Positions 1 through 64,000 of a stretch of DNA of 64,000 bases are shown here, piece by piece; position 1 is the stretch's first letter, and each line of letters starts with the position of its first letter. The position numbers and the translations under genes were made by a program. The stretch is from Streptomyces sp. YPW6 (GTDB lineage Bacteria > Actinomycetota > Actinomycetes > Streptomycetales > Streptomycetaceae), in NCBI RefSeq assembly GCF_018866325.1, contig NZ_CP076457.1, positions 2,329,001 to 2,393,000 of the forward strand. The letters run 5' to 3'. The notes under the pieces are model-generated. The model searched no databases. It was not told the DNA's origin and saw nothing but the letters and a program-made list of their open reading frames with translations.

Positions 1-575
1 GCGTACGGCTTGGAGAACGTGACCCGCACCTGGAGGTCGTCCGCGCCCCGCTCGATCTTCTCGATGCGCTCGTAACCAGCGTTGCGCGCGGTCCAGAACG
101 CGGAGTCCTTGCCCCGCAGCGCCCGCCACTGGGCGACGAAGTCGGGGGCCCCGATCTCCCGCCCGTCGCTCCACACCGCCTGCTGGTTGAGCTTGTAGAG
201 CACGACCTGCCGGGGCTCCCGCTCGATGATCTTCGCGGACTCCAGGTAGTCCGGGTTGAGCTTCGGCCGCCCCGTCCGGTCCATCGGGAAGAGGGTCGGC
301 AGCAGGGCTCCGGTGATCCGGGTGGTGGCGCTGTCCGCGTCCGCCTGGAAGACGTTGAAGGTGGCGGGCAGCGCGTCGACCGCCCAGTTCGCCGTCGAAC
401 CGTCGGCGACCGTCTCGCGGGCGGCGGGCGCGATGTCCTGGGGCACGCCGCGGGAGGTCTCCTCGCCGCCGGAGCTGCACCCCGCCAGCACGGGGATCGT
501 GAGCACCCCCGCCGTGAGGAGCGCGAGCGATCGGCGCTTTCGGACCGTCCCGCGCGGGACGCCGACGTGGGACAT
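1..575 (-). CDS. ABC transporter solute-binding lipoprotein, peptide-type (SBP family 5), truncated by window edge
   Basis: Only the first about 191 residues are in the window; the C-terminal part lies off the left end. The start is ATG at 575, preceded by a GGAGG site about nine bases upstream. The N-terminus has basic residues, a hydrophobic stretch and a lipobox (LAGC, lipidated Cys33), so the mature protein should be anchored outside the membrane. The following sequence, with a WAVDALPATFN-like segment, NPDYLESA, WSDGREIGAPDF and the WTARNAGY region, matches the actinobacterial branch of family 5 peptide/oligopeptide-binding proteins. It would capture a peptide-like solute for an ABC importer; the permeases and ATPases are not visible and may lie to the left. 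The substrate cannot be read from the sequence. Confidence 0.85.
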   Translation of the reverse strand, partial: MSHVGVPRGTVRKRRSLALLTAGVLTIPVLAGCSSGGEETSRGVPQDIAPAARETVADGSTANWAVDALPATFNVFQADADSATTRITGALLPTLFPMDRTGRPKLNPDYLESAKIIEREPRQVVLYKLNQQAVWSDGREIGAPDFVAQWRALRGKDSAFWTARNAGYERIEKIERGADDLQVRVTFSKPY

Positions 576-1023
576 GGCTGATACCTCCGGGGCCGGCCCG
601 GACCACCCCGTACCGGAATGGACCGGATAGTGCGTATGTGGTGGCATTTGCAGTTGATCACACTGATTCCTTCCGTTTACTGAAAGCGCCCCCTCGCGCG
701 AGAGGGCGCCGACACGACGGCCGGGCCCGCAAGCTCACCCGCCCGGAGGAACGTTCCGCCCCGCACGGCCGACCTGCCCCCTGCCGACGGGGGCGGCACC
801 GCGCCGGAGAGGCAGCCCGGACCTCACCGGAGGGGCAGCCGGCGTGACCCGGGCGACCTTGCCCCCCGCGCGGCCCAGGACCTAGGGTGAATGCGCTTTC
901 ACGAGCCTCGTGATCGCCATGCCCGGCACACAGACCACCGGGCCGGTACCAGCACATCCAGCCCCGCACCCGCACCGCCGGACGCGGGGCTGCGGAAGAA
1001 GAAGCGGACGGACGGTGGGTCCA
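576..1023. other. divergent intergenic region between lipoprotein and lacI-type gene
   Basis: This gap of about 450 bases separates two divergent genes and should hold both promoters. A short inverted repeat (GCCCCC 776-781, GGGGGC 789-794) is present. The only strong regulatory signal is the 16-bp palindrome at 887-902, listed separately. I see no credible gene here. Confidence 0.5.
887..902. promoter_or_regulatory. predicted LacI-family operator (autoregulatory)
   Basis: The sequence GTGAATGCGCTTTCAC is a palindrome about GCGC with one mismatched pair (T/T). It lies about 120 bases before the LacI-family gene start. The inner 14 bases (888-901) match the site at 3491-3504 before the sugar transporter at 12 of 14 positions. 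The two differences, positions 3 and 12, are a symmetric A/T swap that keeps the arms complementary. This supports a shared palindromic operator read by the adjacent regulator. Confidence 0.7.
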
Positions 1024-2094
1024 GTGAGCGCCCCCACGGTGTACGACGTCGCCGAGCGGTCGGGCGTCTCCATTGCCACGGTCTCCCGGGTCTACCGGAA
1101 CCCCGATTCCGTACGCGCCCGGACCCGCGAGAAGGTCATGGAGGCGGCCCGCGAGCTGGGGTACGTACCGAGCGGCAGCGCCCGGGGCCTGGCCAGCCGG
1201 ACGACGGGCGTGCTCGGGCTGTGCTTCCCGGACTACGCGGACCCGGACGCCGAGTCCGCGGCGGCGGCGAGCGACGCGGATGACGACCAGGCCGTCATGC
1301 TCTACTCCGACCAGATCATCCGGGGCATGGAACGGGCGGCCCGGCGGCACGGTTACGCCCTGTTGATCGCCGCCTCGCTGGACGGCGGCCCGGAGAGCCT
1401 GGTGGCGAAGGTGGCGGGCCGGGTCGACGGATTCGCCGTACTGGCGCGGACCGTGCCGACCGCGGACCTGGAGGTGATATCGCGCCGGCTGCCCGTGGTG
1501 ATGCTCGCCGGGCCGCGCGAGATCGACCACCTGGACCACATCGTGGTGGCCAACACCGAGGGCGAAGGCGAACTGACCCGCCATCTGATCGAGGACCACG
1601 GACTGCGCCGGCTGGCGTTCATCGGCGGCGAGGAGCAGGCGCCGGACGCCGAGGCCCGGTTCCGGGGCTTTCAGGAGGCATGCCGGGACGCAGGCCTTCC
1701 GGCGCCCTCCCGGCCGGAGGTGCGCGCGGGGATGATGACGCAGGCCGAGGGCGCACTGGCGGCGGACGCCCTGCTGGACCGATCCGAGGGTACGGGGGTG
1801 GAGCGGCCGGAGGCGATGCTGTTCGCCAACGACCAGATGGCGGTCGGGGCGCTCCAGGCGCTGGAGCGGCGCGGGGTGCGGGTCCCCGAGGACATGGCGG
1901 TGACCGGATTCGACGGTATCCCGCTGAGCCGTCTGGTCCGCCCGCCCCTGACGACCGTCCGCCAGCCGATCCGGCGGCTGGGCGAGGAGGCGGTGGAGCT
2001 CCTGGTCCAACGCCTGGCCGACCCGGGCCGCGCCCCGGTCTCCCTGGAGCTTCCGGTCTCGGTGACCCGCCGGGCGAGCTGCGGCTGCGCCTGA
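1024..2094 (+). CDS. LacI-family transcriptional regulator of sugar operon
   Basis: A 356-residue DNA-binding repressor. The helix-turn-helix occupies about residues 5-25 (TVYDVAERSGVS...TVSRVYRNP), followed by the hinge helix and a periplasmic-binding-protein-like effector domain ending in RRASCGCA. The GTG at 1024 was chosen because LacI proteins begin just before the TVYDVA helix; an upstream ATG at 910 would add about 38 residues without family support. An acidic alanine-rich insertion (about residues 75-93) interrupts the start of the effector domain. Matching operators at 887-902 and 3490-3525 suggest that it represses itself and the importer/glycosidase genes. The inducer is probably an imported oligosaccharide, but its identity is unknown. 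Confidence 0.9.
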   Translation: MSAPTVYDVAERSGVSIATVSRVYRNPDSVRARTREKVMEAARELGYVPSGSARGLASRTTGVLGLCFPDYADPDAESAAAASDADDDQAVMLYSDQIIRGMERAARRHGYALLIAASLDGGPESLVAKVAGRVDGFAVLARTVPTADLEVISRRLPVVMLAGPREIDHLDHIVVANTEGEGELTRHLIEDHGLRRLAFIGGEEQAPDAEARFRGFQEACRDAGLPAPSRPEVRAGMMTQAEGALAADALLDRSEGTGVERPEAMLFANDQMAVGALQALERRGVRVPEDMAVTGFDGIPLSRLVRPPLTTVRQPIRRLGEEAVELLVQRLADPGRAPVSLELPVSVTRRASCGCA

Positions 2095-2186
2095 GGGGGC
2101 GCGCTCCTCGGGGGTGGCGCGCCGGGGGCGTCGGGCCCTCCAGCGACTGCGCGCCGGAATCAGCCACCGCCGTCAGCCCGCCGCCC

Positions 2187-3206
2187 TCAGCCGCTGCCCG
2201 CCGACCCCAGCCACTCCCCGAAGAACCGCGTCCGCCGGGCGTCGAGTTCCGCCGCCTCGGCCACCATCCCCCGGTACGCGAAGTGCCCCGCCGTCAGCAC
2301 CTGGAGCTCGCGCTCCCCGGCCAGCGCGTTGTGTACGGCGAACTGCCCCGGCGGCGGCACCGACGGATCGAACAGCGCGGCCGCGACGAACGTGGGCAGG
2401 GTCAGCCGGGTCGCCGCCGTCGCCGCGTCGAAGTAGCGCAGGACCTCCGTGACCTCGGGGTGTTCGCGGTGGTACGCCCGGACCGCCTCGCCGCTGCCCG
2501 CGCAGGGCAGGGTCAGCCGCAGCGGGTGGTTGCCGAAGGTGGGGACGGTGAGCTGGGCCGCGCCGAAGCGGTCGTCCCAGGGCAGCGCGAGGGCCCCGAG
2601 CCCGCCGCCGAAGCTCTCGCCGAGATAGCCGAGGCGGGGCCCGCCCGGCTGTCCGCTCGCCGCCAGCGCGGGTACCAGCGCGGTGAGGGCGGAGGCGGCG
2701 CACCACAGGTCGGCCGCGCAGTCCCCGATGACGTACGACGCGCGGGAGCCGATGCCGTGCAGGACGTGGGCGTCGGCCGCGTCCGGGATGCCGTCCACCC
2801 GGCTCCGCTCCCCCATGCCCCGTACGCACGGCAGGATCACGGCGGCCCCGGGCAGCGGCGCGGGCAGGGCACGGCCGGGGGCGCTGCGGCCGCCGTACCC
2901 GTGCCCGACGACGCATCCGTACCGGACCGGCCCCTCGACGGGAAGCGCGAGCCAGCCGCCGAGCCGGACGCCGCCCACGGAGGTGAAGGTGACCCCGTGG
3001 ACGCGGACCCCGTCGCGCTCCTCCTCCACCGGCCCGAGGACCGGCCGCGGGTCCACCGCACGGGCTCGCGCGTACCGGTCGCGCCAGAACGCGTCGAAGT
3101 CGTCGGGGGCGGGCGGGGCGGGGACCCTCAACAGCGCGTCCGGCGCGTCGTATCCGTAGGCCGGGTCGAACGGGAAGTCGTGGGAGAGCTCGGCGGATGA
3201 GGCCAT
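2187..3206 (-). CDS. CE7-family acetyl esterase (acetylxylan esterase / cephalosporin-C deacetylase type)
   Basis: A 339-residue alpha/beta-hydrolase that should remove acetyl groups from substituted sugars. The nucleophile elbow is GESFGGG with Ser198. Candidate triad partners are Asp280 in ALFDPSVPP and His308 in AGHF, the layout of CE7 enzymes. The early FWRDR and VTFTSVGGVRLGGWL segments and the RGMGERS region also fit CE7. No signal peptide is visible, so it is probably cytosolic and acts on imported acetylated oligosaccharides. The start at 3206 (MASSAELSHDF) is preferred over a longer Arg/Gly-rich extension. It sits between the LacI gene and the importer, facing the LacI gene, which links it to the same sugar locus. 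Confidence 0.87.
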   Translation of the reverse strand: MASSAELSHDFPFDPAYGYDAPDALLRVPAPPAPDDFDAFWRDRYARARAVDPRPVLGPVEEERDGVRVHGVTFTSVGGVRLGGWLALPVEGPVRYGCVVGHGYGGRSAPGRALPAPLPGAAVILPCVRGMGERSRVDGIPDAADAHVLHGIGSRASYVIGDCAADLWCAASALTALVPALAASGQPGGPRLGYLGESFGGGLGALALPWDDRFGAAQLTVPTFGNHPLRLTLPCAGSGEAVRAYHREHPEVTEVLRYFDAATAATRLTLPTFVAAALFDPSVPPPGQFAVHNALAGERELQVLTAGHFAYRGMVAEAAELDARRTRFFGEWLGSAGSG

Positions 3207-3489
3207 GCCGCGAGCGTAGACGCCGGCCGTCCCCCGCCCGGCGCGGACCCCACGCTCCGCGGGCCCCACGCTCCTCAGGTCTCAGGCCGCGGACGGCAGG
3301 CCGCAGGCTGCGGACCGCAGCCTCTGAGCGACGAATCGGTCACATCGCCTGTTGTTCCACAAACCCCGCGTTTACGGTTCAACAACAAGCCGCCGGGAGG
3401 CCGGGCGGAGCGACGCCGGGATGTCGAGCACGTTGCACGAGTGTGACCCACCACCCTCTTGCGGATTCCCGAACGTCTGGAGCAGAGTG
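3207..3489. other. divergent promoter region, esterase / sugar importer
   Basis: No gene is visible. TTGCGG at 3459-3464 lies upstream of a weak CAGAGT (3483-3488), a possible rightward promoter placing transcription start at the operator cluster that follows. GTTGTT and AACAAC arms also occur about 25 bases apart near 3350-3395, with no assigned role. Confidence 0.35.
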
Positions 3490-3525
3490 ATGTATGCGCT
3501 TACAGGCAGCGCATACATAGCGCAT
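3490..3525. promoter_or_regulatory. operator cluster before sugar ABC importer
   Basis: An 11-bp perfect inverted repeat (ATGTATGCGCT 3490-3500 and AGCGCATACAT 3508-3518) has a 7-base spacer. The left arm sits inside the 14-bp near-palindrome TGTATGCGCTTACA (3491-3504), which pairs with the site before the LacI gene. A third core, AGCGCAT at 3519-3525, repeats the one at 3508-3514 with an 11-base offset, about one helical turn. Three cores about 40-70 bases before the importer start suggest cooperative repressor binding. Confidence 0.75.
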
Positions 3526-3562
3526 CGCGCAGCATCCGGAATGCTCAAGGAGGAGCCCTCCC

Positions 3563-4807
3563 ATGTCCCGCATCGCCAGAACCGCTCCCGCCGGCATAGC
3601 GCTCGCCCTCGCCGTGACCCTTTCCGCCTGCGGCTCCTCCGGCGGCGACGTCGCGGCCGACGAGCAGCAGACGCTGACCGTGTGGGCGATGGGGGCGGAG
3701 GGCGAGAAGCTCGCGGACGTGGCCGAGGTCTACGAGAAGGCCAACCCGAACATCACCGTGAAGGTGACCCCGATCGGCTGGGACGTCGCCCACCAGAAGC
3801 TCGTCTCCGCAGCGGCGGCGGGCACCCTGCCCGACATGGCGCAGATGGGCGGCAGTTACCTGGGCGAGTTCGCCGAGCTGGGCGTGCTGGAGCCGGTGGA
3901 CACCGAGGTCTTCGACAAAAAGGACTTCTTCCCGGCGGGCTGGGAGCAGGGCGAGGTGGACGGCACCGCGTACGGCGTGCCGTGGTACGTCGACACCCGC
4001 GTCCTCTACTACCGCACGGACCTCGCCGAGAAGGCGGGCGTGCGCCGGGCCCCGGCGAACTGGCAGGAGCTCCAGGACCTGGCCTCCGCCTACCAGAAGA
4101 AGGCCGGTACGAAGTGGGGGCTGTCCATCCAGCCCAGCGGGCTGGACACCGTGCAGAACTTCTCCTCCTTCCTGTACTCGGCGGGCGGAGAGATCGTCGA
4201 CGACAAGGGCGAGGCGGTCATCGACAGCCCGGAGGCGGTCAAGGCGCTGAAGGAGTACGGCAGTTACTTCGACAAGGGCCTCGCCAACAAGTCCGTCCAG
4301 CCCGGCTACGACGTGGTGAAGGACTTCGGCAACGGCCGGGTCCCGATGTTCTTCGGCGGCCCCTGGCACGTGACGCTGCTCGACGAGGGCCAGCCGCAGA
4401 TCAAGGGCAAGTGGGCCATCGCTCCCGTTCCGGCGGACGCCTCCTCCACCTCCATGGCCGGGGGTTCCTCGCTCGTCGTCTCCAAGGACAGCGAACACAA
4501 GGCGGCGGCGACCGAGTTCATCCAGTACCTGACCGACACGAAGGGTCAGGCCGACTGGTACGAGCGGACGAAGGACCTGCCCGCCAACACCTCCGCGTGG
4601 GAGTCCGGCGCGCTCGCCGACGACGCCGCCCTCCAGATCTTCAAGCAGCAGATGGACACCGCCAAGTCCTCGCCGTCCCTGGCCAACTGGACCGAGATCA
4701 CCGACAAGGTGGACCAGGCCATCGCCAAGGTGACGCAGGGCAAGGCTTCCGCCGAGGACGCGCTGAAGACCGCGCAGTCCGAGATCGAAGGCCTCGTGAA
4801 GCAGTAG
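3563..4807 (+). CDS. sugar ABC transporter substrate-binding lipoprotein (SBP family 1)
   Basis: A 414-residue extracellular solute receptor for a CUT1-type carbohydrate importer. It has an N-terminal signal with lipobox LSAC (lipidated Cys23), then the family 1 pattern: TLTVWAMGAEG at the start of lobe 1, GVPWYVDTRVLYYR in the hinge region, and a C-terminal helical lobe. A strong AAGGAGGAG ribosome site lies eight bases before ATG 3563. It is the first gene of a co-transcribed set: the first permease starts three bases after its stop. The operator cluster immediately upstream indicates LacI-type control. The sugar is not readable from the sequence, but the downstream beta-glucosidase points to a beta-linked glucoside. 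Confidence 0.95.
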   Translation: MSRIARTAPAGIALALAVTLSACGSSGGDVAADEQQTLTVWAMGAEGEKLADVAEVYEKANPNITVKVTPIGWDVAHQKLVSAAAAGTLPDMAQMGGSYLGEFAELGVLEPVDTEVFDKKDFFPAGWEQGEVDGTAYGVPWYVDTRVLYYRTDLAEKAGVRRAPANWQELQDLASAYQKKAGTKWGLSIQPSGLDTVQNFSSFLYSAGGEIVDDKGEAVIDSPEAVKALKEYGSYFDKGLANKSVQPGYDVVKDFGNGRVPMFFGGPWHVTLLDEGQPQIKGKWAIAPVPADASSTSMAGGSSLVVSKDSEHKAAATEFIQYLTDTKGQADWYERTKDLPANTSAWESGALADDAALQIFKQQMDTAKSSPSLANWTEITDKVDQAIAKVTQGKASAEDALKTAQSEIEGLVKQ

Positions 4808-4809
4808 CC

Positions 4810-5787
4810 ATGAGCACCTCGACCACCACGACCGGGAAGGCCGCACGGCCCGCGAAGGCGGGGGGCGCACCGCCCTCCGCCCCGGGCCGCGGCCGCCGCA
4901 AGCGGACGCTGGGCGTGCAGAACGCGGCGGGCTGGCTGTTCTCCACCCCGTTCCTCGTCCTGTTCGCCGTCTTCATGGCGTTCCCGATCCTCGCCACGCT
5001 GGCGATGAGCTTCACCGACTTCGGGCTGCGCAACGTGACGCGCCCGTGGGAGGCGGAGTTCATCGGATTCGAGAACTACGTCGAGCTGTTCGGCGACGAG
5101 AAGTTCCTCACGTCCCTCTTCAACACGGGGTACTTCGTGGTCGTCGGCGTACCGCTGACGATCGGGATCGGGCTGGTCGTCGCCGTCCTGCTGAACAACG
5201 GCATCGACCGGGCGCGGACCTTCTTCCGGGTCGGCTTCTACGCCCCGGTGGTCACGACCATCGTCGCGGTCGCGGTCGTCTGGCGGTTCGTGCTCGATCC
5301 GAGCGACGGGCTGATCGCCGGCCTCTTCTCCGAAGTGGGCTGGACGGCACCGGACTTCCTCGGCTCGGAGACGCTGGCGATGCCGTCGCTGATCGTCATG
5401 GCGGTCTGGCGGAACGTCGGCACGGTGATGGTGCTGTTCATCGCGGGCCTCCAGGCGATCCCCACCGAGGTGCGGGAGGCGGCGAAGCTCGACGGTGCGA
5501 GTGTCTGGCACGAGTTCCGGTCCATCACGGTCCCGCTGCTGCGCCCGACGGTCCTCTACGCCACGGTGATCACGACGATCGGCTACCTCAACGTGTTCGA
5601 GGAGCCGTTCGTGATGACCCAGGGCGGCCCGTCCGACTCGACCCTGACGGTCTCGCTGAACATGTACCGCGAAGGGTTCAACTTCTTCCACATGGGCTAC
5701 GCGAGCGCCATGGCGTACGTCCTGTTCGTGGTGATCATGGGCATCACGGTGCTCCAGCTCCGACTGCTGAAGGACAACACGAAATGA
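4810..5787 (+). CDS. sugar ABC transporter permease, MalF/CebF type
   Basis: A 325-residue inner-membrane permease with about six hydrophobic segments after a basic Gly/Pro/Ala-rich N-terminal tail of about 35 residues. The EAA loop that contacts the ATPase is at about residues 220-240 (EVREAAKLDGASVWHEF). It begins two bases after the binding-protein stop and its TGA overlaps the next start in ATGA, so translation of the three transporter genes is tightly linked. No ATPase gene is present. Streptomyces CUT1 importers commonly borrow a shared MsiK-type ATPase encoded elsewhere, and that is the likely energy source. Confidence 0.95.
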   Translation: MSTSTTTTGKAARPAKAGGAPPSAPGRGRRKRTLGVQNAAGWLFSTPFLVLFAVFMAFPILATLAMSFTDFGLRNVTRPWEAEFIGFENYVELFGDEKFLTSLFNTGYFVVVGVPLTIGIGLVVAVLLNNGIDRARTFFRVGFYAPVVTTIVAVAVVWRFVLDPSDGLIAGLFSEVGWTAPDFLGSETLAMPSLIVMAVWRNVGTVMVLFIAGLQAIPTEVREAAKLDGASVWHEFRSITVPLLRPTVLYATVITTIGYLNVFEEPFVMTQGGPSDSTLTVSLNMYREGFNFFHMGYASAMAYVLFVVIMGITVLQLRLLKDNTK

Positions 5788-6662
5788 GCGCCACCAGCAG
5801 CGCCCCTGCCAAGCACCTGGGCAAGGGGCCGCGCGGAAAGCGGAGCATCGCCCGCCCCTTGACCTACGTCCTGCTCTCGCTCGGCCTGCTGGTCATGTCG
5901 GCACCCTTCCTCTGGATGGGGATCTCCGCCTTCAAGACCCAGAGCGAGCTGTCGGCGAGCCCGCCGGTGTGGATCCCCACCGAGTGGACGCTGACGAACT
6001 TCCGGCAGCTGCTCGACAAGCTGGACCTGCCGCTGTACTTCATGAACTCGGTGATCGTGGCGGTCCTGGTGACCGTCTCGAACCTGGTCTTCTGCTCGAT
6101 GCTCGGCTACGCCCTGGCGAAGCTGAACTTCGTCGGCCGCAACAAGATCTTCGGCCTGGTGCTCGGTGCGCTGATGGTGCCCGGCAACCTGATGCTGCTG
6201 CCGCTGTTCGTGCTGATGAGCAAGTTGCAGCTGATCGACAGCTACGCGGGTCTGGTGCTGCCGTTCGCCGCCGGGGCCTTCGGGGTCTTCCTGATGCGCC
6301 AGTTCATGCAGTCGATCCCGGACGAGCTGCTGGAGGCGGCCCGGATGGACGGCGCGAGCGAGTGGTACATCTTCTGGCGGATCGTGATGCCGCTGGTCAA
6401 ACCCGCGCTCGCGACGCTGTCGATCTTCACGTTCCTGGGTTCCTGGAACAACTTCGTCTGGCCGCTGATCGCGACCAACGACCCCGACAAGTACACCCTT
6501 CCGGTCGCCCTGGCGACCTTCGCCACCGACCCCAACAAGGCGGGCGGCTCCAACGGGATGCTGATGGCCGGGGCCTTCCTGATCGTGCTGCCGGTGCTGG
6601 TCGTGTTCATCGCGCTGCAACGGCACTTCACGCAGGGCATCGCCACGGCGGGCATGAAGTAG
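5784..6662 (+). CDS. sugar ABC transporter permease, MalG/CebG type
   Basis: A 292-residue permease forming the second half of the channel. It has a basic N-terminus, about six membrane segments, the NSVIVAV region typical of MalG proteins, and the EAA loop at about residues 181-203 (ELLEAARMDGASEWYIFWRI). It starts by a 4-base ATGA overlap with the preceding permease. A gap of 100 bases follows before the glycosidase, in the same direction, so the hydrolase is probably in the same transcript. Confidence 0.95.
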   Translation: MSATSSAPAKHLGKGPRGKRSIARPLTYVLLSLGLLVMSAPFLWMGISAFKTQSELSASPPVWIPTEWTLTNFRQLLDKLDLPLYFMNSVIVAVLVTVSNLVFCSMLGYALAKLNFVGRNKIFGLVLGALMVPGNLMLLPLFVLMSKLQLIDSYAGLVLPFAAGAFGVFLMRQFMQSIPDELLEAARMDGASEWYIFWRIVMPLVKPALATLSIFTFLGSWNNFVWPLIATNDPDKYTLPVALATFATDPNKAGGSNGMLMAGAFLIVLPVLVVFIALQRHFTQGIATAGMK

Positions 6663-6762
6663 CGCCCCCGCCGAGGCACTTCACGTACAGAGACCGCGCC
6701 ACACCCCTCTCGGCACCCCGGCGCGGCCACACCCCACACCACCACCAGAAAGACATGTCGCG

Positions 6763-7989
6763 ATGACGAACACCCCTGCCCCGAACCAGCCGACGACCGC
6801 TTCCGTACCGTTCCCCGAGGGCTTCCTCTGGGGCGCGTCCACGGCCGCCCATCAGATCGAGGGCAACAACACCGACTGCGACTGGTGGGTCAAGGAGCAC
6901 GCCGCCGGCACCCACATCGCGGAGCCGAGCCTGGACGCCTGCGACAGCTACCACCGCTGGCCCGAGGACATGGACCTGCTGGCCTCGCTCGGCTTCACCG
7001 ACTACCGGTTCTCCATCGAGTGGGCCCGCATCGAGCCGGTCGAGGGCCGCTTCTCGCGTGCCCAGCTCGCCCACTACCGGCGGATGGTGGAGGGCGCGAT
7101 CGAGCGCGGCCTGCGCCCGATGGTGACCCTGCACCACTTCACGGTCCCGCAGTGGTTCGAGGCGCGCGGCGGCTGGACGGCGGAGGGGGCGGTGGAGCTG
7201 TTCGCCCGGTACGTGGCGGCGTGCGCCCCGGTGATCTCCGAGGGCGTCTCCCACGTCTGCACGATCAACGAGCCGAACATGATCGCCGTGATGGCGGGCC
7301 AGGCCAGGCGCGGCGACAACAGCTTCCCGCCCGCCGGCCTGCCCACCCCCGACGACGAGACGACCGCGGCCGTCATCGCCGCCCACCACGCGGCGGTGAA
7401 GGAGGTCCGGGCCCTGGACGCGGGCATCCAGGTCGGCTGGACCATCGCCAACCAGGTCTACCAGGCCCTTCCCGGCGCGGAGGACGTCACCGCCGCCTAC
7501 CGCCATCCGCGCGAGGACGTCTTCATCGAGGCGGCGCGCGGCGACGACTGGATCGGGGTGCAGTCCTACACCCGTACGCGGATCGGCCCCGACGGACCGA
7601 TCCCGGCGGCCGACGACGTCGAGCGGACGCTGACGACGTGGGAGTACTACCCGGGCGCGGTCGGCGAGGCGCTGCGCCACACGGCCGAGGTGGTCGGGGA
7701 CGTGCCGCTGATCGTCACGGAGAACGGCATCGCGACCGCCGACGACAGCCGCCGCGTCGACTACTACACGGGCGCTCTGAACGAGGTCGCCTCGGCGCTG
7801 GAGGACGGCCTCGACATCCGGGGGTACCTGGCGTGGAGCGCGCTCGACAACTACGAGTGGGGCACCTACAGGGCCACGTTCGGCCTGATCGCGATCGACT
7901 GGGAGACCTTCGAGCGCACCCCGCGCGACTCGGCGAAGTGGCTGGGCTCGCTGGGCCGCACCCGCGAACTCCCGCGCACGGCAGCGTAA
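6763..7989 (+). CDS. family 1 glycoside hydrolase (beta-glucosidase)
   Basis: A 408-residue GH1 enzyme of the (beta/alpha)8 fold, without signal peptide, so it should cleave imported beta-glycosides in the cytoplasm. Family marks are FLWGASTAAHQIEG near the N-terminus, the acid/base glutamate in TINEPN (Glu170), the nucleophile in VTENGI (Glu320), and WSALDNYEW near the C-terminus. It follows the importer on the same strand, as bglC follows cebEFG in cellulose-using streptomycetes. Its linkage preference cannot be fixed by eye. It is slightly shorter than many bacterial GH1 proteins because the N-terminal extension is short. The ATG at 6763 has only a weak ribosome site (AGAAAGA). Confidence 0.93.
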   Translation: MTNTPAPNQPTTASVPFPEGFLWGASTAAHQIEGNNTDCDWWVKEHAAGTHIAEPSLDACDSYHRWPEDMDLLASLGFTDYRFSIEWARIEPVEGRFSRAQLAHYRRMVEGAIERGLRPMVTLHHFTVPQWFEARGGWTAEGAVELFARYVAACAPVISEGVSHVCTINEPNMIAVMAGQARRGDNSFPPAGLPTPDDETTAAVIAAHHAAVKEVRALDAGIQVGWTIANQVYQALPGAEDVTAAYRHPREDVFIEAARGDDWIGVQSYTRTRIGPDGPIPAADDVERTLTTWEYYPGAVGEALRHTAEVVGDVPLIVTENGIATADDSRRVDYYTGALNEVASALEDGLDIRGYLAWSALDNYEWGTYRATFGLIAIDWETFERTPRDSAKWLGSLGRTRELPRTAA

Positions 7990-8223
7990 TCCCGGCGCCT
8001 CCCGAACCCGGGGGCACCACAGGGCCGACCGGGCCAATCGGGCCGACCTGGACCTGCGGCCTGGCAGCCCGGCGTCTCCCGACCCCCGGGGAGCCGCCCC
8101 TCACACGGGGAGCCCCTGACGGCTTCCTCCGGCCGGGGAGCCGGCGGACCTGACGACCGCCGGCTCCCGGGCCACCCGCACGAGCACTGTTCCCCTCCCC
8201 TTCTGCCACCAGGAGCCGGACCG

Positions 8224-9687
8224 ATGGACCGTCGCACGTTTCTCACCGCCGCAGGGACCGGGGCCGCGGCCCTGTCGCTCGGAGCCGCAACAGCCCCCGC
8301 AACAGCAGCAGCCGCCCCTGCCGACCCGCGTCTCCTGCGGACCTGGTTCCGCGACACGTACCGCTCGATCGAGGCGATGACGACCGACTTCGGCCTGGTC
8401 ACCGACAAGATCGACCTCAGGGGCGCGGGAGCCCCCGCCCAGTCCCGCCAGACATCACCCACCAACATCGGCTGCGGCCTGTGGTCGACGGTGGCCGCCG
8501 CGGGCCTGCGCGTGATCGGCGAGGGGGCGATGCTCCGGTCCCTGACCCGTACGGTCACGGCGGTGGAGCAGCTGGAACGCCACCACGGCTTCTGGCTCAA
8601 CTGGTACGACGCGCACGACGGTTCGGTGCTGACCGAGTGGCCGGGCACCGGCGACCCGGTCCGCCCGTTCCTCTCCTCGGTGGACAACGCGTGGCTGGTG
8701 ACGGGCCTGCGGATCGCCGCCGACGCGGCCCCGGCACTGCGCCCGCGCATCGGCCGCATCCTGGCCACGGCGGACTGGTCGTACTTCTACACGCCGTACG
8801 ACCCGGCCGACCCGGTGGCAGGCCCGGGTCAGCTCCGGGGCGGGGTCTGGACGGACACGGACGAGCCGACCCCGCACCACTACGGTGCGCTCAACACCGA
8901 GCCTCGCATGGCGAGTTACCTGGGCATCGCGGACGGCTCACTCCCCGGCGACCACTACTGGCACCTGTTGCGCACGATGCTGCCGGAGCACGAGCAGGAG
9001 CAGCAGCCGGGCGGCGGTTACGTCACGGTCGACGGCGTACGCGTGTGGAACGGCCACTACACGCACCGGGGCCGGAAGGTGGTCCCCACCTGGGGCGGTT
9101 CGATGTTCGAGGCGCTGATGGTGCCGCTGTTCGTGCCGGAGCCGGAGTGGTCGCCGCGAGCCTGGGGGGTGACGCACCAGCGCTACGTGCGCGGCCAGAT
9201 CGACCACGGCCTGCGGGAGGCGCGGTACGGCTACTGGGGCTTCTCCCCCGCCAACGTCCCCGAGGGCGGCTACCAGGAGTACGGGGTCGACGCGCTCGGC
9301 ATGGCGGTCGACGGCTACGCCTCCAACACCGACCGCACCCACACCACGGACGGCGAACCCCTGCCCCCGCCATCGGCGTTCACCAACGGAGTGGTCACGC
9401 CGCACGCCTCGTTCCTCGCCCTGCCGTACGCCCGCCGGGAGGCGGTGGCCAACCTCCGTTCTCTGGAGCGGGACTTCGGGGCGTACGAAGAGGGGTTCGG
9501 CTTCCGGGACTCGGTGAACGTGTCCACGGGCCGGGTCAGCGACTTCATGCTGGCCCTGGACCAGGGAATGATCGCCGCCGCTCTCGCCCAGGAACTCCGC
9601 CCGGGTCTGCTGCAACGGCCCTTCCGCACGGGGGGTTTCCGAACCCGGGTGCGGCCGCTGCTGGAGCGGGAGCGGTTCTCGATCTGA
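8224..9687 (+). CDS. Tat-exported glucoamylase-like glycosidase (PF10091 type, GH144-like)
   Basis: A 487-residue exported protein. The N-terminus has a twin-arginine signal (MDRRTFLTAAG followed by a hydrophobic alanine-rich stretch). The C-terminal half has the PF10091 pattern: WGGSMFEALM, YGYWGFSPA, YGVDALGM, TPHASFLALPYA and GFGFRDSVN...ALDQGMIAA. Proteins with this domain include GH144 endo-beta-1,2-glucanases and relatives, so an (alpha/alpha)-barrel glycosidase is likely. It lies downstream of the importer and GH1 gene on the same strand, with an AGGAG site before ATG 8224, and could generate the oligosaccharide they use. The substrate is inferred from context only; the PF10091 assignment is from remembered motifs. 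Confidence 0.75.
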   Translation: MDRRTFLTAAGTGAAALSLGAATAPATAAAAPADPRLLRTWFRDTYRSIEAMTTDFGLVTDKIDLRGAGAPAQSRQTSPTNIGCGLWSTVAAAGLRVIGEGAMLRSLTRTVTAVEQLERHHGFWLNWYDAHDGSVLTEWPGTGDPVRPFLSSVDNAWLVTGLRIAADAAPALRPRIGRILATADWSYFYTPYDPADPVAGPGQLRGGVWTDTDEPTPHHYGALNTEPRMASYLGIADGSLPGDHYWHLLRTMLPEHEQEQQPGGGYVTVDGVRVWNGHYTHRGRKVVPTWGGSMFEALMVPLFVPEPEWSPRAWGVTHQRYVRGQIDHGLREARYGYWGFSPANVPEGGYQEYGVDALGMAVDGYASNTDRTHTTDGEPLPPPSAFTNGVVTPHASFLALPYARREAVANLRSLERDFGAYEEGFGFRDSVNVSTGRVSDFMLALDQGMIAAALAQELRPGLLQRPFRTGGFRTRVRPLLERERFSI

Positions 9688-9907
9688 GGGCGGCGGCCGC
9701 CAGGAGGGGGAGTCGGCCTCTCCCGGTTCGGCATGCGGCGGCCCGGTCGCCGGCGCTGGGAGCATGCGGCCTGGTGGCCGGTCCGGCAACCGGCGGGGCC
9801 CGTACCCTGCCGGAAGTCGGCATGCCGGGGGCGGGGTACGCCGCTCTACCCTGACGGCGTATCCGGCACAGACACCAGCCGGACGGATTCCGGGGGTGGG
9901 TGGCACG

Positions 9908-10435
9908 ATGTTCGCGCTGGTCTGGGGAACGTTCGCGACAACGCTGGGCTGGGTCGTCGCGGCGGACTTCCGGGGTGCCGCGCACCGTTTCCACGCGTTC
10001 TCCCACGCGGCCACTCCGTTCGCCGGGTCCGGAGCAGCCGTCATCGGCGTCGGCTTCCTCCGTCTGGTGGCGGGGGTGTTCGCCCTGATCGGCCCGATCG
10101 TCCTGGTCTCCGGCCTCCTGGACCTGTGGCGCGGCGAGGCGGAAGCGGTCAGCCTGCCGCCGGTTCCCGCCGGGTTCGTCGCGGTGCAAGCCGTGATCGC
10201 CGGTGTCGCCCTCTGGAGCGCCTGGCGGCGATCGGGCTTCCTGCGCCGCCAGTGGGACGCCGGCAGCGGCCTGCGGCGCACGGCGGTCGCCGGTGTCACG
10301 GCGTCGTTCGTCACCTTCGCCGCGCTGCTCGCCCTCGGCTCGGGGACGTGGATGGTGATCGCCTGGCTGCTGGGCGGCCTGTGCGGCATCACCCTGCTGC
10401 TGAGCGACCCGGCCGGCAGAGCGGCGGATGCCTGA
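9908..10435 (+). CDS. four-segment integral membrane protein of unknown function
   Basis: A 175-residue protein with four predicted membrane spans (about residues 1-20, 40-70, 92-106 and 135-165), separated by short loops with basic residues (WRRSGFLRRQW). I do not recognise a named family. ATG 9908 follows a G-rich stretch and is chosen because the first hydrophobic segment starts immediately. It is convergent with the LtrA gene, whose stop is only nine bases away. Codon usage fits a real gene. Confidence 0.7.
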   Translation: MFALVWGTFATTLGWVVAADFRGAAHRFHAFSHAATPFAGSGAAVIGVGFLRLVAGVFALIGPIVLVSGLLDLWRGEAEAVSLPPVPAGFVAVQAVIAGVALWSAWRRSGFLRRQWDAGSGLRRTAVAGVTASFVTFAALLALGSGTWMVIAWLLGGLCGITLLLSDPAGRAADA

Positions 10436-10443
10436 GCGGGGCT

Positions 10444-11766
10444 CTACCTCACCTCGATCCCCTCCAGCATGCGCCGCTGGTGCTCGCGCCCGAGGGTCTC
10501 GTAACCGATCACGGTCACGAAGGGCGCGAGCATCACCACGATCAGGCACACGGCCAGCGGCCCTTCCGTCACGGCCAGCAGCCAGGCCGCCAGCAGAACG
10601 GCCAGGGTCAGGGCGATCAGGAGCACGTGGAAGCGGTCGGCTGCCGAGAGCAGCAGGGAATGCAGCAGGTAGACGACCAGGAGGTAGAGAGCCACGGGGA
10701 AGGCCAGGGTGAGAACCACGACCGTCTCGGAGATCTCCGCGTGGTGTTCGAGGGAGAGGCCCGCCACGTGCAGACCCGCCCCGGCTCCGGCGACGCCGAT
10801 GAACAGGGGGATGTGTCCGTAGCCGAAGAGATAGCCGCGGTTGCGGCGCCGCTCCAGGACCTCTCCGAAGGGCGTGGTGAAGTAGACCCACCACATGCCG
10901 AAGGTCAGGCCGACCCCCGCGACCACGACGGCGATCGCGTTCCCGGTCCAGGCGGTACCGTCGGCTCCGCCGAGCAGTTCCCCCGAAGAGGCGACCGTGC
11001 CGACCAGGCTCTCGCCGAGCACGATGATCGCGAACAGGCCGTACCGCTCGGCCATGTGGTGCGGGTGCCAGGGCGTGCCGCCCGCCGCCCCCTGGGCGAA
11101 GACGGGCAGCGCGAGTTCCAGTGCGCCGAGGACGACGAACGCCGCGAACACGACGTAGACCGGCAGGCCGACGAAGGCCAGGACGACCCAACCGGCCTGG
11201 GCGATCACCGTCCAGCGGATGTTGGCCAGGCACACGCTCCGGAACGCGGGGGCCTCCCGGGCGGCACGGGACCACTGGAGGACCATCGCGATCCGCATCA
11301 CGACGTACCCGGCGACCATGGCGCGCAGTTCGAGATGGCCGCCCTCGTCGACGGAGTGGAACATCGCGGTGAGCCCGAGCGAGAAGACGACGACCCCGAT
11401 CATCTGGAGCATCGTCAGGACCCGGTAGAGCCAGTCGTCCGTGGCGAAGGCCGAGGCGAACCAGGTGAAGCTGATCCAGGCGACGCTGATCGCGAACATC
11501 GCCATGACGAACGCGGTGACCGCGTGCGCCAGGTGCCCTTCGGCCAGGAGCTCGGCGAACTGCGACGACGCCGTGCCGACCGCGACGACGAAGGTCAGAT
11601 CGAACAGCAGCTCCAACGGTGAGGCGGCCCGGCCGTCCTCCTCGGGGTCGCGTCCGGTCATCGGGACGAGCCGCCGCCGCGACCGGCCGGGGGCGCCGGT
11701 CCTGCAGCTCATGTCGCTCTGGTCGCCCATGTCGCTTTCGGAGTGTTCTGGCATGCGCGCCATCAT
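10444..11766 (-). CDS. ltrA: low temperature requirement protein A (LtrA) family membrane protein
   Basis: A polytopic membrane protein of about 440 residues. It carries the family opening ASPLELLFDLTFVVAVG, then AERYGLFAIIVLGESLVGT in the middle, and about ten or more membrane spans. LtrA proteins were named from a Listeria cold-growth mutant, but their biochemical role is not settled. Starts at 11766, 11763 and 11754 are all possible; none has a strong ribosome site, and the first about 40 residues are hydrophilic. It is separated from the next leftward operon by about 30 bases and may share its transcript. Confidence 0.88.
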   Translation of the reverse strand: MMARMPEHSESDMGDQSDMSCRTGAPGRSRRRLVPMTGRDPEEDGRAASPLELLFDLTFVVAVGTASSQFAELLAEGHLAHAVTAFVMAMFAISVAWISFTWFASAFATDDWLYRVLTMLQMIGVVVFSLGLTAMFHSVDEGGHLELRAMVAGYVVMRIAMVLQWSRAAREAPAFRSVCLANIRWTVIAQAGWVVLAFVGLPVYVVFAAFVVLGALELALPVFAQGAAGGTPWHPHHMAERYGLFAIIVLGESLVGTVASSGELLGGADGTAWTGNAIAVVVAGVGLTFGMWWVYFTTPFGEVLERRRNRGYLFGYGHIPLFIGVAGAGAGLHVAGLSLEHHAEISETVVVLTLAFPVALYLLVVYLLHSLLLSAADRFHVLLIALTLAVLLAAWLLAVTEGPLAVCLIVVMLAPFVTVIGYETLGREHQRRMLEGIEVR

Positions 11767-11794
11767 CCCGAGGCGGGGCCGCCACGACGGGGAA

Positions 11795-12175
11795 TCACAC
11801 GCCGTCGCGTGGCGTGAGGTGCGGGTGCTCCTGTGCGAGTACGGCGTCCACCGCCGTGAGCGTCGGATCGGTGACGTCCCGGTCGTGGGCGGAAGGGTGA
11901 CCGTCGAACAGCCCGCACGCGTCCTCGCCCTCCGGATCGGTCACTCCGCACCAGTCCAGCTCCGCCAGGGTCGCCCGCTCGCCCCTCCAGCGGGCCCAGA
12001 CGGCGGTGCCGTTCGCGTCGTCGTCCCACAACGCCATCGCGTGGTCACCGTCGTGGCCGGCGGCCAGCTCGCAGAGGAGGTGTCCGGCTTCCGGGCGGCC
12101 GCCGCCGTCGGCAGCGGCGAGTCGGAGCACGAAGTCCGGGGGCGGCAGCAGGGTCACGGCGGTGCACTGGTTCAT
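11795..12175 (-). CDS. small protein of unknown function, paralogue of the gene at 12203-12730
   Basis: A 126-residue acidic soluble protein. Its beginning (MNQCTAV...PDFVLRLAA) and its GLFDGHPSAH...DVTDP segment align with MLQCTAV...LDVLLALAT and GYFDHHPGPH...SVTDP of the upstream neighbour, showing tandem duplication. Cys, His and Asp residues recur at matching places (CELAAGHDGDHA versus CELGDHDASSEHA) and could bind a metal, but no family is recognised. It is the last gene of a leftward four-gene run that starts opposite the XRE/DUF397 pair. ATG 12175 was chosen because it aligns with the paralogue start. Confidence 0.65.
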   Translation of the reverse strand: MNQCTAVTLLPPPDFVLRLAAADGGGRPEAGHLLCELAAGHDGDHAMALWDDDANGTAVWARWRGERATLAELDWCGVTDPEGEDACGLFDGHPSAHDRDVTDPTLTAVDAVLAQEHPHLTPRDGV

Positions 12176-12202
12176 GGAGCGGAAGTCCTCCGGTCGTCGC
12201 CG

Positions 12203-12730
12203 TCAGGGCGCGTCGGTGTCGGGTACGTCGGGGGTTTCGGGCGCTTCCGGTGGGCCGGGGGCGTCGGAAAGGCCGGGCGGGCAGGGGGTGCCGGGCGGGC
12301 CGGGCGCGTCGTCTCCACGGACGAGTCGCCGGACCTCGCTGTGGACGTGGTCCGCGATGAGGTCACCGAGCGGGTCGGTCACGGAGAACGAGTGCGGCCC
12401 GGGGTGATGGTCGAAGTACCCGCACACGGTCACCGTGCGGGTCGCCAGCTCGCGGAGCACGGCAGGACACAGGCGGAGTACGTCGAGCCGGTGCACGCGG
12501 TGGGCGCCGGTCCCGGACCAGAGCAGCCACAGGTCCTGGTCGTCCGAGGTGTCCGCCGTCCACAGGTGTGCGGCGTGCTCGGATGATGCGTCGTGGTCGC
12601 CCAGCTCGCACAGGGCGAAGTCCTCCGGCCCCACCACATCGGGCGGATGCCCGGGACCGCCCTCCATGGTGGCGAGCGCCAGCAGCACGTCGAGGTACGG
12701 CACCTGGGCTACGGCAGTGCATTGCAGCAC
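12203..12730 (-). CDS. small protein of unknown function with Pro/Asp-rich tail, paralogue of 11795-12175
   Basis: A 175-residue protein. The first about 135 residues resemble the downstream neighbour (QCTAV start, CELGDHDASSEHAAHLW, GYFDHHPGPH). A proline-, alanine- and aspartate-rich tail of about 40 residues (PPGTPCPPG...) follows and looks disordered. It starts with GTG 12730, four bases after the stop of the preceding gene, so the two are translationally linked. I recognise no family. The shared CEL...H...H and FD.HP.PH patterns in both paralogues are the most testable feature. Confidence 0.65.
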   Translation of the reverse strand: MLQCTAVAQVPYLDVLLALATMEGGPGHPPDVVGPEDFALCELGDHDASSEHAAHLWTADTSDDQDLWLLWSGTGAHRVHRLDVLRLCPAVLRELATRTVTVCGYFDHHPGPHSFSVTDPLGDLIADHVHSEVRRLVRGDDAPGPPGTPCPPGLSDAPGPPEAPETPDVPDTDAP

Positions 12731-12734
12731 GCGG

Positions 12735-13211
12735 TCAGACCCCTTCCGAACGGAACGGGGGCGGGTGGCCCGCCGGGGCTTGTGCCGCCCACCCCACCAG
12801 ATCGACGGGCCACGCGCCGAGGGTGACGCGCAGCCCCACGAAGGGGTCGACGACGGTCAGCAGGGCGGGCAGCCCGGATTCCAGTGCGCCGAGGGCGTGG
12901 TCCTGGCTGCCGTGGTCTCCCGCCCACGCCCGGAGCGCCTCGGGGGCGTCGGAGCCGTGGAAGGTGACCGGGCGGACGTCCCTGGCCCCGAGCCACACGG
13001 CGGGCGGGGGCAGGCTGCACCCGTGCGCGTCCGCCAGCCGCAGCGCCTGCCGCCGCAGCCAGCGGAGGACGAGCCGGCGGTTCGGCAGGGCGACCCCGCC
13101 GAGCGGGAGTGCCCGGCCGCCGACCGTGGCGGTGACGGCCGCGACGTAGTCCAGCACCCTCGCACGGCCCGCGCCCGGCCGTCCGCCGCTGCCGGGGAGA
13201 CCCGCGCTCAC
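12735..13211 (-). CDS. conserved hypothetical protein in small operon
   Basis: A protein of about 158 residues starting at GTG 13211, which overlaps the upstream stop codon as GTGA. The frame runs further upstream, but the coupling and the lack of family-like sequence favour the short form. It contains VTATVGGRALPLGGVALPN, a basic helix (RLVLRWLRRQALRLADAHG), and a C-terminal part rich in small residues. No catalytic motif is visible and no family is recognised. It is the second gene of the leftward run opposite the XRE regulator. Confidence 0.6.
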   Translation of the reverse strand: MSAGLPGSGGRPGAGRARVLDYVAAVTATVGGRALPLGGVALPNRRLVLRWLRRQALRLADAHGCSLPPPAVWLGARDVRPVTFHGSDAPEALRAWAGDHGSQDHALGALESGLPALLTVVDPFVGLRVTLGAWPVDLVGWAAQAPAGHPPPFRSEGV

Positions 13212-13468
13212 AGCACCTCTCCCCGGCTGCGCGCGTTGAGCCGCGCGGTACGGGCCCGGAGCCCCTCCATGAGCAACGCGGGCCGTACGTAACGGGGTTC
13301 GACTTCCCACTCGCGCCCGCCGCCGACCGGCCGGAGGGACCAGTAGGGGCCGGCGACTCCCTGGAACTCCCCCACGCGGTCACCGCGACTGGTGTCCGCG
13401 AGCAGGGTCCCGGGGGCGGGGGCGCCTGGGGGCCGCTCCGTATTCGTGCTGGCGTTCTCGCCGTACAC
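13208..13468 (-). CDS. small actinobacterial protein of unknown function, first gene of leftward operon
   Basis: An 86-residue protein with segments typical of small proteins encoded near helix-turn-helix/DUF397 loci (LLADTSRGDRVGEFQG..GPYWSLRP..GGREWEVEP..VRPA). The function is unknown. The stop overlaps the GTG start of the next gene. It is divergent from the XRE gene at 13562, with only about 93 bases between the starts, so the two promoters probably overlap and may be controlled by the XRE protein. Confidence 0.65.
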   Translation of the reverse strand: MYGENASTNTERPPGAPAPGTLLADTSRGDRVGEFQGVAGPYWSLRPVGGGREWEVEPRYVRPALLMEGLRARTARLNARSRGEVL

Positions 13469-13561
13469 CGATCGCTCCTCTCTGTAGCCGAACGACTACC
13501 GGGGCGACTCAGCGTGGCCTAGCGTGGATACGTCTTCAACGTTTCGGAACTGGGGGATACG

Positions 13562-14401
13562 TTGGTCAACCGCAAGGAAGTGAACCCTGACGGGGGCCCC
13601 GAGGCGGCTTACGGAGCGCGCCTGCGGCGGGAGCGAGAGGCTCGGGGCTGGAAACAGGACGACCTCGGGGGCCGCATCGGCTACACGGGACGGCACGTTT
13701 CCGGCGTGGAATTGTGCCACAAGTCCCCAACTCGCAAGTTCTCGATCGCCGTTGACGTGGCGATGAATTTCACGGGAACCGCTGACTCGTTCGAGCGCGA
13801 GTGGCGGAAGATCAAGCACGGGGTGCTGTTGCAGGGCTTCCCGGAGTATGTGGCGCTGGAGGGCCGGGCGGCGGAGATCCGCATGTTCGAGGTCGGCGTC
13901 ATCCCGGGCCTGCTCCAGACCCGGGAGTACGCGCAGGCACTGGACGACGCGGCCGTCGCGCGGGGCGTCATCACGCCCGAACAGGCCGAACAACGCATGA
14001 CGTTGCTCATGGAGCGACAGGGCGCGCTGGTACGCACCGCTCCACCGACACTGATCGCGGTGCTGGACGAGAGCTGCATCCGCCGTCCGGTCGGCGGACC
14101 CGCCGTGATGGAGGCTCAGTTGCAGCATCTGGTCGACTTCGCCGCCCAGCCCCACACCATGTTGCAGATCGCCCCTTTCAGCATCGGTGAGCATCGACCA
14201 TTCAACCGGGCGGTGAACCTGCTGACCCTCCAGGACCGGTCCGTGGTCTCCTATGTCGAGTCCGAGACGCAGGGGCATCTGGACCGCGAACTCAGCTCTG
14301 TCATCCCGGTGGTGAGGGCCTACCATCAGTTGCAGGCCGTGTCTCTGTCCCAGACAGAGACCGTGGACATGATCCACGAGCATCGAAAGGGCACCCCGTG
14401 A
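13562..14401 (+). CDS. XRE-family helix-turn-helix regulator of the DUF397-linked (WhiJ-like) class
   Basis: A 279-residue DNA-binding protein. The helix-turn-helix lies at about residues 17-50 (LRREREARGWKQDDLGGRIGYTGRHVSGVE), followed by the large DUF5753-type domain with PGLLQTREYAQAL and LQIAPFS. Translation starts at TTG 13562 (MVNRKEVNP). A GTGA overlap couples it to the DUF397 gene. Such pairs are abundant in Streptomyces; members such as WhiJ and AbaA-linked proteins influence development and antibiotic production, and the small partner is thought to modulate the regulator. The likely target is the divergent small-protein operon beside it. Confidence 0.9.
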   Translation: MVNRKEVNPDGGPEAAYGARLRREREARGWKQDDLGGRIGYTGRHVSGVELCHKSPTRKFSIAVDVAMNFTGTADSFEREWRKIKHGVLLQGFPEYVALEGRAAEIRMFEVGVIPGLLQTREYAQALDDAAVARGVITPEQAEQRMTLLMERQGALVRTAPPTLIAVLDESCIRRPVGGPAVMEAQLQHLVDFAAQPHTMLQIAPFSIGEHRPFNRAVNLLTLQDRSVVSYVESETQGHLDRELSSVIPVVRAYHQLQAVSLSQTETVDMIHEHRKGTP

Positions 14402-14616
14402 CCAGCGAATCCACGACCCGGCAGTGGGTCAAGTCCTCCTACAGCGGCAATGGCGGCACCTGCGTCGAGTGGGCCCCGGCCACCGCCTCCACCACCGGCA
14501 TCGTCCCCGTACGCGACTCGAAGAACCCGGACGGCCCGGCCCTGGCCGTCGCCGCCGCCGCGTTCTCCTCCTTCGTGGCGGGCGTCAAGGCCGGGGGCTT
14601 CGACACCACCACCTGA
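14398..14616 (+). CDS. DUF397 small protein, partner of the XRE regulator
   Basis: A 72-residue protein carrying the DUF397 signature WVKSSYSGNGGTCVEWAP and VPVRDSKNPDGPAL. Its GTG start overlaps the XRE stop by four bases. DUF397 proteins are almost always paired with a DUF5753-type XRE regulator and are believed to bind or antagonise it. The C-terminal helix (AVAAAAFSSFVAGVKAGGF) is the usual ending. Confidence 0.92.
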   Translation: MTSESTTRQWVKSSYSGNGGTCVEWAPATASTTGIVPVRDSKNPDGPALAVAAAAFSSFVAGVKAGGFDTTT

Positions 14617-14820
14617 CCGGCGCCACCGCCTGACCGGCATCACCGCCGTCGCTCCGGCCACGCCCCACCGCGCCCGCGCGCACGGTGGGGCGTACCGCTG
14701 TCCGGACGGGCCCGGCCGTGCCTGCGCTCCCGGTGTGACGGCCACGGAGCCGGCGGGTCGGACCGATCGTGAGGACGACCGTCCGCCGCCTTCCTCGCCG
14801 CCGTGGAGAGCGACGCGCCT

Positions 14821-15084
14821 TCAGCGTGCCCTTCGTCCGGCGCGGGCGCGGCCCACCGCCTGGTTGGCGGCTTCCAGGGCGAGGCCGACGGCGGCGACCG
14901 TGAGCAGGCGCAGCCACCACGGGAACCCGAGGAACTCCCCGCACACGAAGACCGTGACGAGCGAGACGACGAGTGTCACCACGAACGGGAGATTCTTCAC
15001 TTCGCCGTTCGCGGAGGTCGGCGAGGTCGATGAGTTCGAGGAATCCGAAGAATCCGAAGAATCCGACCGCGAAAATGATGTCAT
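14821..15084 (-). CDS. small membrane protein with Ser/Asp repeat N-terminus
   Basis: An 87-residue protein. The first about 25 residues are a repeated Ser-Asp-Ser run (SDSSDSSDSSNSS), reflecting a short DNA repeat (GAATCCGAA units, 15035-15065). Two closely spaced hydrophobic segments follow (LPFVVTLVVSLVTVFVCG and WWLRLLTVAAVGLALEAA), then a basic tail (RARAGRRAR). No family is recognised. ATG 15084 has an AGGAAGGA stretch about 13 bases upstream. It is a stand-alone leftward gene. Confidence 0.55.
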   Translation of the reverse strand: MTSFSRSDSSDSSDSSNSSTSPTSANGEVKNLPFVVTLVVSLVTVFVCGEFLGFPWWLRLLTVAAVGLALEAANQAVGRARAGRRAR

Positions 15085-15469
15085 GCCGAAAGCACGTCCT
15101 TCCTGTGACGGATGACGGAAGAACCAGCCTGATTCGTCTCCGCATGACCGGGCATCGCCCGGAAACGGCACGCAGCACATGCCCTCTGCTCCCCCGTGCA
15201 TTTCCCCTGTCGGTGAGCCGGATGACACCGATGTGGTCAGCATCGGATGCGGCACGGAACGAGCCTAGCCGGACATGATCATCGCCAGACCACGGCTCGG
15301 CTGTGAGCATGTGCACGGTGGGGAAGAGCAACCTTTCCGCGATGAACGGCCTCCACCCCGCCCGCATTCGGAGGACGAAGCACCAAGTCCCCACGGGGAA
15401 CACATACGCGGCCTCGCCCGGCGGACCAAAGCCCCCGAACCCGTTTCCGTACACCGTGAGTCGAAAGGG
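15085..15469. other. intergenic region, no gene seen
   Basis: About 385 bases between two leftward genes. It presumably holds the promoter of the small membrane protein and the end of the YdcF-type transcript. I see no convincing gene, repeat or strong hairpin. Confidence 0.4.
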
Positions 15470-16480
15470 CTACCAGCCCATCCCCACCACCACGGCCAGC
15501 GCCGCCAGCAGCACGCACAGCGCTCCGTTGACGATCCGGTGCTCCCAGAACACCGCGACGAACTCCCGGATCGTCGCGCTCGGCCAGAAGTACGCGGCGG
15601 TGGGCGAGCCGATCACCTGGCCGCGCACCCCCTCCTTGCGGGCGGTCATCGCGGCCCGGAACGCGTGGAAGTTGTTGGTCACCACGACGCAGACGTAACG
15701 CTCGTCGGCCGCTTCCATCAGGCTCCGGCTGAAGCGCAGGTTCTCCGTCGTCGTACGCGAGCGGTTCTCCTCCAGGACGAGATCCGGGTCGGCGCCCTCG
15801 GCCACCAGCCAGCGGCCCATCGCCTCGGCCTCCGGCAGCTTCTCGTCCGGGCCCTGGCCCCCCGAGACCAGCAGGGCGGGGGCCGGTCCGCCCCGGGCGA
15901 TCTGCTGGTCCCGGACCCGGAGGCCGGAGCGCAGACGCGAGGCGAGCAGTGGAGGAACGCGTTCGCCGCCGATGAGGCCCGACCCCAGCATCACCACGAA
16001 GTCCACGTCGCCGCGCACCCGGATGCGGCCGTAGAGAAAGGCGTAGGCGAGGAAGCAGAGGAAGAGGAAGGCGACGTAGCCGGTGATCAGGACGACGGCC
16101 AGGATGAAGGCGCGGTACGCGTGCGAGCCGCCCAGGTAGTCGGCGGTGACCACGAGGGCCAGGACCGCGAAGATTCCCACCCCGGCCAGGCCCGAGAGGA
16201 GGTTGGCCGGGCGGCGGCCCTCCTTGCGGACCATGGTGAGGCCGTTGACCACGAGGAAGCCGCCGAGGACCACGGTCGCGATCACGGGCACCAGGAACAC
16301 CAGCGCGTACACCGGCACGGCCAGGCTGTCCGGCAGCCGGTCCACCTGCGTCAGCAGGGCGAACGACAGGCTCAGCACGGTCAGCCCGAGCAGCACCGCG
16401 TTGCGGAACTGGCGGCGGTCCTGCCGTACGCCCCAGCAGAACCAGAGCAGGAACACGGCCGTCGGGGCGAAAGCGATCAC
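15470..16480 (-). CDS. YdcF/SanA-type (DUF218) membrane protein
   Basis: A 336-residue protein with five or six membrane spans in the first half and a DUF218 domain in the second (about residues 155-310). Domain marks are VVMLGSGLIGGERVPPLLASRL, a conserved LLVSGGQGPDEKLPEAEAM segment, SRTTTENLRFS and VTNNFHAFRA. A last hydrophobic segment ends the chain. Bacterial relatives (YdcF, SanA, ElyC) act in envelope integrity or peptidoglycan precursor handling; the exact reaction is unknown. It sits 84 bases downstream of another leftward envelope-associated gene. Confidence 0.88.
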   Translation of the reverse strand: MIAFAPTAVFLLWFCWGVRQDRRQFRNAVLLGLTVLSLSFALLTQVDRLPDSLAVPVYALVFLVPVIATVVLGGFLVVNGLTMVRKEGRRPANLLSGLAGVGIFAVLALVVTADYLGGSHAYRAFILAVVLITGYVAFLFLCFLAYAFLYGRIRVRGDVDFVVMLGSGLIGGERVPPLLASRLRSGLRVRDQQIARGGPAPALLVSGGQGPDEKLPEAEAMGRWLVAEGADPDLVLEENRSRTTTENLRFSRSLMEAADERYVCVVVTNNFHAFRAAMTARKEGVRGQVIGSPTAAYFWPSATIREFVAVFWEHRIVNGALCVLLAALAVVVGMGW

Positions 16481-16564
16481 GGGGACCTCGGGTTCGTGGG
16501 TACGTCGGGGGCGGGGCGGCTGCGGCGGCGGGCCGCCGGACGGATGCCGGCGTGGGTCCGGCGG

Positions 16565-17017
16565 CTACCGCGCGGAGCCCCGGTTCTCCGCGATCCAGTC
16601 GCCGTTCGTCTGCCAGGCGTACAGGGTGCGGCCCTCCAGCGCCACGTAGTAGGAGCCGCAGCGGCCCTTCGCTGCGCTCGCGGAACCCGAGGGGAACCAG
16701 GACGCGCTGATCTCGGGGTCCGGGGCGCTCCTGCCGTCCAGCGGTTCGCACGGCTCGGGGAGACGGCCGTCGCGGAGGGTGGCCTTGAGGATGCGTTCGC
16801 CGCCGGTCGTCCGCATGGCGTACTCGACGGACGCAGCGTCGTCCGGCAGCCAGCGGGGAACGGACTCGCGCTCCCCTTTGGCCTCCTTGCCCGTGGCATA
16901 GGACGAGGTCTGTTCGTGGCGTCCGTCGTACCACTCCCTGGCCTCGGGTACGGCCACGGCGGCCCCGACTCCGAGGACCGCCACGGCGCCGACGACGCCT
17001 ATCAGAACGCCACGCAT
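16565..17017 (-). CDS. exported or membrane-anchored small protein of unknown function
   Basis: A protein of about 150 residues starting at ATG 17017, with an AGGAG site about nine bases upstream. One N-terminal hydrophobic segment (GVLIGVVGAVAVLGVGAAVAV) could be a signal peptide or an anchor. The extracytoplasmic part contains WLPDDAASVEYAMRTTGGER and two cysteines (PEPCEPL and KGRCGSYY) that could form a disulphide, ending in WQTNGDWIAENRG. I do not recognise the family. It is followed on the same strand by the YdcF-type gene. Confidence 0.65.
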   Translation of the reverse strand: MRGVLIGVVGAVAVLGVGAAVAVPEAREWYDGRHEQTSSYATGKEAKGERESVPRWLPDDAASVEYAMRTTGGERILKATLRDGRLPEPCEPLDGRSAPDPEISASWFPSGSASAAKGRCGSYYVALEGRTLYAWQTNGDWIAENRGSAR

Positions 17018-17190
17018 GCTCTCTCTCCTGTCTCGACTTCGAGCAGCTGTCTTCCGCTCACCTCCACTCTCGGCCACTCCTGCGCCGGAAACATCAGACT
17101 ATGGGGCATTTAGACGTACACCTCTGGTCGCACAGGCCCCTAGGGCAGATCCTGGGCCTCCGCATCGCCCCGCGGACCTACGCTGCCCTC

Positions 17191-17736
17191 GTGCACAGCA
17201 TCGAACTGCTTCCGGACGAGTCGACCGACCGGGCCGTGCGCCGCGTGTGGCAGTCCCTCGCGGACGAGGGCCTGCCCAGCCAGACCGCACACCGCCATCC
17301 GACCAACCGGCCGCACCTCACGCTCGCCACGGCCGGGGCGCTCACCGCCGAAGCCCGTACCGCGCTGGCGGAGGCCCTCGCCGCGCTTCCCCTCCCCCTG
17401 CACCTGGCCGGGCTGCTGCGCTTCTCCGGCCGGATGAACGTGCTGGCCTGGGCGGTGCGGCCCGACAGCGCCCTCCTGGAACTGCACGCGAGGGTGTGGC
17501 GGATCCTCCGGGAGACCGCCGGGGACGACGACCGCCCCAACCCGCTGCTCTCCCCCGGCCGATGGGTCCCGCACATCACGCTCGGCCGGGGCCGGGGCGC
17601 GGTGTGGCCGGGCCCCGACGGGCGGTGGCTCCCCTGCGAAGCCGGCGGGCCGGGCGCTCTGCCGGGGTGGTGGGCCAAAGCCCGGTCCTACGACTCGACG
17701 AGCCGGACGACGGCGGGCATCGGGCCGGGGACGTGA
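17191..17736 (+). CDS. 2'-5' RNA ligase family (2H phosphoesterase) protein
   Basis: A protein of about 181 residues with the two H-x-T motifs that define 2H phosphoesterases: RPHLTLA in the first half and VPHITLG in the second, about 80 residues apart. Members act on 2',3'-cyclic phosphates or 2'-5' RNA linkages; the physiological substrate here is unknown. The GTG at 17191 gives the usual N-terminus (VHSIELLPDESTDRAVRRVW). An upstream ATG at 17101 in the same frame would add 30 residues and cannot be excluded. A Ser/Thr/Gly tail follows the second motif. Confidence 0.8.
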   Translation: MHSIELLPDESTDRAVRRVWQSLADEGLPSQTAHRHPTNRPHLTLATAGALTAEARTALAEALAALPLPLHLAGLLRFSGRMNVLAWAVRPDSALLELHARVWRILRETAGDDDRPNPLLSPGRWVPHITLGRGRGAVWPGPDGRWLPCEAGGPGALPGWWAKARSYDSTSRTTAGIGPGT

Positions 17737-17929
17737 TGACGCCGACGGAGACGCCGGACCCACGCCCACGCCCTCACCGGCCTTCGCGGGCGGGGCGAGA
17801 TGGCGGGACGGAGACCTCGACCATCTGCCCCAGCCCCGGGGCCAGGAGAAGCGGAGTTCTTAATTCCGGCGCAGTGCCTGTCTGGGTAGAGTGATCGGTC
17901 GTGCGTTTTCCCCGCTCGGAGGGCTGAAC

Positions 17930-18667
17930 ATGAGGGAACACCGACAGCGGCGGGTGACCGTGGTCACCGGCGGCAGCAGGGGCATCGGGGCGTCGGTCTG
18001 CCTCCGGCTGGCGGCCGAGGGACATGAGGTCGCCGTCGGGTACCGGTCGGACGCGGAAGCGGCTCGGGAGGTGGTCGAGAAGGTGCGCGCGCTGGGCCGG
18101 TCGGCCATCGCGGTGGCGGTCGACACCGCGGACGCGGCGGACGTGGACCGCCTGTTCGACACCGTCGTCGCACAACTGGGCCCGGTCACCGGACTGGTGA
18201 ACAACGCCGGGGTGAGCGGGCCGGTCGGACCGCTGGCCGACGCCGACCCCGACGGCATGCGGCAGGCCCTGGAGGTCAACGTCCTCGGTTACCTGCTCTG
18301 CGCCCGCCGGGCCATCGGCGCCATGACGGCGGGCGGGGCGATCGTCAACATCTCCTCCGCCGCCGCGACGCTCGGCAGCCCCGGCACCTACGTCCACTAC
18401 GCGGCGGCCAAGGCTGCCGTGGACGCCATGACGGTCGGGCTGTCCAAAGAGGTGGCGGCCGACGGCATCCGGGTCAACTGCGTCGCGCCCGGCACCGTCT
18501 GGACCGACTTCCACGCCGACCCCCAGCGGCCCGCCAAGGTGGCGGCACTCGTCCCCATGGGCCGCGCCGGCCGGCCCGAGGAGATCGCCGGGGCGGTGGC
18601 CTGGCTGCTCTCGGACGATGCCTCCTACGCCACGGGAACGGTCATGAGGATCGCCGGCGGAATGTGA
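17930..18667 (+). CDS. short-chain dehydrogenase/reductase (SDR), 3-oxoacyl-ACP reductase-like
   Basis: A 245-residue NAD(P)-dependent oxidoreductase. The cofactor motif is TGGSRGIG near the N-terminus, NNAG is in strand 4, and the catalytic Ser...Tyr-x-x-x-Lys set is ISSAAATLG...YVHYAAAK. The ending GTVMRIAGGM is typical of the classical SDR fold. ATG 17930 is set by a GGAGGG site at 17918-17923. The FabG-like sequence gives no clear substrate. It stands alone, convergent with the dehydrogenase gene that follows. Confidence 0.9.
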   Translation: MREHRQRRVTVVTGGSRGIGASVCLRLAAEGHEVAVGYRSDAEAAREVVEKVRALGRSAIAVAVDTADAADVDRLFDTVVAQLGPVTGLVNNAGVSGPVGPLADADPDGMRQALEVNVLGYLLCARRAIGAMTAGGAIVNISSAAATLGSPGTYVHYAAAKAAVDAMTVGLSKEVAADGIRVNCVAPGTVWTDFHADPQRPAKVAALVPMGRAGRPEEIAGAVAWLLSDDASYATGTVMRIAGGM

Positions 18668-18823
18668 GCACCTGCCTCACATCTCACAGGTGCTCACAGC
18701 GTTCCGGAGCCGTTCGCGGACCGTACGGGGAACCGATGGCGATCACGGGCTCCCGGAACGGTCCGGCCGGGGCGAAGCGGCGGTCCGATCAGCGCCGGGG
18801 CGGCGACACGCCGTACCGGACGG

Positions 18824-20197
18824 TCAGCGCACCAGCCGGACCAGCTTGTGGTTGGCGAACTCCTCCATGCCGAACCGGCCCAGCTCCCGGCCGAACCCGG
18901 ACCGCTTGACCCCGCCGAACGGCAGCTCCGCCGCTGTGCCGGACGGGGCGCCGACGAACACCATGCCGGTCTGGAGACGCTGGGCGACCCGCTCGGCCTG
19001 GGCGTCGTCGTCGGTCTGGACCGAGGCGCTGAGACCGTAGGGCGAGTTGTTGGCGAAGTCGACGGCCTCCTCCTCGGAGCCGACCTTGAACAGCAGAGCC
19101 ACCGGCCCGAACAGCTCTTCCTTGTAGGCCCGCATGTCGGGGGTGACGCCCGCGAGCACGGTGGGCTCGTACCAGGCGCCGGGGCGGTCGATGCGCTTGC
19201 CTCCGGCCAGCACCGTAGCCCCCTTGGAGATCGCGTCCTGGACCTGCTCGTCCAGGGTCTCGACCGCCTTCTCCGACGAGAGGGGGCCCATGAAGGTGCC
19301 CGGGTCGGTGGGGTCGCCGACGGTGATGCCCCGGACCGCCTCGGTGAAGGCGGTCGAGAAGCCGTCGTAGTGCTCGTCCAGGGCGATGATGCGCTTGGCG
19401 GCGTTGCAGGCCTGGCCCGCGTTGCCCATCCGGCCGATCAGCGCGTTCTTCACCACCCGCTCCATGTCCGACGCGCCGAGGATCAGATACGGGTCGGAGC
19501 CGCCCAGCTCCAGCACGACCTTCTTCAGGTTGCGGCCCGCGATCTCCGCGACGGCCGCGCCCGCCCGCTCCGAGCCCGTCAGCGAGACGCCCTGGATCCG
19601 GTCGTCACCGATCAGCGTCTCGATCTGCTCGTTGGTGGCGAAGATGTTGACGTACGCCCCCTTGGGCAGGCCGGCGTCCTGGAACAGCCGCTCCATCGCC
19701 AGCGCCGACTCCGGACACTGCGGGGCGTGCTTGAGCAGGACCGCGTTGCCCAGCATCAGGTTCGGGGCGGCGAACCGGGCCACCTGGTAGTACGGGAAGT
19801 TCCACGGCATGATCCCCAGCAGGGTGCCGACCGCCTCCTTCCGGATGACGGCCCGGCCACCGGAGGCCACGTCCAGCTCCTCCGCCTCCAGGAAGCCCTC
19901 GCCCCGCTCGGCGTAGTAGCGGTAGATGGACACGACGGTGCGGATCTCCCCGAGGGCCTGCTTGACCGGCTTGCCCATCTCGCGGGTGATGATGGCGGCG
20001 AGCTGGTCCCTGCGCTCCTCGTAGAGGTCCGCGACCCGCCGCAGCACATCGGCCCGCTCCGCCGCAGGACGGGCGGCCCAGGTGCGCTGCGCGTCGTCGG
20101 CCAGGGCGAGCGCGTCGCGCAGCTCGCCGTCGGTGGCGGTGGGGTACTCCTGTTCCGTCTCACCGGTGGCAGGGTTGACGACTCGGTACGTGCTCAT
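18824..20197 (-). CDS. gabD: NAD(P)-dependent succinate-semialdehyde dehydrogenase (aldehyde dehydrogenase family)
   Basis: A protein of about 457 residues that should oxidise succinate semialdehyde to succinate in GABA breakdown. ALDH marks are MPWNFPYYQVARFAAP, the glutamate in LELGGSDPY and the catalytic cysteine in GQACNAAKR. The GQACNA form and lack of an extra N-terminal domain fit the GabD1 type of actinobacteria. ATG 20197 (MSTYRVVNPATGE) follows a GGAAGG site. No transaminase neighbour is visible, so related aldehydes remain possible substrates. Confidence 0.88.
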   Translation of the reverse strand: MSTYRVVNPATGETEQEYPTATDGELRDALALADDAQRTWAARPAAERADVLRRVADLYEERRDQLAAIITREMGKPVKQALGEIRTVVSIYRYYAERGEGFLEAEELDVASGGRAVIRKEAVGTLLGIMPWNFPYYQVARFAAPNLMLGNAVLLKHAPQCPESALAMERLFQDAGLPKGAYVNIFATNEQIETLIGDDRIQGVSLTGSERAGAAVAEIAGRNLKKVVLELGGSDPYLILGASDMERVVKNALIGRMGNAGQACNAAKRIIALDEHYDGFSTAFTEAVRGITVGDPTDPGTFMGPLSSEKAVETLDEQVQDAISKGATVLAGGKRIDRPGAWYEPTVLAGVTPDMRAYKEELFGPVALLFKVGSEEEAVDFANNSPYGLSASVQTDDDAQAERVAQRLQTGMVFVGAPSGTAAELPFGGVKRSGFGRELGRFGMEEFANHKLVRLVR

Positions 20198-20347
20198 GAC
20201 TTCCTTCCGTGGGGAGCGCCCGGACACGGTCCGTGCGAGCCTGAGAGGGCCGCTGGACGACCGGGCGGACATTCGGGTACCCATCCGGCAGATGCGCACA
20301 CGTCGACTCTGCCGCCGCGCTCGCGACGGCGCTCGGCCACGGGCCCT

Positions 20348-20403
20348 CCCCGGTCATCCCGACCAGGCCATCCCGCCCCGGTCATCCCGACCAGGTCATC
20401 CCG
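20348..20403. repeat. 28-bp tandem duplication
   Basis: Two adjacent 28-base copies starting CCCCGGTCATCCCGACCAGG differ at one base, with a partial third copy after. The PaaI stop codon (20396-20398) lies in copy 2. This looks like a replication-slippage repeat. Confidence 0.8.
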
Positions 20404-20845
20404 CCCCGGTCGGCTCCGGCGGCCTCTCGGCGGAGACGGCGATCGTGCCCTGGGCCACCGCGCACAGCGTCTCCGCCCCCTCCGCGTCCACCGTCAGCAG
20501 GTCGCAGCGGCAGACGATCCGGCTCCGGCCCGGCCGGACCACCTGCGCCCGCGCACGGAGCACCTCGCCCACCGCGGGGCGCAGGTAGTCGATGGTGTAT
20601 CCGGCCGTCAGGACGGCCGAGCCGACGACCGCGCCCGCCGCGAAGGTGAGGGCGTTGTCGGCCGCGTAGCTCAGGACGCCTCCGTGGACGAAGCCGTTGT
20701 GCTGGCGCAGTTCGTCGCGTACGTCCAGCTCCAGGACCGCCGCCCCGTCGCCGAAGGCGGTGAGCCGCGCGCCCAGCAGGACGCTGAAAGGCTGGGCCTC
20801 CAACACCTTGCGCCCGAAAGCGAGTTGCTGAGCGTCCGCCGTCAT
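20396..20845 (-). CDS. PaaI-type hotdog thioesterase
   Basis: A 149-residue hotdog-fold protein with the PaaI signature HNGFVHGGVLSYAADNA, then TAGYTIDYLRP. Such enzymes hydrolyse acyl- or aryl-CoA thioesters, usually as tetramers in the cytoplasm. ATG 20845 follows a GAGGTGGAG site. It lies downstream of a divergent small gene and upstream of, but about 200 bases from, the aldehyde dehydrogenase on the same strand. The natural acyl group is unknown. Confidence 0.85.
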   Translation of the reverse strand: MTADAQQLAFGRKVLEAQPFSVLLGARLTAFGDGAAVLELDVRDELRQHNGFVHGGVLSYAADNALTFAAGAVVGSAVLTAGYTIDYLRPAVGEVLRARAQVVRPGRSRIVCRCDLLTVDAEGAETLCAVAQGTIAVSAERPPEPTGAG

Positions 20846-20942
20846 GCTCCACCTCTGTCTCCTCGGGAGGGACGAGCCTCGCCGCCCGGGAGCGGTGACA
20901 CCGGCGTCGGCCCTGTCGTACCGGACCGTTGCTGTCCGGCGC

Positions 20943-21212
20943 ATGGAGAACATGATCCCTCGCGGCAACCGGCTCGGCGACGAGATGTTCCGCACGTTCG
21001 TGAGAGAGGTCGCATCGATGCACTTCGGCTCCCGGAGCCTGTCCGACGTCGAGCGGGCAACCTCCCCGCTGGGCTGGGAACTTCAGGAACCGAAAGAGGT
21101 CGCGGGCCGGGTCTGGCGCAGGTTCGCCGCCCGGACGGGACCTTCGGCCGGATACGGCACCCTGATCGCCGCCGCCCCGGAGCCCGAGCGGATCCGCGAC
21201 GACTTCGGCTGA
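20943..21212 (+). CDS. possible small protein of unknown function
   Basis: An 89-residue frame (MENMIPRGNRLGDEMF...) ending six bases before the convergent DUF6056 gene. The middle segment (LSDVERATSPLGWELQEPKEVAGRVWRRF) is amphipathic and looks protein-like. The ribosome site is weak and no family is recognised. It fills otherwise empty sequence, which argues mildly for a real gene. Confidence 0.4.
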   Translation: MENMIPRGNRLGDEMFRTFVREVASMHFGSRSLSDVERATSPLGWELQEPKEVAGRVWRRFAARTGPSAGYGTLIAAAPEPERIRDDFG

Positions 21213-21218
21213 CGCCTC

Positions 21219-22742
21219 TCAGCGCCCCCTGGCCCCGTCCGTGACCCGGTCGAGGTGGTAGAGGTCGGCGACACAGCCGCCGGGCCAGTACTGCTCCCCG
21301 CCCTTGCTGAAGGGTTCCAGCATCTGGCTGATCACCAGGCGCTCGTACGGCATGACCCGTTCCCCGGCCGCCGCCCCCTCGCGCAGGCGACGGTCCTGGG
21401 CGTCCCACTTCTCGGCGCGGGCCCGCAGCGCGGTGTCCAGGTCGGTCAGGGCGACGGCCGGGCCGGCGCAGACCAGGACGCAGAGCACGGCGTACACCGC
21501 CTTCGCCGGGGCGGTGCGGTGGGCGTACCGGCGGACAGCCAGGCCCAGCAGCGCGCCCAACCCGAGGAGGAGAATCACGTACAGCAGGAGGTAGTCGTTC
21601 CAGAGCCGGTTGGCGCTCACGTCACTCACCCGGTCCTGGAACACCGGGTAGGCGATGACCGTGCAGAGGTAGCCGGACACCAGGAGCGTGACCAACCCGG
21701 CGGCGGTGAGCAGCGGCCAGTGCGTCGGCGGGCGGGGCGGCGTCCCGTCCGCCCGCCGGCCCAGCAGCCCCAGCAGGGCGCCCACCGCGACCGCGCCCGC
21801 GTACTGCCAGGTCGTGGCCACGGTGACGGTGATCTCGGCGAACGCGCGCAGCGACGCGGCGAGGGAGTCGGGAGCGAGCAGGGACGTGGACTCCGCCCCG
21901 AAGCGGTCCCTGCGGTTCGTGGAGCCGGGCGAGGTGATGAGGACCAGGGCCCCCGCCGCCGTCCCGGCGATGCCTCCGGCGCACCACAGGCGGACGAACC
22001 CCCGGTCGGCGGCGGGGACGACCCGGCCGGAGACGAGGAGGACGGCCAGCAGCACCATCACCACGACGATCGCCGTCTCCTCGGAGAGCGTGGCGAGGAA
22101 GGCGGCCAGCAGCACCGCGACGCCGATCGCGAGGCCCCGCCCCCGCCGGGTGCGGGCGAGCAGGAGCGGGATCAGCCCGGCGCAGGCCAGGACGGGCGGC
22201 AGCGTGTGCGATACGGAGGCGGCGGGCCAGTAGAACGTCTTGTACGTGTTCGGGGTGACGAACAGGAAGAGCGCTGTGGTCATGGCCGCGAGGAGCAGCG
22301 GCATCCCGCGCGGGGTGCGCAGCCCGGCCCGGCGCAGCGCCAGGACGGCCACGGCCCACAGGACCGCGAGCACCAGGACCCCGCTGACCAGGGGGTACCA
22401 CTGGTGTCCGGCGACCTGGAACTTCGCGTACGCGCCGACCAGGAGTGCGTTGGCGACCCGCCCGTTGTCGTCGAGGTAGAACTGCCCGACGAGACCGCTG
22501 ATGCCGTCGTCCCGTACGCGCGGCAGGAAGCACCAGTCGTCGGCGCCGGGCCTCACCCACCGCCCGAACCAGGACGCGGCGGCGAGCAGGGCGAGCGGCG
22601 GCAGCGCGAGGGCGCTCACCCAGAGGGCAGTCCAGGGGTGGTGGGAGCGCTGCCGCCCGGCACGTACCGCCGCCGTCGCGTCCTCGCCCCGCGGGTTCTC
22701 CGGGGCGGCGACGTCGGCGGTCACGGGAGCGTCGTCGGACAT
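21219..22742 (-). CDS. DUF6056-type polytopic membrane protein
   Basis: A 507-residue protein with about ten or more membrane spans after a hydrophilic N-terminus of about 35 residues. Features include a RPGADDWCFLPRVRDDG segment after the first span, DNGRVANALL, TPNTYKTFYWPAASVSHTLP and LSEETAIVVVMVLL, typical of the DUF6056/GtrC-like class of membrane glycan-modifying proteins. The long C-terminal tail after the last span contains QYWPGGCVADLYHLD. It begins nine bases after the stop of the GT2-GtrA gene, so the two form an operon, probably adding a lipid-carried sugar to an outer glycan. Confidence 0.82.
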   Translation of the reverse strand: MSDDAPVTADVAAPENPRGEDATAAVRAGRQRSHHPWTALWVSALALPPLALLAAASWFGRWVRPGADDWCFLPRVRDDGISGLVGQFYLDDNGRVANALLVGAYAKFQVAGHQWYPLVSGVLVLAVLWAVAVLALRRAGLRTPRGMPLLLAAMTTALFLFVTPNTYKTFYWPAASVSHTLPPVLACAGLIPLLLARTRRGRGLAIGVAVLLAAFLATLSEETAIVVVMVLLAVLLVSGRVVPAADRGFVRLWCAGGIAGTAAGALVLITSPGSTNRRDRFGAESTSLLAPDSLAASLRAFAEITVTVATTWQYAGAVAVGALLGLLGRRADGTPPRPPTHWPLLTAAGLVTLLVSGYLCTVIAYPVFQDRVSDVSANRLWNDYLLLYVILLLGLGALLGLAVRRYAHRTAPAKAVYAVLCVLVCAGPAVALTDLDTALRARAEKWDAQDRRLREGAAAGERVMPYERLVISQMLEPFSKGGEQYWPGGCVADLYHLDRVTDGARGR

Positions 22743-22750
22743 CGCGGGCC

Positions 22751-24355
22751 TCACCGGTCCTGGCGCGAGTGGGTCGGCAGCGGTGCGGGCGACGGGCGGA
22801 CGGGCTGCGGTTCGGCGGGAACCTCCACGGCCTCCGGTACGGAGGCCGATCTGGCCTGGCCCGAGGTGATCGCCCACCGCGCGAGCAGGAACGAGACGGG
22901 CGTGACGAGCACACCGGCCGCCAGCGCGGCGAGGTTCTTGTCCATGCCGAGACCGCTGACCGCTCCGTAGAGCAGCGCCCCGGACGCCACCAGGTTGACG
23001 AGACTGGAGAGGGGATAGCGGACGAACGCGTGCCAGGTCGGCCGCGTCCGGCAGGTGACGTAGGAGTTGAGCAGGAACGAGCACACGATGCTGACCGCGT
23101 AGCCGATGACGTGGGCGGTCAGGTAGGGGATCCAGCGGTTCAGGGAGGCGTAGACGCCGAGGTAGACGGCGGTGTTCACGCAGCCGATGAGGACGAAGCT
23201 GCCGAACTGGCGGACGGTACGGGACCGGCCCGGGGCCCCGGTCGCCGCGGCCGGGACGGAGCTCGGGGCGGCTGAGGCGGTGGCGGAGCTCGGGGCGGCC
23301 GGGGCGGAGCTCGGGGCGGCTGAGGCGGTGGCGGAGCTCGGGGCGGCCGGGGCCGTGGCGGCTTCGACCGGGCCTCCTCCGGTCAGCTGCGGGCGCGACG
23401 GCCCACCGTCCGGCAGCGCCGCCCGGCAGCTCGCGTCCGTTTCCCGGACCACATACGGCGGGCGGTGCTTCGCCTCGTGGTAGATCCGGCCCACGTACTC
23501 CCCGATGACCCCGAGCGTCACGAGCTGGATGCCGCTGAGGGCGACGACAGCGGTGAGCAACGTGGCGAAACCGGGGGTGTCCACGCCGTGCAGGACGACG
23601 CGCACGACGGTCCACAAGGCGTAGGCCAGCGCCGAGACGAAGACCCAGAAGCCGGTGTAGATCGCGAGACGCAACGGCCGGTTGTTGAAGGACAGCAGGC
23701 CGTCGATGCCGTAGTTCAGCAGTCGCCTGCTGCCCCACTTCGACCGGCCCGCCACCCGCTCGCTGTTGCGGTAGCGGAAGGTGACCGTGTCGAAGCCGAT
23801 CCAGGAGAAGATCCCCTTGGAGAAGCGGTTGCTCTCGGGGAGGGACAGGACGCTCTCCACCGCCCGCCGCGACAGCAGCCGGAAGTCTCCCGAGCCGTCG
23901 ATCAGCTCCACGTCCATGCAGCGGCGCACGAGGGCGTAATAGGCGTGGCTGAGGGTGCTGCGGATCATGCCCTCGCCCGTGCGGTCGCGGCGCGGGATGA
24001 CCTGGTCGTAGCCGTGCCGGTGCAGTTCCAGCATGCGGGGGATCAGCTCGGGCGGGTGCTGGAGGTCTGCGTCCATGATCACCACGGCCGCCCCGCGCGA
24101 CATGCGGAGGCCCGCGAGCATGGCGGCCTCCTTGCCGAAGTTGCGGCTGAAGGCGGTGTAGCGGGCCCGGGGGTCGCGGGCGGCGATGGCGTTCAGCAGC
24201 AGGCGGGTGCGGTCCCGGCTGCCGTCGTCGACGTAACAGATCTCGAAGCTGCCCCCGAGGGGGTCCAGGACGCCGAGCAGAGCCGCGTGGAAGGACTCGA
24301 TGACCTCGGCCTCGTCGAAGCACGGCACGACGACCGACAGCTGAAGGCCAGTCAC
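22751..24355 (-). CDS. fusion of family 2 glycosyltransferase and GtrA flippase-like domain
   Basis: A protein of about 534 residues. The N-terminal GT2 domain (about residues 5-230) has [25 protein letters not shown] and [12 protein letters not shown], as in polyprenyl-phosphate glycosyltransferases; two membrane spans follow. A low-complexity Ala/Pro/Ser/Thr linker then leads to a four-span GtrA domain (about 400-510; [19 protein letters not shown]). The enzyme would load a hexose onto a lipid carrier and the GtrA part would help flip it. GTG 24355 follows GGAGGTG. The linker contains an exact 48-bp duplication. The DUF6056 gene downstream is the likely transferase partner. Confidence 0.9.
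23258..23353. repeat. exact 48-bp in-frame tandem duplication inside GT2-GtrA linker
   Basis: Two identical 48-base copies (23258-23305 and 23306-23353) each contain GGAGCTCGGGGCGG twice with a short spacer. They encode 16-residue Ala/Pro/Ser/Thr units in the linker between the catalytic and GtrA domains. Exact identity implies a recent duplication, and the linker length may vary between strains. Confidence 0.92.
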
Positions 24356-24600
24356 TCGACACCTCCGGACTTCGGGCCTCTCGTGGGGCCGGTCCCCCGA
24401 CGGGCGTGCGCGCCGCCGGCCTCCGGAGCCGGGGCCCGGGGCGCGCCGCGTCCGCCCCATCTGACGACGGGCGGCGGCCGACGCCCCTCCGTACACGCGC
24501 GGGGGGACCGCATTCCCGCCGCCCTTTCATGCGAACAGCGGAGGCGGACCGGCACGACCGCTCACACGCGCGGCGGACACGGCCCGGTGGAACGCCCCTC
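24356..24600. other. divergent promoter region between GT2-GtrA and TPM genes, non-repeat part
   Basis: No gene is seen in this stretch; open frames here are GC-driven. It should contain the promoter of the leftward glycosyltransferase operon. The remaining part of the gap (24601-24926) is mostly tandem repeat. Confidence 0.4.
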
Positions 24601-24860
24601 CGGACGCGGGCGTGGTCCGGGGCGGGGTCGGCGGGTACCTCTGGACGCGGGTGTGGTCCGGGGGCGGGTGCCTCTGGACACGGGCGTGGTCGGGGGCGGA
24701 CAGGTTTCTCTGAACGCGAGCGTGGTCGGGGGTCGGGTGCCTCCGGACGCGGGCGCGGTGCGGGGGCGGGCGGGTACCTCCGGACACGGGTGTGGTCCGG
24801 GGGCGGGTGCCTCTGGACACGGGCGTGGTCCGGGGGGCGGGTGCCTCCGGACGTACCTCC
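24601..24860. repeat. imperfect GC-rich minisatellite upstream of TPM gene
   Basis: About seven degenerate units of about 33-39 bases, each built as GGACxCGGGxGTGGTCCGGG followed by G-rich sequence and ending in xGGGTxCCT. The last unit decays about 65 bases before the GTG start at 24927. One strand is strongly G-rich. The repeat is open in several frames but has no protein-like composition, so it is non-coding. Confidence 0.85.
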
Positions 24861-24926
24861 GGCCACGGACAGGACCGGCGGAACGCCGGGTCGCGGGGGC
24901 GAAAAGCCGCACATAGCCTCACAAAC

Positions 24927-27038
24927 GTGACACCTACCCGCCCGCCACGGATGGCCGCCCGAGCCGCCGCGCTGTCCGCCGTGCCGCTCGCCGCGCTGCT
25001 CGCCCTGGGCTGGCTGGTGCTCCCCGCCGCCGTGCCCGCACGCGCCGACGACCCCGTCGAGCTGTCCCGGGACGGGCAGATCACCGACCGGGTCGGAGCC
25101 CTGGGCGACCGGGCGGGCCAGGTGGAGGACGCCCTCGACCGGCTGTACGACGAGCAGCGCCTCCAGCTCTTCGTCGTGTACGTACGCGACTTCTCCGGCC
25201 GGTCCGGACAGACCTGGAGCGACGAGACCGCCGACCGCAACGGCCTGGGCCAGGACGACGTGCTGCTCTCCGTCGCCACCCGCGACCGGCAGTACGGCTA
25301 CTCCGTCGACGTGGACTCCCGGCTCACCGATGCCCAGCTGCGCGACGTGGCGAGCAGAGCGATCGAGCCGGCACTGCGGGAGAACGACTGGGCGGGGGCG
25401 GCGATCGGCGCGGCCGACGGCTACACCTCCGTCCTGGCCGGACGCCCCGTGACGGCCCCCGCGATCACCCCGGGCCCCGTCGACCCCGGAGCGGGCGGCT
25501 CCGGCTCGGCCGAAGCCCGCGACTTCGTCCTCCCGCTGGCCGTGGTCGCGGGCGTGGGCGCGGTCGGGGCCTACGCGTACGCCCGGCGCACCCGGCGTAC
25601 GAGGAGGCGCACCACCCCGGCGGCCACCGGCTGGGGCCGGGGCGCGGGAGCGGGCCGTGCGCCGGAGCCGCCGACACCGCTGCCGGAGCTCGACGCGCAG
25701 GCGAAGCAGCTGCTCGTGGACACCGACGACGCGGTGCGCACGAGCGAGGAGGAACTCGGCTTCGCCGTCGCCCAGTTCGGCGATGAGGCCGCGAAGCCGT
25801 TCACGGAGGCGGTCGCACGGGCGAAGGACGAGCTGACGCGGTCGTTCCGGTTGCGGCAGCAGCTCGACGACGCGTTCCCGGAGGACGACGCGACCCGCCG
25901 CCGGATGCTGGACGAGATCCTGCGGCGGTGCGCCGCCGCGAACGAGGGGCTGGACACCGTCTCCGAGGACTTCGACCGGCTGCGCGCCCTGGAACGTACC
26001 GCTCCCCAGGCCCTGGCCACCGTGGACACGACCCACCGCGACCTCGCCGGCCGGGTCGCAGCGGCCGAGTCGGGCGCCGCCGTGCTGCGCGAGCGGTACG
26101 GGGAGGACGCCGCCGCACCCGTGGCGGCCGACGTCGGGCAGGCGGAGGACCGGCTCGTCTTCGCCGGATCGGCCGTGGCGGAGGCCCGCACGGCGGTCGG
26201 GGCCGGTGAGAACTCCCGCGCCGCCGTGTACATCCGGGCCGCCGAGGGCGCGGTGGGCCAGGCCGGCACGCTGCTGGACTCGGTGGACCGGCGGGCGGCG
26301 GAGCTCGGCGAGGCCGCACGGAAGCTGCCCGCCGCGCTGACCGGGACGGAGACCGACCTCGCGGAAGCGGGCGGGCTGCTGGAAGGGACCGCCGAGGGGG
26401 CGTCGACCGCAGGTCTGCGCGGCCGGGTCGCCCGTGCCCAGGCCGTACTCGCCGATGTGCGGGGCGCCATGGCGGCGGGACCGTACGACCCGGTCGATGC
26501 GCTGCGCCGGGTGGAGGAGGCGGACGCGGCGCTGGACGAGGCACTGGCGGAGGCCCGGGACCGGGAGCGGGGCGAGGCGAGGGCCCGGTCCCTCCTCGAT
26601 CAGGCGATGCTCACCGCCCGGTCCGCGATCGGGGCCGCGGCCGACTTCGTCACGACCAACCGGGGCGCGGTCGGCAGCCGGGCCCGTACCCGGCTGGCCG
26701 AGGCGCAGCGGCGGTGGGAGCGGGCCCGGGAGCTGTCGGCCACGGACGCCCGGGGGGCGCTGGCCGAGGCGCGGCAGGCGGACGCCCTGGCCGGTCAGGC
26801 GATGACGCTGGCCGAGCAGGACGTCCGCGGCTTCGGCTCGGTGCAGGGCCCCGGCGGGACGCGGGGCGGCGGCATGGGCGGGGCGGTGCTCGGCGGCATC
26901 ATCCTCGGCGGGCTGTTCGGGGGCGGGGGCCACGGGGGCGGTTTCGGCGGGGGCCCGGACCGTGGCTACGGCGGCGGTCCGGGCAGTTTCGGCGGGGGCG
27001 GCACCCGGGGCCGCCGGGGCGGTGGCGGCCGCTTCTGA
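24927..27038 (+). CDS. TPM-domain protein with membrane anchor and glycine-rich tail
   Basis: A protein of about 703 residues. Order: signal/anchor (residues about 9-35), TPM domain (about 40-180; LSRDGQITDRVGAL, QLFVVYVRDFSG, DDVLLSVATRDRQYGY), a membrane span (about 200-220), a basic patch, a long Ala/Glu/Arg-rich helical region (about 250-630) likely to be coiled coil, and a C-terminal Gly-rich tail (GGGGHGGGFGGG). TPM proteins act in envelope or photosystem maintenance; in Streptomyces they accompany PspA. GTG 24927 may be leaderless; ATG 24951 is an alternative. The pspA gene follows on the same strand. Confidence 0.85.
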   Translation: MTPTRPPRMAARAAALSAVPLAALLALGWLVLPAAVPARADDPVELSRDGQITDRVGALGDRAGQVEDALDRLYDEQRLQLFVVYVRDFSGRSGQTWSDETADRNGLGQDDVLLSVATRDRQYGYSVDVDSRLTDAQLRDVASRAIEPALRENDWAGAAIGAADGYTSVLAGRPVTAPAITPGPVDPGAGGSGSAEARDFVLPLAVVAGVGAVGAYAYARRTRRTRRRTTPAATGWGRGAGAGRAPEPPTPLPELDAQAKQLLVDTDDAVRTSEEELGFAVAQFGDEAAKPFTEAVARAKDELTRSFRLRQQLDDAFPEDDATRRRMLDEILRRCAAANEGLDTVSEDFDRLRALERTAPQALATVDTTHRDLAGRVAAAESGAAVLRERYGEDAAAPVAADVGQAEDRLVFAGSAVAEARTAVGAGENSRAAVYIRAAEGAVGQAGTLLDSVDRRAAELGEAARKLPAALTGTETDLAEAGGLLEGTAEGASTAGLRGRVARAQAVLADVRGAMAAGPYDPVDALRRVEEADAALDEALAEARDRERGEARARSLLDQAMLTARSAIGAAADFVTTNRGAVGSRARTRLAEAQRRWERARELSATDARGALAEARQADALAGQAMTLAEQDVRGFGSVQGPGGTRGGGMGGAVLGGIILGGLFGGGGHGGGFGGGPDRGYGGGPGSFGGGGTRGRRGGGGRF

Positions 27039-27058
27039 CCGACCGGTCCTGACACGTC

Positions 27059-27157
27059 CCTCCCCCTGCTCAACCGTCCCTCCTCACTCGTCTCTTCTCA
27101 CTCGTCCCTCCTCACTCGTCTCTCTTCACTGCTCACTGCTCACTGCTCACTGCTCAC
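27059..27157. repeat. CT-rich simple repeats between TPM and pspA
   Basis: Units like CTCCTCACTCGTCTCTT give way to four exact CACTGCT heptamers (27127-27154) plus a partial one. The tract is strikingly low in G on the coding strand. It occupies most of the gap before pspA and could affect mRNA structure or be prone to slippage. Confidence 0.85.
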
Positions 27158-27194
27158 CCGTACCGGCGACGCACGATTTCCCAGGAGCCCTTCC

Positions 27195-27917
27195 ATGACC
27201 AAGCAGACCGTCCTCGGCCGCGTCACCCAGCTCGCGAAGGCCAACATCAACGCCCTCCTCGATCAGGCCGAGGACCCGCAGAAGATGCTCGACCAGCTGA
27301 TCCGGGACTACACCGACAACATCGCGGAGGCCGAGCAGGCCGTCGCGGCCACCATCGGCAACCTCCGGCTGATGGAGCAGGACCACCAGGAGGACGTGGC
27401 GGCTGCGGCCGAGTGGGGCGGCAAGGCGCTGGCGGCCAGCCGTAAGGCCGACGAGCTGCGCGGGGCCGGTTCGGTGGAGGAGGCGGACACGTTCGACAAC
27501 CTGGCGAAGGTGGCGCTGGGCCGTCAGCTCCGGTCCGAGCAGGAGGCCAGGACGGCGGAGCCCGTCATCGCCTCGCAGACGGAGGTCGTCGACCAGCTGA
27601 AGGCCGGGCTCGGCCGGATGAAGGCCAAGCTCTCCGAACTCCAGGCCAAGCGCGACGAACTGGTGGCACGTTCGCAGTCCGCCCAGGCGCAGAACCGGAT
27701 GATGGACGCCGTGAAGAGCATCGACGTCCTCGACCCGACGAGCGAGCTGAGCCGCTTCGAGGACAAGGTGCGGCGCGAGGAGGCGAAGGCCCTGGGCAAG
27801 CAGGAGCTGGCCGCCTCCTCGCTGGACGCCCAGTTCGAGCAGCTGGACCGTCTGGGCGACAGCGCGGAGGTGGAGGCGCGGCTGGCGGCTCTGAAGTCCG
27901 GTCCAGCGACCGCGTGA
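27195..27917 (+). CDS. pspA: PspA/IM30 family envelope-stress protein
   Basis: A 240-residue, almost entirely helical coiled-coil protein. Marks are TVLGRVTQLAKANINALLDQAEDPQKMLDQLIRDY at the N-terminus, long heptad-like stretches through the middle, and an SELSRFEDKVRREEAKA segment. PspA binds stressed membranes from the cytoplasmic side and forms ring or rod assemblies. AGGAG precedes ATG 27195. The TPM-domain gene upstream in the same direction probably works in the same response. Confidence 0.93.
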   Translation: MTKQTVLGRVTQLAKANINALLDQAEDPQKMLDQLIRDYTDNIAEAEQAVAATIGNLRLMEQDHQEDVAAAAEWGGKALAASRKADELRGAGSVEEADTFDNLAKVALGRQLRSEQEARTAEPVIASQTEVVDQLKAGLGRMKAKLSELQAKRDELVARSQSAQAQNRMMDAVKSIDVLDPTSELSRFEDKVRREEAKALGKQELAASSLDAQFEQLDRLGDSAEVEARLAALKSGPATA

Positions 27918-28015
27918 CGGGCCTCCTGTTCTCCGGACTCCCTCTTCCCGCCTCTGCCTCTTGCGCCCTGCGCCCCGCGCCTCTGTGTCCTCCGCTCCGC
28001 CACCTGCGTCCTGCG

Positions 28016-30634
28016 TCAGTACATGCTCAGCAGTTGCTCCGCGGAGAGTTCGACAACCGGTTCCCCGTCCGGCAGGGCCAGTTCGAACCAGACGGTCTTG
28101 CCGCGCGGGGTCCGGCGCGAGCCCCAGGCGGCGCTGAGCAGCCCGACCAGCTGGAGCCCGCGGCCGCCCTCGTCGGTGTCGCGGGCCCGGCGGCGGCGCG
28201 GCTGGACGAGACCGGCGTCCCAGACCTCGCAGACCAGGGTGCGGTCGCGCAACAGCCGGAGCCGGATCTCGCCCTCGCCGTAGCGCAGGGCGTTGGTGAC
28301 CAGCTCGCTGACGAGGAGTTCGGTGGTGTCGACCAGGTCGTCCAGGTCCCAGGCGAGCAGGTGGCCGCGGGCCAGCTCGCGGGCGCGGCCGACCGAGCGC
28401 GGTTCGCGGGGCAGCGTCCAGTCCCCGACCGCCTCCGCGGGCAGGCCCTGGATGCGGGCCATCAGCAGGGCGATGTCGTCCTCGCCGTGCCGGGTGTCCA
28501 GCGTGGAGAGGACGAAGTCGCAGGCGTCCTCCAGCTCCATCTGCGGACCGGTGAGCACGGAGCGCAGCGCCGCCAGCCCCTCGTCCAGCGGTTGGTCCCG
28601 GGACTCGACCAGGCCGTCGGTGTAGAGGGTGAGCAGGGCGTTCTCGGCGAGCTCGACCTCGACCTCCTCGAACGGCTCGCCGCCGACGCCCAGCGGCATG
28701 CCCGGGGGTACGTCGATGAGCCGGGCGGGCCGGCCGGGCTCGACGACGGCCGGGGGCAGGTGCCCGGCGTTGGCGAACGTGCATCGCCGGGTGACCGGGT
28801 CGTAGACCGCGTACACACACGTCGCGAGGTACACCTCGGAGAGGTCCGCCTCGCGGGACTTCTGCGCGGCGCGGGAGGGCCACTGCGCTCCCCCGCTGAC
28901 GCCGAGCCCCTCGCTGCGCTCGCCGCCGGGCGAGCCGAGGCCGCGGGCGACCTCGTCGAGGGCGGAGAGCACTTCGGCGGGTTCCAGGTCGAGGAGGGCC
29001 AGGGTCCGCACGGCGGTGCGCAGTTCGCCCATGGCGACGGCGGCGCGCAGGCCGCGCCCCATGACGTCGCCGACGACGAGCGCGGTGCGGTGGCCGGGCA
29101 GCTCGATCACGTCGAACCAGTCGCCGCCGACCTCGGTGGCGGTGTTGCCGGGCAGATAGCGGCAGGCGATGTCGAGCCCGGCGGCCTCGGGGTCGCCGGG
29201 CGGCAGCAGGCTGCGCTGGAGGATCAGGGCGCGTTCGTGCTCGCGGCGGTAGAGGCGGCCGTTGTCGATGCAGACGGCGGCGCGGGCGGCCAGTTCGGTG
29301 GCCAGCGCCCGGTCGCGCTCGCCGAACGGCTCGCTGCCCTTCGTCCGGGAGAACTGGACGAGGCCGACGACGGTGTCGTGGGCGACCATCGGCACGGCGA
29401 GCGTCGACTGCACGAAGCCCATCTCGTCGCCGGGGACGTCCTCGACCCGGCCGGAGCGCAGCGCGACGGCGCAGGGCGAGCCGAACGGGAAGCGGTGGAC
29501 GGAGCCGAGTGCGGGCGGCAGATCGTCCGGGCCCGGGGGCCCGCTGCCCGCCACGGCGGTGGGCAGGGCGTCGGCGACGGCGCTGGCGTGGGCCACCCGG
29601 CGCAGCTCGGCCGAACCTCCGGCGGACTCGCGGTGGGCGGGCGCGCAACTGCCGGGCGCGGCCTCCTCGCCGGTGAGCAGGCTCTGGTAGAGGTCGACGG
29701 CGGCGACGTCGCAGAAGCCGGGCACGGCGACGTCGAGGAGTTCGCGGGCGGTGGTCTCCAGGTCGAGGGAATTGCCGATGCGGGCGCTGGCCTCGTTGAG
29801 CAGGGCGAGGTTGCGGCGGGCACTGGCGGCCTCGCGGGCGGCGATGTGCCGCCGGGTGACGTCGGTGGCGAGGCCGGCGATGCCGACGGGGCGGCCGGCC
29901 CCGCTGTGCACCCGGTAGAGGTTCATGGACCAGTGACGGCGCTCGGTGGTGCCGGGAGCGGTGCCGACGAGCTGGAGGTCGGTGACCGACTCCCCGGTCT
30001 CCAGGACCCGTTTCAGGGTGGCGGACAGCCGGTCGGCCTCGGCCTGGGGGAGGTAGTCCTCCACCGTGCGGCCCCGGTGGTCGTCGGCCGCCCCGCCGAA
30101 GACCGTGGCGAAGCGCTGGTTGGCCCGGACGACCGCGAAGTCCGTACCGAACAGCACGAACCCGAAGGGAGATTGGCCGAATATGGCTTGGGATGCGGCG
30201 AGGTCGGTCTCGATCCGCCGCAGGGCCCGGACGTCGACGACGATGCAGAGCGCGGCCCGCTCCTCCCGCGCCGTCAGACTCGGCATCACGTAGACCTCGG
30301 CGACGCCGTGCGCCCCACCCTCACCCGGCATCCGGAACGGGACGAGGCCCGTCCACTCCTTGCCGTCGAGGATCTCGCCGACCCGCCGGTGGCCGTCCGA
30401 GCGCAGTTCGGCGGGCATGAACGCCTCCACCGGGTCGCGGCCGATCGCCTCGGCCGCGGTCATGCCGAACAGACCCGCGGCCCGGCTGCTCCACTGCTCG
30501 ATCAGACCGTCGGGGCCGATCGAGAAGGAGGCCACCCTGATGTAGTCATAGATCGAGCCGGGCGGGCTGTTCTGCCACACGACGTCACCGGCCGTGCCGA
30601 CGGCGTCGCCCGTTGTCCCAGGTATCTCGCTCAC
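28016..30634 (-). CDS. multidomain PAS-GAF-SpoIIE phosphatase with HATPase (anti-sigma) domain
   Basis: An 872-residue cytosolic signalling protein. Domains in order: PAS (about 25-150), a second PAS (about 150-275), GAF (about 285-470), SpoIIE/PP2C phosphatase (about 490-710; NTATEVGGDWFDV, VVGDVMGRGL, FANAGHLPP, LYTDGLVESRD) and a HATPase/anti-sigma kinase domain (about 735-850; LVSELVTNALRYGEG, DEGGRGLQLV). Such proteins dephosphorylate anti-sigma-factor antagonists and may also phosphorylate them. A variable, Ser/Gly/Arg-rich loop (about 575-605) interrupts the phosphatase domain. GTG 30634 follows GGAGGGG. A stand-alone HATPase protein is encoded upstream. Confidence 0.93.
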   Translation of the reverse strand: MSEIPGTTGDAVGTAGDVVWQNSPPGSIYDYIRVASFSIGPDGLIEQWSSRAAGLFGMTAAEAIGRDPVEAFMPAELRSDGHRRVGEILDGKEWTGLVPFRMPGEGGAHGVAEVYVMPSLTAREERAALCIVVDVRALRRIETDLAASQAIFGQSPFGFVLFGTDFAVVRANQRFATVFGGAADDHRGRTVEDYLPQAEADRLSATLKRVLETGESVTDLQLVGTAPGTTERRHWSMNLYRVHSGAGRPVGIAGLATDVTRRHIAAREAASARRNLALLNEASARIGNSLDLETTARELLDVAVPGFCDVAAVDLYQSLLTGEEAAPGSCAPAHRESAGGSAELRRVAHASAVADALPTAVAGSGPPGPDDLPPALGSVHRFPFGSPCAVALRSGRVEDVPGDEMGFVQSTLAVPMVAHDTVVGLVQFSRTKGSEPFGERDRALATELAARAAVCIDNGRLYRREHERALILQRSLLPPGDPEAAGLDIACRYLPGNTATEVGGDWFDVIELPGHRTALVVGDVMGRGLRAAVAMGELRTAVRTLALLDLEPAEVLSALDEVARGLGSPGGERSEGLGVSGGAQWPSRAAQKSREADLSEVYLATCVYAVYDPVTRRCTFANAGHLPPAVVEPGRPARLIDVPPGMPLGVGGEPFEEVEVELAENALLTLYTDGLVESRDQPLDEGLAALRSVLTGPQMELEDACDFVLSTLDTRHGEDDIALLMARIQGLPAEAVGDWTLPREPRSVGRARELARGHLLAWDLDDLVDTTELLVSELVTNALRYGEGEIRLRLLRDRTLVCEVWDAGLVQPRRRRARDTDEGGRGLQLVGLLSAAWGSRRTPRGKTVWFELALPDGEPVVELSAEQLLSMY

Positions 30635-30794
30635 GCGACCGTCCCCTCCAGCTCACGCACCGGACCGGTCCTGCCCGCAGTATTCAGCACTACGGCCCCG
30701 ACCGACACGGCGTTCACGATCACAGCACGGTCTCAGTCCCTTTCAGCCAGGTTCTGCCCGACCTCTGGTGATCGCTGTGCTTCCCTCCACTCTC

Positions 30795-31238
30795 CTAACC
30801 AGGCAGAGCCAGCTCGAACCACACGGTCTTGCCGCTCTTTCCGCGGCGGGTCCCCCAGCGACGTGCGGAACAGGCCACGAGCTGGAGTCCGCGGCCGCCT
30901 TCGTCGTCGGGTCCCGCACTGCGTTCGGTGGGTGGATCCGGAAGCGGATCGGAGACTTCGACCAGCAGCCCCGGGGCGGCGGGCGGCCGGTCGGCGGGAA
31001 GCGGCTCCCCGTCCGGGTACGTCCGCGCCAGGCGTACGCCGATGGGGCCGGAGGCGTACCGGAGGGAGTTGGTCACGAGCTCGCTGACCAGCAGGACCGC
31101 CAGGTCTCCCACCGCCGCGTCGAGCCCCCAGGAGCCCAGCGCGCCCCGGACGGCGTGCCGGGCGCTGCGCACGGAACCGGGCTCGGCCGTGAAGGTCCAT
31201 TCGGCGCAGTCGCCTTCGGTATCGATCACGCCGATCAC
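30795..31238 (-). CDS. ATP-binding anti-sigma-factor-type regulator (HATPase_c)
   Basis: A protein of about 147 residues with the anti-sigma kinase fold: LLVSELVTNSLRYASGPIGVRL (N box), EVSDPLPD (G1 region) and DDEGGRGLQLV (G2 region), ending KTVWFELALPG. Streptomyces has many of these; they usually bind an anti-anti-sigma partner. The start is uncertain: GTG codons at 31274, 31238 and 31229 are in frame, and GGGAAG supports the last. It is upstream of, and parallel to, the SpoIIE gene whose C-terminal domain resembles it. Confidence 0.88.
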   Translation of the reverse strand: MIGVIDTEGDCAEWTFTAEPGSVRSARHAVRGALGSWGLDAAVGDLAVLLVSELVTNSLRYASGPIGVRLARTYPDGEPLPADRPPAAPGLLVEVSDPLPDPPTERSAGPDDEGGRGLQLVACSARRWGTRRGKSGKTVWFELALPG

Positions 31239-31379
31239 TTCCCAGGGACGACCGCGGGCGCACCCCCTGTGCAAATGGGGACTAAACAGCCCATACCCAC
31301 CATTGATCGCCCGCTACCGCGCAACCGGGTGTTTGGTGCAGACGGCGGTACGCACGACCGGGGGCGGCAGGCGGCAGGG

Positions 31380-31784
31380 TCAGCTCAACGCGCCGGACGC
31401 CCTGAGGTCGTCGAAGAGCAGTTGGTCCACGGGCGGCACGAGGGCCCGGTCGGCGAAGGAGAACCACGCCGTCTCCTCGATCTCGCTGCTCGCCGCGAGC
31501 GTGCCGCGATAGTCGCCGTAGTAGCAGCTCATCCGTACGACGGCGGCGCCGGGCCGGTCGTCGACGGGGGCCTCGTACGTCCCGGCGTGGACGACGGTCT
31601 CCCGGATCAGGCCGACCGTCAACTCCTCCTCGACCTCCCGCAGGAGGGTCTCCAGATCGCTCTCCGCGCCCTCGCGCTTGCCGCCCGGGATGTAGAAGAC
31701 GTCCTTGCCCCGGGGGCGCGCGCAGAGAATTCTGCCGCCCTCGATCCGCACCCACGCCACCGTGTCGATCAGCACCGGCGTCAC
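31380..31784 (-). CDS. Nudix hydrolase
   Basis: A 134-residue protein with a complete Nudix box: GGKREGAESDLETLLREVEEEL, split here as GGKREGAESDLET and LLREVEEELTVG. The fold cleaves nucleoside diphosphates linked to another group, using the box glutamates to hold magnesium. The N-terminus (DTVAWVRIEGGRILCARPRG) resembles MutT-like housecleaning enzymes. Start GTG 31784. The substrate cannot be predicted. Confidence 0.9.
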   Translation of the reverse strand: MTPVLIDTVAWVRIEGGRILCARPRGKDVFYIPGGKREGAESDLETLLREVEEELTVGLIRETVVHAGTYEAPVDDRPGAAVVRMSCYYGDYRGTLAASSEIEETAWFSFADRALVPPVDQLLFDDLRASGALS

Positions 31785-32140
31785 CTGGTCGCCACTCCTC
31801 CATCACTCCGCCCCGCTCGCGGCGCCGTTCCTCCCGAGGCTTCCGCACCCCGGCCCGGCCGGACCCTACCGCCCGGGGCGCCGGCACAGGGAATGCGGGC
31901 GAGGCGGGGGCGCATGAGGCACGTGCACCCGTGAACCCGTGAGGCGCGCGACAGGAGCGCCCGGAGCAGACCGAGCCAGGGGCAGGGCGAAACAGGGGCG
32001 GGCCGGCGGGGTGGGGCGAGCGAACCAGGAGCGGGGCGAGCCCCAGGGGGGCGCACGCGGCAGGCGAAGCCCCCGGGAAAGGCCGAAAGGGCCCCGGGGG
32101 GCAGCCACAGCGACCGCCCTCGGGGCCCTTCGGGGCAGCC
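31785..32140. other. gene-free stretch before SPOR gene
   Basis: About 355 bases with no supported gene. The plus strand around 31960-32100 is G-rich with long purine-leaning runs, and frames here lack protein-like composition. It may hold the promoter of the leftward Nudix gene. Confidence 0.4.
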
Positions 32141-32290
32141 CGTCCGTCCACCCGCGCGTCCGCCTGTCCGTCCGCGCACCCGTCCGTACGCGCGTCCATC
32201 TGTCCGTCCACCCGCAGGTCCGCCCATCCGTCCGCCCGCGTGTCCGACCATCCGTCCACCCGGGCGCCGTGCGTTCACCTGCCCGTTCAC
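32141..32290. repeat. degenerate CGTCCGTCCACCCG-type tandem repeat
   Basis: About 150 bases built of short C-rich units such as CGTCCGTCCACCCGC and CGTCCATCTGTCCGTCCACC, in a loose 8-base rhythm. It ends beside the stop of the SPOR gene. On the minus strand the frame reads as repeated Asp/Gly/Arg residues, which I treat as non-coding. Confidence 0.75.
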
Positions 32291-32297
32291 TCGCGGG

Positions 32298-32480
32298 TCA
32301 GGGGCCGGTTCCCTGACCGACGCGCTCGACCCGGTAGACCTGATGGTGATGGCGGTCGTCGAGACCGTCGGCGACCTTCTGGGCCTCGGCCTGCGTGGCA
32401 TACCGGCCCACGCGGTAGCGATTGCCGCCGTCGTCCTGCCGTATCACCTGCCAAGGGAGCACGGCGCCGCTCTCGCTCAT
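32298..32480 (-). CDS. small SPOR-domain-like protein
   Basis: A 60-residue protein with a single SPOR-like unit: LPWQVIRQDDGGNRYRVGRYATQAEAQKVADGLD followed by HHHQVYRVERVG, quoted here as two features. Short cytosolic SPOR-like proteins of this form are common in Streptomyces; full SPOR domains bind denuded peptidoglycan, but this one has no export signal, so its ligand is unclear. ATG 32480 is preceded by GGGGGAG. Confidence 0.8.
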   Translation of the reverse strand: MSESGAVLPWQVIRQDDGGNRYRVGRYATQAEAQKVADGLDDRHHHQVYRVERVGQGTGP

Positions 32481-32636
32481 CGTGTCGCTCCCCCGCATAT
32501 CGCCCCTCTTCCCACCGGCGTGCACGTCTCTAAGGATCCCCAGGAAACCGCAGTACGCATATGCCCGAGCGTACGCCTGACCTTCACTCAGTGCAGGCGC
32601 CTTTACACAAAGAGATACACATCCGGCCATCGCGAA

Positions 32637-32663
32637 GGGGGCGCATCCACAGGATGCGCCCCC
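32637..32663. terminator. 12-bp stem hairpin terminator
   Basis: A perfect inverted repeat GGGGGCGCATCC / GGATGCGCCCCC with a 3-base ACA loop. It lies beyond the stop of the leftward GntR gene and before the SPOR gene promoter, so it should end the GntR transcript. Confidence 0.85.
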
Positions 32664-32793
32664 TCACGACCCTCCCCGCACCGGGATCACACCCGGCTCA
32701 CGCCTCACCCACGCCCCGTCAGCCCCGACCGGCGGCCCCCACCCGGCCCGACCCCCGGACCGGCGCCCGCCCCCGACGCGGTGTCACCTCGCG

Positions 32794-33546
32794 TCATCTC
32801 ACAGGCAGGTGATAGGCGACCCGGTAGCGGTCCGCCGGAACGACCACGTCGGCCGTCTCCACCGCTCGGCCGGAGGCGTAGTAGGTGCGCCCGATGACGA
32901 TGACCACATGGCCGGGCACACCGCCGAGCGCCAGGAGCTCCTCCGCCAGCCCCGGGCGCGCACCGACCTCCTCGGCGACGTTGTCCACGACGACGTCGAT
33001 CGCGGCCATCCGGTCGACCACCCCGCAGCCGCCCAACGGGCCCTCCTCCGGCAGCATCACGGGGGTGCGGCCCGTGACGGCGAGCGGCTCCCACGAGGTG
33101 GAGAGCATGATCGGTTCACCTGCCTCCCGGAAGACGTAGTGGGTGCGCATCACGCGGTCGCCCGGCTCGATGCCGAGCCGCTCGGCGATCTCGGAACTCG
33201 CCCCCTCCTGCTCACTGCTGGACTCCCAGGTCCCGTGCGCGCCCTCGGCCGTCTGCTCCTGCCGGAACGGGCTGGCCCCCTTGTCCGGCCGGTAGCCGGA
33301 GCGGGCGATCATGCGCGGGACGGGGCGCTCGCGCACATAGGTGCCGGAGCCGGAGCGCCCCTCGACCAGCCCCTCGGCCATCAGGACCTTCCGCGCCTCC
33401 AGGGCGACGGTGTCCGAGACCCCGTACTCCTCGCGGATGCGGGCCTGCGACGGCAGGCGGGTATGGGGCGGCAGCGCGCCGTTGACGATCTTCTCCCTGA
33501 GATCGCTCGCCACGCGCAGATAGGCGGGCTGCTCACCGAAAGTCAC
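32794..33546 (-). CDS. GntR-family regulator with UTRA effector domain (HutC type)
   Basis: A 250-residue protein. The winged helix-turn-helix is at about residues 5-72 (YLRVASDLREKIVNGALPPHTRLPSQ...GVSDTVALEARKVLMAEGLV), followed by a UTRA ligand-binding domain ending DVVVPADRYRVAYHLPVR. GTG 33546 has a GGGAGTGG site and gives the usual start. It is not DasR: the DNA-binding helix and domain ending differ from the DasR I know. The palindrome at 33584-33600 just upstream is a candidate autoregulatory site. The ligand is unknown. Confidence 0.88.
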   Translation of the reverse strand: MTFGEQPAYLRVASDLREKIVNGALPPHTRLPSQARIREEYGVSDTVALEARKVLMAEGLVEGRSGSGTYVRERPVPRMIARSGYRPDKGASPFRQEQTAEGAHGTWESSSEQEGASSEIAERLGIEPGDRVMRTHYVFREAGEPIMLSTSWEPLAVTGRTPVMLPEEGPLGGCGVVDRMAAIDVVVDNVAEEVGARPGLAEELLALGGVPGHVVIVIGRTYYASGRAVETADVVVPADRYRVAYHLPVR

Positions 33547-33583
33547 AGGCCACTCCCAACAGGTTGACAGTCTGCGACAGCCT

Positions 33584-33600
33584 GACAACCGTGGGTTGTC
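33584..33600. promoter_or_regulatory. candidate operator between GntR and chitinase genes
   Basis: A perfect 7-bp inverted repeat GACAACC (33584-33590) and GGTTGTC (33594-33600) with a GTG centre, 38 bases before the GntR start. A looser related pair (GACAGTCTGCGACAG) lies next to it. Position and symmetry suggest autoregulation by the GntR protein. Confidence 0.55.
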
Positions 33601-33771
33601 TACCGCAAGCATGGGCCAGGGTTTCACCCAATGTGATGATCTTGTGCCGGTCCACGCATATCCCGCCCCCTCACCCCCCCCTCCTACCCTTCCCGCTCGC
33701 GCGGCCGCGAAGTCCGGCGACCCGACGTCGGGCAACGCCGCGTCCCGCAACTCCCGTACTCTTGACCATTT

Positions 33772-33785
33772 TTGGTCCAGACCAA
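33772..33785. promoter_or_regulatory. dre-like site (DasR / chitin-response element) before chitinase
   Basis: TTGGTCCAGACCAA has perfect 6-bp arms about a 2-base centre. It matches the core of DasR-responsive elements (TGGTCTAGACCA-like) and the TGGTCCAGACC repeat known from streptomycete chitinase promoters. It lies 60 bases before the chitinase start, so control by N-acetylglucosamine status through a DasR encoded elsewhere is expected. Confidence 0.85.
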
Positions 33786-33844
33786 TACCTTCCCTGTGCA
33801 CAGCACGGCTCTCCCCCGCCCCTTCCGCACAGGAACGAGCCCCC

Positions 33845-35272
33845 ATGCGTCGAAGAAACCTGTCCCGAATGACCATCGCCGGCGTCGCCCTGGCCCTGCT
33901 GGCAGGTGCCGCGCCCGCGGCCACGGCCGGCACCGGCCCCGACCGGAGCGACGGCGGCGACCGCGGGAAGGGACACCACCGCCCCGCGTACAAGAACATC
34001 GGCTACTTCACCCAGTGGGGCGTCTACGGGCGCGATTTCCAGGTCAAGGACCTGGACACCAGCGGGGCCGCGGCCAGGCTCACCCACATCAACTACGCCT
34101 TCGGCAACGTGAGCGCCGAGGGCACCTGCTTCACCGGCAACATCCCCGGTCAGGCCGACGCCTGGGCGGACTACGCCCGTCCGCTCGGCGCGGCCGACTC
34201 GGTGGACGGCGTCGCCGACACCGACACCCAGCCGCTCGCGGGCAACTTCAACCAGCTGCGCGAGCTGAAGGCCAAGCACCCCGGCCTCAAGGTGATGATC
34301 TCGCTGGGCGGCTGGAGCTGGTCCACCCACTTCTCCGACGCGGTCCGCACCGCCGCCTCCCGCAAGGCGCTCGTCTCCTCCTGCATCGACCTGTACATCA
34401 AGGGCAACCTCCCGCAGGACGGTGCACGCGGCGGCGACGGCGCGGCGGCCGGCCTCTTCGACGGCATCGACGTCGACTGGGAGTGGCCCGGCTCTCCGGC
34501 CAACGAGGGCACGGTCTTCCGCCCGGAGGACAAGAAGAACTTCACCGCCCTGATCCACGAGTTCCGTACCCAGCTCGACGCCTACGCGAAGAGCGAGGCG
34601 AAGGCCGGGACCGAGGCGGCGGAGAGGGGGAGCAAGGGGAAGGGGCACGGCCACGGGCACCACAGGCCGAAGCCGAAGCACTACGAACTGTCGGCGTACG
34701 TCCCGGCCAACCCGAAGGCCATCGACGCGGGCTTCGACGTGAAGCGCCTGATGAGGGACTTCGACTTCGTCAACATCCAGGGCTACGACTACCACGTCTC
34801 GGGCGAGAAGAAGACGGCCCAGCAGTCGGCCCTGTACGCGCGGAACGACTTCAGCGTCGACCGGACCGTGCGGGACTGGGTGCGCCGCGGTGCGCCCAAG
34901 CACAAGATCGTGGTGGGCATGCCGACGTACGGCCAGGGCTGGACCGGCGTGACCGGCGGCGGTACGGGCCTGGGGCAGCCGGCGACGGCTCCGGCCCCGG
35001 CCACCTGGGCGGCGGGCTACGAGGACTACAAGGTCCTCAAGAAGCTGGCCGCTTCGGGGACGTACACGGTCCACCGCGACGTGAGGAACGGCCACGCCTG
35101 GCTGTTCGACGGCACGACCCTGTGGACGTACGACGACCCGCAGGTGCTCCGCACCAAGGCCGCCTACGTCCGGGACAAGGGGCTCGGCGGGGCGATGTTC
35201 TGGTCGCTGGACGGCGACACCGAGGACGCCGAGCTGGTCACGACGGTCGCCCGCGCGCTCAACCGTCGCTGA
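33845..35272 (+). CDS. secreted family 18 chitinase
   Basis: A 475-residue exported enzyme that should cleave chitin. A signal peptide (residues 1-28, RRRNLSRMTIAGVALALLAG...ATA) precedes the GH18 barrel. The catalytic signature FDGIDVDWEWP gives Asp206, Asp209, Asp211 and the acid Glu213. ISLGGWSWS (about 152-160) is the second conserved motif. A Lys/Gly/His-rich insertion (about 261-279) splits a barrel loop and is unusual. No separate chitin-binding or fibronectin domain is present. The dre-like site upstream and the terminator at 35283-35315 define the unit. Confidence 0.93.
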   Translation: MRRRNLSRMTIAGVALALLAGAAPAATAGTGPDRSDGGDRGKGHHRPAYKNIGYFTQWGVYGRDFQVKDLDTSGAAARLTHINYAFGNVSAEGTCFTGNIPGQADAWADYARPLGAADSVDGVADTDTQPLAGNFNQLRELKAKHPGLKVMISLGGWSWSTHFSDAVRTAASRKALVSSCIDLYIKGNLPQDGARGGDGAAAGLFDGIDVDWEWPGSPANEGTVFRPEDKKNFTALIHEFRTQLDAYAKSEAKAGTEAAERGSKGKGHGHGHHRPKPKHYELSAYVPANPKAIDAGFDVKRLMRDFDFVNIQGYDYHVSGEKKTAQQSALYARNDFSVDRTVRDWVRRGAPKHKIVVGMPTYGQGWTGVTGGGTGLGQPATAPAPATWAAGYEDYKVLKKLAASGTYTVHRDVRNGHAWLFDGTTLWTYDDPQVLRTKAAYVRDKGLGGAMFWSLDGDTEDAELVTTVARALNRR

Positions 35273-35282
35273 CGGCACGGGA

Positions 35283-35315
35283 GGTGGGGCGGCCGCTGTC
35301 CGCGGCCGCCCCACC
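35283..35315. terminator. 14-bp stem bidirectional terminator
   Basis: A perfect inverted repeat GGTGGGGCGGCCGC / GCGGCCGCCCCACC with a 5-base loop between the convergent chitinase and S8 protease genes. It can end transcription from both sides. Confidence 0.88.
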
Positions 35316-35354
35316 CTCGTACGTCACTGGATCAGTTCTGCTGTGGTGCGGGGA

Positions 35355-36944
35355 TCAGAAGTGCAGGCCCCAGCTGTTGATCCGGCCGGTGTCGTACGTC
35401 CAGTTGTCCTGGACCCGGAGCTTCCAGGTGCCGTTGGCCGTGACGGAGGAGGCGTTGACGGTGTACGTGGTGACCACGTCGTCGGAGCTGCCGCCGCTGC
35501 CGAACGCCTTCAGGTTGAAGACCGTGCCGTTGGGAGCGACCAGGTCGATCTTCAGGTCACCGATGTACGTGTGGGAGATGTTGACCGGGACCTGCAGCGC
35601 GGACGGGGCGTTGCCGGAGATACCCGTGACGGTGATCGGCGACTCGACGGTCGAGTGGTCGTTGATCGGGTAGCTCGTGGTGTTCTCGAACTTCTTGCCC
35701 GGGTCCGGCGGGTTGGTGCTGCCGGTGCCGACGTACAGCAGGCGGTTCGGCGATCCGCTGCCCGGGTTGCCGACGACGCCGGTGGTGGCGGCCGCGACGA
35801 GGCCCGCGGAGACCTGGGCGGGGGACGAGCCCGGGTTGTCGGCGAGGTAGAGGGCGGCGGCGCCGGCGACGTGCGGGCTGGCCATCGACGTGCCGGAGAT
35901 CGTGTTCGTGGCGCTGTCGCTGGAGTTCCACGCCGAGGTGATCGAGGAACCGGGCGCGAAGATGTCCACGACCGAGCCGTAGTTGGAGAAGCTGGAGCGG
36001 GCGTCGGAGCTGGTCGTCGAGCCGACCGTGATGGCGTCGGCGACGCGCGCGGGGGACTTCGTGCTCGCGTTGGTCGACTCGTTGCCCGCCGCGACGGCGT
36101 ACGTGATGCCCGAGTCGATGGACCGCTGCACCGCCGCGTCGAGGACGGAGTCCGCGCCACCGCCGAGGCTCATGTTGGCGACGGCGGGCTTCTGGGCGTT
36201 GGCCGTCACCCAGTCGATGCCCGCGACGACCTGCGCGGTGGTGCCGGAGCCCTGGTTGTTCAGCACCCGGACGCCGACGATCTTCGCCTTCTTGGCGACG
36301 CCGTAGGCGGAGCCCGCGACGGTGCCCGCCACGTGCGTGCCGTGGCCGTGGCCGTCCTGGGCGACGTTGTCGTTGTCGACGGCGTCGTAGCCGTTGAAGG
36401 CCCGGCCGCCGAAGTCGTTGTGGCTGATCCGCACCCCGGTGTCGATGACGTAGGCGGTGACGCCCTCGCCGGCCTTGTCGGGGTAGGTGTAGCGCTGGTC
36501 CAGCGGGAGGTTCCGCTGGTCGATCCGGTCAAGCCCCCAGGAGGGCGGGTTGTTCTGGGTGGCGGAGACCGTGAAGGTGCGGTTCTGCGAGACGGACGCG
36601 ACGGCCGGGTCGGCGGCGAACTTCTTCGCCTCCGCGGCGGTGGCCTCGACCGCGTAGCCGTTGAGGGCCGCGCGGTAGGTGCGTTCGATGCTCGCGCCGT
36701 ACTTCTTCGCGAGGGCCTTGCCCTTGGCGGAGTCGGACTTCGCGGCCGAGTCCTTCAGCGTCACGATGTAGCTGTCGCTGATGGTTCCCGGAGCGTCCGC
36801 GTTCAGGATCACGCCTTCGGGTGCGCGCTCGGCCGCGGTCGCCGGCAGAGCGGCGGTGGCGAGGGCGACGGCGGCTGCGGTGGCTATGACGGTCGCCGCG
36901 GCGAGTCTTCGACCGGCCTGGGGGGTCTGACGCGTCACTGACAT
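35355..36944 (-). CDS. secreted S8 (subtilisin/proteinase K-like) protease with I9 propeptide and P-domain
   Basis: A 529-residue extracellular protease. Order: signal peptide (1-38), inhibitor-I9 propeptide (about 57-127), catalytic domain (about 137-395) and a C-terminal proprotein-convertase P-domain (about 440-529). The triad is Asp168 (VIDTG), His201 (HGTHVAG) and Ser353 ([11 protein letters not shown]), with oxyanion Asn288 (AAGNES). ATG 36944 follows GGAGGA. The domain set matches aminopeptidase/convertase-like streptomycete proteases, and the P-domain probably helps folding or substrate binding. It faces the chitinase gene, as part of a secreted-enzyme stretch. Confidence 0.95.
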
Positions 36945-37184
36945 GTGAGGGGTCCTCCTCATAGGCGGTGCTCTGGTGGGGGGTGGTACCGGAGCCGATG
37001 GGCGACTCCCGACAGGAGCATGACAACTCAACCGTCGGAACGCCCCGTGTTCTGCGTCGTCCGGTGAGCGGCGTGCCCTGCTGCCAGCGAAAGATTGACC
37101 GATCCATGGCGAACTCACAAGGGTGCCTGGAGGGATTCCCTACGCCCGCCATTCACCCGCCATATGCCTGACATGCTGGCGGAC

Positions 37185-38294
37185 ATGACGTTCTATTACT
37201 GTCCAGTGGATGGGACGCGATCCGCGATCACCGCTCTGACCTGGTGCTGTCCGGTCTGCCGGGGCCCCTGGGACCTCGACTTCGCCCCCGCGCGGGGCAC
37301 CGGGGTGAACGCGCTTTCCGTTCGGATCGATTCCTTGTGGCGTTACCAGGATTTCCTGCCGCTCGACTCCTCGGTGATCTCCCTGGGCGAGGGCCGCACT
37401 CCTCTCGTCCCGCTCACGGACACCGTCTCGGCGAAGCTCGACTATCTGATGCCGACGCTCTCCTTCAAGGACCGGGGCGCGGTGATGCTCGCGGAGCTGG
37501 CCCGGCGGCTGGGCCCTGACCGGGTGGTGGCGGACAGCACGGGCAACGCGGGCACGTCGGTCGCGGCGTACTGCGCACGGGCCGGACTGCCGTGCACGGT
37601 GTACGTCCCCGAGGGCACGTCGGCGAAGAAGACCGAGCAGATCCGGGCGCACGGCGCGAGCCTGGTGGCCGTCCCCGGCGGCCGGGAGGCGACCGCGCTG
37701 GCGGCCCGCGCGGCGGCGGACGAGCCGGGGGTCTTCTACGCCTCGCACGTCTTCAACCCGTACTTCCTGCACGGGACGAAGACGTACGTGTACGAGCTCT
37801 GGGAGGACCTCGGCGGCCGGCTCCCGGACGTGCTGGCGGTCCCGGTCGGCAACGGCACCCTGCTGCTGGGTGCGGCGCTGGCGGTCGCCGAACTGCACGC
37901 GCTGGGACTGATCGAGGTCCGCCCCCGCCTGGTCGCGGTCCAGGCGGAGGCGGTCTCTCCGCTGGCCGCCGCCTTCCACGCGGGCGCGGACGACCTGCTT
38001 CCGGCCGACCCGGCCTGGACGCCCGCCCCCACCCTCGCGGAGGGCATCGCGATCCCCCGCCCGCCCCGCGCACGCCAGATCCTGGCGGCGGTACGGGCCT
38101 CGGGCGGCACGTTCCTGACGGTCCCCGAGGACGACATCCGCGAGGCCCAACGCGACCTGGCGGCACGCGGCTTCTACGTCGAGACGACGGGCGTGGCCTG
38201 CTGGGCGGCGGTACGGGACGGGGGCGACGCGGTGCGGGGCAGCGTGGTGGTGCCGCTGTGCGGGGCGGGGCTGAAGACGGGGATGGCGGGGTAG
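37185..38294 (+). CDS. threonine synthase-like PLP enzyme with N-terminal Cys cluster
   Basis: A 369-residue fold-type II PLP enzyme. The cofactor lysine is Lys95 in SFKDRGA; GNAGTSVAAY (about 115-125) and PVGNGTLLLG fit the phosphate-binding and active-site loops of threonine synthases. The first 25 residues hold Cys6, Cys21, Cys22 and Cys25 (YYCPVDG, WCCPVC), a likely zinc ribbon. It probably converts O-phosphohomoserine or a related substrate, but a paralogous role is possible because no other threonine-pathway genes are near. In-frame ATGs at 37164 and 37173 are alternative starts. Confidence 0.83.
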   Translation: MTFYYCPVDGTRSAITALTWCCPVCRGPWDLDFAPARGTGVNALSVRIDSLWRYQDFLPLDSSVISLGEGRTPLVPLTDTVSAKLDYLMPTLSFKDRGAVMLAELARRLGPDRVVADSTGNAGTSVAAYCARAGLPCTVYVPEGTSAKKTEQIRAHGASLVAVPGGREATALAARAAADEPGVFYASHVFNPYFLHGTKTYVYELWEDLGGRLPDVLAVPVGNGTLLLGAALAVAELHALGLIEVRPRLVAVQAEAVSPLAAAFHAGADDLLPADPAWTPAPTLAEGIAIPRPPRARQILAAVRASGGTFLTVPEDDIREAQRDLAARGFYVETTGVACWAAVRDGGDAVRGSVVVPLCGAGLKTGMAG

Positions 38295-38723
38295 GGGGCC
38301 CACCCGGTGGCGGTGGGCGTCCGGGAGCCTCCCCGTGGACGCGGTGGGCGTCCGGGAGCCTCCCTGGCGGCGGTCCCCGGGTCCGGGAGCCTCCTCACGG
38401 CCGGTGGGCTGCCGACGCCTCCCCGTGGGCAGCGCGGATCCGGGAACCTCCCCGTGGGCGGCGGGGCAGGGCAGAGCGGGGCAGGTCCGGGAACCTCCCC
38501 GTGCGCGGCGCGCGGCGCGACAGGCCCGGGGCCCGGTCGCGAACGCCGCCTCCCCGGTGGCCCCGGCCCGGCGGCCGGCCCCTCCCCCGTGACCTCGCCC
38601 CAGCGGATCCGGCCCCTCCCCGGTGGCCGGATCTGCTCCATCCGGCGGGCAGGCGGACGCCCCGTGCGAGGGGTGAGCGTGCCGCGACCGCGGACCGCGC
38701 CGCCGCCTCCCTACCGTCGTACC
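38295..38723. repeat. gene-free stretch with GTCCGGGAGCCTCCCC-type imperfect repeats
   Basis: About 430 bases with no supported gene. At about 38315-38510 six degenerate copies of GTCCGGGAGCCTCCCCGTGG recur with variable G-rich spacers, two having A for G (CCGGGAACCTCC). GGGAGCCTCCC is itself nearly palindromic, so each copy could fold. The rest should hold the promoter of the GH65 gene. Confidence 0.78.
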
Positions 38724-41402
38724 GTGAGCCTCCCGCGCTTCCCCGCCCTCGCGCCCCTGGTCGTCGCCGCCCTGATCGCCCCGCTGTCGCCCATCGCCCT
38801 GGCCGCCGGGCCCGACCCCGTACCGCCGCCCGGTCAGGCCCGCCCGTCCGACTCCGCCGGGCCCGGCTCCGGCGGCCGGCCTCCCGCCTGCGGGAACACC
38901 TCCGACCCCGCCTGGGCGCCGTCCTCCACCCGCTTCGGTGAGGCCCGCGGCTACGACCCGTACGTCGGCAACGGCTATCTCGGCCACCGGGTGCCGGCCA
39001 CCGGCACCGGGTACGCCGCCACCGGAGAGAAGACCGGCTGGCCGCTCTACACCCCCCGCTACGACGGCGCGTTCGTCTCCGGGCTGTACGCGGCGGACAA
39101 GTCCGTCGCCGAGGGGCGGGAAGCGGCCGCCGCGTTGCCGAGCTGGACCGGCATCGGCCTCCGCGTCGGCGGGGAGACGTTCGACGACGCCACCCCGGCG
39201 GGCCGGATCTCGCACTACCGCCAGACCCTCTTCCTCTCCTGCGGCCTCGTGCGCACCTCGTTGCGGTGGACGACGGCGGACGGCCGCGCGACCGACCTCA
39301 CCTACGACGTCCTGGCCGACCGCTCCGACGTCCACACCGGTGCCGTACGCCTGCGGATGACCCCGCACTGGAGCGGCGCCGCGACCGTCACCGGCCGGCT
39401 CGACGAGCGGGGCGCGCGCCGGATCACGCTCCGCGAGAACGGCACGTTCCGCACGCTCGGCACGGGCGTCGAGGGGGCGATCGCGCAGGCGATGCGGCGC
39501 GGCTCGGGCGTGGTCGAGACCCTGCGCGCCGGCACGTCCCCCCGAGCCACCCCGGTCCGCGCGGGCCGGACGTACACCTTCGAGAAGTACGTCGGCGTCG
39601 ACACCGCCCTCACCTCCCGCACCCCGGCCGAGGACGCCCGCGATGCGGCGCACCGGGCGGCGCGGCGCGGCTGGGACCGGGTGTTCGCGGCGAACGAGAC
39701 GGCCTGGCGCGAGGCCTGGTCCGCCGACGTCCTGGTCCCGGGCGACCGCGCGTTGCAGGGGCGGCTGCGCTCGGCCCAGTACGGCCTGCTGGCGAGCACC
39801 CGGCGCGGCTCCTCGGACAGCATCGCCCCGGCCGGTCTGACCAGCGACAACTACGCGGGCCTGGTGTTCTGGGACGCCGAGACGTGGATGTTCCCGGGGC
39901 TGCTCGCCACCCGCCCGGAGCTGGCGCGTTCGGTCGTCGAGTACCGCTACCGCACCCGTGGCGCGGCCCGCGCCAACGCCGGGAAGCTGGGGTACGACGG
40001 CCTGTTCTACCCCTGGACGAGCGCGAGCCGGGGCCGGCTGGACGACGAGTGCCACAGCGTCGACCCACCGCACTGCCTGACCCAGAATCACCTCCAGGGC
40101 GATGTGTCGCTGGCGGTCTGGCAGTACTACCTCGCCACCGGCGACCGCGACTGGCTGGCGGCACGCGGCTGGCCGCTCCTGAAGGGCATCGCCGACTTCT
40201 GGCGGTCGCGCGCCACGGCGAACGCGGACGGCAGCTACTCCGTCAACGACGTGGCGGGGCCCGACGAGTACAGCAACGGCGTCGACGACGGGGTGTTCAC
40301 CAACGCGGTCGCCGCCACCGCCCTGCGCCACGCGACCCGCGCGGCCCGCATCCTGGGCCAGGAGCCACCGGCCGAGTGGAACCGGGTCGCGGACCGGCTC
40401 CGTATCCCGTACGACGCGGAGAAGAAGGTCTTCCTCCAGTACGCGGGGTACAACGGCTCCGGGATCAAGCAGGCGGACGCGGTCCTGCTGACGTACCCCC
40501 TGGAGTGGCCGATGGAGCCGGGCGCGGCGGCGGCCACCCTGGACTACTACGCGGCCCGCACCGACCCGGACGGCCCGGCGATGACGGACTCGGTGCACGC
40601 GATCGACGCGGCGGCCATCGGGGAGCCGGGCTGCTCGGCGTACACGTATCTCCAGCGTGCTGTACGGCCGTATCTGCGGGGCCCGTACCACCTGTTCTCC
40701 GAGGCGCGCGGCGACAAGTCGGGCTCGCAGGACCCGCTGTCCGGCTTCCCCGCCGACGACTTCCTGACCGGCAAGGGCGGCTTCCTCCAGGTCTTCACGC
40801 ACGGCCTGACGGGGCTCCGGCTCCGCGAGGACGGCGTACGGCTGGATCCGACGCTGCCGCCCCAGCTGCGCGAGGGCGTCACGCTGAAGGGCCTGCGGTT
40901 CCGGGACGCGACGTACGAGGTCCACATCGGGCCCCGGAGGACCACGGTCCGGCTGACCTCGGGCACTGCGTTCACGGTCCACACGGAGGGAGGGCCGCGC
41001 AGCCTGGCCTCCACGCTGACCCTGCCCACCCGCCGCCCGGACCTGGCCCCGACGGCCGACGTGGCGCGCTGCCGCCCGGTGACGGCCTCCTCCGAGGCCC
41101 CGGGCCGGTACGCGGAGGCGGCGGTGGACGGGAGTCCGGCGACATCCTGGTCCCCCGACGGCGCGGCGGGCACCCTGACGGTGGACCTGGGCCCGCGCCC
41201 GCTGGCGCTGGCGGCGGTGACTCCGCGCTGGAGCGACGTACCGCCCGCGTCCCACACGGTGGAAACCTCCCGGGACGGCCGCTTCTGGCGCCCCTTCCTG
41301 GCGGGTGACACGGCCAGGAAGGTCCGCGTGACGGTCCGCTCGCAGGACCTGGAGAAGCCGGCGGGGGTGGCGGAGCTGCGGGTGGAGGCGGAGGGCCGGT
41401 AG
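38724..41402 (+). CDS. secreted GH65 glycoside hydrolase (trehalase/phosphorylase family) with discoidin-like C-terminus
   Basis: A protein of about 892 residues. An N-terminal hydrophobic stretch (PLVVAALIAPLSPIALA) suggests export. The GH65 core follows, with GYLGHRV and an (alpha/alpha)6 barrel containing FWDAETWMFPGLL and NDVAGPDEYSNG, whose Glu515 aligns with the family's general acid. The GH65 C-terminal cap is followed by an F5/8-type carbohydrate-binding domain (about 780-892; PVTASSEAPGRYAEAAVDG, TVDLG). Export argues for a hydrolase, such as an acid trehalase-like enzyme, rather than a phosphorylase. GTG 38724 is favoured; GTG 38673 would add a more basic leader. Confidence 0.82.
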   Translation: MSLPRFPALAPLVVAALIAPLSPIALAAGPDPVPPPGQARPSDSAGPGSGGRPPACGNTSDPAWAPSSTRFGEARGYDPYVGNGYLGHRVPATGTGYAATGEKTGWPLYTPRYDGAFVSGLYAADKSVAEGREAAAALPSWTGIGLRVGGETFDDATPAGRISHYRQTLFLSCGLVRTSLRWTTADGRATDLTYDVLADRSDVHTGAVRLRMTPHWSGAATVTGRLDERGARRITLRENGTFRTLGTGVEGAIAQAMRRGSGVVETLRAGTSPRATPVRAGRTYTFEKYVGVDTALTSRTPAEDARDAAHRAARRGWDRVFAANETAWREAWSADVLVPGDRALQGRLRSAQYGLLASTRRGSSDSIAPAGLTSDNYAGLVFWDAETWMFPGLLATRPELARSVVEYRYRTRGAARANAGKLGYDGLFYPWTSASRGRLDDECHSVDPPHCLTQNHLQGDVSLAVWQYYLATGDRDWLAARGWPLLKGIADFWRSRATANADGSYSVNDVAGPDEYSNGVDDGVFTNAVAATALRHATRAARILGQEPPAEWNRVADRLRIPYDAEKKVFLQYAGYNGSGIKQADAVLLTYPLEWPMEPGAAAATLDYYAARTDPDGPAMTDSVHAIDAAAIGEPGCSAYTYLQRAVRPYLRGPYHLFSEARGDKSGSQDPLSGFPADDFLTGKGGFLQVFTHGLTGLRLREDGVRLDPTLPPQLREGVTLKGLRFRDATYEVHIGPRRTTVRLTSGTAFTVHTEGGPRSLASTLTLPTRRPDLAPTADVARCRPVTASSEAPGRYAEAAVDGSPATSWSPDGAAGTLTVDLGPRPLALAAVTPRWSDVPPASHTVETSRDGRFWRPFLAGDTARKVRVTVRSQDLEKPAGVAELRVEAEGR

Positions 41403-41437
41403 GGGACGCCTCAGCGGTTACCGGCCGGGGGGCCGCC

Positions 41438-42421
41438 TCAGCTCTCGGGACAGGGCGGTACCTTGCCGCTGCGGCGGTCGCGGGCGTACTCGGCGCCGGT
41501 CTGCTCGTACCAGGTGTGCCGCAGACGCGAGTCCGGGAGGACGCAGTCCAGCGATGGGAAGTAGACCTTCCGGTATCCCGACGCGTCGGTCATGCGCGCG
41601 GTCACCTCGAAGGGCCTGCCCCCGGGGCCGCTGATCAACGTCTCGGCCGTGCTGCCGCCGATTTCGTAGTGCACCCGGTACCGCCAGCGGCAGTACCCCG
41701 TCGAGGCTGTCGCGTGGACGACGAACGCCTCGGTCTCGTTCTGGTTCAACGTGATGTGCTTGGCCTCGGGGCCGGTGAAGAACGGTGCGGCGTCCTCGCC
41801 GACGGTCTTGAGGCGCGGGCGCGGAGCGTCCACCTCCAGCTCCAGCGGGATGACGTCCATGACTCCCTGGGAGGGGAAGTGCGCCAGGCTGCCACCGAGC
41901 GGCTCCTCGCACCTTCCTCCCTCCAGTACGGGCACGATGTCGGTGATCCGGACCTGCTGGGAGGCCCTGCCCTGCACGGTGATCATCCAGTCCGCCGCCC
42001 CGGCGTCGACGACCTTCCGGCCCTCCCGCCAGGCGTCGCCCGTCGCCATCTCTTCGAGGATCTTCCCGTCCCCGCGGGCCTCGGCCCGCCCCGCGTCAGG
42101 CACCACGTAGTACCCGAAGTCCTTGACGTCCCTGACCTCGACGACGTCGATGGCGTTCTGCGGTGAGAGCCGGTCCGGCACCCGGTCCAGCGGCAGGATC
42201 GTCTTCACCGACGCCGTCAGGACGTCCTGGAACGTCACGGTCACCACGGCCAGCAGGATGCCCAGCAGCCAGGTGGTCGGGCTCGTCACGAACCGCAGCC
42301 GGCCCGTCGTCCGTGCGCTCTCCTCCCGCTCGGGGCGCGCGGTTCGCCGCCCGCTCCCCCGGCGTACGCTCGCCCGGGTGAGTGCGCCCGTCCTGCGGGT
42401 CCCCCGTCGGTCAGTCGCCAT
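41438..42421 (-). CDS. single-span membrane protein of unknown function
   Basis: A 327-residue protein with an Arg-rich cytoplasmic N-terminus of about 45 residues, one membrane span (SPTTWLLGILLAVVTVTFQDVL) and a large outer domain. The outer part has four Cys (RCEEPL, GYCRWRY, LDCVLP, PPCPES), suggesting two disulphides, and a beta-rich composition. No family is recognised. ATG 42421 lies inside the end of the preceding gene (11-base overlap), so the two are co-translated and probably act together in the envelope. Confidence 0.65.
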   Translation of the reverse strand: MATDRRGTRRTGALTRASVRRGSGRRTARPEREESARTTGRLRFVTSPTTWLLGILLAVVTVTFQDVLTASVKTILPLDRVPDRLSPQNAIDVVEVRDVKDFGYYVVPDAGRAEARGDGKILEEMATGDAWREGRKVVDAGAADWMITVQGRASQQVRITDIVPVLEGGRCEEPLGGSLAHFPSQGVMDVIPLELEVDAPRPRLKTVGEDAAPFFTGPEAKHITLNQNETEAFVVHATASTGYCRWRYRVHYEIGGSTAETLISGPGGRPFEVTARMTDASGYRKVYFPSLDCVLPDSRLRHTWYEQTGAEYARDRRSGKVPPCPES

Positions 42422-43721
42422 GGGGCGGCCGCTCCTCACGCTCCGGGACCGGCTGGTCCTCGTCCTCGTCGGCCCGCGGGCCCGCGGGGGCCGCCGCACG
42501 CCGCTTCATCATCACAACCACGCCCAGGAGTGCCAGCCCCGTGGTCCACCCCCAGGCCGCCCCGAACCGGACGGCGTCGCCGAGGGCCACCCCCAGGTGC
42601 TCGGCCGCCGGACCGCTCTCGCCGCGCGGGGCGAACCATCGCATCACCCGGCCGTCCACGACCGCGGCGACGGCTGCCGCGAGGACCGTGGCGTACCAGC
42701 CCTTCATCGCCAGGTCGACGAGGGCCGCAGGGCGCCACCGGCCTGCATCCGCCGCGCGCCGCGCCAGTGCGCGAAGCGCCACGGCCAGCGCCAGGAGGAA
42801 GATGCCGCAGACCGCCAGAGTCGCGATCCAGCCACCGGGCAGCTCGGTCCTGAGGGGACGCAGACGCAGCGCCGGATAGAGGACACCGCTCCACTCCTCG
42901 ACCGCGGCCGACGGCCGGTAGGGCTCCCACACGTCCGGATCGAAGGTGACCGAGGCGGCCGGAGACCCCGGAGCTCCCTGCGACAGATGGCTCACCCGGA
43001 TGTGGCGCAGGACCGGCGCCCCGGCCACGGTCAGCAGCACGGCCGGAATCAGCCCGGCGCTGAGGAGATGGCGCCGGGCCCGGGAGGAACCCGGCGGCGA
43101 CGGACCGGTCCGGTCATGCCCCTCACGGTCCTCGTCGCCCCTGTCGTTGCTGCGCTTCCTGTCGTTCCCGGCGCTCGCGGCGTCCTCGCGGGTCCTGAGG
43201 AACACCCGCAGGGGCTGCCACTCCCGGTACCGCCACACCAGGAACCAGAGCAGGACCGGCAGCCACAGTGTGAGCAGCGCGAACTGGGCCGCAGCGCCGG
43301 GAACTTCGCCCCTCCGGGCCCGTAGCAGCCAGTCATCGTAGGAGGGCAGGGCGGTGTAGGCGTCCGGATCCAGGGCGGGGCCGGCCAGCGTCGCCACCCC
43401 CGCGGCGAGCAACCCGGCTCCGGCCAGGGCGACGACGTTCCGGAACCGCGGCCTGATTCCGGCGCCCGCGCGGAGCACACCGTAGGTGAGGAGACCGCTC
43501 AGCAGCAGGAAGACGACCTGCGGCAGCCATCCCTGTACGTGGTCCAGGTCGCGCACCGCGAAGCCTTCGAGGGAGAGGCCCAGCAGCCGGACCTCTCCCA
43601 CGGTCGCCTCGGGCCGCACGATGCCGGAGACCTGGCGCTTCGTCGGGTCGAGGAAGAACAGGACGGTCGCCTGGCTCCACACCCCGTAGCCGGCCACCAG
43701 CACGGACAGGCGGCGATCCAC
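42411..43721 (-). CDS. polytopic membrane protein of unknown function
   Basis: A protein of about 436 residues with about eight to ten hydrophobic segments and a charged cytoplasmic loop in the middle (KRSNDRGDEDREGHDR). The C-terminal tail is acidic/basic mixed (EDEDQPVPEREERPP). GTG 43721 with a GGGGGA site is preferred over a TTG further upstream. The stop overlaps the start of the single-span membrane protein gene. No family or catalytic motif is recognised. Confidence 0.65.
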   Translation of the reverse strand: MDRRLSVLVAGYGVWSQATVLFFLDPTKRQVSGIVRPEATVGEVRLLGLSLEGFAVRDLDHVQGWLPQVVFLLLSGLLTYGVLRAGAGIRPRFRNVVALAGAGLLAAGVATLAGPALDPDAYTALPSYDDWLLRARRGEVPGAAAQFALLTLWLPVLLWFLVWRYREWQPLRVFLRTREDAASAGNDRKRSNDRGDEDREGHDRTGPSPPGSSRARRHLLSAGLIPAVLLTVAGAPVLRHIRVSHLSQGAPGSPAASVTFDPDVWEPYRPSAAVEEWSGVLYPALRLRPLRTELPGGWIATLAVCGIFLLALAVALRALARRAADAGRWRPAALVDLAMKGWYATVLAAAVAAVVDGRVMRWFAPRGESGPAAEHLGVALGDAVRFGAAWGWTTGLALLGVVVMMKRRAAAPAGPRADEDEDQPVPEREERPPHGD

Positions 43722-43989
43722 CGTCGTATTCCCCCGAGTCGCCTGCGCGTTGAGTGAGTTGCTCGGCAAGTCTGCCGTACGGGCGCAGCCGCACCAAGGC
43801 CTTTACGTCCGCTGCGGTCGTGACATCCGGTAGGCCCCGGTGACGGTCCGCTCAAGGGGCTCGCAGAAGCCGGCCGGGACGGCGGAACCGCGCGTGGAGG
43901 CGCGGCACGGACGTCAGGGCGCGACTCCGCCCGGCATCGGGTGCAGCATGGAAGAGAGGCACGACCGACTATCCGGAGGTGTTCCAGCC

Positions 43990-44238
43990 ATGGGCATGTA
44001 CATGGATGTCCACCGCGGCATGAAGGGCATCACGTCCGCGGGCCTGAAGGAGGCACACGCGGCCGATACGGCCATCGAGAAGGAGGAGGGCGTCCATTTC
44101 GAACGCGCCTGGGCGGACCCGGAATCGGGCACGGTCTACTGCCTGTCCACCGCGCCCTCGGCCGACGCCGTCCAGCACATCCACGAACGCGCGGGCCATC
44201 CGGCGGACGAGATCCACGAGGTACCGCTGACGGTGTGA
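43990..44238 (+). CDS. SCO4226-type nickel-binding protein (DUF4242 family)
   Basis: An 82-residue protein. MYMDVHRGMKGITSAGLKEAH, then DPESGTVYCLSTAPSADAV and IHERAGHPADEI, follow the S. coelicolor SCO4226 pattern, a ferredoxin-like dimer reported to bind nickel through histidines. ATG 43990 follows GGAGGTG. The gene stands alone and ends before a strong terminator. Its physiological role is not established. Confidence 0.85.
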   Translation: MGMYMDVHRGMKGITSAGLKEAHAADTAIEKEEGVHFERAWADPESGTVYCLSTAPSADAVQHIHERAGHPADEIHEVPLTV

Positions 44239-44250
44239 CCGCGGCGCGAG

Positions 44251-44298
44251 GATCCCGCAGGCGGGGCCGCCCCTGAGGGCGGCCCCGCCTGCGGGATC
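44251..44298. terminator. 22-bp perfect stem bidirectional terminator
   Basis: Arms 44251-44272 and 44277-44298 (starting GATCCCGCAGGCGGGGCC) are exact complements with a CTGA loop. It lies between the convergent nickel-binding and SPFH genes and would stop both transcripts. Confidence 0.92.
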
Positions 44299-44319
44299 TC
44301 CGTCAGCTCCCGATTTCCG

Positions 44320-45441
44320 TCAGTTACCGGCGGTGTCCGGCCTCCGCCCCGGCACCCGGGTCTCGCCCGCGGCCTCCGCCTCGGCCTTCGCGTCGCTCAC
44401 CGCGGCGGCGGCCTGCTTCGCGGCCTCGTCGGCGGCGGCGACGGCGTCCAGGGCGAGGGTCGAGTTCGGCTCGATCTCCGGCGCTCCGACGTTGTCCTTG
44501 TCGCCGTCCGCGACATCGGCGGAGGCCGCCGTGTCCGCCCGCTCCGTGGACACGGACGGCCCGGCCCCGGCCGACTGGTCGCCGAACGCGGTGGTGACGG
44601 TGCGGATCGCCTCGGTCAGCTCGCCCGGGATCACCCAGAAGGTGTTGTTGTCGCTCTGCGCCAGATGCGGGAGCGTCTCCAGGTACTTGTACGCCAGGAC
44701 CTTCGCGTCGGCGTTGTTGCGGTGGACGGCCTGGAAGACGAGCTCCACGGCCTTCGACTCGCCGTCCGCACGCAGGATCATGGCCTGCTGCGTGCCCTGG
44801 GCCTCCAGGATGTCCTTCTGCTTCGTCCCCTCCGCGGTGAGGATCTTGGCCTGCCGCTCGCCCTCGGCGTGCAGGATGGCCGCACGCTTGTCGCGCTCGG
44901 CCCGCATCTGCTTCTCCATCGCCTCTTTGATGGTGTTCGGCGGATCGATGGCCTTGATCTCGACCCGGTTGACCCGGATGCCCCACTTGCCGGTCGCGTC
45001 GTCGAGGACGGCACGGAGCCGGGCGTTGATCTCCTCGCGCGAGGTGAGCGTCCCCTCCAGGTCCATGGAGCCGATGACGTTGCGCAGGGTGGTGACGGTG
45101 AGCTGGTCGATGGCCTGCAGATAGTCGGCGACCTCGTAGGCGGCGGCCCGGGGGTCGGTGATCTGGTAGTAGAGGACGGTGTCGATGTTGACCACGAGGT
45201 TGTCCTCGGTGATCACCGGTTTGGGGTCGGACGAATACACCTGCTCACGCACGTCGAGCTTGGTGTTGACCCGGTCTGCCACCGGCAGGACGAAGTTCAG
45301 ACCGGGCTGGAGGGTTCTGCGGTACCGGCCGAACCGCTCGATGTTGTAGCGGCGCGCCTGCGGAACGATCCGCACGGTGGCCGCCACGAGGAACACCACG
45401 ACGAGCGCCGCCACGAGAATCGGGATGACCACCGGATCCAT
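44320..45441 (-). CDS. SPFH/stomatin-like membrane scaffold protein
   Basis: A 373-residue protein with an N-terminal membrane anchor (VVIPILVAALVVVFLVAATV), an SPFH domain (about 25-180; VPQARRYNIERFGRY, PGLNFVLP, DIDTVLYYQITDP-like segment, LRNVIGSMDLEGTLTSR) and a coiled-coil rich in Ala/Glu/Lys (about 195-260). The C-terminal tail is acidic and low complexity. Such proteins organise membrane microdomains and often pair with NfeD. ATG 45441 has a GGAGGAGG site. The NfeD gene lies 67 bases upstream on the same strand. Confidence 0.93.
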   Translation of the reverse strand: MDPVVIPILVAALVVVFLVAATVRIVPQARRYNIERFGRYRRTLQPGLNFVLPVADRVNTKLDVREQVYSSDPKPVITEDNLVVNIDTVLYYQITDPRAAAYEVADYLQAIDQLTVTTLRNVIGSMDLEGTLTSREEINARLRAVLDDATGKWGIRVNRVEIKAIDPPNTIKEAMEKQMRAERDKRAAILHAEGERQAKILTAEGTKQKDILEAQGTQQAMILRADGESKAVELVFQAVHRNNADAKVLAYKYLETLPHLAQSDNNTFWVIPGELTEAIRTVTTAFGDQSAGAGPSVSTERADTAASADVADGDKDNVGAPEIEPNSTLALDAVAAADEAAKQAAAAVSDAKAEAEAAGETRVPGRRPDTAGN

Positions 45442-45508
45442 GCTTCCTCCTCCATCGCTGCTCACTGCGGGCGCGGCGCCGGGGGCTCAGCGCTGCGTGT
45501 TCAGCCGG

Positions 45509-45946
45509 TCACGGAAGGAGCTCACGGGGATAGACGACGGCCGTGGCGCCCTCGATCTCCATGACGTCCACCAGGGCTCCCACCGGGATCACATGGCTCT
45601 CGTCGAGGGCGCGGGCGGTCCACTCCTCGCCGGAGAGCTTGATCAGGCCGTGGGTCGCGGTGACCTCCTGGACGACCTCCGCGCGCTTGCCGATCAGCGC
45701 GTCGCTGCCGTCACGGGTCAGAGGCCCCTGGGAGAGCTGCCGCATCGCGATGGGGCGGACGAGGGCGAGGCCCGCTGCCGCCGCCAGCCCGAGCGCCACG
45801 AGCTGGCCGAGCAGGCCGACGCCCACGCCGGCCACGACGGCAGCGACCACGGCCGCGCCGGCCAGCAGCCCGAAGACCAGCGTCAGGGTGAAGAACTCCG
45901 CAGCGCCGAGCGCCGCGGCGGCGAGCAACCATGCGAACCACGGCAT
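45509..45946 (-). CDS. NfeD-family membrane protein
   Basis: A 145-residue protein with two or three membrane spans (residues about 5-65) and a small beta-barrel OB-like domain (about 75-145; DALIGKRAEVVQEV...GLIKLSGEEWTARAL...DVMEIEGATAVVYP). NfeD proteins work with the SPFH partner encoded immediately downstream, in membrane quality control. ATG 45946 is the first gene of the two-gene operon. Confidence 0.92.
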   Translation of the reverse strand: MPWFAWLLAAAALGAAEFFTLTLVFGLLAGAAVVAAVVAGVGVGLLGQLVALGLAAAAGLALVRPIAMRQLSQGPLTRDGSDALIGKRAEVVQEVTATHGLIKLSGEEWTARALDESHVIPVGALVDVMEIEGATAVVYPRELLP

Positions 45947-46387
45947 CGAATCAGCCTCCCCAAGGGGACCTACTCAGCATGTACCCCTTCGGACCCCGGA
46001 CGGAACCGCCCAGCCTGATCGATCTACGATCGGGGCGCGTGAACCGGGGCCTGGAACGAGGAAGCGGACCCCGCCGACTGTCCCTCCGCCCGGCAGCGGC
46101 CCACCTCACCTCCGGTGCGGCGGAGAAGACCACGGCGGCGCCGGTGGGCAACGGCTGGAACGGCTCGTTCGACGCCGGGTACAACCCCTCGGCCGCGGTC
46201 CTCGTCCCGGGGTGCCTCTCGCCGTTCGCCACAGCGAGGCTGCTCGCGGACCAGACGAGGTGGGGTGCGGGCACGAAGAGGTCCCGGGCTTTCCGGCGGG
46301 AGGAGGAAAGAGAGAAGGAAGAAGAAGGGACGGAGAAAGTCAGGATTGGAGAAGCGCCCCGTCTCCTGGCCAACTAGCTTGATCTGT
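45947..46387. other. divergent intergenic region, no gene seen
   Basis: About 440 bases with no convincing gene. Frames on both strands are open but lack family-like sequence. A purine-rich tract (about 46295-46350, GGAGGAGGAAAGAGAGAAGG-like) stands out from the surrounding DNA. It should hold the promoters for the NfeD/SPFH operon and the VOC gene. Confidence 0.45.
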
Positions 46388-46798
46388 ATGGACCTCACGA
46401 TTCATACCACCGTCCTCCCGCACGAGGACCCCGAGGCGTCCCTCGCCTTCTTCCGCGACGTCCTCGGCTTCGAGGTCCGGTCCGACGTCGGCCAGGGAAG
46501 GACGCGCTGGATCACAGTCGGCCCGCCCGGACAGCCCGGCACCTCGATCCTCCTCGCCCCGCCGGCCGCCGACCCGGGCATCACCGGGGACGAGCGCCGC
46601 ACCATCACCGAGATGATGGCCAAGGGCACGTACGGCTGGATCCTCCTCGCCGCCCCCGACCTCGACGCCGTCTTCCGGGAGGTCTCCGCCGGCGACACCG
46701 AGGTCGTCCAGGAGCCGACACGGCAGCCGTACGGCGTCCGCGACTGCGCCTTCCGCGACCCGGCGGGCAATCTGATCCGCATCCAGGAACTCGGCTGA
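46388..46798 (+). CDS. VOC-family (glyoxalase/dioxygenase-fold) protein
   Basis: A 136-residue protein of two beta-alpha-beta-beta-beta units: HTTVLPHEDPEASLAFFRDVLGFEVRSDV, quoted as its opening pattern, and a second half ending PYGVRDCAFRDPAGNLIRI. The His near the start and the terminal Glu (IQELG) are plausible metal ligands. Genes of this type are often next to an AraC-like regulator in Streptomyces, and the broken AraC gene follows here. The substrate is unknown. Confidence 0.88.
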   Translation: MDLTIHTTVLPHEDPEASLAFFRDVLGFEVRSDVGQGRTRWITVGPPGQPGTSILLAPPAADPGITGDERRTITEMMAKGTYGWILLAAPDLDAVFREVSAGDTEVVQEPTRQPYGVRDCAFRDPAGNLIRIQELG

Positions 46799-46816
46799 AC
46801 CCCAGGGGGGACCGAC

Positions 46817-47098
46817 ATGTGCCAGCCCGCATGGGCCGCGGCCCGCACCGAGGCGGTACGTCTCCGTGCACTGAAGGATCTGCGCAGGATCCGCGACCGC
46901 ATCGACCGCGAGTACAACCGCCCGCTCGACATACCGGCCCTCGCCCGGATGACGGGCCTCACCGCGGAGACCCTGCACCGCACGTTCACCACGGCGTACG
47001 GCACCACCCCCTACGCCTTCGTCACCGCCCTGCGTGCGAGCCGGTCGGCGGCGTTCGACGGTCGGGCAGTTTCCGAGAAGCACGCGGGAGCGCTGTGA
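46817..47098 (+). pseudogene. truncated AraC-family regulator
   Basis: A 93-residue remnant. LKDLRRIRDRIDREYNRPLDIPALARMTGLTAETLHRTF is the first helix-turn-helix of an AraC domain, leading into TTAYGTTPYAFVTALRASR. It then stops matching: the second helix-turn-helix needed for DNA binding is absent, replaced by an unrelated short tail (SAAFDGRAVSEKHAGAL). Full-length relatives next to VOC genes continue for about 40-50 more residues. A small deletion or frameshift is likely. It may still be transcribed with the VOC gene 18 bases upstream. Confidence 0.75.
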
Positions 47099-47156
47099 TC
47101 CTAGGGTGAGATCAGCAGGGAAAGACCAGGAAGAACCACGAACGAGGGGAACAACC

Positions 47157-47624
47157 ATGGCTACCAAGAGCACCGACACCGCCAAGTCCTACGACGGCTT
47201 CACCGAGGACGAGCGGGAGGCGATGAAGGACCGCGCGAAGGAGCTGAAGGGCGCGAAGACCCGCGGCACCCGCTCCAAGAGCGCCGCCAAGGCCGACGGC
47301 GAGGCCGACCTCCTCGCCAAGGTCGCCGAGATGGCCGAGGAGGACCGCGTCCTGGCCGAGGGCGTCCACGCCCTGGTCAAGAAGGTCGCCCCCGGCCTGA
47401 CCCCCAAGACCTGGTACGGCATGCCCGCCTACGCCAAGGACGGCAAGGTCGTCCTCTTCTTCCAGAGCGCCGCCAAGTTCAAGGCCCGCTACGCCACCCT
47501 CGGCTTCAACGACCCGGCCACCCTCGACGACGGCGACATGTGGCCCACCGCCTTCGCCCTCTCCGCCCTCACCCCCGAGGTCGAGGCCCGCATCGAGACG
47601 CTCATCAAGAAGGCCACCGCCTGA
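47157..47624 (+). CDS. DUF1801 / YdhG-like small protein
   Basis: A 155-residue protein. An N-terminal Lys-rich segment (about 1-45) leads into the DUF1801 core: VHALVKKVAPGLTPKTWYGMPAYAKDGKVVLFFQSAAKFKARYATLGF. Homologues are sometimes called iron chaperone-like, but the function is not proven. Codon choice is strongly biased to C-ending Lys/Ala/Gly codons, suggesting high expression. ATG 47157 has a GAGGGG site. Confidence 0.85.
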   Translation: MATKSTDTAKSYDGFTEDEREAMKDRAKELKGAKTRGTRSKSAAKADGEADLLAKVAEMAEEDRVLAEGVHALVKKVAPGLTPKTWYGMPAYAKDGKVVLFFQSAAKFKARYATLGFNDPATLDDGDMWPTAFALSALTPEVEARIETLIKKATA

Positions 47625-48012
47625 CGACGGACGCCCCGCCGGTCGGGCCCGCGTCCCCGCGCGGTGGTCCCGGAGGAGCGGAGGAAGGTCGTCGACGACG
47701 CTGTACGAGGACGACTCGCCCGCCCGGCCCCGCTCGCTCGATCGCGGCGGCCGGCGGCTGGGCGGCGTCCTCGGCAGGGACCCGCGACACCGTCCCGCCG
47801 CCGCCCGGGGGCACCGTGAAGGCCCGGCCGGCCGGCGGCTCCGGCGAGCGGGATTCCGCGGGGCGTGTCCAGTGCACCGCCCGTACGGGAGTTCTCCCCC
47901 GTGTCCACCGCGCCCGCAAGGTCCACGCCGTCCGTTCAGGTGCGCCCACGCCGACGCCCCCGAAGCCGGGGGCGAACCGCGCGTCGCCGACCGGCCGTCG
48001 GGGGTGCCCTTC
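47625..48012. other. convergent intergenic region, no gene seen
   Basis: About 390 bases between convergent genes. No supported gene or strong hairpin was identified. It marks the apparent left edge of the biosynthetic-cluster-like region. Confidence 0.45.
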
Positions 48013-49605
48013 CTACTGCGGCGGGTTGCCGTGCTTGCGGAACGGCAGATCGGCGTGCTTGGTGCGGAGCATGGCGAGCGAGGCGATGAGTACCTGGCGG
48101 GTGTCGGCGGGGTCGATGACGTCGTCGACGAGGCCGCGCTCGGCCGCGTAGTAGGGGTGCATGAGTTCGGCCTTGTACTCCTTGACCATGCGGGTCCGCA
48201 TGGCCTCGGGGTCCTCGGCCTCCGCGATCTGCCTGCGGAAGATGACGTTGGCGGCGCCCTCGGCGCCCATCACGGCGATCTCGTTGGTGGGCCAGGCGTA
48301 GGTGAGGTCGGCGCCGATGGACTGGGAGTCCATGACGATGTAGGCGCCTCCGTAGGCCTTGCGCAGGATCAGGCTGATCCGCGGCACGGTGGCGTTGCAG
48401 TAGGCGTACAGGAGCTTGGCGCCGTGGCGGATGATCCCACCGTGCTCCTGGTCGACGCCCGGCAGGAAGCCGGGGACGTCCAGCAGGGTGACGATCGGGA
48501 TGTTGAACGCGTCGCACATCTGCACGAAGCGGGCGGCCTTCTCCGACGCCTCGATGTCCAGGACCCCGGCCAGCGACTGCGGCTGGTTCGCCACGATCCC
48601 CACGACCTGCCCGTCCATCCGGGCCAGGGCGCAGATGATGTTGCGGGCCCAGCGTTCGTGGATCTCCAGGTAGTCGCCGTCGTCGACGAGTTCCTCGATC
48701 ACCTGGTGCATGTCGTACGGACGGTTGCCGTCCGTCGGCACCAGATCCAGCAGAACCTCCGACCGGCGGTCGGCCCGGTCGTCGGAGGCGACGGGCGGCG
48801 GGCAGGAGCGATTGTTCTGCGGGAGCATCGACAGGAGGTAGCGGACCTCGGCGATGCAGGTCTCCTCGTCGTCGTACGCGAAGTGCGCCACGCCCGAGGT
48901 CTCCGCGTGCACGTCCGCGCCGCCCAGGCCGTTCTGGGTGATCTCCTCACCGGTGACCGCCTTGACGACGTCCGGGCCGGTGATGAACATCTGCGAGGTC
49001 TCACGGACCATGAACACGAAGTCCGTCAGCGCCGGACTGTACGCGGCGCCGCCGGCGCACGGGCCGAGCATCACGCTGATCTGCGGGATGACCCCGGACG
49101 CCCTGGTGTTGCGCTGGAAGATGCCCCCGTACCCGGCCAGGGCGGAGACGCCCTCCTGGATGCGGGCGCCGGCGCCGTCGTTCAGCGACACCAGGGGGGC
49201 ACCCGCGGCGATGGCCATGTCCATGATCTTGTGGATCTTCGTCGCGTGGGCCTCGCCCAGCGCCCCGCCGAAGATCCGGAAGTCGTGCGCGTAGACGAAG
49301 ACCGTCCGGCCCTCGACCGTGCCCCAGCCCGTGATCACACCGTCGGTGTAGGGCTTCTTGGCCTCCAGGCCGAACCCGGTGGCCCGGTGCCGGCGCAACT
49401 GCTCGACCTCGTTGAAGGAACCCGGATCGAGAAGCAGCTCGATGCGCTCGCGCGCGGTCAGCTTGCCCTTGGCGTGCTGCGCCTCGGTCGCACGCTCGCT
49501 CGGACCGGCCGCGGCCCGTGCACGGACCGCGTGCAGCTCGGCGACGGGCCCGTGAGCGCCCGTCGCCTCCGCGGAGGCTCGGGGAATGTTGTCCACCACT
49601 GTCAC
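48013..49605 (-). CDS. acyl-CoA carboxylase beta (carboxyltransferase) subunit
   Basis: A 530-residue biotin-dependent carboxyltransferase (PccB/AccD type) that moves CO2 from biotin to acetyl- or propionyl-CoA, giving malonyl- or methylmalonyl-CoA. Marks: KGKLTARERIELLLDPGSF, GGALGEAHATKIHKIMDMA, the oxyanion glycines LNDGAGARIQEGV and PCAGGAAYSPALTDF, and in the second half DVPGFLPGVDQEHGGIIRHGAK and RKAYGGAYIVMDSQ. It has the usual length. Starts GTG 49605. The epsilon subunit gene lies 98 bases upstream; the biotinylated alpha subunit is not in view. In this context it probably feeds polyketide extender supply. Confidence 0.93.
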   Translation of the reverse strand: MTVVDNIPRASAEATGAHGPVAELHAVRARAAAGPSERATEAQHAKGKLTARERIELLLDPGSFNEVEQLRRHRATGFGLEAKKPYTDGVITGWGTVEGRTVFVYAHDFRIFGGALGEAHATKIHKIMDMAIAAGAPLVSLNDGAGARIQEGVSALAGYGGIFQRNTRASGVIPQISVMLGPCAGGAAYSPALTDFVFMVRETSQMFITGPDVVKAVTGEEITQNGLGGADVHAETSGVAHFAYDDEETCIAEVRYLLSMLPQNNRSCPPPVASDDRADRRSEVLLDLVPTDGNRPYDMHQVIEELVDDGDYLEIHERWARNIICALARMDGQVVGIVANQPQSLAGVLDIEASEKAARFVQMCDAFNIPIVTLLDVPGFLPGVDQEHGGIIRHGAKLLYAYCNATVPRISLILRKAYGGAYIVMDSQSIGADLTYAWPTNEIAVMGAEGAANVIFRRQIAEAEDPEAMRTRMVKEYKAELMHPYYAAERGLVDDVIDPADTRQVLIASLAMLRTKHADLPFRKHGNPPQ

Positions 49606-49703
49606 GACGCGTCCCTCCCTCTCTCAACGTGCGGCCCGATCGGCGCCCCACCACACGAACCGCTGGTGCGGTCTGTCGGGACGGGGCATGGCGCGCACAC
49701 GAA

Positions 49704-49940
49704 TCAGCCGCGTGAAGCAGCCGGCTCCTGGCGCCAGCTGTACGGAGAGCGGTAGACCGCGCCGGCCCGCGCCGGCGCCCACAGAGGGGTCTCGGGTGAC
49801 CGCGCGTCGCCGTTACCGCTCTTCCCCTCGTCCCGCCCCGCCAGCAGTGAGCACAGCACGACGGCGACCGCGGCCAGTTCCTCGTCGCTGGCCCGCCCGT
49901 GTTCCACCCGGAACACGGGCGCGGTGTCGAAATCGCCCAT
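49704..49940 (-). CDS. acyl-CoA carboxylase epsilon subunit
   Basis: A 78-residue protein with the AccE/PccE core FRVEHGRASDEELAAVAVVLCSLLAGR and a C-terminal WAPARAG...YRSPYSWRQ segment. The epsilon subunit is specific to actinobacterial carboxylases and stimulates the alpha/beta complex. Here it lies upstream of the beta gene, whereas in the primary-metabolism loci I know it follows beta. The unusual order suggests a separately assembled, cluster-dedicated pair. Confidence 0.88.
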   Translation of the reverse strand: MGDFDTAPVFRVEHGRASDEELAAVAVVLCSLLAGRDEGKSGNGDARSPETPLWAPARAGAVYRSPYSWRQEPAASRG

Positions 49941-50256
49941 CTGGCCTCCTTCACGCCTTCTCCACCGTCCGTCACCTGCCTAAAGGAATGGTCCGGTCGC
50001 GCTGGAGAGTCGCCCGGGACAGCCACGAGGGTTCGTGAGACGCGGCCGGGAGACGCCGCCCGTGACGCGGATACGGCGATCACGACAAAGAAGATGCCCA
50101 CGCGCGTGGCCGGGCAGGCGGCGGGACCGGAGGAGAAGCGGGACCGGTGAGGAAAAGACCGGTGAGGAAAGGACCCGTCAGAAAGGGACCGGTCGGGAAG
50201 GGACCGGTCAGGAATCGAGAAGCCCCGGCCCCCGACCGGCCCCTAGTGTGAGGGAC
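49941..50256. repeat. divergent intergenic region with 15-bp tandem repeat
   Basis: About 316 bases between divergent genes. At about 50125-50216 five or six copies of a 15-base unit (GACCGGTCAGGAAGG-like) follow each other with two or three differences each. They lie 40-130 bases before the VOC start. The remainder shows no gene. Confidence 0.8.
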
Positions 50257-50901
50257 ATGGCAACCACCACATCCACCGCAGCCCACACGACCCTCACTTC
50301 CGTCACCCTTGAGGTGGCCGACCTTGAGGGCGCCCGCCGCTTCTACCGCGCCTTCGGCGTGGACGCGTACCTGAGCCTGCGGGCGTCCGAGACGCACTCG
50401 ACCGGCTTCCGCGGCTTCACCCTGGCGCTCACGGTGTCGGGGCCCGCCACTGTCGACGCCTTCATCGCCGCGGCCGTGGACGCCGGCGGCGAGGAGGTGA
50501 AGCCCGCCGTGAAGTCCCTGTGGGGTTACGGCGGCGTCATCCAGGCCCCGGACGGGACGATCTGGAAGATCGCGACCTCGGCGAAGAAGGACACCGGCCC
50601 CGCCACCCGTGACATCGACGAGTTCGTCCTGCTCCTCGGTGTGGAGGACGTGAAGGCCACCAAGCAGTTCTACGTCGGTCGGGGCATGACCGTGGCCAAG
50701 AGCTTCGGCGGCAAGTACGCCGAATTCGCCCCCGCTCAGTCCGGCCGCGTCAAGCTGGCGCTGTACAAGCGCCGCGGGCTGGCCAAGGACCTCGGCGTCA
50801 ACGCCGAAGGCACCGGCTCCCACCTCATCGTCCTCGGTGGCACCACCGCCGCCTTCACCGACCCGGACGGCTTCGTCTGGGAAGCCCCCACGCCGGCCTG
50901 A
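50257..50901 (+). CDS. two-unit VOC-family protein (glyoxalase/bleomycin-resistance-like)
   Basis: A 214-residue protein of two VOC modules: TLTSVTLEVADLEGARRFYRAFGV in the first and FVLLLGVEDVKATKQFYVGRGM in the second, ending AFTDPDGFVWE. Similar proteins are often annotated as glyoxalases; some bind and sequester drugs. Near a likely antibiotic cluster a resistance role is possible, but a general role is equally so. ATG 50257 is preceded by AGGGAC. Confidence 0.82.
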   Translation: MATTTSTAAHTTLTSVTLEVADLEGARRFYRAFGVDAYLSLRASETHSTGFRGFTLALTVSGPATVDAFIAAAVDAGGEEVKPAVKSLWGYGGVIQAPDGTIWKIATSAKKDTGPATRDIDEFVLLLGVEDVKATKQFYVGRGMTVAKSFGGKYAEFAPAQSGRVKLALYKRRGLAKDLGVNAEGTGSHLIVLGGTTAAFTDPDGFVWEAPTPA

Positions 50902-50926
50902 CCCCGCCCCTGCCCATCCGCACCGT

Positions 50927-51004
50927 CCTGTCCCACTCCGCGTGCGGGAGAGAGTCCGGGACAGGAAACCCACCCCGCGTGCGGGAGGGAATCCGGGACA
51001 GGAA
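50927..51004. terminator. hairpin and 30-bp direct repeat after VOC gene
   Basis: CCTGTCCC (50927-50934) pairs with GGGACAGG (50958-50965), with an inner CCGC/GCGG pairing, giving a terminator-like fold. A second copy of the CGCGTGCGGGAG...CCGGGACAGG part follows at about 50977-51003, with two differences, and could form an alternative pairing with the same 5' arm. Confidence 0.65.
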
Positions 51005-51166
51005 AGCGGATCCGGCACGGGGCCGCACCTCACGCCGTCTCTCCCCCTATTCGCCCGAGCATGCCCAGGGTGAAATCGCAAGTGAACATCTCACGAGTGT
51101 TCTTCGAGTTTTGCGCGATGCCGTCACGCGACCCTGCTGCCTGGATCGAGACGTAGTGAGGTGCGT

Positions 51167-52036
51167 ATGGAAAATGCGACGGAAAGGGCGACCGAGTACA
51201 TTCGGAAACGTTATCGCGAGCCGCTTACTCTCGCCGACATCGCCGAAAGTGCCCGTCTCAGTCGCTTCTATTTCACGCGACTGTTCAAGGAGACGACCGG
51301 AATCACACCCGGAAGATTCCTGGCAGCGGTTCGCATTCACGAGGCGAAGCGGCTCATCGAGCACACCTCGATGAGCATCACCGACGTCTCCTACGCGGTC
51401 GGCTACAACAGCCTGGGGTCCTTCACCAACTCGTTCACGTCCGGCGTCGGGATCTCCCCGAGCGGGTACCGGCGGATGACGCGGGACGGCGGAGACGGAC
51501 CGCCGGGCCCGAGGCCCGACCCACGGGACGGGCACGGCACGGTCGCGGGCACCCTCGGCCTCCCGGCCGGCCACGGCAACGCGCGCGTCTTCCTCGGGGC
51601 CTTCGCCACACCCGTGGTCCAGCACCCGGCCGTCGCCTCGACCGTCGTCGACGTACCGGCCGGTCGGCCGTCCTGCTACTCGCTCCGGAACGTTCCCGAC
51701 GGGGAGTGGCACCTGCTCGCGGTGGCGGTCGCCGAGGGCCTCGGGCCCGAGGCCCGTACCCGGCGGACCACCCTCGTCGCGGGGCGCGGTCCGTCGACCG
51801 TGCCCGTCACCGCCGACGGCATCGTGAGCGCCGCCGTCCGGCTGCGGCCCGTACGGGCCACCGATCCGCCGATCCTGCTGGCGCTGCCCGAACTCGTCCC
51901 GCAGGCCGAGGTCGTGTCCCGTCCCGGCTGCGCCTCCGTACAGCCGGAAGGCGAGCCGGCGGTCGGGGGGCGCCCGGCCGCCGGCCGTCTCAGCGTGGTG
52001 TCCGCGGCGCCGCGGCCGGAGCGGGCCGGATCCTGA
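51167..52036 (+). CDS. AraC-family regulator with N-terminal DNA-binding domain
   Basis: A 289-residue protein. The complete AraC domain is at the N-terminus (about 1-104): ADIAESARLSRFYFTRLFKE is the first helix-turn-helix and ITDVSYAVGYNSLGSFTNSF the second, ending GISPSGYRRM. The C-terminal about 150 residues (after a Pro/Gly/Asp linker) form a beta-rich domain I do not recognise. DNA from about 51050 to 51360 is visibly less GC-rich than its surroundings. ATG 51167 has GAGGTG close by; GTG 51161 is an alternative. It is convergent with the StrR-like regulator and is probably a pathway-specific regulator. Confidence 0.85.
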   Translation: MENATERATEYIRKRYREPLTLADIAESARLSRFYFTRLFKETTGITPGRFLAAVRIHEAKRLIEHTSMSITDVSYAVGYNSLGSFTNSFTSGVGISPSGYRRMTRDGGDGPPGPRPDPRDGHGTVAGTLGLPAGHGNARVFLGAFATPVVQHPAVASTVVDVPAGRPSCYSLRNVPDGEWHLLAVAVAEGLGPEARTRRTTLVAGRGPSTVPVTADGIVSAAVRLRPVRATDPPILLALPELVPQAEVVSRPGCASVQPEGEPAVGGRPAAGRLSVVSAAPRPERAGS

Positions 52037-52095
52037 CCGCCGGCCGGCCCTGCCGCCGGTCGGCCCTGCCCGCCGGTCGGCCCTGCCCGCCGGAC
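52037..52095. repeat. short GCCGGTCGGCCCTGCC tandem repeat between convergent regulators
   Basis: Three 16-18-base units fill the gap immediately after the AraC stop. Together with the following GGGCGGGGCCGGCC they can fold, so the tract may also act as a bidirectional terminator. Confidence 0.7.
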
Positions 52096-52112
52096 GGGCG
52101 GGGCCGGCCGGT

Positions 52113-53405
52113 TTACGCCATGTCCTGCCTGGTCTTGAGCTGTTCGGCGAGCAGGTGCCACTCACGGCCGATGCGCTCGGCGATCGGGGCGATGACACCG
52201 ACCCAGTGCGCGGGGACCGCGTCGACCAGGTCGCGCCACTCCTCGCTCGGGTCGGTGGCGTGCGCCTGCATCCAGCGGAGGAACTCCCGGCCGCCGGCCG
52301 TGTAGCGGATGGCCGGGTCGCTGGACATCTTCGCCGCGACCGTCGCCCACGCGGGCGGCACCTCGGTGTGGTTCCTGCGCTGCGGTACGGCGTCCGCGCC
52401 GGTCGCCATCCGCAGCGGGGCCCTGGACGCGCCGCCCGGCGCCGGAGCCGTACGCGCCGCTCCCTCGGCGTTGCCCACCGGCGGCACGGACCACACGGAC
52501 GGCGCGGCCCGGGGCGGGCGGAGCGGCCGGACGGACGGCACCGGGTGCGTGGGGCGACCGGGCTCCGCCGGGTGGCCGGGGAGGCCGAACGGGCCTGGCT
52601 CATCGGCGAGGTCCCGCGGTACGGTCGTGGCGACCGGCTCCCGTGCGGCGGCCGACTGGCGGCCGTCCCGCTCCGGGGCCTCGCCGCGCCGCAGCCGCGC
52701 GCTCACGTCGTGGACGGTGCCGAGCGACACGTCGGTGTCACGGGCGACCTGGCGCAGCGGCGCGTTCGGGTGCGCGGCGATGTACTCGGCGGCCCGCCGC
52801 CGGCCCTCGCCCGCGTCCACCGGACGCCTGCGGCCGTCCCGGCCGATGCGCTTGCCGTCGAGCGGCGTCGCCTCCCCCGCGCGGCCGCGCAGCGAGGCGA
52901 TCGTCTTCGCGCTCAGACCGGTGATGCCCGCGATGGCGCGGTCGGACCAGTCGGGATGTGAGCCCAGGACGCGCTGGGCGCCGGCCACACGGTCCGCTTT
53001 CGACAGCGGCAGACCGTGCGAGCCGTTCACCTTCATGGCGATGACGAGCGCTTCGGAGTTCGAGCAGTCGACGAGGCGCGCCTTGATGGTGGTGTCGCCC
53101 CGGAGCCGCGCGACCTCGAGCCGGTGCAGGCCGTCGATGACGAGGTAGCCGTCCGTCCTGACCAGAATGGGCGGGAGTTCCGCCGTACCCGCCACGTCGA
53201 CGAGCGACTGGATGTGGGCGGCGTCCGTACCGCCCCGCCGCAAGGACACGCCCGCCGACAGAGCACTGACGGGAACGTCGTGCGCGGGCAGATTCTCGAG
53301 GTTCCTCAGATCGAGTTCACCGCGCCCCGACGAGTCGGCGAACTCCGCTCTGGCGGAATTGAACGCGCTTGTCATCAGGACGGCTTGGGCACTGCTGTGA
53401 GCCAT
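52113..53405 (-). CDS. StrR-like ParB-domain pathway regulator
   Basis: A 430-residue protein. The N-terminal part has the ParB/StrR pattern: LPPILVRTDGYLVIDGLHRLEVARLRGD (about 85-112), VNGSHGLPLSKADRVAGAQRVL, and HPDWSDRAIAGITGLSAKTIASLRG, a helix-turn-helix at about 160-190. This arrangement is that of StrR and NovG, cluster-specific transcription activators. A long Pro/Ala/Arg-rich linker (about 250-345) leads to a conserved-looking C-terminal domain (about 350-430) I do not recognise. ATG 53405 has GGAGGGA. It lies between the AraC regulator and the exporter genes. Confidence 0.83.
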   Translation of the reverse strand: MAHSSAQAVLMTSAFNSARAEFADSSGRGELDLRNLENLPAHDVPVSALSAGVSLRRGGTDAAHIQSLVDVAGTAELPPILVRTDGYLVIDGLHRLEVARLRGDTTIKARLVDCSNSEALVIAMKVNGSHGLPLSKADRVAGAQRVLGSHPDWSDRAIAGITGLSAKTIASLRGRAGEATPLDGKRIGRDGRRRPVDAGEGRRRAAEYIAAHPNAPLRQVARDTDVSLGTVHDVSARLRRGEAPERDGRQSAAAREPVATTVPRDLADEPGPFGLPGHPAEPGRPTHPVPSVRPLRPPRAAPSVWSVPPVGNAEGAARTAPAPGGASRAPLRMATGADAVPQRRNHTEVPPAWATVAAKMSSDPAIRYTAGGREFLRWMQAHATDPSEEWRDLVDAVPAHWVGVIAPIAERIGREWHLLAEQLKTRQDMA

Positions 53406-53499
53406 TCTGTCCCTCCCTCTCCGCTGCCGCTGTTCAGAGATTCGCAGAGCGGTCTTCAGCCGCAGTCGAGGAGAGGTGGACGCTTCCTGGAAACACCAC

Positions 53500-53536
53500 A
53501 CCGCGGGTGCCCGCCGGATCGGCGGACACCCGCGGT
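53500..53536. terminator. strong hairpin terminator after exporter genes
   Basis: Arms ACCGCGGGTG and CACCCGCGGT plus inner CCGCCG/CGGCGG pair around a 3-base loop, with one mismatch (C53510/A53526). It lies 12 bases beyond the permease stop and before the StrR-like gene promoter, ending the exporter transcript. Confidence 0.85.
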
Positions 53537-53547
53537 GAGCGGGGGGA

Positions 53548-54384
53548 TCAGGCGTCCCTGCGGCGCAGCAGCACCGCGGCGACGGCCAGCAGCGCGGCGG
53601 TCCACAGGGCGAAGACCCCGATTCCCTGCCAGGGCCCCAGCACGTCGCCGGCGCGTGCCTGCTGCTGAGTCATCATGAAGCCGGCCTGGGTGGGCAGGTA
53701 GGCGAAGACGTACGTGCCGATCTTGCCGGGCAGCAGCGCCGCCATCGGCGTGAGCACCAGGACGAATCCGATGACACCGGTGATGCTCGCGGCCGTGTGC
53801 CGGATGATCGCGCCGACGGCGAGGGCGAACAGACCGAGCAGGGCCAGGTAGAGGCCGGTGCCCGCGACGGCCCGCAGGACGCCCGGGTCGCCGAGCGCGA
53901 CCGGCGCCTTCTCCTCCAGGAGCGGCGCGCCGATGAGGAACGAGCCGAACGCGGTCACCTCGCCGACGACGAGGACCAGGAGGCCGAAGACGGCGGTCTT
54001 GGCCGCGAGGACCGGGACGCGCTTCGGGACGGCGAGCAGGCTGGCGCGGATCATGCCCGTGGAGTACTCCGAGGCGATGACCATCACCCCGAGCACGCAG
54101 ACCGCGAGCTGGCTGAGCAGGATGCCGCTGCCCAGGATCGTGCCGGTGGGGTCGAGTCGCATCTCGGCCTGCTGGGCCGGCTCGGTCTTGTCCCAGTTCG
54201 CGACCCCCATCTGCATGAAGAGCGCGGTGAAGATCAGGGACACCACGACCAGGATGGCCAGCGACCAGACCGTCGAGCGCACCGAGCGGATCTTCGTCCA
54301 CTCCGAGAGCATCAGCTGTCCGAAGCCCGGCCTGTGCCCTGTGCCGGCGGCGGCGGTCGAGGCGGGGGTGGTCAGGGTGGTCAC
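53548..54384 (-). CDS. ABC-2 type exporter permease (DrrB-like)
   Basis: A 278-residue membrane protein with six hydrophobic segments, beginning with a hydrophilic N-terminus and MLSEWTKIRSVRSTVWSL before the first span. ASEYSTGMIRASL after the second or third span is typical of ABC-2 permeases. Its GTG start overlaps the ATPase stop as GTGA. With the ATPase it should form a two-component exporter, plausibly for the cluster product, as DrrAB exports daunorubicin. Confidence 0.88.
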   Translation of the reverse strand: MTTLTTPASTAAAGTGHRPGFGQLMLSEWTKIRSVRSTVWSLAILVVVSLIFTALFMQMGVANWDKTEPAQQAEMRLDPTGTILGSGILLSQLAVCVLGVMVIASEYSTGMIRASLLAVPKRVPVLAAKTAVFGLLVLVVGEVTAFGSFLIGAPLLEEKAPVALGDPGVLRAVAGTGLYLALLGLFALAVGAIIRHTAASITGVIGFVLVLTPMAALLPGKIGTYVFAYLPTQAGFMMTQQQARAGDVLGPWQGIGVFALWTAALLAVAAVLLRRRDA

Positions 54385-55304
54385 TTCGCGCCTCCGGTGG
54401 CGGGCACGACGGCGTCGTACTCGACGGCGTCCTTGGTCAGTTCCATGAAGGCGTCCTCCAGCGAGCCACGGCTGGTCGAGAGTTCGTGGAGGACCAGGCC
54501 GTCGGCAACGGCGAGTTCGGCGATGCGGGGGGCTTCGAGACCGACGACGTTCAGGTCGCCCCCGACCTCGACGACGGTGGCGCCCTCCGCCTTGAGCAGT
54601 GCGGAGAGCTTCTCCCGGTCGGGGGTCTTCACCAGGACGGACTGCTCGGTGCTGCGCTCGATGAACTCCTCCGTGGAGCAGTCGGCGACCAGCTGACCGC
54701 GGCCGATGACGATGAGGTGGTCGGCGGTGACGGCCATCTCGTTCATGAGGTGGCTGGAGACGAAGACGGCACAGCCCTCGGCCGCCAGCGACTTCATCAG
54801 GCCGCGGATCCAGAGGATGCCCTCCGGGTCCAGACCGTTGACCGGCTCGTCCAGGAGCAGTGCGGACGGGTTGCCGAGCAGCGCGGCGGCGATGCCGAGC
54901 CGCTGGCCCATACCGAGGGAGAAGCCGCCCGCGCGCTTGCGCGCCACCGACCCCAGGCCGACCTGCTCGATGACCTCCTCCACCCGGCGCCTGCTGAGGC
55001 CCTGGGTCTGCGCGAGGCAGAGCAGGTGGTCGTAGGCGCTGCGGCCGGTGTGCACGGCGCGCGCCTCCAGGAGTGCGCCGACCACCCGCATCGGCTGCGC
55101 GAGGTCGCGGTAGGCCACGCCGTTGATGGTGGCCTCACCCGAGTCGGGCCGGTCCAGGCCGAGGAGTAGCCGCATCGTGGTGGACTTGCCCGCGCCGTTG
55201 GGGCCCAGGAAGCCGGTGACGCGCCCGGGCTCGACCCTGAACGACAAGTCGTTCACGGCGATCTTGTCGCCGTAGCGTTTCGTGATGTTCTTGGCCTCGA
55301 TCAT
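54381..55304 (-). CDS. ABC exporter ATPase (DrrA-like)
   Basis: A 307-residue ATP-binding protein. Walker A is GPNGAGKST, the signature is FSLGMGQRLG, Walker B is ALLLDEPVNGLDPEG and the switch His is SSHLMNE. The C-terminal about 80 residues form the extension common in drug-exporter ATPases. ATG 55304 is used because MIEAKNITKRYG is the standard N-terminus; the frame runs on upstream without support. It is co-translated with the permease. Confidence 0.92.
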   Translation of the reverse strand: MIEAKNITKRYGDKIAVNDLSFRVEPGRVTGFLGPNGAGKSTTMRLLLGLDRPDSGEATINGVAYRDLAQPMRVVGALLEARAVHTGRSAYDHLLCLAQTQGLSRRRVEEVIEQVGLGSVARKRAGGFSLGMGQRLGIAAALLGNPSALLLDEPVNGLDPEGILWIRGLMKSLAAEGCAVFVSSHLMNEMAVTADHLIVIGRGQLVADCSTEEFIERSTEQSVLVKTPDREKLSALLKAEGATVVEVGGDLNVVGLEAPRIAELAVADGLVLHELSTSRGSLEDAFMELTKDAVEYDAVVPATGGAK

Positions 55305-55533
55305 GGTCACCTCAGGTGAAGGGGCTGCGAGAGGAATCGGGAGACAACAAGATCCCGACCCTGTGTTACCAGGAACGGCATTCCGTTCAGTAGTGGTGAG
55401 CCCCGGTCCGGGGTTGAACACGGCGCTCGGATTCACGCTCGTGGATATTTTCTGACGACAGGCCCGCCCCTGCGGACGTCTGTTTCGTCTGCTTCTTTTC
55501 CTCAGTTGAACCCGAAAACCCCGAAGGGTGGTC
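55305..55533. promoter_or_regulatory. divergent promoter region, exporter / C26-like gene
   Basis: A gap of about 230 bases with lower GC near 55440-55510 (GATATTTTCTGACG, TTCGTCTGCTTCTTTTCC). A 13-base palindrome TCACCTCAGGTGA (55308-55320) overlaps the exporter ribosome site. GTTGAAC and CAGTTGAAC segments recall halves of StrR-type sites (GTTCGACTG...CAGTCGAAC), but the match is partial. Confidence 0.4.
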
Positions 55534-56307
55534 ATGAATTCAACTCGGAACGGCCCGGCGGAGACGCCCCGGCGTCCCGTCATCGGGATCGTCGCGCGGA
55601 CCTCGCCGGTCACACTCCACGGCTCCGACCTGGTCGTCAGCCTCGCACTCCAGGCTCATGTCGCCTACCTCGCCGAAGCGGGCTGCGCCCCGGTGCTCCT
55701 GCCGCAGCTGCCCGGCGTCGAGCGGCTCGTCGACCGGGTCGACGGCCTGCTCGTCCCGGGCGGGCCGGACATCGACCCGGCGCTGTACGGTGAGGCCGCG
55801 CACCCGGTCACCCGGGCCATGACCCCGGATGCCGACCGGGTCGAACTGGCCCTGCTCAGGGCGGCACTCGACGCCGGGCTGCCCGTCCTGGGCATCTGCC
55901 GCGGCATGCAACTCCTCAACGTGCTGCACGGAGGCTCGCTCCATCAGCATCTTCCGGACGTCACCGGTCACGACGGTCACCGGCCGGGCACGTCGTCCTT
56001 CACGCTCGGGCGCCACCCGCTCAGGCTCATGGCCGGCAGCCGTATCGCCGGCGTCCTCGACGAGGACGCGCCGGAGTCGGCCTGCCACCACCACCAGGCG
56101 GTGGGGCGGCTCGGTGACGGTCTCACCGTCACCGCGTGGGCGGCGGACGGGACCGTCGAGGCGGTCGAGCTGACGCATCACCCCTTCGCCGTCGGGGTGC
56201 AATGGGAAGCCGGATACACGGCCGACCGGCGGCTGCACCACGCATTCGCCGAAGCCGCCGGTGCCGCGCAGAAATTCGGCGTGCCGTCGGGAATTTCACG
56301 TACTTGA
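55534..56307 (+). CDS. C26-type (gamma-glutamyl-GABA hydrolase-like) protein lacking the catalytic His-Glu pair
   Basis: A 257-residue class I glutamine-amidotransferase fold. LLVPGGPDIDPALYGE and the nucleophile elbow LGICRGMQLLNV (Cys122) match PuuD-type gamma-glutamyl hydrolases. The usual C-terminal GVQWHPE, which supplies catalytic His and Glu, is here GVQWEAG (Trp224, Glu225, Ala226, Gly227), so both residues are missing. It may be inactive, use other histidines (HHHQAV earlier), or have a changed reaction. ATG 55534 follows AAGGGTGG. The CMD-like gene follows 57 bases downstream in the same direction. Confidence 0.82.
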   Translation: MNSTRNGPAETPRRPVIGIVARTSPVTLHGSDLVVSLALQAHVAYLAEAGCAPVLLPQLPGVERLVDRVDGLLVPGGPDIDPALYGEAAHPVTRAMTPDADRVELALLRAALDAGLPVLGICRGMQLLNVLHGGSLHQHLPDVTGHDGHRPGTSSFTLGRHPLRLMAGSRIAGVLDEDAPESACHHHQAVGRLGDGLTVTAWAADGTVEAVELTHHPFAVGVQWEAGYTADRRLHHAFAEAAGAAQKFGVPSGISRT

Positions 56308-56364
56308 GAAGTGGAAGCCCCTGCGGGCAAGCTTTTTCCATCCCCATCAGAAGGAGAAACACAG

Positions 56365-56871
56365 ATGTCGCCGCGCATGCCTAACCCGTCGCTGGTGGTC
56401 CCCGATGTCCTGCCCCCCATGCGGGCACTGGTCAAGGCCATCAACAGTGTCGGTGTGCCGTTGCAGACGCTCGTTCTCGTCCACCTGCGGGTGAGTCAGA
56501 TCAACGGCCGTACGGTCCAGCTTCCCGTGAAGAAGCGCGAGTTCGAGGATGCCGGCGAGGAGGACTTCCGTCTGCCGCTGGTGGAGACCTGGAGGGAGCA
56601 GACCTGCTTCACCGACGCCGAGCGTTCGGTGCTCGCGCTGGCCGAGGCCGCCACGCGGATCAACGATGTGAAGAACCCGGTCTCGGACGAGGTCTGGGAC
56701 GAGGCCGCCCGGCACTGGGACGAGAAGCAGCTCGGTGCCGTGGTGCTCCACATCGGCCTGGTGAACCTCTGGAACCGCGTCAACGTCGCCACGAAGCAGG
56801 AGCCGGTCGACTGGCGGGTGAACCCCAAGACGTGGACCCCGATGACCACGCGGCTCGCTGCGAGCAAGTAG
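56365..56871 (+). CDS. AhpD/carboxymuconolactone decarboxylase-like protein without the CxxC motif
   Basis: A 168-residue helical protein. VHLRVSQINGRTVQLPV aligns with the AhpD-like motif RxSQINGCxxCxxxH, but the first cysteine is Arg49 and the second Gln52. ACFTDAERSVLALAEAATRI-like and VLHIGLVNLWNRVNVA segments otherwise fit the family. Without the cysteine pair it cannot be a standard peroxidase; a decarboxylase-like or binding role is possible. ATG 56365 follows AAGGAG. It is the second gene of a rightward pair ending in a strong terminator. Confidence 0.82.
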   Translation: MSPRMPNPSLVVPDVLPPMRALVKAINSVGVPLQTLVLVHLRVSQINGRTVQLPVKKREFEDAGEEDFRLPLVETWREQTCFTDAERSVLALAEAATRINDVKNPVSDEVWDEAARHWDEKQLGAVVLHIGLVNLWNRVNVATKQEPVDWRVNPKTWTPMTTRLAASK

Positions 56872-56881
56872 TGGCCCGATC

Positions 56882-56952
56882 GGCCCGCGCAGCACGAAGG
56901 CCCTGCCCGGTGGGGAATCCCCTCGGGACAGGGCCTTCGTGCTGCGCGGGCC
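56882..56952. terminator. 24-bp perfect stem terminator with nested inner stem
   Basis: GGCCCGCGCAGCACGAAGGC... (56882-56905) pairs with 56929-56952 without mismatch; a GGGGA/TCCCC inner stem lies inside the loop. It separates the convergent CMD-like and 2,3-dehydratase genes and should stop both transcripts. Confidence 0.93.
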
Positions 56953-57025
56953 GGCGCGCGACCGGGGCCGTGGCGCGAGCGCCGGGGCCCCGGAGCCGGA
57001 GCTCCGGGGCCCTTCTCGGGTCGGA

Positions 57026-58408
57026 TCAGAACGCCTTCGTGCTCGCGGTGGTGAGGACCGCGAGCAGCGTGCGCGCCTGTACGTTGACGTAACGGCTGTG
57101 TCCGGCGAGCCAGTTGAGCTGGCCCGGGGTCACCCAGTGGAAGCCGGGCGGCGCCTCGGCCGGCGTCGTCGCCTCGTCGGTCTCGACGAGCAGATAGCGG
57201 CTCTCGGCGTTGAGGAACCGGCCGCCCTCCTCCGAGTGGACCGTGGCGTAGCGGATCCGTTCGGGCGCGGCGTCCAGGATCACGTCGAGGAACGGCGGGC
57301 GCTGCCCGGCCGGCAGGTGCGCGTAGTTCGACGGCACGCACTGCACGGTCGGCGCGAGCTCCACGGCGTCGAGGAATCCGCCCTCCACGCGCGCGTGCGC
57401 GAGGACGTGCGGGACGCCGTCGAACACGCGGCACGCGAAGGCGACCAGGCCGGGACCGACCGGCTCGATGATCGGCTGGGTCCAGCCGCGGACCTCGCGG
57501 CCCGCGCCCTCCACGGAGACCGCCACGACCCGGAAGAACCGGTCGTCCTCGCGGTGGATGGAGTGGGTCGTCCGCCGCCAGCCGGATATCTCGCGCAGCG
57601 CCGTACGGCGGGCGCGGACGTCCTGGCGGGCCCGCTCGCCGGTGAACCAGGTGAGCAGCCCGCCGTCGGAGGACAGCGCGCCGTCCTCCTGCGGTGCCAT
57701 GGGGGCACTCGCGAGGACGGTCCGCGCGTCCATGTTCACCACGTTGTCCAGGGCGAGCAGCTCCACGATCTGGCCGAGCGTCAGCCAGGCGAAGTCGTCG
57801 TGGACGGGTACGGAGGTACCGGCGTCGACCTCGACGATCATGTTCCGGTTGCGCTTCCGGTAGAACCAGGCGCCGTGCTCGGACTGGAGGACGTCGGTGA
57901 GGACCCGGTCCCGGTCGGGCTCCAGGAAGTGCTCCAGGTACTTCACGGCCGCGCCGCCGTGGGCCTTGGTGTAGTTGCTGCGCGTGGCCTGCACGGTGGG
58001 CGAGAGCTGCACCAGATGGGGGTTGCCGGGCTCCATCTTGGCCTGCATGAGGAAGTGGAGGACCCCGTCGAACTCCTGGGCCAGGATGCCGAGGATGCCG
58101 ATCTCCGGCTGGACGATGATCGGCTGCTGCCATGAGCCGTCGGGCCGGTCGACGCGCAGGCCCTCGATGGTGAAGAACGCTCCGCTGCTGTGGCGCAGGT
58201 TGCCGGTGTCCGGCGCGAAGGACCAGTTGTCGAGCCCGGCGAAGGGGATCCTCCGGATCTCGGTGCCGCAGGTGACCCGGTGGAAGTCGAGCCACTCCAG
58301 GATCTCGGCGGTCGTGCGGTGGGCGCCCCGCGTCGTCGCGGCCGAGCGGGCGAGACGCTCGGTGGTCCCGGCACGCGAGCGCGGGACGAGGCGGGTCCGG
58401 GGACTCAT
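57026..58408 (-). CDS. NDP-hexose 2,3-dehydratase
   Basis: A 460-residue enzyme with two homologous halves: FHRVTCGTEIRRIPFAGLDNWSF, then a first FDGVLHFLMQAKMEPGNPHLVQLSPTVQATRSNY unit and a second FDGVPHVLAHARVEGGFLDAVELAPTVQCVPSNY unit, each given here as short motifs of the family (QAK.EPGN, SPTVQ.T.SNY). It removes water from the NDP-4-keto-6-deoxyhexose to start 2-deoxygenation, as TylX3, OleV and UrdS do. ATG 58408 overlaps the stop of the 4,6-dehydratase gene as ATGA. This pair makes a 2,6-dideoxysugar precursor for product glycosylation. Confidence 0.93.
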   Translation of the reverse strand: MSPRTRLVPRSRAGTTERLARSAATTRGAHRTTAEILEWLDFHRVTCGTEIRRIPFAGLDNWSFAPDTGNLRHSSGAFFTIEGLRVDRPDGSWQQPIIVQPEIGILGILAQEFDGVLHFLMQAKMEPGNPHLVQLSPTVQATRSNYTKAHGGAAVKYLEHFLEPDRDRVLTDVLQSEHGAWFYRKRNRNMIVEVDAGTSVPVHDDFAWLTLGQIVELLALDNVVNMDARTVLASAPMAPQEDGALSSDGGLLTWFTGERARQDVRARRTALREISGWRRTTHSIHREDDRFFRVVAVSVEGAGREVRGWTQPIIEPVGPGLVAFACRVFDGVPHVLAHARVEGGFLDAVELAPTVQCVPSNYAHLPAGQRPPFLDVILDAAPERIRYATVHSEEGGRFLNAESRYLLVETDEATTPAEAPPGFHWVTPGQLNWLAGHSRYVNVQARTLLAVLTTASTKAF

Positions 58409-59385
58409 GCCCGGCCCCCGCTCTCCTTGACCGGCTTCCACCATCGCGGGTTGTCCCGGTACCAGGCGACGGTCTCGGCGAGGCCGCGGTCGAAGGAGGT
58501 GAGGGGCCGGTGGCCGAGCTCCTTCTCGATCTTGGACTGGTCGAGGGCGTAGCGGCGGTCGTGTCCCTTGCGGTCGGTGACATGGTCGATCATGTCGACG
58601 TCCACCCCGCAGAGTTCGACGATCCGGTGGGCGAGCGTCAGGTTCGGCACGGCTGAGCCGGAGCCTATGTTGTACGCCTCGCCGGCCCGGCCGCCGGTCA
58701 GGACGCGCTGCACGGCACGGCAGTGGTCGTCGACGTGGAGCCACTCGCGGATCTGCTGTCCGTCCCCGTACACGGGGATGCGACGGCCTTCGAGAAGGTT
58801 GGTGACCGCGAGCGGGATGAACTTCTCGGGGTGCTGGTACGGCCCGTAGTTGTTGGAGCAGCGGGTGACCGAGACGTTCAGCCGGTGAGTGCGGAAGTAG
58901 GCGAGCGCGATGAGGTCGGAGGAGGCCTTGGAGGCCGCGTACGGGGAGTTGGCGAGGAGCGGGGACTCCTCGGTCCAGAAACCCTCGTCGATGGAACCGT
59001 ACACCTCGTCCGTGGAGATGTGCACGACCCGCCCGACGCCGACCGCGAGGGCTGCCTCCATGACGGCCTGGGTGCCCTCCACGTTGGTGCGGACGAACGC
59101 GGCACCGCTCTCGATGGACCGGTCGACGTGACTCTCGGCCGCGAAGTGAACCACCGCGTCCTGGCCTTCGAGCACGCTGTGGAGCAGGGCGCGGTCGAGG
59201 ATGTCGCCCCGGACGAAGGTGAGCCGCGGGTGCGCGGCGGGGAGGTTCTCCCGGTTGCCGGCGTAGGTGAGTGCGTCGAGGACGGTGATGTGCGCGTCCT
59301 CGTATCCCGGGTATCCCCCGTCGAGCATGGTCCGTACATAGTGGGAGCCGATGAATCCGGCGCCGCCGGTGACGAGGATTCTCAT
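58405..59385 (-). CDS. rfbB: dTDP-glucose 4,6-dehydratase
   Basis: A 326-residue extended SDR enzyme. The NAD site is GGAGFIG (7-13), the catalytic region STDEVYG has Thr125, Asp126 and Glu127, and the Tyr149-x-x-x-Lys153 pair is in YAASK. NNYGPYQHPEKFIPL and GDGQQIREWLHVDDH complete the family pattern. It converts dTDP-glucose to dTDP-4-keto-6-deoxyglucose. It overlaps the 2,3-dehydratase start. No glucose-1-phosphate thymidylyltransferase is in the window. Confidence 0.95.
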   Translation of the reverse strand: MRILVTGGAGFIGSHYVRTMLDGGYPGYEDAHITVLDALTYAGNRENLPAAHPRLTFVRGDILDRALLHSVLEGQDAVVHFAAESHVDRSIESGAAFVRTNVEGTQAVMEAALAVGVGRVVHISTDEVYGSIDEGFWTEESPLLANSPYAASKASSDLIALAYFRTHRLNVSVTRCSNNYGPYQHPEKFIPLAVTNLLEGRRIPVYGDGQQIREWLHVDDHCRAVQRVLTGGRAGEAYNIGSGSAVPNLTLAHRIVELCGVDVDMIDHVTDRKGHDRRYALDQSKIEKELGHRPLTSFDRGLAETVAWYRDNPRWWKPVKESGGRA

Positions 59386-59476
59386 GAGATCACGTCGCAG
59401 TCGGAGTTCCACGTTCGAGACATGTTCCTGTGCCCTTTGCGGTGAGGAGATGGGGTGCCGTGCGATGGGGCGTCTT

Positions 59477-61864
59477 TCAGATGGCTGGTTCGAGGAGTGA
59501 ACGGCCGACGTAGGCCGCCAGGTGTTCACCGGTGCGTGTGGCGCGGCCGGCGATCAGCTCGGCCGGGGTGCCTTCGAAGACGATCCGGCCGCCGTCCTGG
59601 CCGGCGCCGGGGCCGACGTCGACGATCCAGTCGGCGTGTGCCATCACGGCCTGGTGGTGCTCGACGACGATGACGGACCTTCCCGCGTCCACGAGCCGGT
59701 CGAAGAGCCGGAGCAGCCGTTCCACGTCGGCGAGGTGGAGTCCGGAGGTCGGCTCGTCCAGGACGATCACCCCGCCCTTCTCGCCCAGGTGCGTGGCGAG
59801 TTTCAGCCGCTGGCGCTCACCGCCGGAGAGGGTGGTGAGCGGCCGGCCGAGGGAGAGGTGGTCGAGGCCGACGTCGGAGAGGCGCCGCAGGACGCGGTGG
59901 GCGGCGGGGACGCGGGTGTCGCCCGCGCCGAAGAACTCCAGGGCCTCGTGGACCGGCATCGCGAGCACCTCGCTGATGTCGAGGCCGCCGAAGAGGTACT
60001 CCAGGACGGAGTTGTCGAAGCGCCTCCCCTCGCAGTCCTCGCAGGTGGTGGCGGCCTGGGCCATCATCGCGAGGTCGGTGTGGAGGACGCCGGCACCGTT
60101 GCAGGTGGGGCAGGCGCCCTCGGAGTTGGCGCTGAAGAGCCCCGGCCGCACGCCGTTGGCCTTCGCGAAGGCCGTACGGATCGGGTCGAGGAGGCCGGTG
60201 TACGTGGCGGGGTTGCTGCGCCGGGAGCCCTTGATCGGCGACTGGTCGACGGCCACCACGCCGTCCCGGCGTGCCACCGAACCGTGGACGAGGGAGCTCT
60301 TGCCGGATCCGGCGACGCCGGTGACGACGCAGAGCACGCCGAGCGGAAGGTCGACGTCGACGTCCTGGAGGTTGTGTGTGGCGGCGCCGCGGATCTCCAG
60401 GTACCCCGTGGGCTCGCGTACGGTCGCCTTCGGACCGATCCGTTGGCCGAGGCAGCGGCCGGTCGGGGTGCCGCTCGCGCGCAGTCCGTCGAGGGTGCCC
60501 TCGTACAGCACCCGGCCGCCGTCGGCGCCGGCGCCCGGACCGAGGTCGACGACGTGGTCGGCGAGGGCGATGGCCTCCGGCTTGTGCTCGACGACGAGGA
60601 CGGTGTTGCCCTTGTCGCGCAGCCGGAGCAGCAGTTCGTTCATGCCGGCGATGTCGTGCGGGTGGAGGCCGGTGGTCGGCTCGTCGAAGACGTACGTGGT
60701 GTCGGTGAGCGCGGAGCCGAGGTGACGGATCATCTTGACGCGCTGGCCCTCGCCGCCGGACAGGGTGCCGACGGGCCGCTCCAGGGAGAGGTAGCCGAGT
60801 CCGATCTCCACGATCGACTCCAGTGTGTGGAGCAGGGAGGCGAGCAGCGGCGTGACCGAGGGGTCGTCGAGACCGCGCACCCAGGTGGCGAGGTCCCTGA
60901 TCTCCATCGCGCAGGCGTCGGCCATCGAGATCCCGTGGATCTTCGAGGACCTGGCCTCGGCGGAGAGCCGGGTGCCCGCGCAGTCGGGGCAGGTGGTGAA
61001 GGCGACGGCCCGGTCGACGAAGGCCCGGATGTGCGGTTGGAGCGACTCCCGGTCCTTGGACAGCATCGACTTCCGGAGCTTCGGAAGGAGGCCCTCGTAG
61101 GTGAGGTTGACCCCGTCGACCTTCACCTTGCGGGGCTCGCCGTGGAGGAACTCGCGCATCTCCCGTTCGGAGAAGTCGCGGATGGGCTTGCGCGGGTCGA
61201 GGACGCCGGACTCGGCGTAGACGCGGGTGGTCCAGAAGCTTTCCTGCCGCCAGCCGGGGATGGTGAACGCCCCGTCGCCGATGGCGCGCGTGTCGTCGTA
61301 CAGCTGGGCGAGATCGATGTCGGAGACGGTGCCGCGGCCTTCGCAGCGGGGGCACATTCCGCCGTGGTAGACGGCCTTGCGGACGACGATCCGCTTGCCG
61401 CCGGCCTTGTCGACGTTCATGGCGCCGCTCGCCGTGCGGCGCGGGACGTTGAAGGCGAAGGCGCTGGGCGGGCCGACGTGGGGGGTGCCGAGCCGGCTGA
61501 AGAGCACGCGCAGCATGGCGTTGGCGTCGGTGACCGTGCCGACGGTGGAACGGGGGTCGGAGCCCAGGCGCCGCTGGTCGACGACGATCGCGGTGGTCAG
61601 ACCTTCGAGGAGGTCGACGTCGGGGCGGGGAAGCGTCGGCATGAAGCCCTGGACGAAGGCGCTGTACGTCTCGTCGACCAGTCGCCGTGACTCGGCGGCG
61701 ATCGTGCCGAACACCAGGGAGCTCTTGCCGGATCCGGAGACGCCGGTGAAGACCGTCAGCCGGTGCTTGGGGATCTCGACGTCGACGTCCTTGAGGTTGT
61801 TGACGCGCGCGCCGTGCACCCGGATCCGGTCGTGACGGTGGACGGAGGCGGATTCCTGGCTCAT
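59477..61864 (-). CDS. UvrA-like ABC protein (DrrC type), probable drug self-resistance
   Basis: A 795-residue two-ATPase protein, shorter than UvrA (about 940-1000 residues). Walker A sites are GVSGSGKSS (41-49) and GVAGSGKSS (about 515); signatures are TLSGGEGQR (about 366) and TLSGGERQR (about 678). Zinc-ribbon remnants are CPRCEGRG and CPDCAG in the first half and CPTCNG...CEDCEGRRF in the second. The missing length is consistent with loss of the UvrB-binding region seen in DrrC-like proteins, which protect against DNA-binding drugs. ATG 61864 (MSQESASVHRH) is chosen over longer forms. It lies upstream of the deoxysugar pair. Confidence 0.87.
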   Translation of the reverse strand: MSQESASVHRHDRIRVHGARVNNLKDVDVEIPKHRLTVFTGVSGSGKSSLVFGTIAAESRRLVDETYSAFVQGFMPTLPRPDVDLLEGLTTAIVVDQRRLGSDPRSTVGTVTDANAMLRVLFSRLGTPHVGPPSAFAFNVPRRTASGAMNVDKAGGKRIVVRKAVYHGGMCPRCEGRGTVSDIDLAQLYDDTRAIGDGAFTIPGWRQESFWTTRVYAESGVLDPRKPIRDFSEREMREFLHGEPRKVKVDGVNLTYEGLLPKLRKSMLSKDRESLQPHIRAFVDRAVAFTTCPDCAGTRLSAEARSSKIHGISMADACAMEIRDLATWVRGLDDPSVTPLLASLLHTLESIVEIGLGYLSLERPVGTLSGGEGQRVKMIRHLGSALTDTTYVFDEPTTGLHPHDIAGMNELLLRLRDKGNTVLVVEHKPEAIALADHVVDLGPGAGADGGRVLYEGTLDGLRASGTPTGRCLGQRIGPKATVREPTGYLEIRGAATHNLQDVDVDLPLGVLCVVTGVAGSGKSSLVHGSVARRDGVVAVDQSPIKGSRRSNPATYTGLLDPIRTAFAKANGVRPGLFSANSEGACPTCNGAGVLHTDLAMMAQAATTCEDCEGRRFDNSVLEYLFGGLDISEVLAMPVHEALEFFGAGDTRVPAAHRVLRRLSDVGLDHLSLGRPLTTLSGGERQRLKLATHLGEKGGVIVLDEPTSGLHLADVERLLRLFDRLVDAGRSVIVVEHHQAVMAHADWIVDVGPGAGQDGGRIVFEGTPAELIAGRATRTGEHLAAYVGRSLLEPAI

Positions 61865-61953
61865 GGGTCTCCCTGGCTGAGGACCGGGCCGTGGTCGCCC
61901 GGCCCGTCCGGAGAGGGTGCCGTGACGGGCTCGGCGGCCGCTCGCAAACGGCT

Positions 61954-61989
61954 TGAGCCCCGCTCGGGAAAACATCCGAGTGGGGCTCA
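61954..61989. terminator. hairpin between VOC and UvrA-like genes
   Basis: TGAGCCCCGCTCGG pairs with CCGAGTGGGGCTCA around an 8-base loop, one pair being G-U. It lies about 90 bases before the UvrA-like gene start and could end the VOC transcript or attenuate read-through. Confidence 0.75.
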
Positions 61990-62079
61990 CGTGGGATTCG
62001 AGTCGGCCGCGAGAGGGACACGAGGAGGCCGGGAGCCGGAATCGCGAAGGTTTTGCGAAGAATCGAGAAGCTTTTCGCC

Positions 62080-62442
62080 TCAGTTGTCCTGAAGAAGTCC
62101 GAGAACGTTGCCGTCGATGTCCGTGACGGTCGCGACAAGGCGCCCGCCGCCGACGTCGGCGACCGGGTTCTGGACGGCGGCACCCGCCGCGGTCACCTCG
62201 GCGAGCTTCTCCTCGATGTCCGGCACGTGCCAGTACGCGACCGGTGCGGACATGCCCTGGGTACCGGCGCCCGGCACCAGACCGATGTGCTGACCTGCGA
62301 TGTCGTAGCCGACGTAGAAGTCGGAGACGGTCTGCGGTTCGGTGCCGAGCAGGGCGGTGTACACCCCCCGCGCCACCGCGAGGTCCTTGACGGGATGCAG
62401 GACGGTCTTGATCGCCTGCACGGAAGATTCGGCCGTGCTCAT
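62080..62442 (-). CDS. VOC-family small protein, possible drug-binding or resistance protein
   Basis: A 120-residue single VOC unit pair: IKTVLHPVKDLAVARGVYTALLGTEP, PVAYWHVPDIEEKLAEV and LVATVTDIDGNVLGLLQ. His near the start and the late Asp/Asn region fit the fold, but the metal ligands are not certain. ATG 62442 follows AGGAG. It is the first leftward gene opposite the S33-like gene, 160 bases away, and upstream of the UvrA-like gene. Similar proteins bind bleomycin or mitomycin; a sequestering role is an inference from context. Confidence 0.85.
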   Translation of the reverse strand: MSTAESSVQAIKTVLHPVKDLAVARGVYTALLGTEPQTVSDFYVGYDIAGQHIGLVPGAGTQGMSAPVAYWHVPDIEEKLAEVTAAGAAVQNPVADVGGGRLVATVTDIDGNVLGLLQDN

Positions 62443-62602
62443 TCGGTTACTCCTGGGGTCGGGATCTCCTCCTCGCATGTTAATTAGAGCGCCGACGCGG
62501 CGCTTCTCTGATAGTGCCCTGATGGGATTCCAGCCGCCGTTGACCGGAAATGGAGGTTCGGTTGTCAGGCTGCGAGCGCGCTGTATTCAGAAGGGGAATC
62601 AC
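62443..62602. promoter_or_regulatory. divergent promoter region, VOC / secreted hydrolase
   Basis: A 160-base gap of relatively low GC (GCATGTTAATTAGAGCG near 62477). It should hold both promoters. An AGAAGGGGA ribosome site precedes GTG 62603. No clear operator is seen. Confidence 0.45.
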
Positions 62603-64000
62603 GTGAAGAAGCTCGCATTGGTCACCACGGTGATCGTGACCGGTCTGGTGAGCCCGGTCCTCACTCCGGTCGCGGCGGCTCAGACCGCCGTCACGCAGAA
62701 CGCCGGCACCCTCGCATGGGCTCCGTGCACGGAGAACGACCCGGTACTCGGCCCCATGCTCAAGGGCCTCGACTGCGGCACGCTCGAGGTGCCGCTCGAC
62801 TACGACGATCCCTCGGGACAGAAGATCAAGCTCGCGCTGACCCGTGCCAAGCACACGGTCGCCGAGGCCGATTACCAGGGCGTCGTCATCCTCAACCGCG
62901 GCCAGTGGCCCGGAGGCATCGGCCGTGACCTTCCCACGCGTTACGCGAAGGGCACCACCGGTCTCGCCTCCGACGTCGGCAGCGCCTACGACTGGATCGG
63001 TTTCGACCCGCGCGGTGTGGGCGCCAGCGAGCCGGCCGTCGTCTGCGACCCCTCTTACATCAACCCGGGCCAAGCCCAGCCGGACCCGGTGCCGACCTCC
63101 TCGGCCGCCGAGCAGGCATGGGCGAACCGCGCCAAGGCGTACGCCGAGAGCTGCGGCCAGCAGTACGGCGACGTGCTCAAGCACCTGACCACCAAGGACG
63201 CGGCGCGCGACCTGGACCGGATGCGCATCGCTCTCGGCCAGGAGAAGATCACCTTCTTCGGCACCGACTGGGGCACCTACCTCGGCTCGGTCTACGCCAC
63301 CCTGTACCCGAACCGGGTCAAGCGGCTGCTCCTGGACAGCGTCGCCAACCCGACCGGTGTCGGATTCCTGAACCAGTTCAGCAAGAACTTCACGTCGGAG
63401 CAGAACGCCGACCTGTTCTTCGCCTGGGTCGCCAAGTACGACAGCGTCTACCATCTGGGCACGACCGCCGCACAGGTCGAAGCCAAGTACTACGAGGGCC
63501 AGGACAAGCTCCGCGCCGCGCCCGTCGACGGCGAGATAGGCCCGGCCGAGTGGGCCGATGTCTTCGAGCCGGTCGTCTACCGGCACTGGATCTGGATGAA
63601 CCGCGCGAAGATCCTCTCCGACTTCGTCGTCGACGACGACCCGACGTCGCTGAAGGCGAACTACTCGGACCCGGGCTTCCCGCACCAGAACCGCCACACC
63701 ATGACCAACGCGGTCAACTGCACCGACGGCCCCTGGCCGAAGGGCTGGACCTCCTACAGCATGGCCTACGCGTCGCAGTACGCCCTCGGCGTCAAGTTCC
63801 TCACCTGGACCAACGCCTGGTACACCGCGCCCTGCGCCTTCTGGCCGGTGCCGTCCAAGACGCCCGTCCAGGTCGGTAACAGCAACGTGGAAGTCCTCAT
63901 CGTCCAGCCGCAGTTCGACGCCGCGCACGGCCTCATCGGCGCCTACCAGACGCGCGCGCTGTTCCCGAACTCCCGGCTCATCCTGGAGAAGGGCGGCCAC
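62603..64000 (+). CDS. secreted S33-family alpha/beta-hydrolase with aspartate in place of the nucleophile serine; truncated by window edge
   Basis: The first 466 codons are visible; the stop lies beyond the window. A signal peptide (residues 1-28, ending near PVAAA) precedes the tripeptidyl-aminopeptidase-like fold: WAPC, LDCGTLEVPLDYDDPSG, and DWIGFDPRGVGASEP, the usual oxyanion region. The nucleophile elbow normally reads GxSxG; here it is FFGTDWGTYLG with Asp222. The later acid (VQPQFDAAH) and the His (GGH, the last visible codon) appear kept. Asp nucleophiles in GxDWG elbows are the rule in epoxide hydrolases and haloalkane dehalogenases. It may open a reactive epoxide of the cluster product outside the cell, or be a non-catalytic binder. 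Confidence 0.85.
   Translation, partial: MKKLALVTTVIVTGLVSPVLTPVAAAQTAVTQNAGTLAWAPCTENDPVLGPMLKGLDCGTLEVPLDYDDPSGQKIKLALTRAKHTVAEADYQGVVILNRGQWPGGIGRDLPTRYAKGTTGLASDVGSAYDWIGFDPRGVGASEPAVVCDPSYINPGQAQPDPVPTSSAAEQAWANRAKAYAESCGQQYGDVLKHLTTKDAARDLDRMRIALGQEKITFFGTDWGTYLGSVYATLYPNRVKRLLLDSVANPTGVGFLNQFSKNFTSEQNADLFFAWVAKYDSVYHLGTTAAQVEAKYYEGQDKLRAAPVDGEIGPAEWADVFEPVVYRHWIWMNRAKILSDFVVDDDPTSLKANYSDPGFPHQNRHTMTNAVNCTDGPWPKGWTSYSMAYASQYALGVKFLTWTNAWYTAPCAFWPVPSKTPVQVGNSNVEVLIVQPQFDAAHGLIGAYQTRALFPNSRLILEKGGH

Follow-up and report, generated by a model that had tools for sequence, protein, structure and literature searches.

An exported S33-fold protein with aspartate at its nucleophile elbow, encoded near a probable kinamycin/lomaiviticin-like polyketide gene cluster in Streptomyces sp. 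YPW6

At the 3′ end of the window analysed here, a stretch of 64,000 nucleotides from the genome of Streptomyces sp. YPW6, lies a plus-strand gene that starts with GTG at 62603, is preceded by AAGGGG and stays open to the window end. Positions 62603-64000 hold codons 1-466 of 514, and the gene ends at 64147 in the extended genome coordinates. The product, hereafter the D222 protein, begins with a Sec-type signal peptide (VKKLALVTTVIVTGLVSPVLTPVAAAQ; 62603-62683, plus strand), recognised on sequence reading by its hydrophobic core and AxA site. Conservation of a V/MKKLA start among the orthologues supports this beginning, and the eight cysteines, together with the Sec-type N-terminus, fit export. 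Pfam assigns Abhydrolase_1 with 56.7 bits (cut-off 25.8) and the C-terminal, TAP-like Abhydrolase_4 with 31.5 bits (cut-off 21). These two matches, along with the structural match to Hip1 given below, place the protein in the S33/TAP fold. The sequence and a structural model of an orthologue thus predict an exported alpha/beta hydrolase fold of S33/TAP type, in agreement with the exported S33 ancestry assigned by a first-pass annotation of this DNA. A dN/dS of 0.35-0.46, a rough measure given such GC-rich genes, fits purifying selection.

The divergent neighbour encodes a VOC/glyoxalase-fold protein (62080-62478, minus strand), adjacent in 14 of the 17 complete contexts, that is, those with enough upstream sequence for adjacency to be counted. 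Next come genes for a UvrA-like drug-resistance protein (59477-61990, minus), a dTDP-glucose 4,6-dehydratase (58405-59529, minus; TIGR01181 at 424 bits, above cut-off) and an NDP-hexose 2,3-dehydratase (57026-58744, minus; PF03559), whose true start is probably inside the frame. Further upstream, synteny marks an ABC exporter pair (53548-55613, minus), which is composed of an ATPase (54381-55613, minus; matches to drrA and similar models, none reaching its cut-off) and a permease (53548-54384, minus; by sequence reading). The UvrA-like and deoxysugar genes had initially been taken as meaningful context, but their variable synteny weakens them as functional partners: UvrA is adjacent in 7 of the 17 contexts, and no UvrA, VOC or sugar gene was found within 10 kb of the S33 gene in the orthologous loci L043 and L058; the sugar genes are absent from a subclade that keeps the protein. 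Moreover, UvrA-like genes occur in 16/16 genomes tested, and their presence alone therefore tells little. A class-I glutamine-amidotransferase/C26-like gene (window 55528-56307, plus; by sequence reading) stays beside the S33 gene even where the sugar, UvrA and VOC genes are missing (L043, L044, L046, L058).

Beyond the window, in the 3′ direction, there are genes for a glycosyltransferase, an MFS exporter, ATP-grasp, PhyH, SUMF1-like and asparagine-synthase-like proteins, several FAD oxygenases and an OMT-like protein. Further 3′ come a glutamine synthetase, an amidase, an adenylosuccinate-lyase-like protein, a GNAT N-acetyltransferase and a type II ketosynthase pair, the gene set of kin/lom/fls-type clusters. 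This hydrazino cassette and ketosynthase pair lie about 32-52 kb downstream (genome 2427011-2445344, L111; extended window coordinates 98011-116344), and the four nitrogen genes match the set given for fosfazinomycin and kinamycin (PMC6133997). A ferredoxin frame with two CxxCxxC-type motifs precedes a long gene lacking a Pfam match, and the two are candidates for a pair like the KinI ferredoxin and the KinJ heme enzyme (PMC12154649). Additionally, an alpha/beta hydrolase gene at genome 2452019-2452816 (L112:6019-6816, minus) encodes Ser92, Glu115 and His241, the residues mutated in FlsH, under the same numbers; judged by these residues, its product is FlsH/Lom6-like and separate from the D222 protein. 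The nitrogen cassette, the ketosynthase pair and this hydrolase point to a benzofluorene-type N-N polyketide, and the surrounding type II polyketide cluster probably makes a reactive kinamycin/lomaiviticin-like N-N compound. Two side observations concern the composition of the cluster. The block of ATP-grasp, PhyH, HEAT-SUMF1-like and asparagine-synthase-like genes (L009:6734-14987) is conserved, but in some orthologous clusters it is missing or swapped for distant SUMF1-like genes, and an Rv2466c-like, mycothiol-dependent nitroreductase is encoded inside the cluster (L010:7927-8544, minus).

The nucleophile elbow of the D222 protein reads G220-T-D222-W223-G224 (63260-63274, plus strand), with GAC as codon 222 (63266) inside GGC-ACC-GAC-TGG-GGC. 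The Ser of the GxSxG motif of active S33 peptidases is therefore absent, and Asp222 stands in its place. In an AlphaFold model made on a 92%-identical orthologue (L033; 52 aligned sequences; pLDDT 90.3, pTM 0.89), residue 222 follows strand 216-221 and precedes helix 224-234, which puts it at the elbow, where the first-pass annotation had located it. Asp followed by Trp at the elbow is a motif of epoxide hydrolases and haloalkane dehalogenases, and by position, both in alignment and in the model, the elbow Asp of these enzymes is found in the D222 protein. Orthologues at E < 1e-120 were detected in seven of 393 other same-genus genomes and all seven carry Asp, while Ser occupies the site in 7/7 other S33 proteins of the YPW6 genome. 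As independent genomes agree, a sequencing or frame error behind Asp222 was ruled out.

A scan of named genomes provided 78 relatives, and a tree of 46 relatives was built by a quick method, with SH-aLRT support only and with the elbow column kept in. Ordinary members combine NPGGPG or NRGGPG with GxSxG, DxxTP and a later NHG-type His. The remainder, including the D222 protein, have RGQWPG with a one-residue insertion (62897-62914, plus strand) instead of the GGPG oxyanion-loop motif typical of active S33 peptidases, and this subfamily forms a single clade with support 100. One of its branches (support 91) carries Ser or Gly at the elbow and includes Salinispora, S. uncialis, Kineosporia, Rhodococcus rhodnii and Actinomadura bangladeshensis. 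The other is a single clade of 23 with 22 Asp and one Glu (support 87), and the outgroup has Ser. The Glu (GTEWG) belongs to the Thermomonospora catenispora orthologue (L048:10001-11509), whose cluster is rearranged but conserved; Gly is found in the A. bangladeshensis relative, and the R. rhodnii protein (L060:10001-11536), whose gene shares its contig with a hydrazino cluster, has Gly for the nucleophile and Gln for the His. Parsimony requires four changes at this site over the 46 sequences. With Asp in all seven orthologues and a single Asp/Glu clade, the substitution of Ser by Asp is real, old and beyond chance.

Other active-site positions have changed as well. It had been noted that the Asp and His of the triad seemed present later in the protein, and this holds for the acid: the loop D439-A-A-H442-G443 (63917-63931, plus strand) retains D439, the S33 acid, with H442 in place of a conserved Thr (the Hip1 Thr466 column) and G443 in place of Pro. 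The His depends on the comparison used. With close S33 relatives and TnmK1 as the reference, the column of the catalytic His holds Val468, whose codon lies beyond the window, whereas alignment to Hip1 His490 gives His466, two residues earlier and encoded by the last codon of the window (63998-64000, plus), so that the first-pass annotation had an incomplete protein before it. Thus, in one alignment, D222, D439, H442 and H466 occupy the Hip1 columns Ser228, Asp463, Thr466 and His490, and this register stands beside the first assumption, that the His was simply lost. In the L033 model H466 lies three residues past strand 458-463, although this His is not conserved in Actinoallomurus.

Comparison of 20 inner-clade sequences with the Ser/Gly relatives and the outgroup revealed ten positions that are fixed differently (122, 222, 223, 324, 329, 334, 364, 442, 443 and 468). 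Half of them are catalytic positions (D222, W223, H442, G443 and V468), where, besides the nucleophile, the Tyr that follows it has become Trp, the Thr of DxxTP has become His and the old His column has become Val. These five fall in the elbow, acid and His loops, which make up 20 of 469 positions; the chance of this if changes were random is about 2e-5, a guide only, as the loops were picked knowing the fold and the sites are non-independent. Such a concentration in three catalytic loops suggests targeted change and not decay. The four earliest-branching Asp members depart from this pattern: in L056 and L059 the acid is gone and the old His is kept, while the Actinoallomurus proteins L049 and L050 share H442 and V468 with the inner clade yet carry Asp at position 466.

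Searches of the PDB with Foldseek returned TnmK1, TnmK2 and Hip1 at the top, with TM values of about 0.75-0.86 (TnmK1, 8e18/8e19: E 1e-30, TM 0.78/0.86; Hip1: TM 0.76/0.84). Epoxide hydrolases rank later, at a TMq of about 0.31-0.33 against 0.78 for TnmK1, and no epoxide hydrolase or haloalkane dehalogenase family profile in Pfam or NCBIfam matches the D222 protein. Judging by this ranking of modelled structures, the fold is S33 and not that of an epoxide hydrolase, and the likeness to epoxide hydrolases is restricted to the elbow. That the GxDWG Asp defines an epoxide hydrolase here is not supported, given the poor fold match, the presence of Ser, Gly, Asp or Glu across close relatives and a base His that has moved or been lost.

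The nearest solved folds, TnmK1 and TnmK2 (PDB 8e18/8e19 and 8g5t/8g5u), are S33/TAP-like proteins encoded among the biosynthetic genes for a reactive aromatic antibiotic; they are 27 and 24% identical to the D222 protein, respectively, and, like the RGQWPG subfamily, do not conserve the GGPG oxyanion motif in alignments. TnmK2 is a cofactorless oxygenase. An S33 fold without GGPG inside an aromatic polyketide/enediyne cluster is a trait that the D222 protein shares with both, but their clusters are enediyne clusters and not hydrazino/type II polyketide ones, and they keep the Ser, Asp and His triad columns where the D222 protein has Asp222 and Val468. Both are assigned to the core enzyme set that makes tiancimycin (PMC9464397). 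Hip1/CaeA (Rv2224c) and other S33 tripeptidyl aminopeptidases have the same fold, domain order and export, the same acid Asp and a His (His490 of Hip1) in register with His466; they differ in GGPG (RGQWPG here) and, in Hip1 numbering, at Ser228 (Asp) and Thr466 (His442). The epoxide hydrolases and haloalkane dehalogenases, including Alp1U of kinamycin biosynthesis, are of a related superfamily, share the elbow Asp and Trp and, for Alp1U, come from a related pathway class, and differ in cap and in overall fold; moreover, the D222 site tolerates Glu. FlsH and Lom6, from the fluostatin and lomaiviticin pathways, are also alpha/beta hydrolases of hydrazino-type polyketide clusters, but they are of Ser92/Glu115/His241 type, about 260 aa long and devoid of the TAP architecture. 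The D222 protein as Lom6/FlsH or Alp1U was ruled out, FlsH being such a short hydrolase and the genome having a separate gene of that kind.

Across genomes, the D222 protein tends to occur together with the hydrazino cassette. A KinK-like amidase is encoded in five of the eight genus genomes that have the protein versus 10 of the 386 that do not (Fisher 2e-6, with relatedness uncorrected). Ten cassette genomes of the genus are without the S33 protein, which therefore accompanies only some clusters of this kind. Among the RGQWPG-type genomes tested, 13/14 have the amidase, the exception being L043, of the IDWG subclade, and 14/14, L043 included, have a KinJ-like gene; of two NRGGPG-type genomes tested, one (L061) has both genes and the other neither. 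Hence the link of the RGQWPG-type protein to the cassette is not strict, because L043 lacks the amidase and the outgroup L061 has it. The distance between amidase and S33 gene is at most about 20 kb in Salinispora, S. uncialis, Kineosporia and A. bangladeshensis and 24-35 kb in R. rhodnii and Thermomonospora, while in Actinoallomurus the Asp-type gene and the cassette are on different contigs. The setting that recurs around the protein is thus a hydrazino cassette within a type II polyketide cluster, and the UvrA and sugar genes to which the first-pass annotation had pointed are not constant partners.

As a whole, the evidence speaks for an active site that was rebuilt in a targeted way and has not decayed, and for a role tied to the cluster compound. 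The reading that we tentatively prefer, while giving it somewhat less than even confidence, is that the D222 protein is a repurposed S33 fold and not a peptidase, which would act on the polyketide outside the cell as an acid/base or orienting group, without a covalent Asp. An exported S33/TAP protein would have been recruited to an aromatic polyketide instead of peptides, following the precedent of TnmK1 and TnmK2 in the tiancimycin pathway, and its partner compound is probably what the surrounding type II cluster with its hydrazino cassette makes. The oxyanion loop would have changed first, in the ancestor shared by all RGQWPG proteins; Ser would later have given way to Asp and, once, to Glu; and the catalytic apparatus would then have been rebuilt in the inner clade (W223, H442, H466, V468) with most other parts unchanged. 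The carboxylate at 222 and the new His residues could thus serve as the acid/base or substrate-orienting group in a tailoring or detoxifying step beyond the membrane. The retention of a carboxylate in Thermomonospora counts for such tailoring, and the nearby cassette and ketosynthase pair and the amidase association count for a polyketide-linked role. By contrast, the separate contig in Actinoallomurus counts against it, as do the conserved pocket changes, which would be equally expected of a binding protein.

It is indeed possible, although we doubt it more, that catalysis has been lost and that the exported protein sequesters or carries the polyketide in its old active site. Close relatives have Ser, Gly, Asp or Glu in the nucleophile column, and loss of the nucleophile is evidently tolerated, as the Gly proteins of R. 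rhodnii (also Gln for His) and A. bangladeshensis are still encoded on hydrazino-cluster contigs. GID1, a receptor of the same fold, likewise has Val where the base His would stand, and the adjoining VOC-fold neighbours belong to a fold that includes antibiotic-binding proteins. However, the new ionisable residues D222, H442 and H466 fixed in the inner clade go beyond the needs of a hydrophobic pocket, and D439 is retained.

A covalent route, as originally proposed for extracellular detoxification, seems unlikely. Asp222 would attack an electrophilic carbon of the polyketide, such as that of an A-ring epoxide, to form an ester, and His466 or His442 would, with Asp439, activate water, so that the compound is detoxified outside the cell. 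The elbow Asp-Trp pair, the retained D439, H466 in the His490 register and the fixation of H442 would suit this chemistry, and the idea of an epoxide-bearing compound finds support in relatives of the cluster: the kinamycin and lomaiviticin pathways pass through an A-ring epoxide, which the alpha/beta hydrolases Alp1U and Lom6 open (PMC4506494). Nevertheless, the FlsH/Lom6-like hydrolase (S92, E115, H241) is already in the cluster, the fold is distant from epoxide hydrolases, the Glu of L048 is no usual nucleophile in an alpha/beta hydrolase fold, and the deepest Asp members deviate (no acid and the old His in L056/L059, Asp at 466 in Actinoallomurus). Additionally, with four residues alternating at the site and one relative without either nucleophile or His, a covalent Asp nucleophile is only tentative. 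We regard as more improbable still the fuller scenario in which, inside one close family, a secreted serine peptidase fold was converted by natural steps (the oxyanion loop altered, Ser replaced by Asp and the His moved) into a covalent-Asp, epoxide-hydrolase-like enzyme for disarming a diazo/epoxide polyketide outside the producer, with living intermediates of each step. An ordinary exported peptidase or esterase that draws its nucleophile from another residue would agree with the S33 fold, the TAP C-terminal domain and the 36-41% identity to full-length Ser paralogues of the same genome, but it is very improbable, as the nucleophile Ser, the oxyanion motif GGPG and the customary His column have all changed.

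In the open-access papers searched, no description was found of this variant S33 protein from natural-product clusters. If the protein is confirmed as an enzyme, the family would provide a natural and fairly recent series from Ser to carboxylate sites on the S33 fold, whose Ser, Gly, Asp and Glu members, about 50-70% identical, can be compared side by side. Confirmation would also put a name to an unassigned exported component of kinamycin/lomaiviticin-type clusters, for which self-protection and the final steps are only partly understood. As for the wider relatives, Actinomadura and its kin carry two to five S33 paralogues in tandem (L061, L062, L063, L065, L067, L068, L070, L085), and those that were aligned have ordinary Ser sites.
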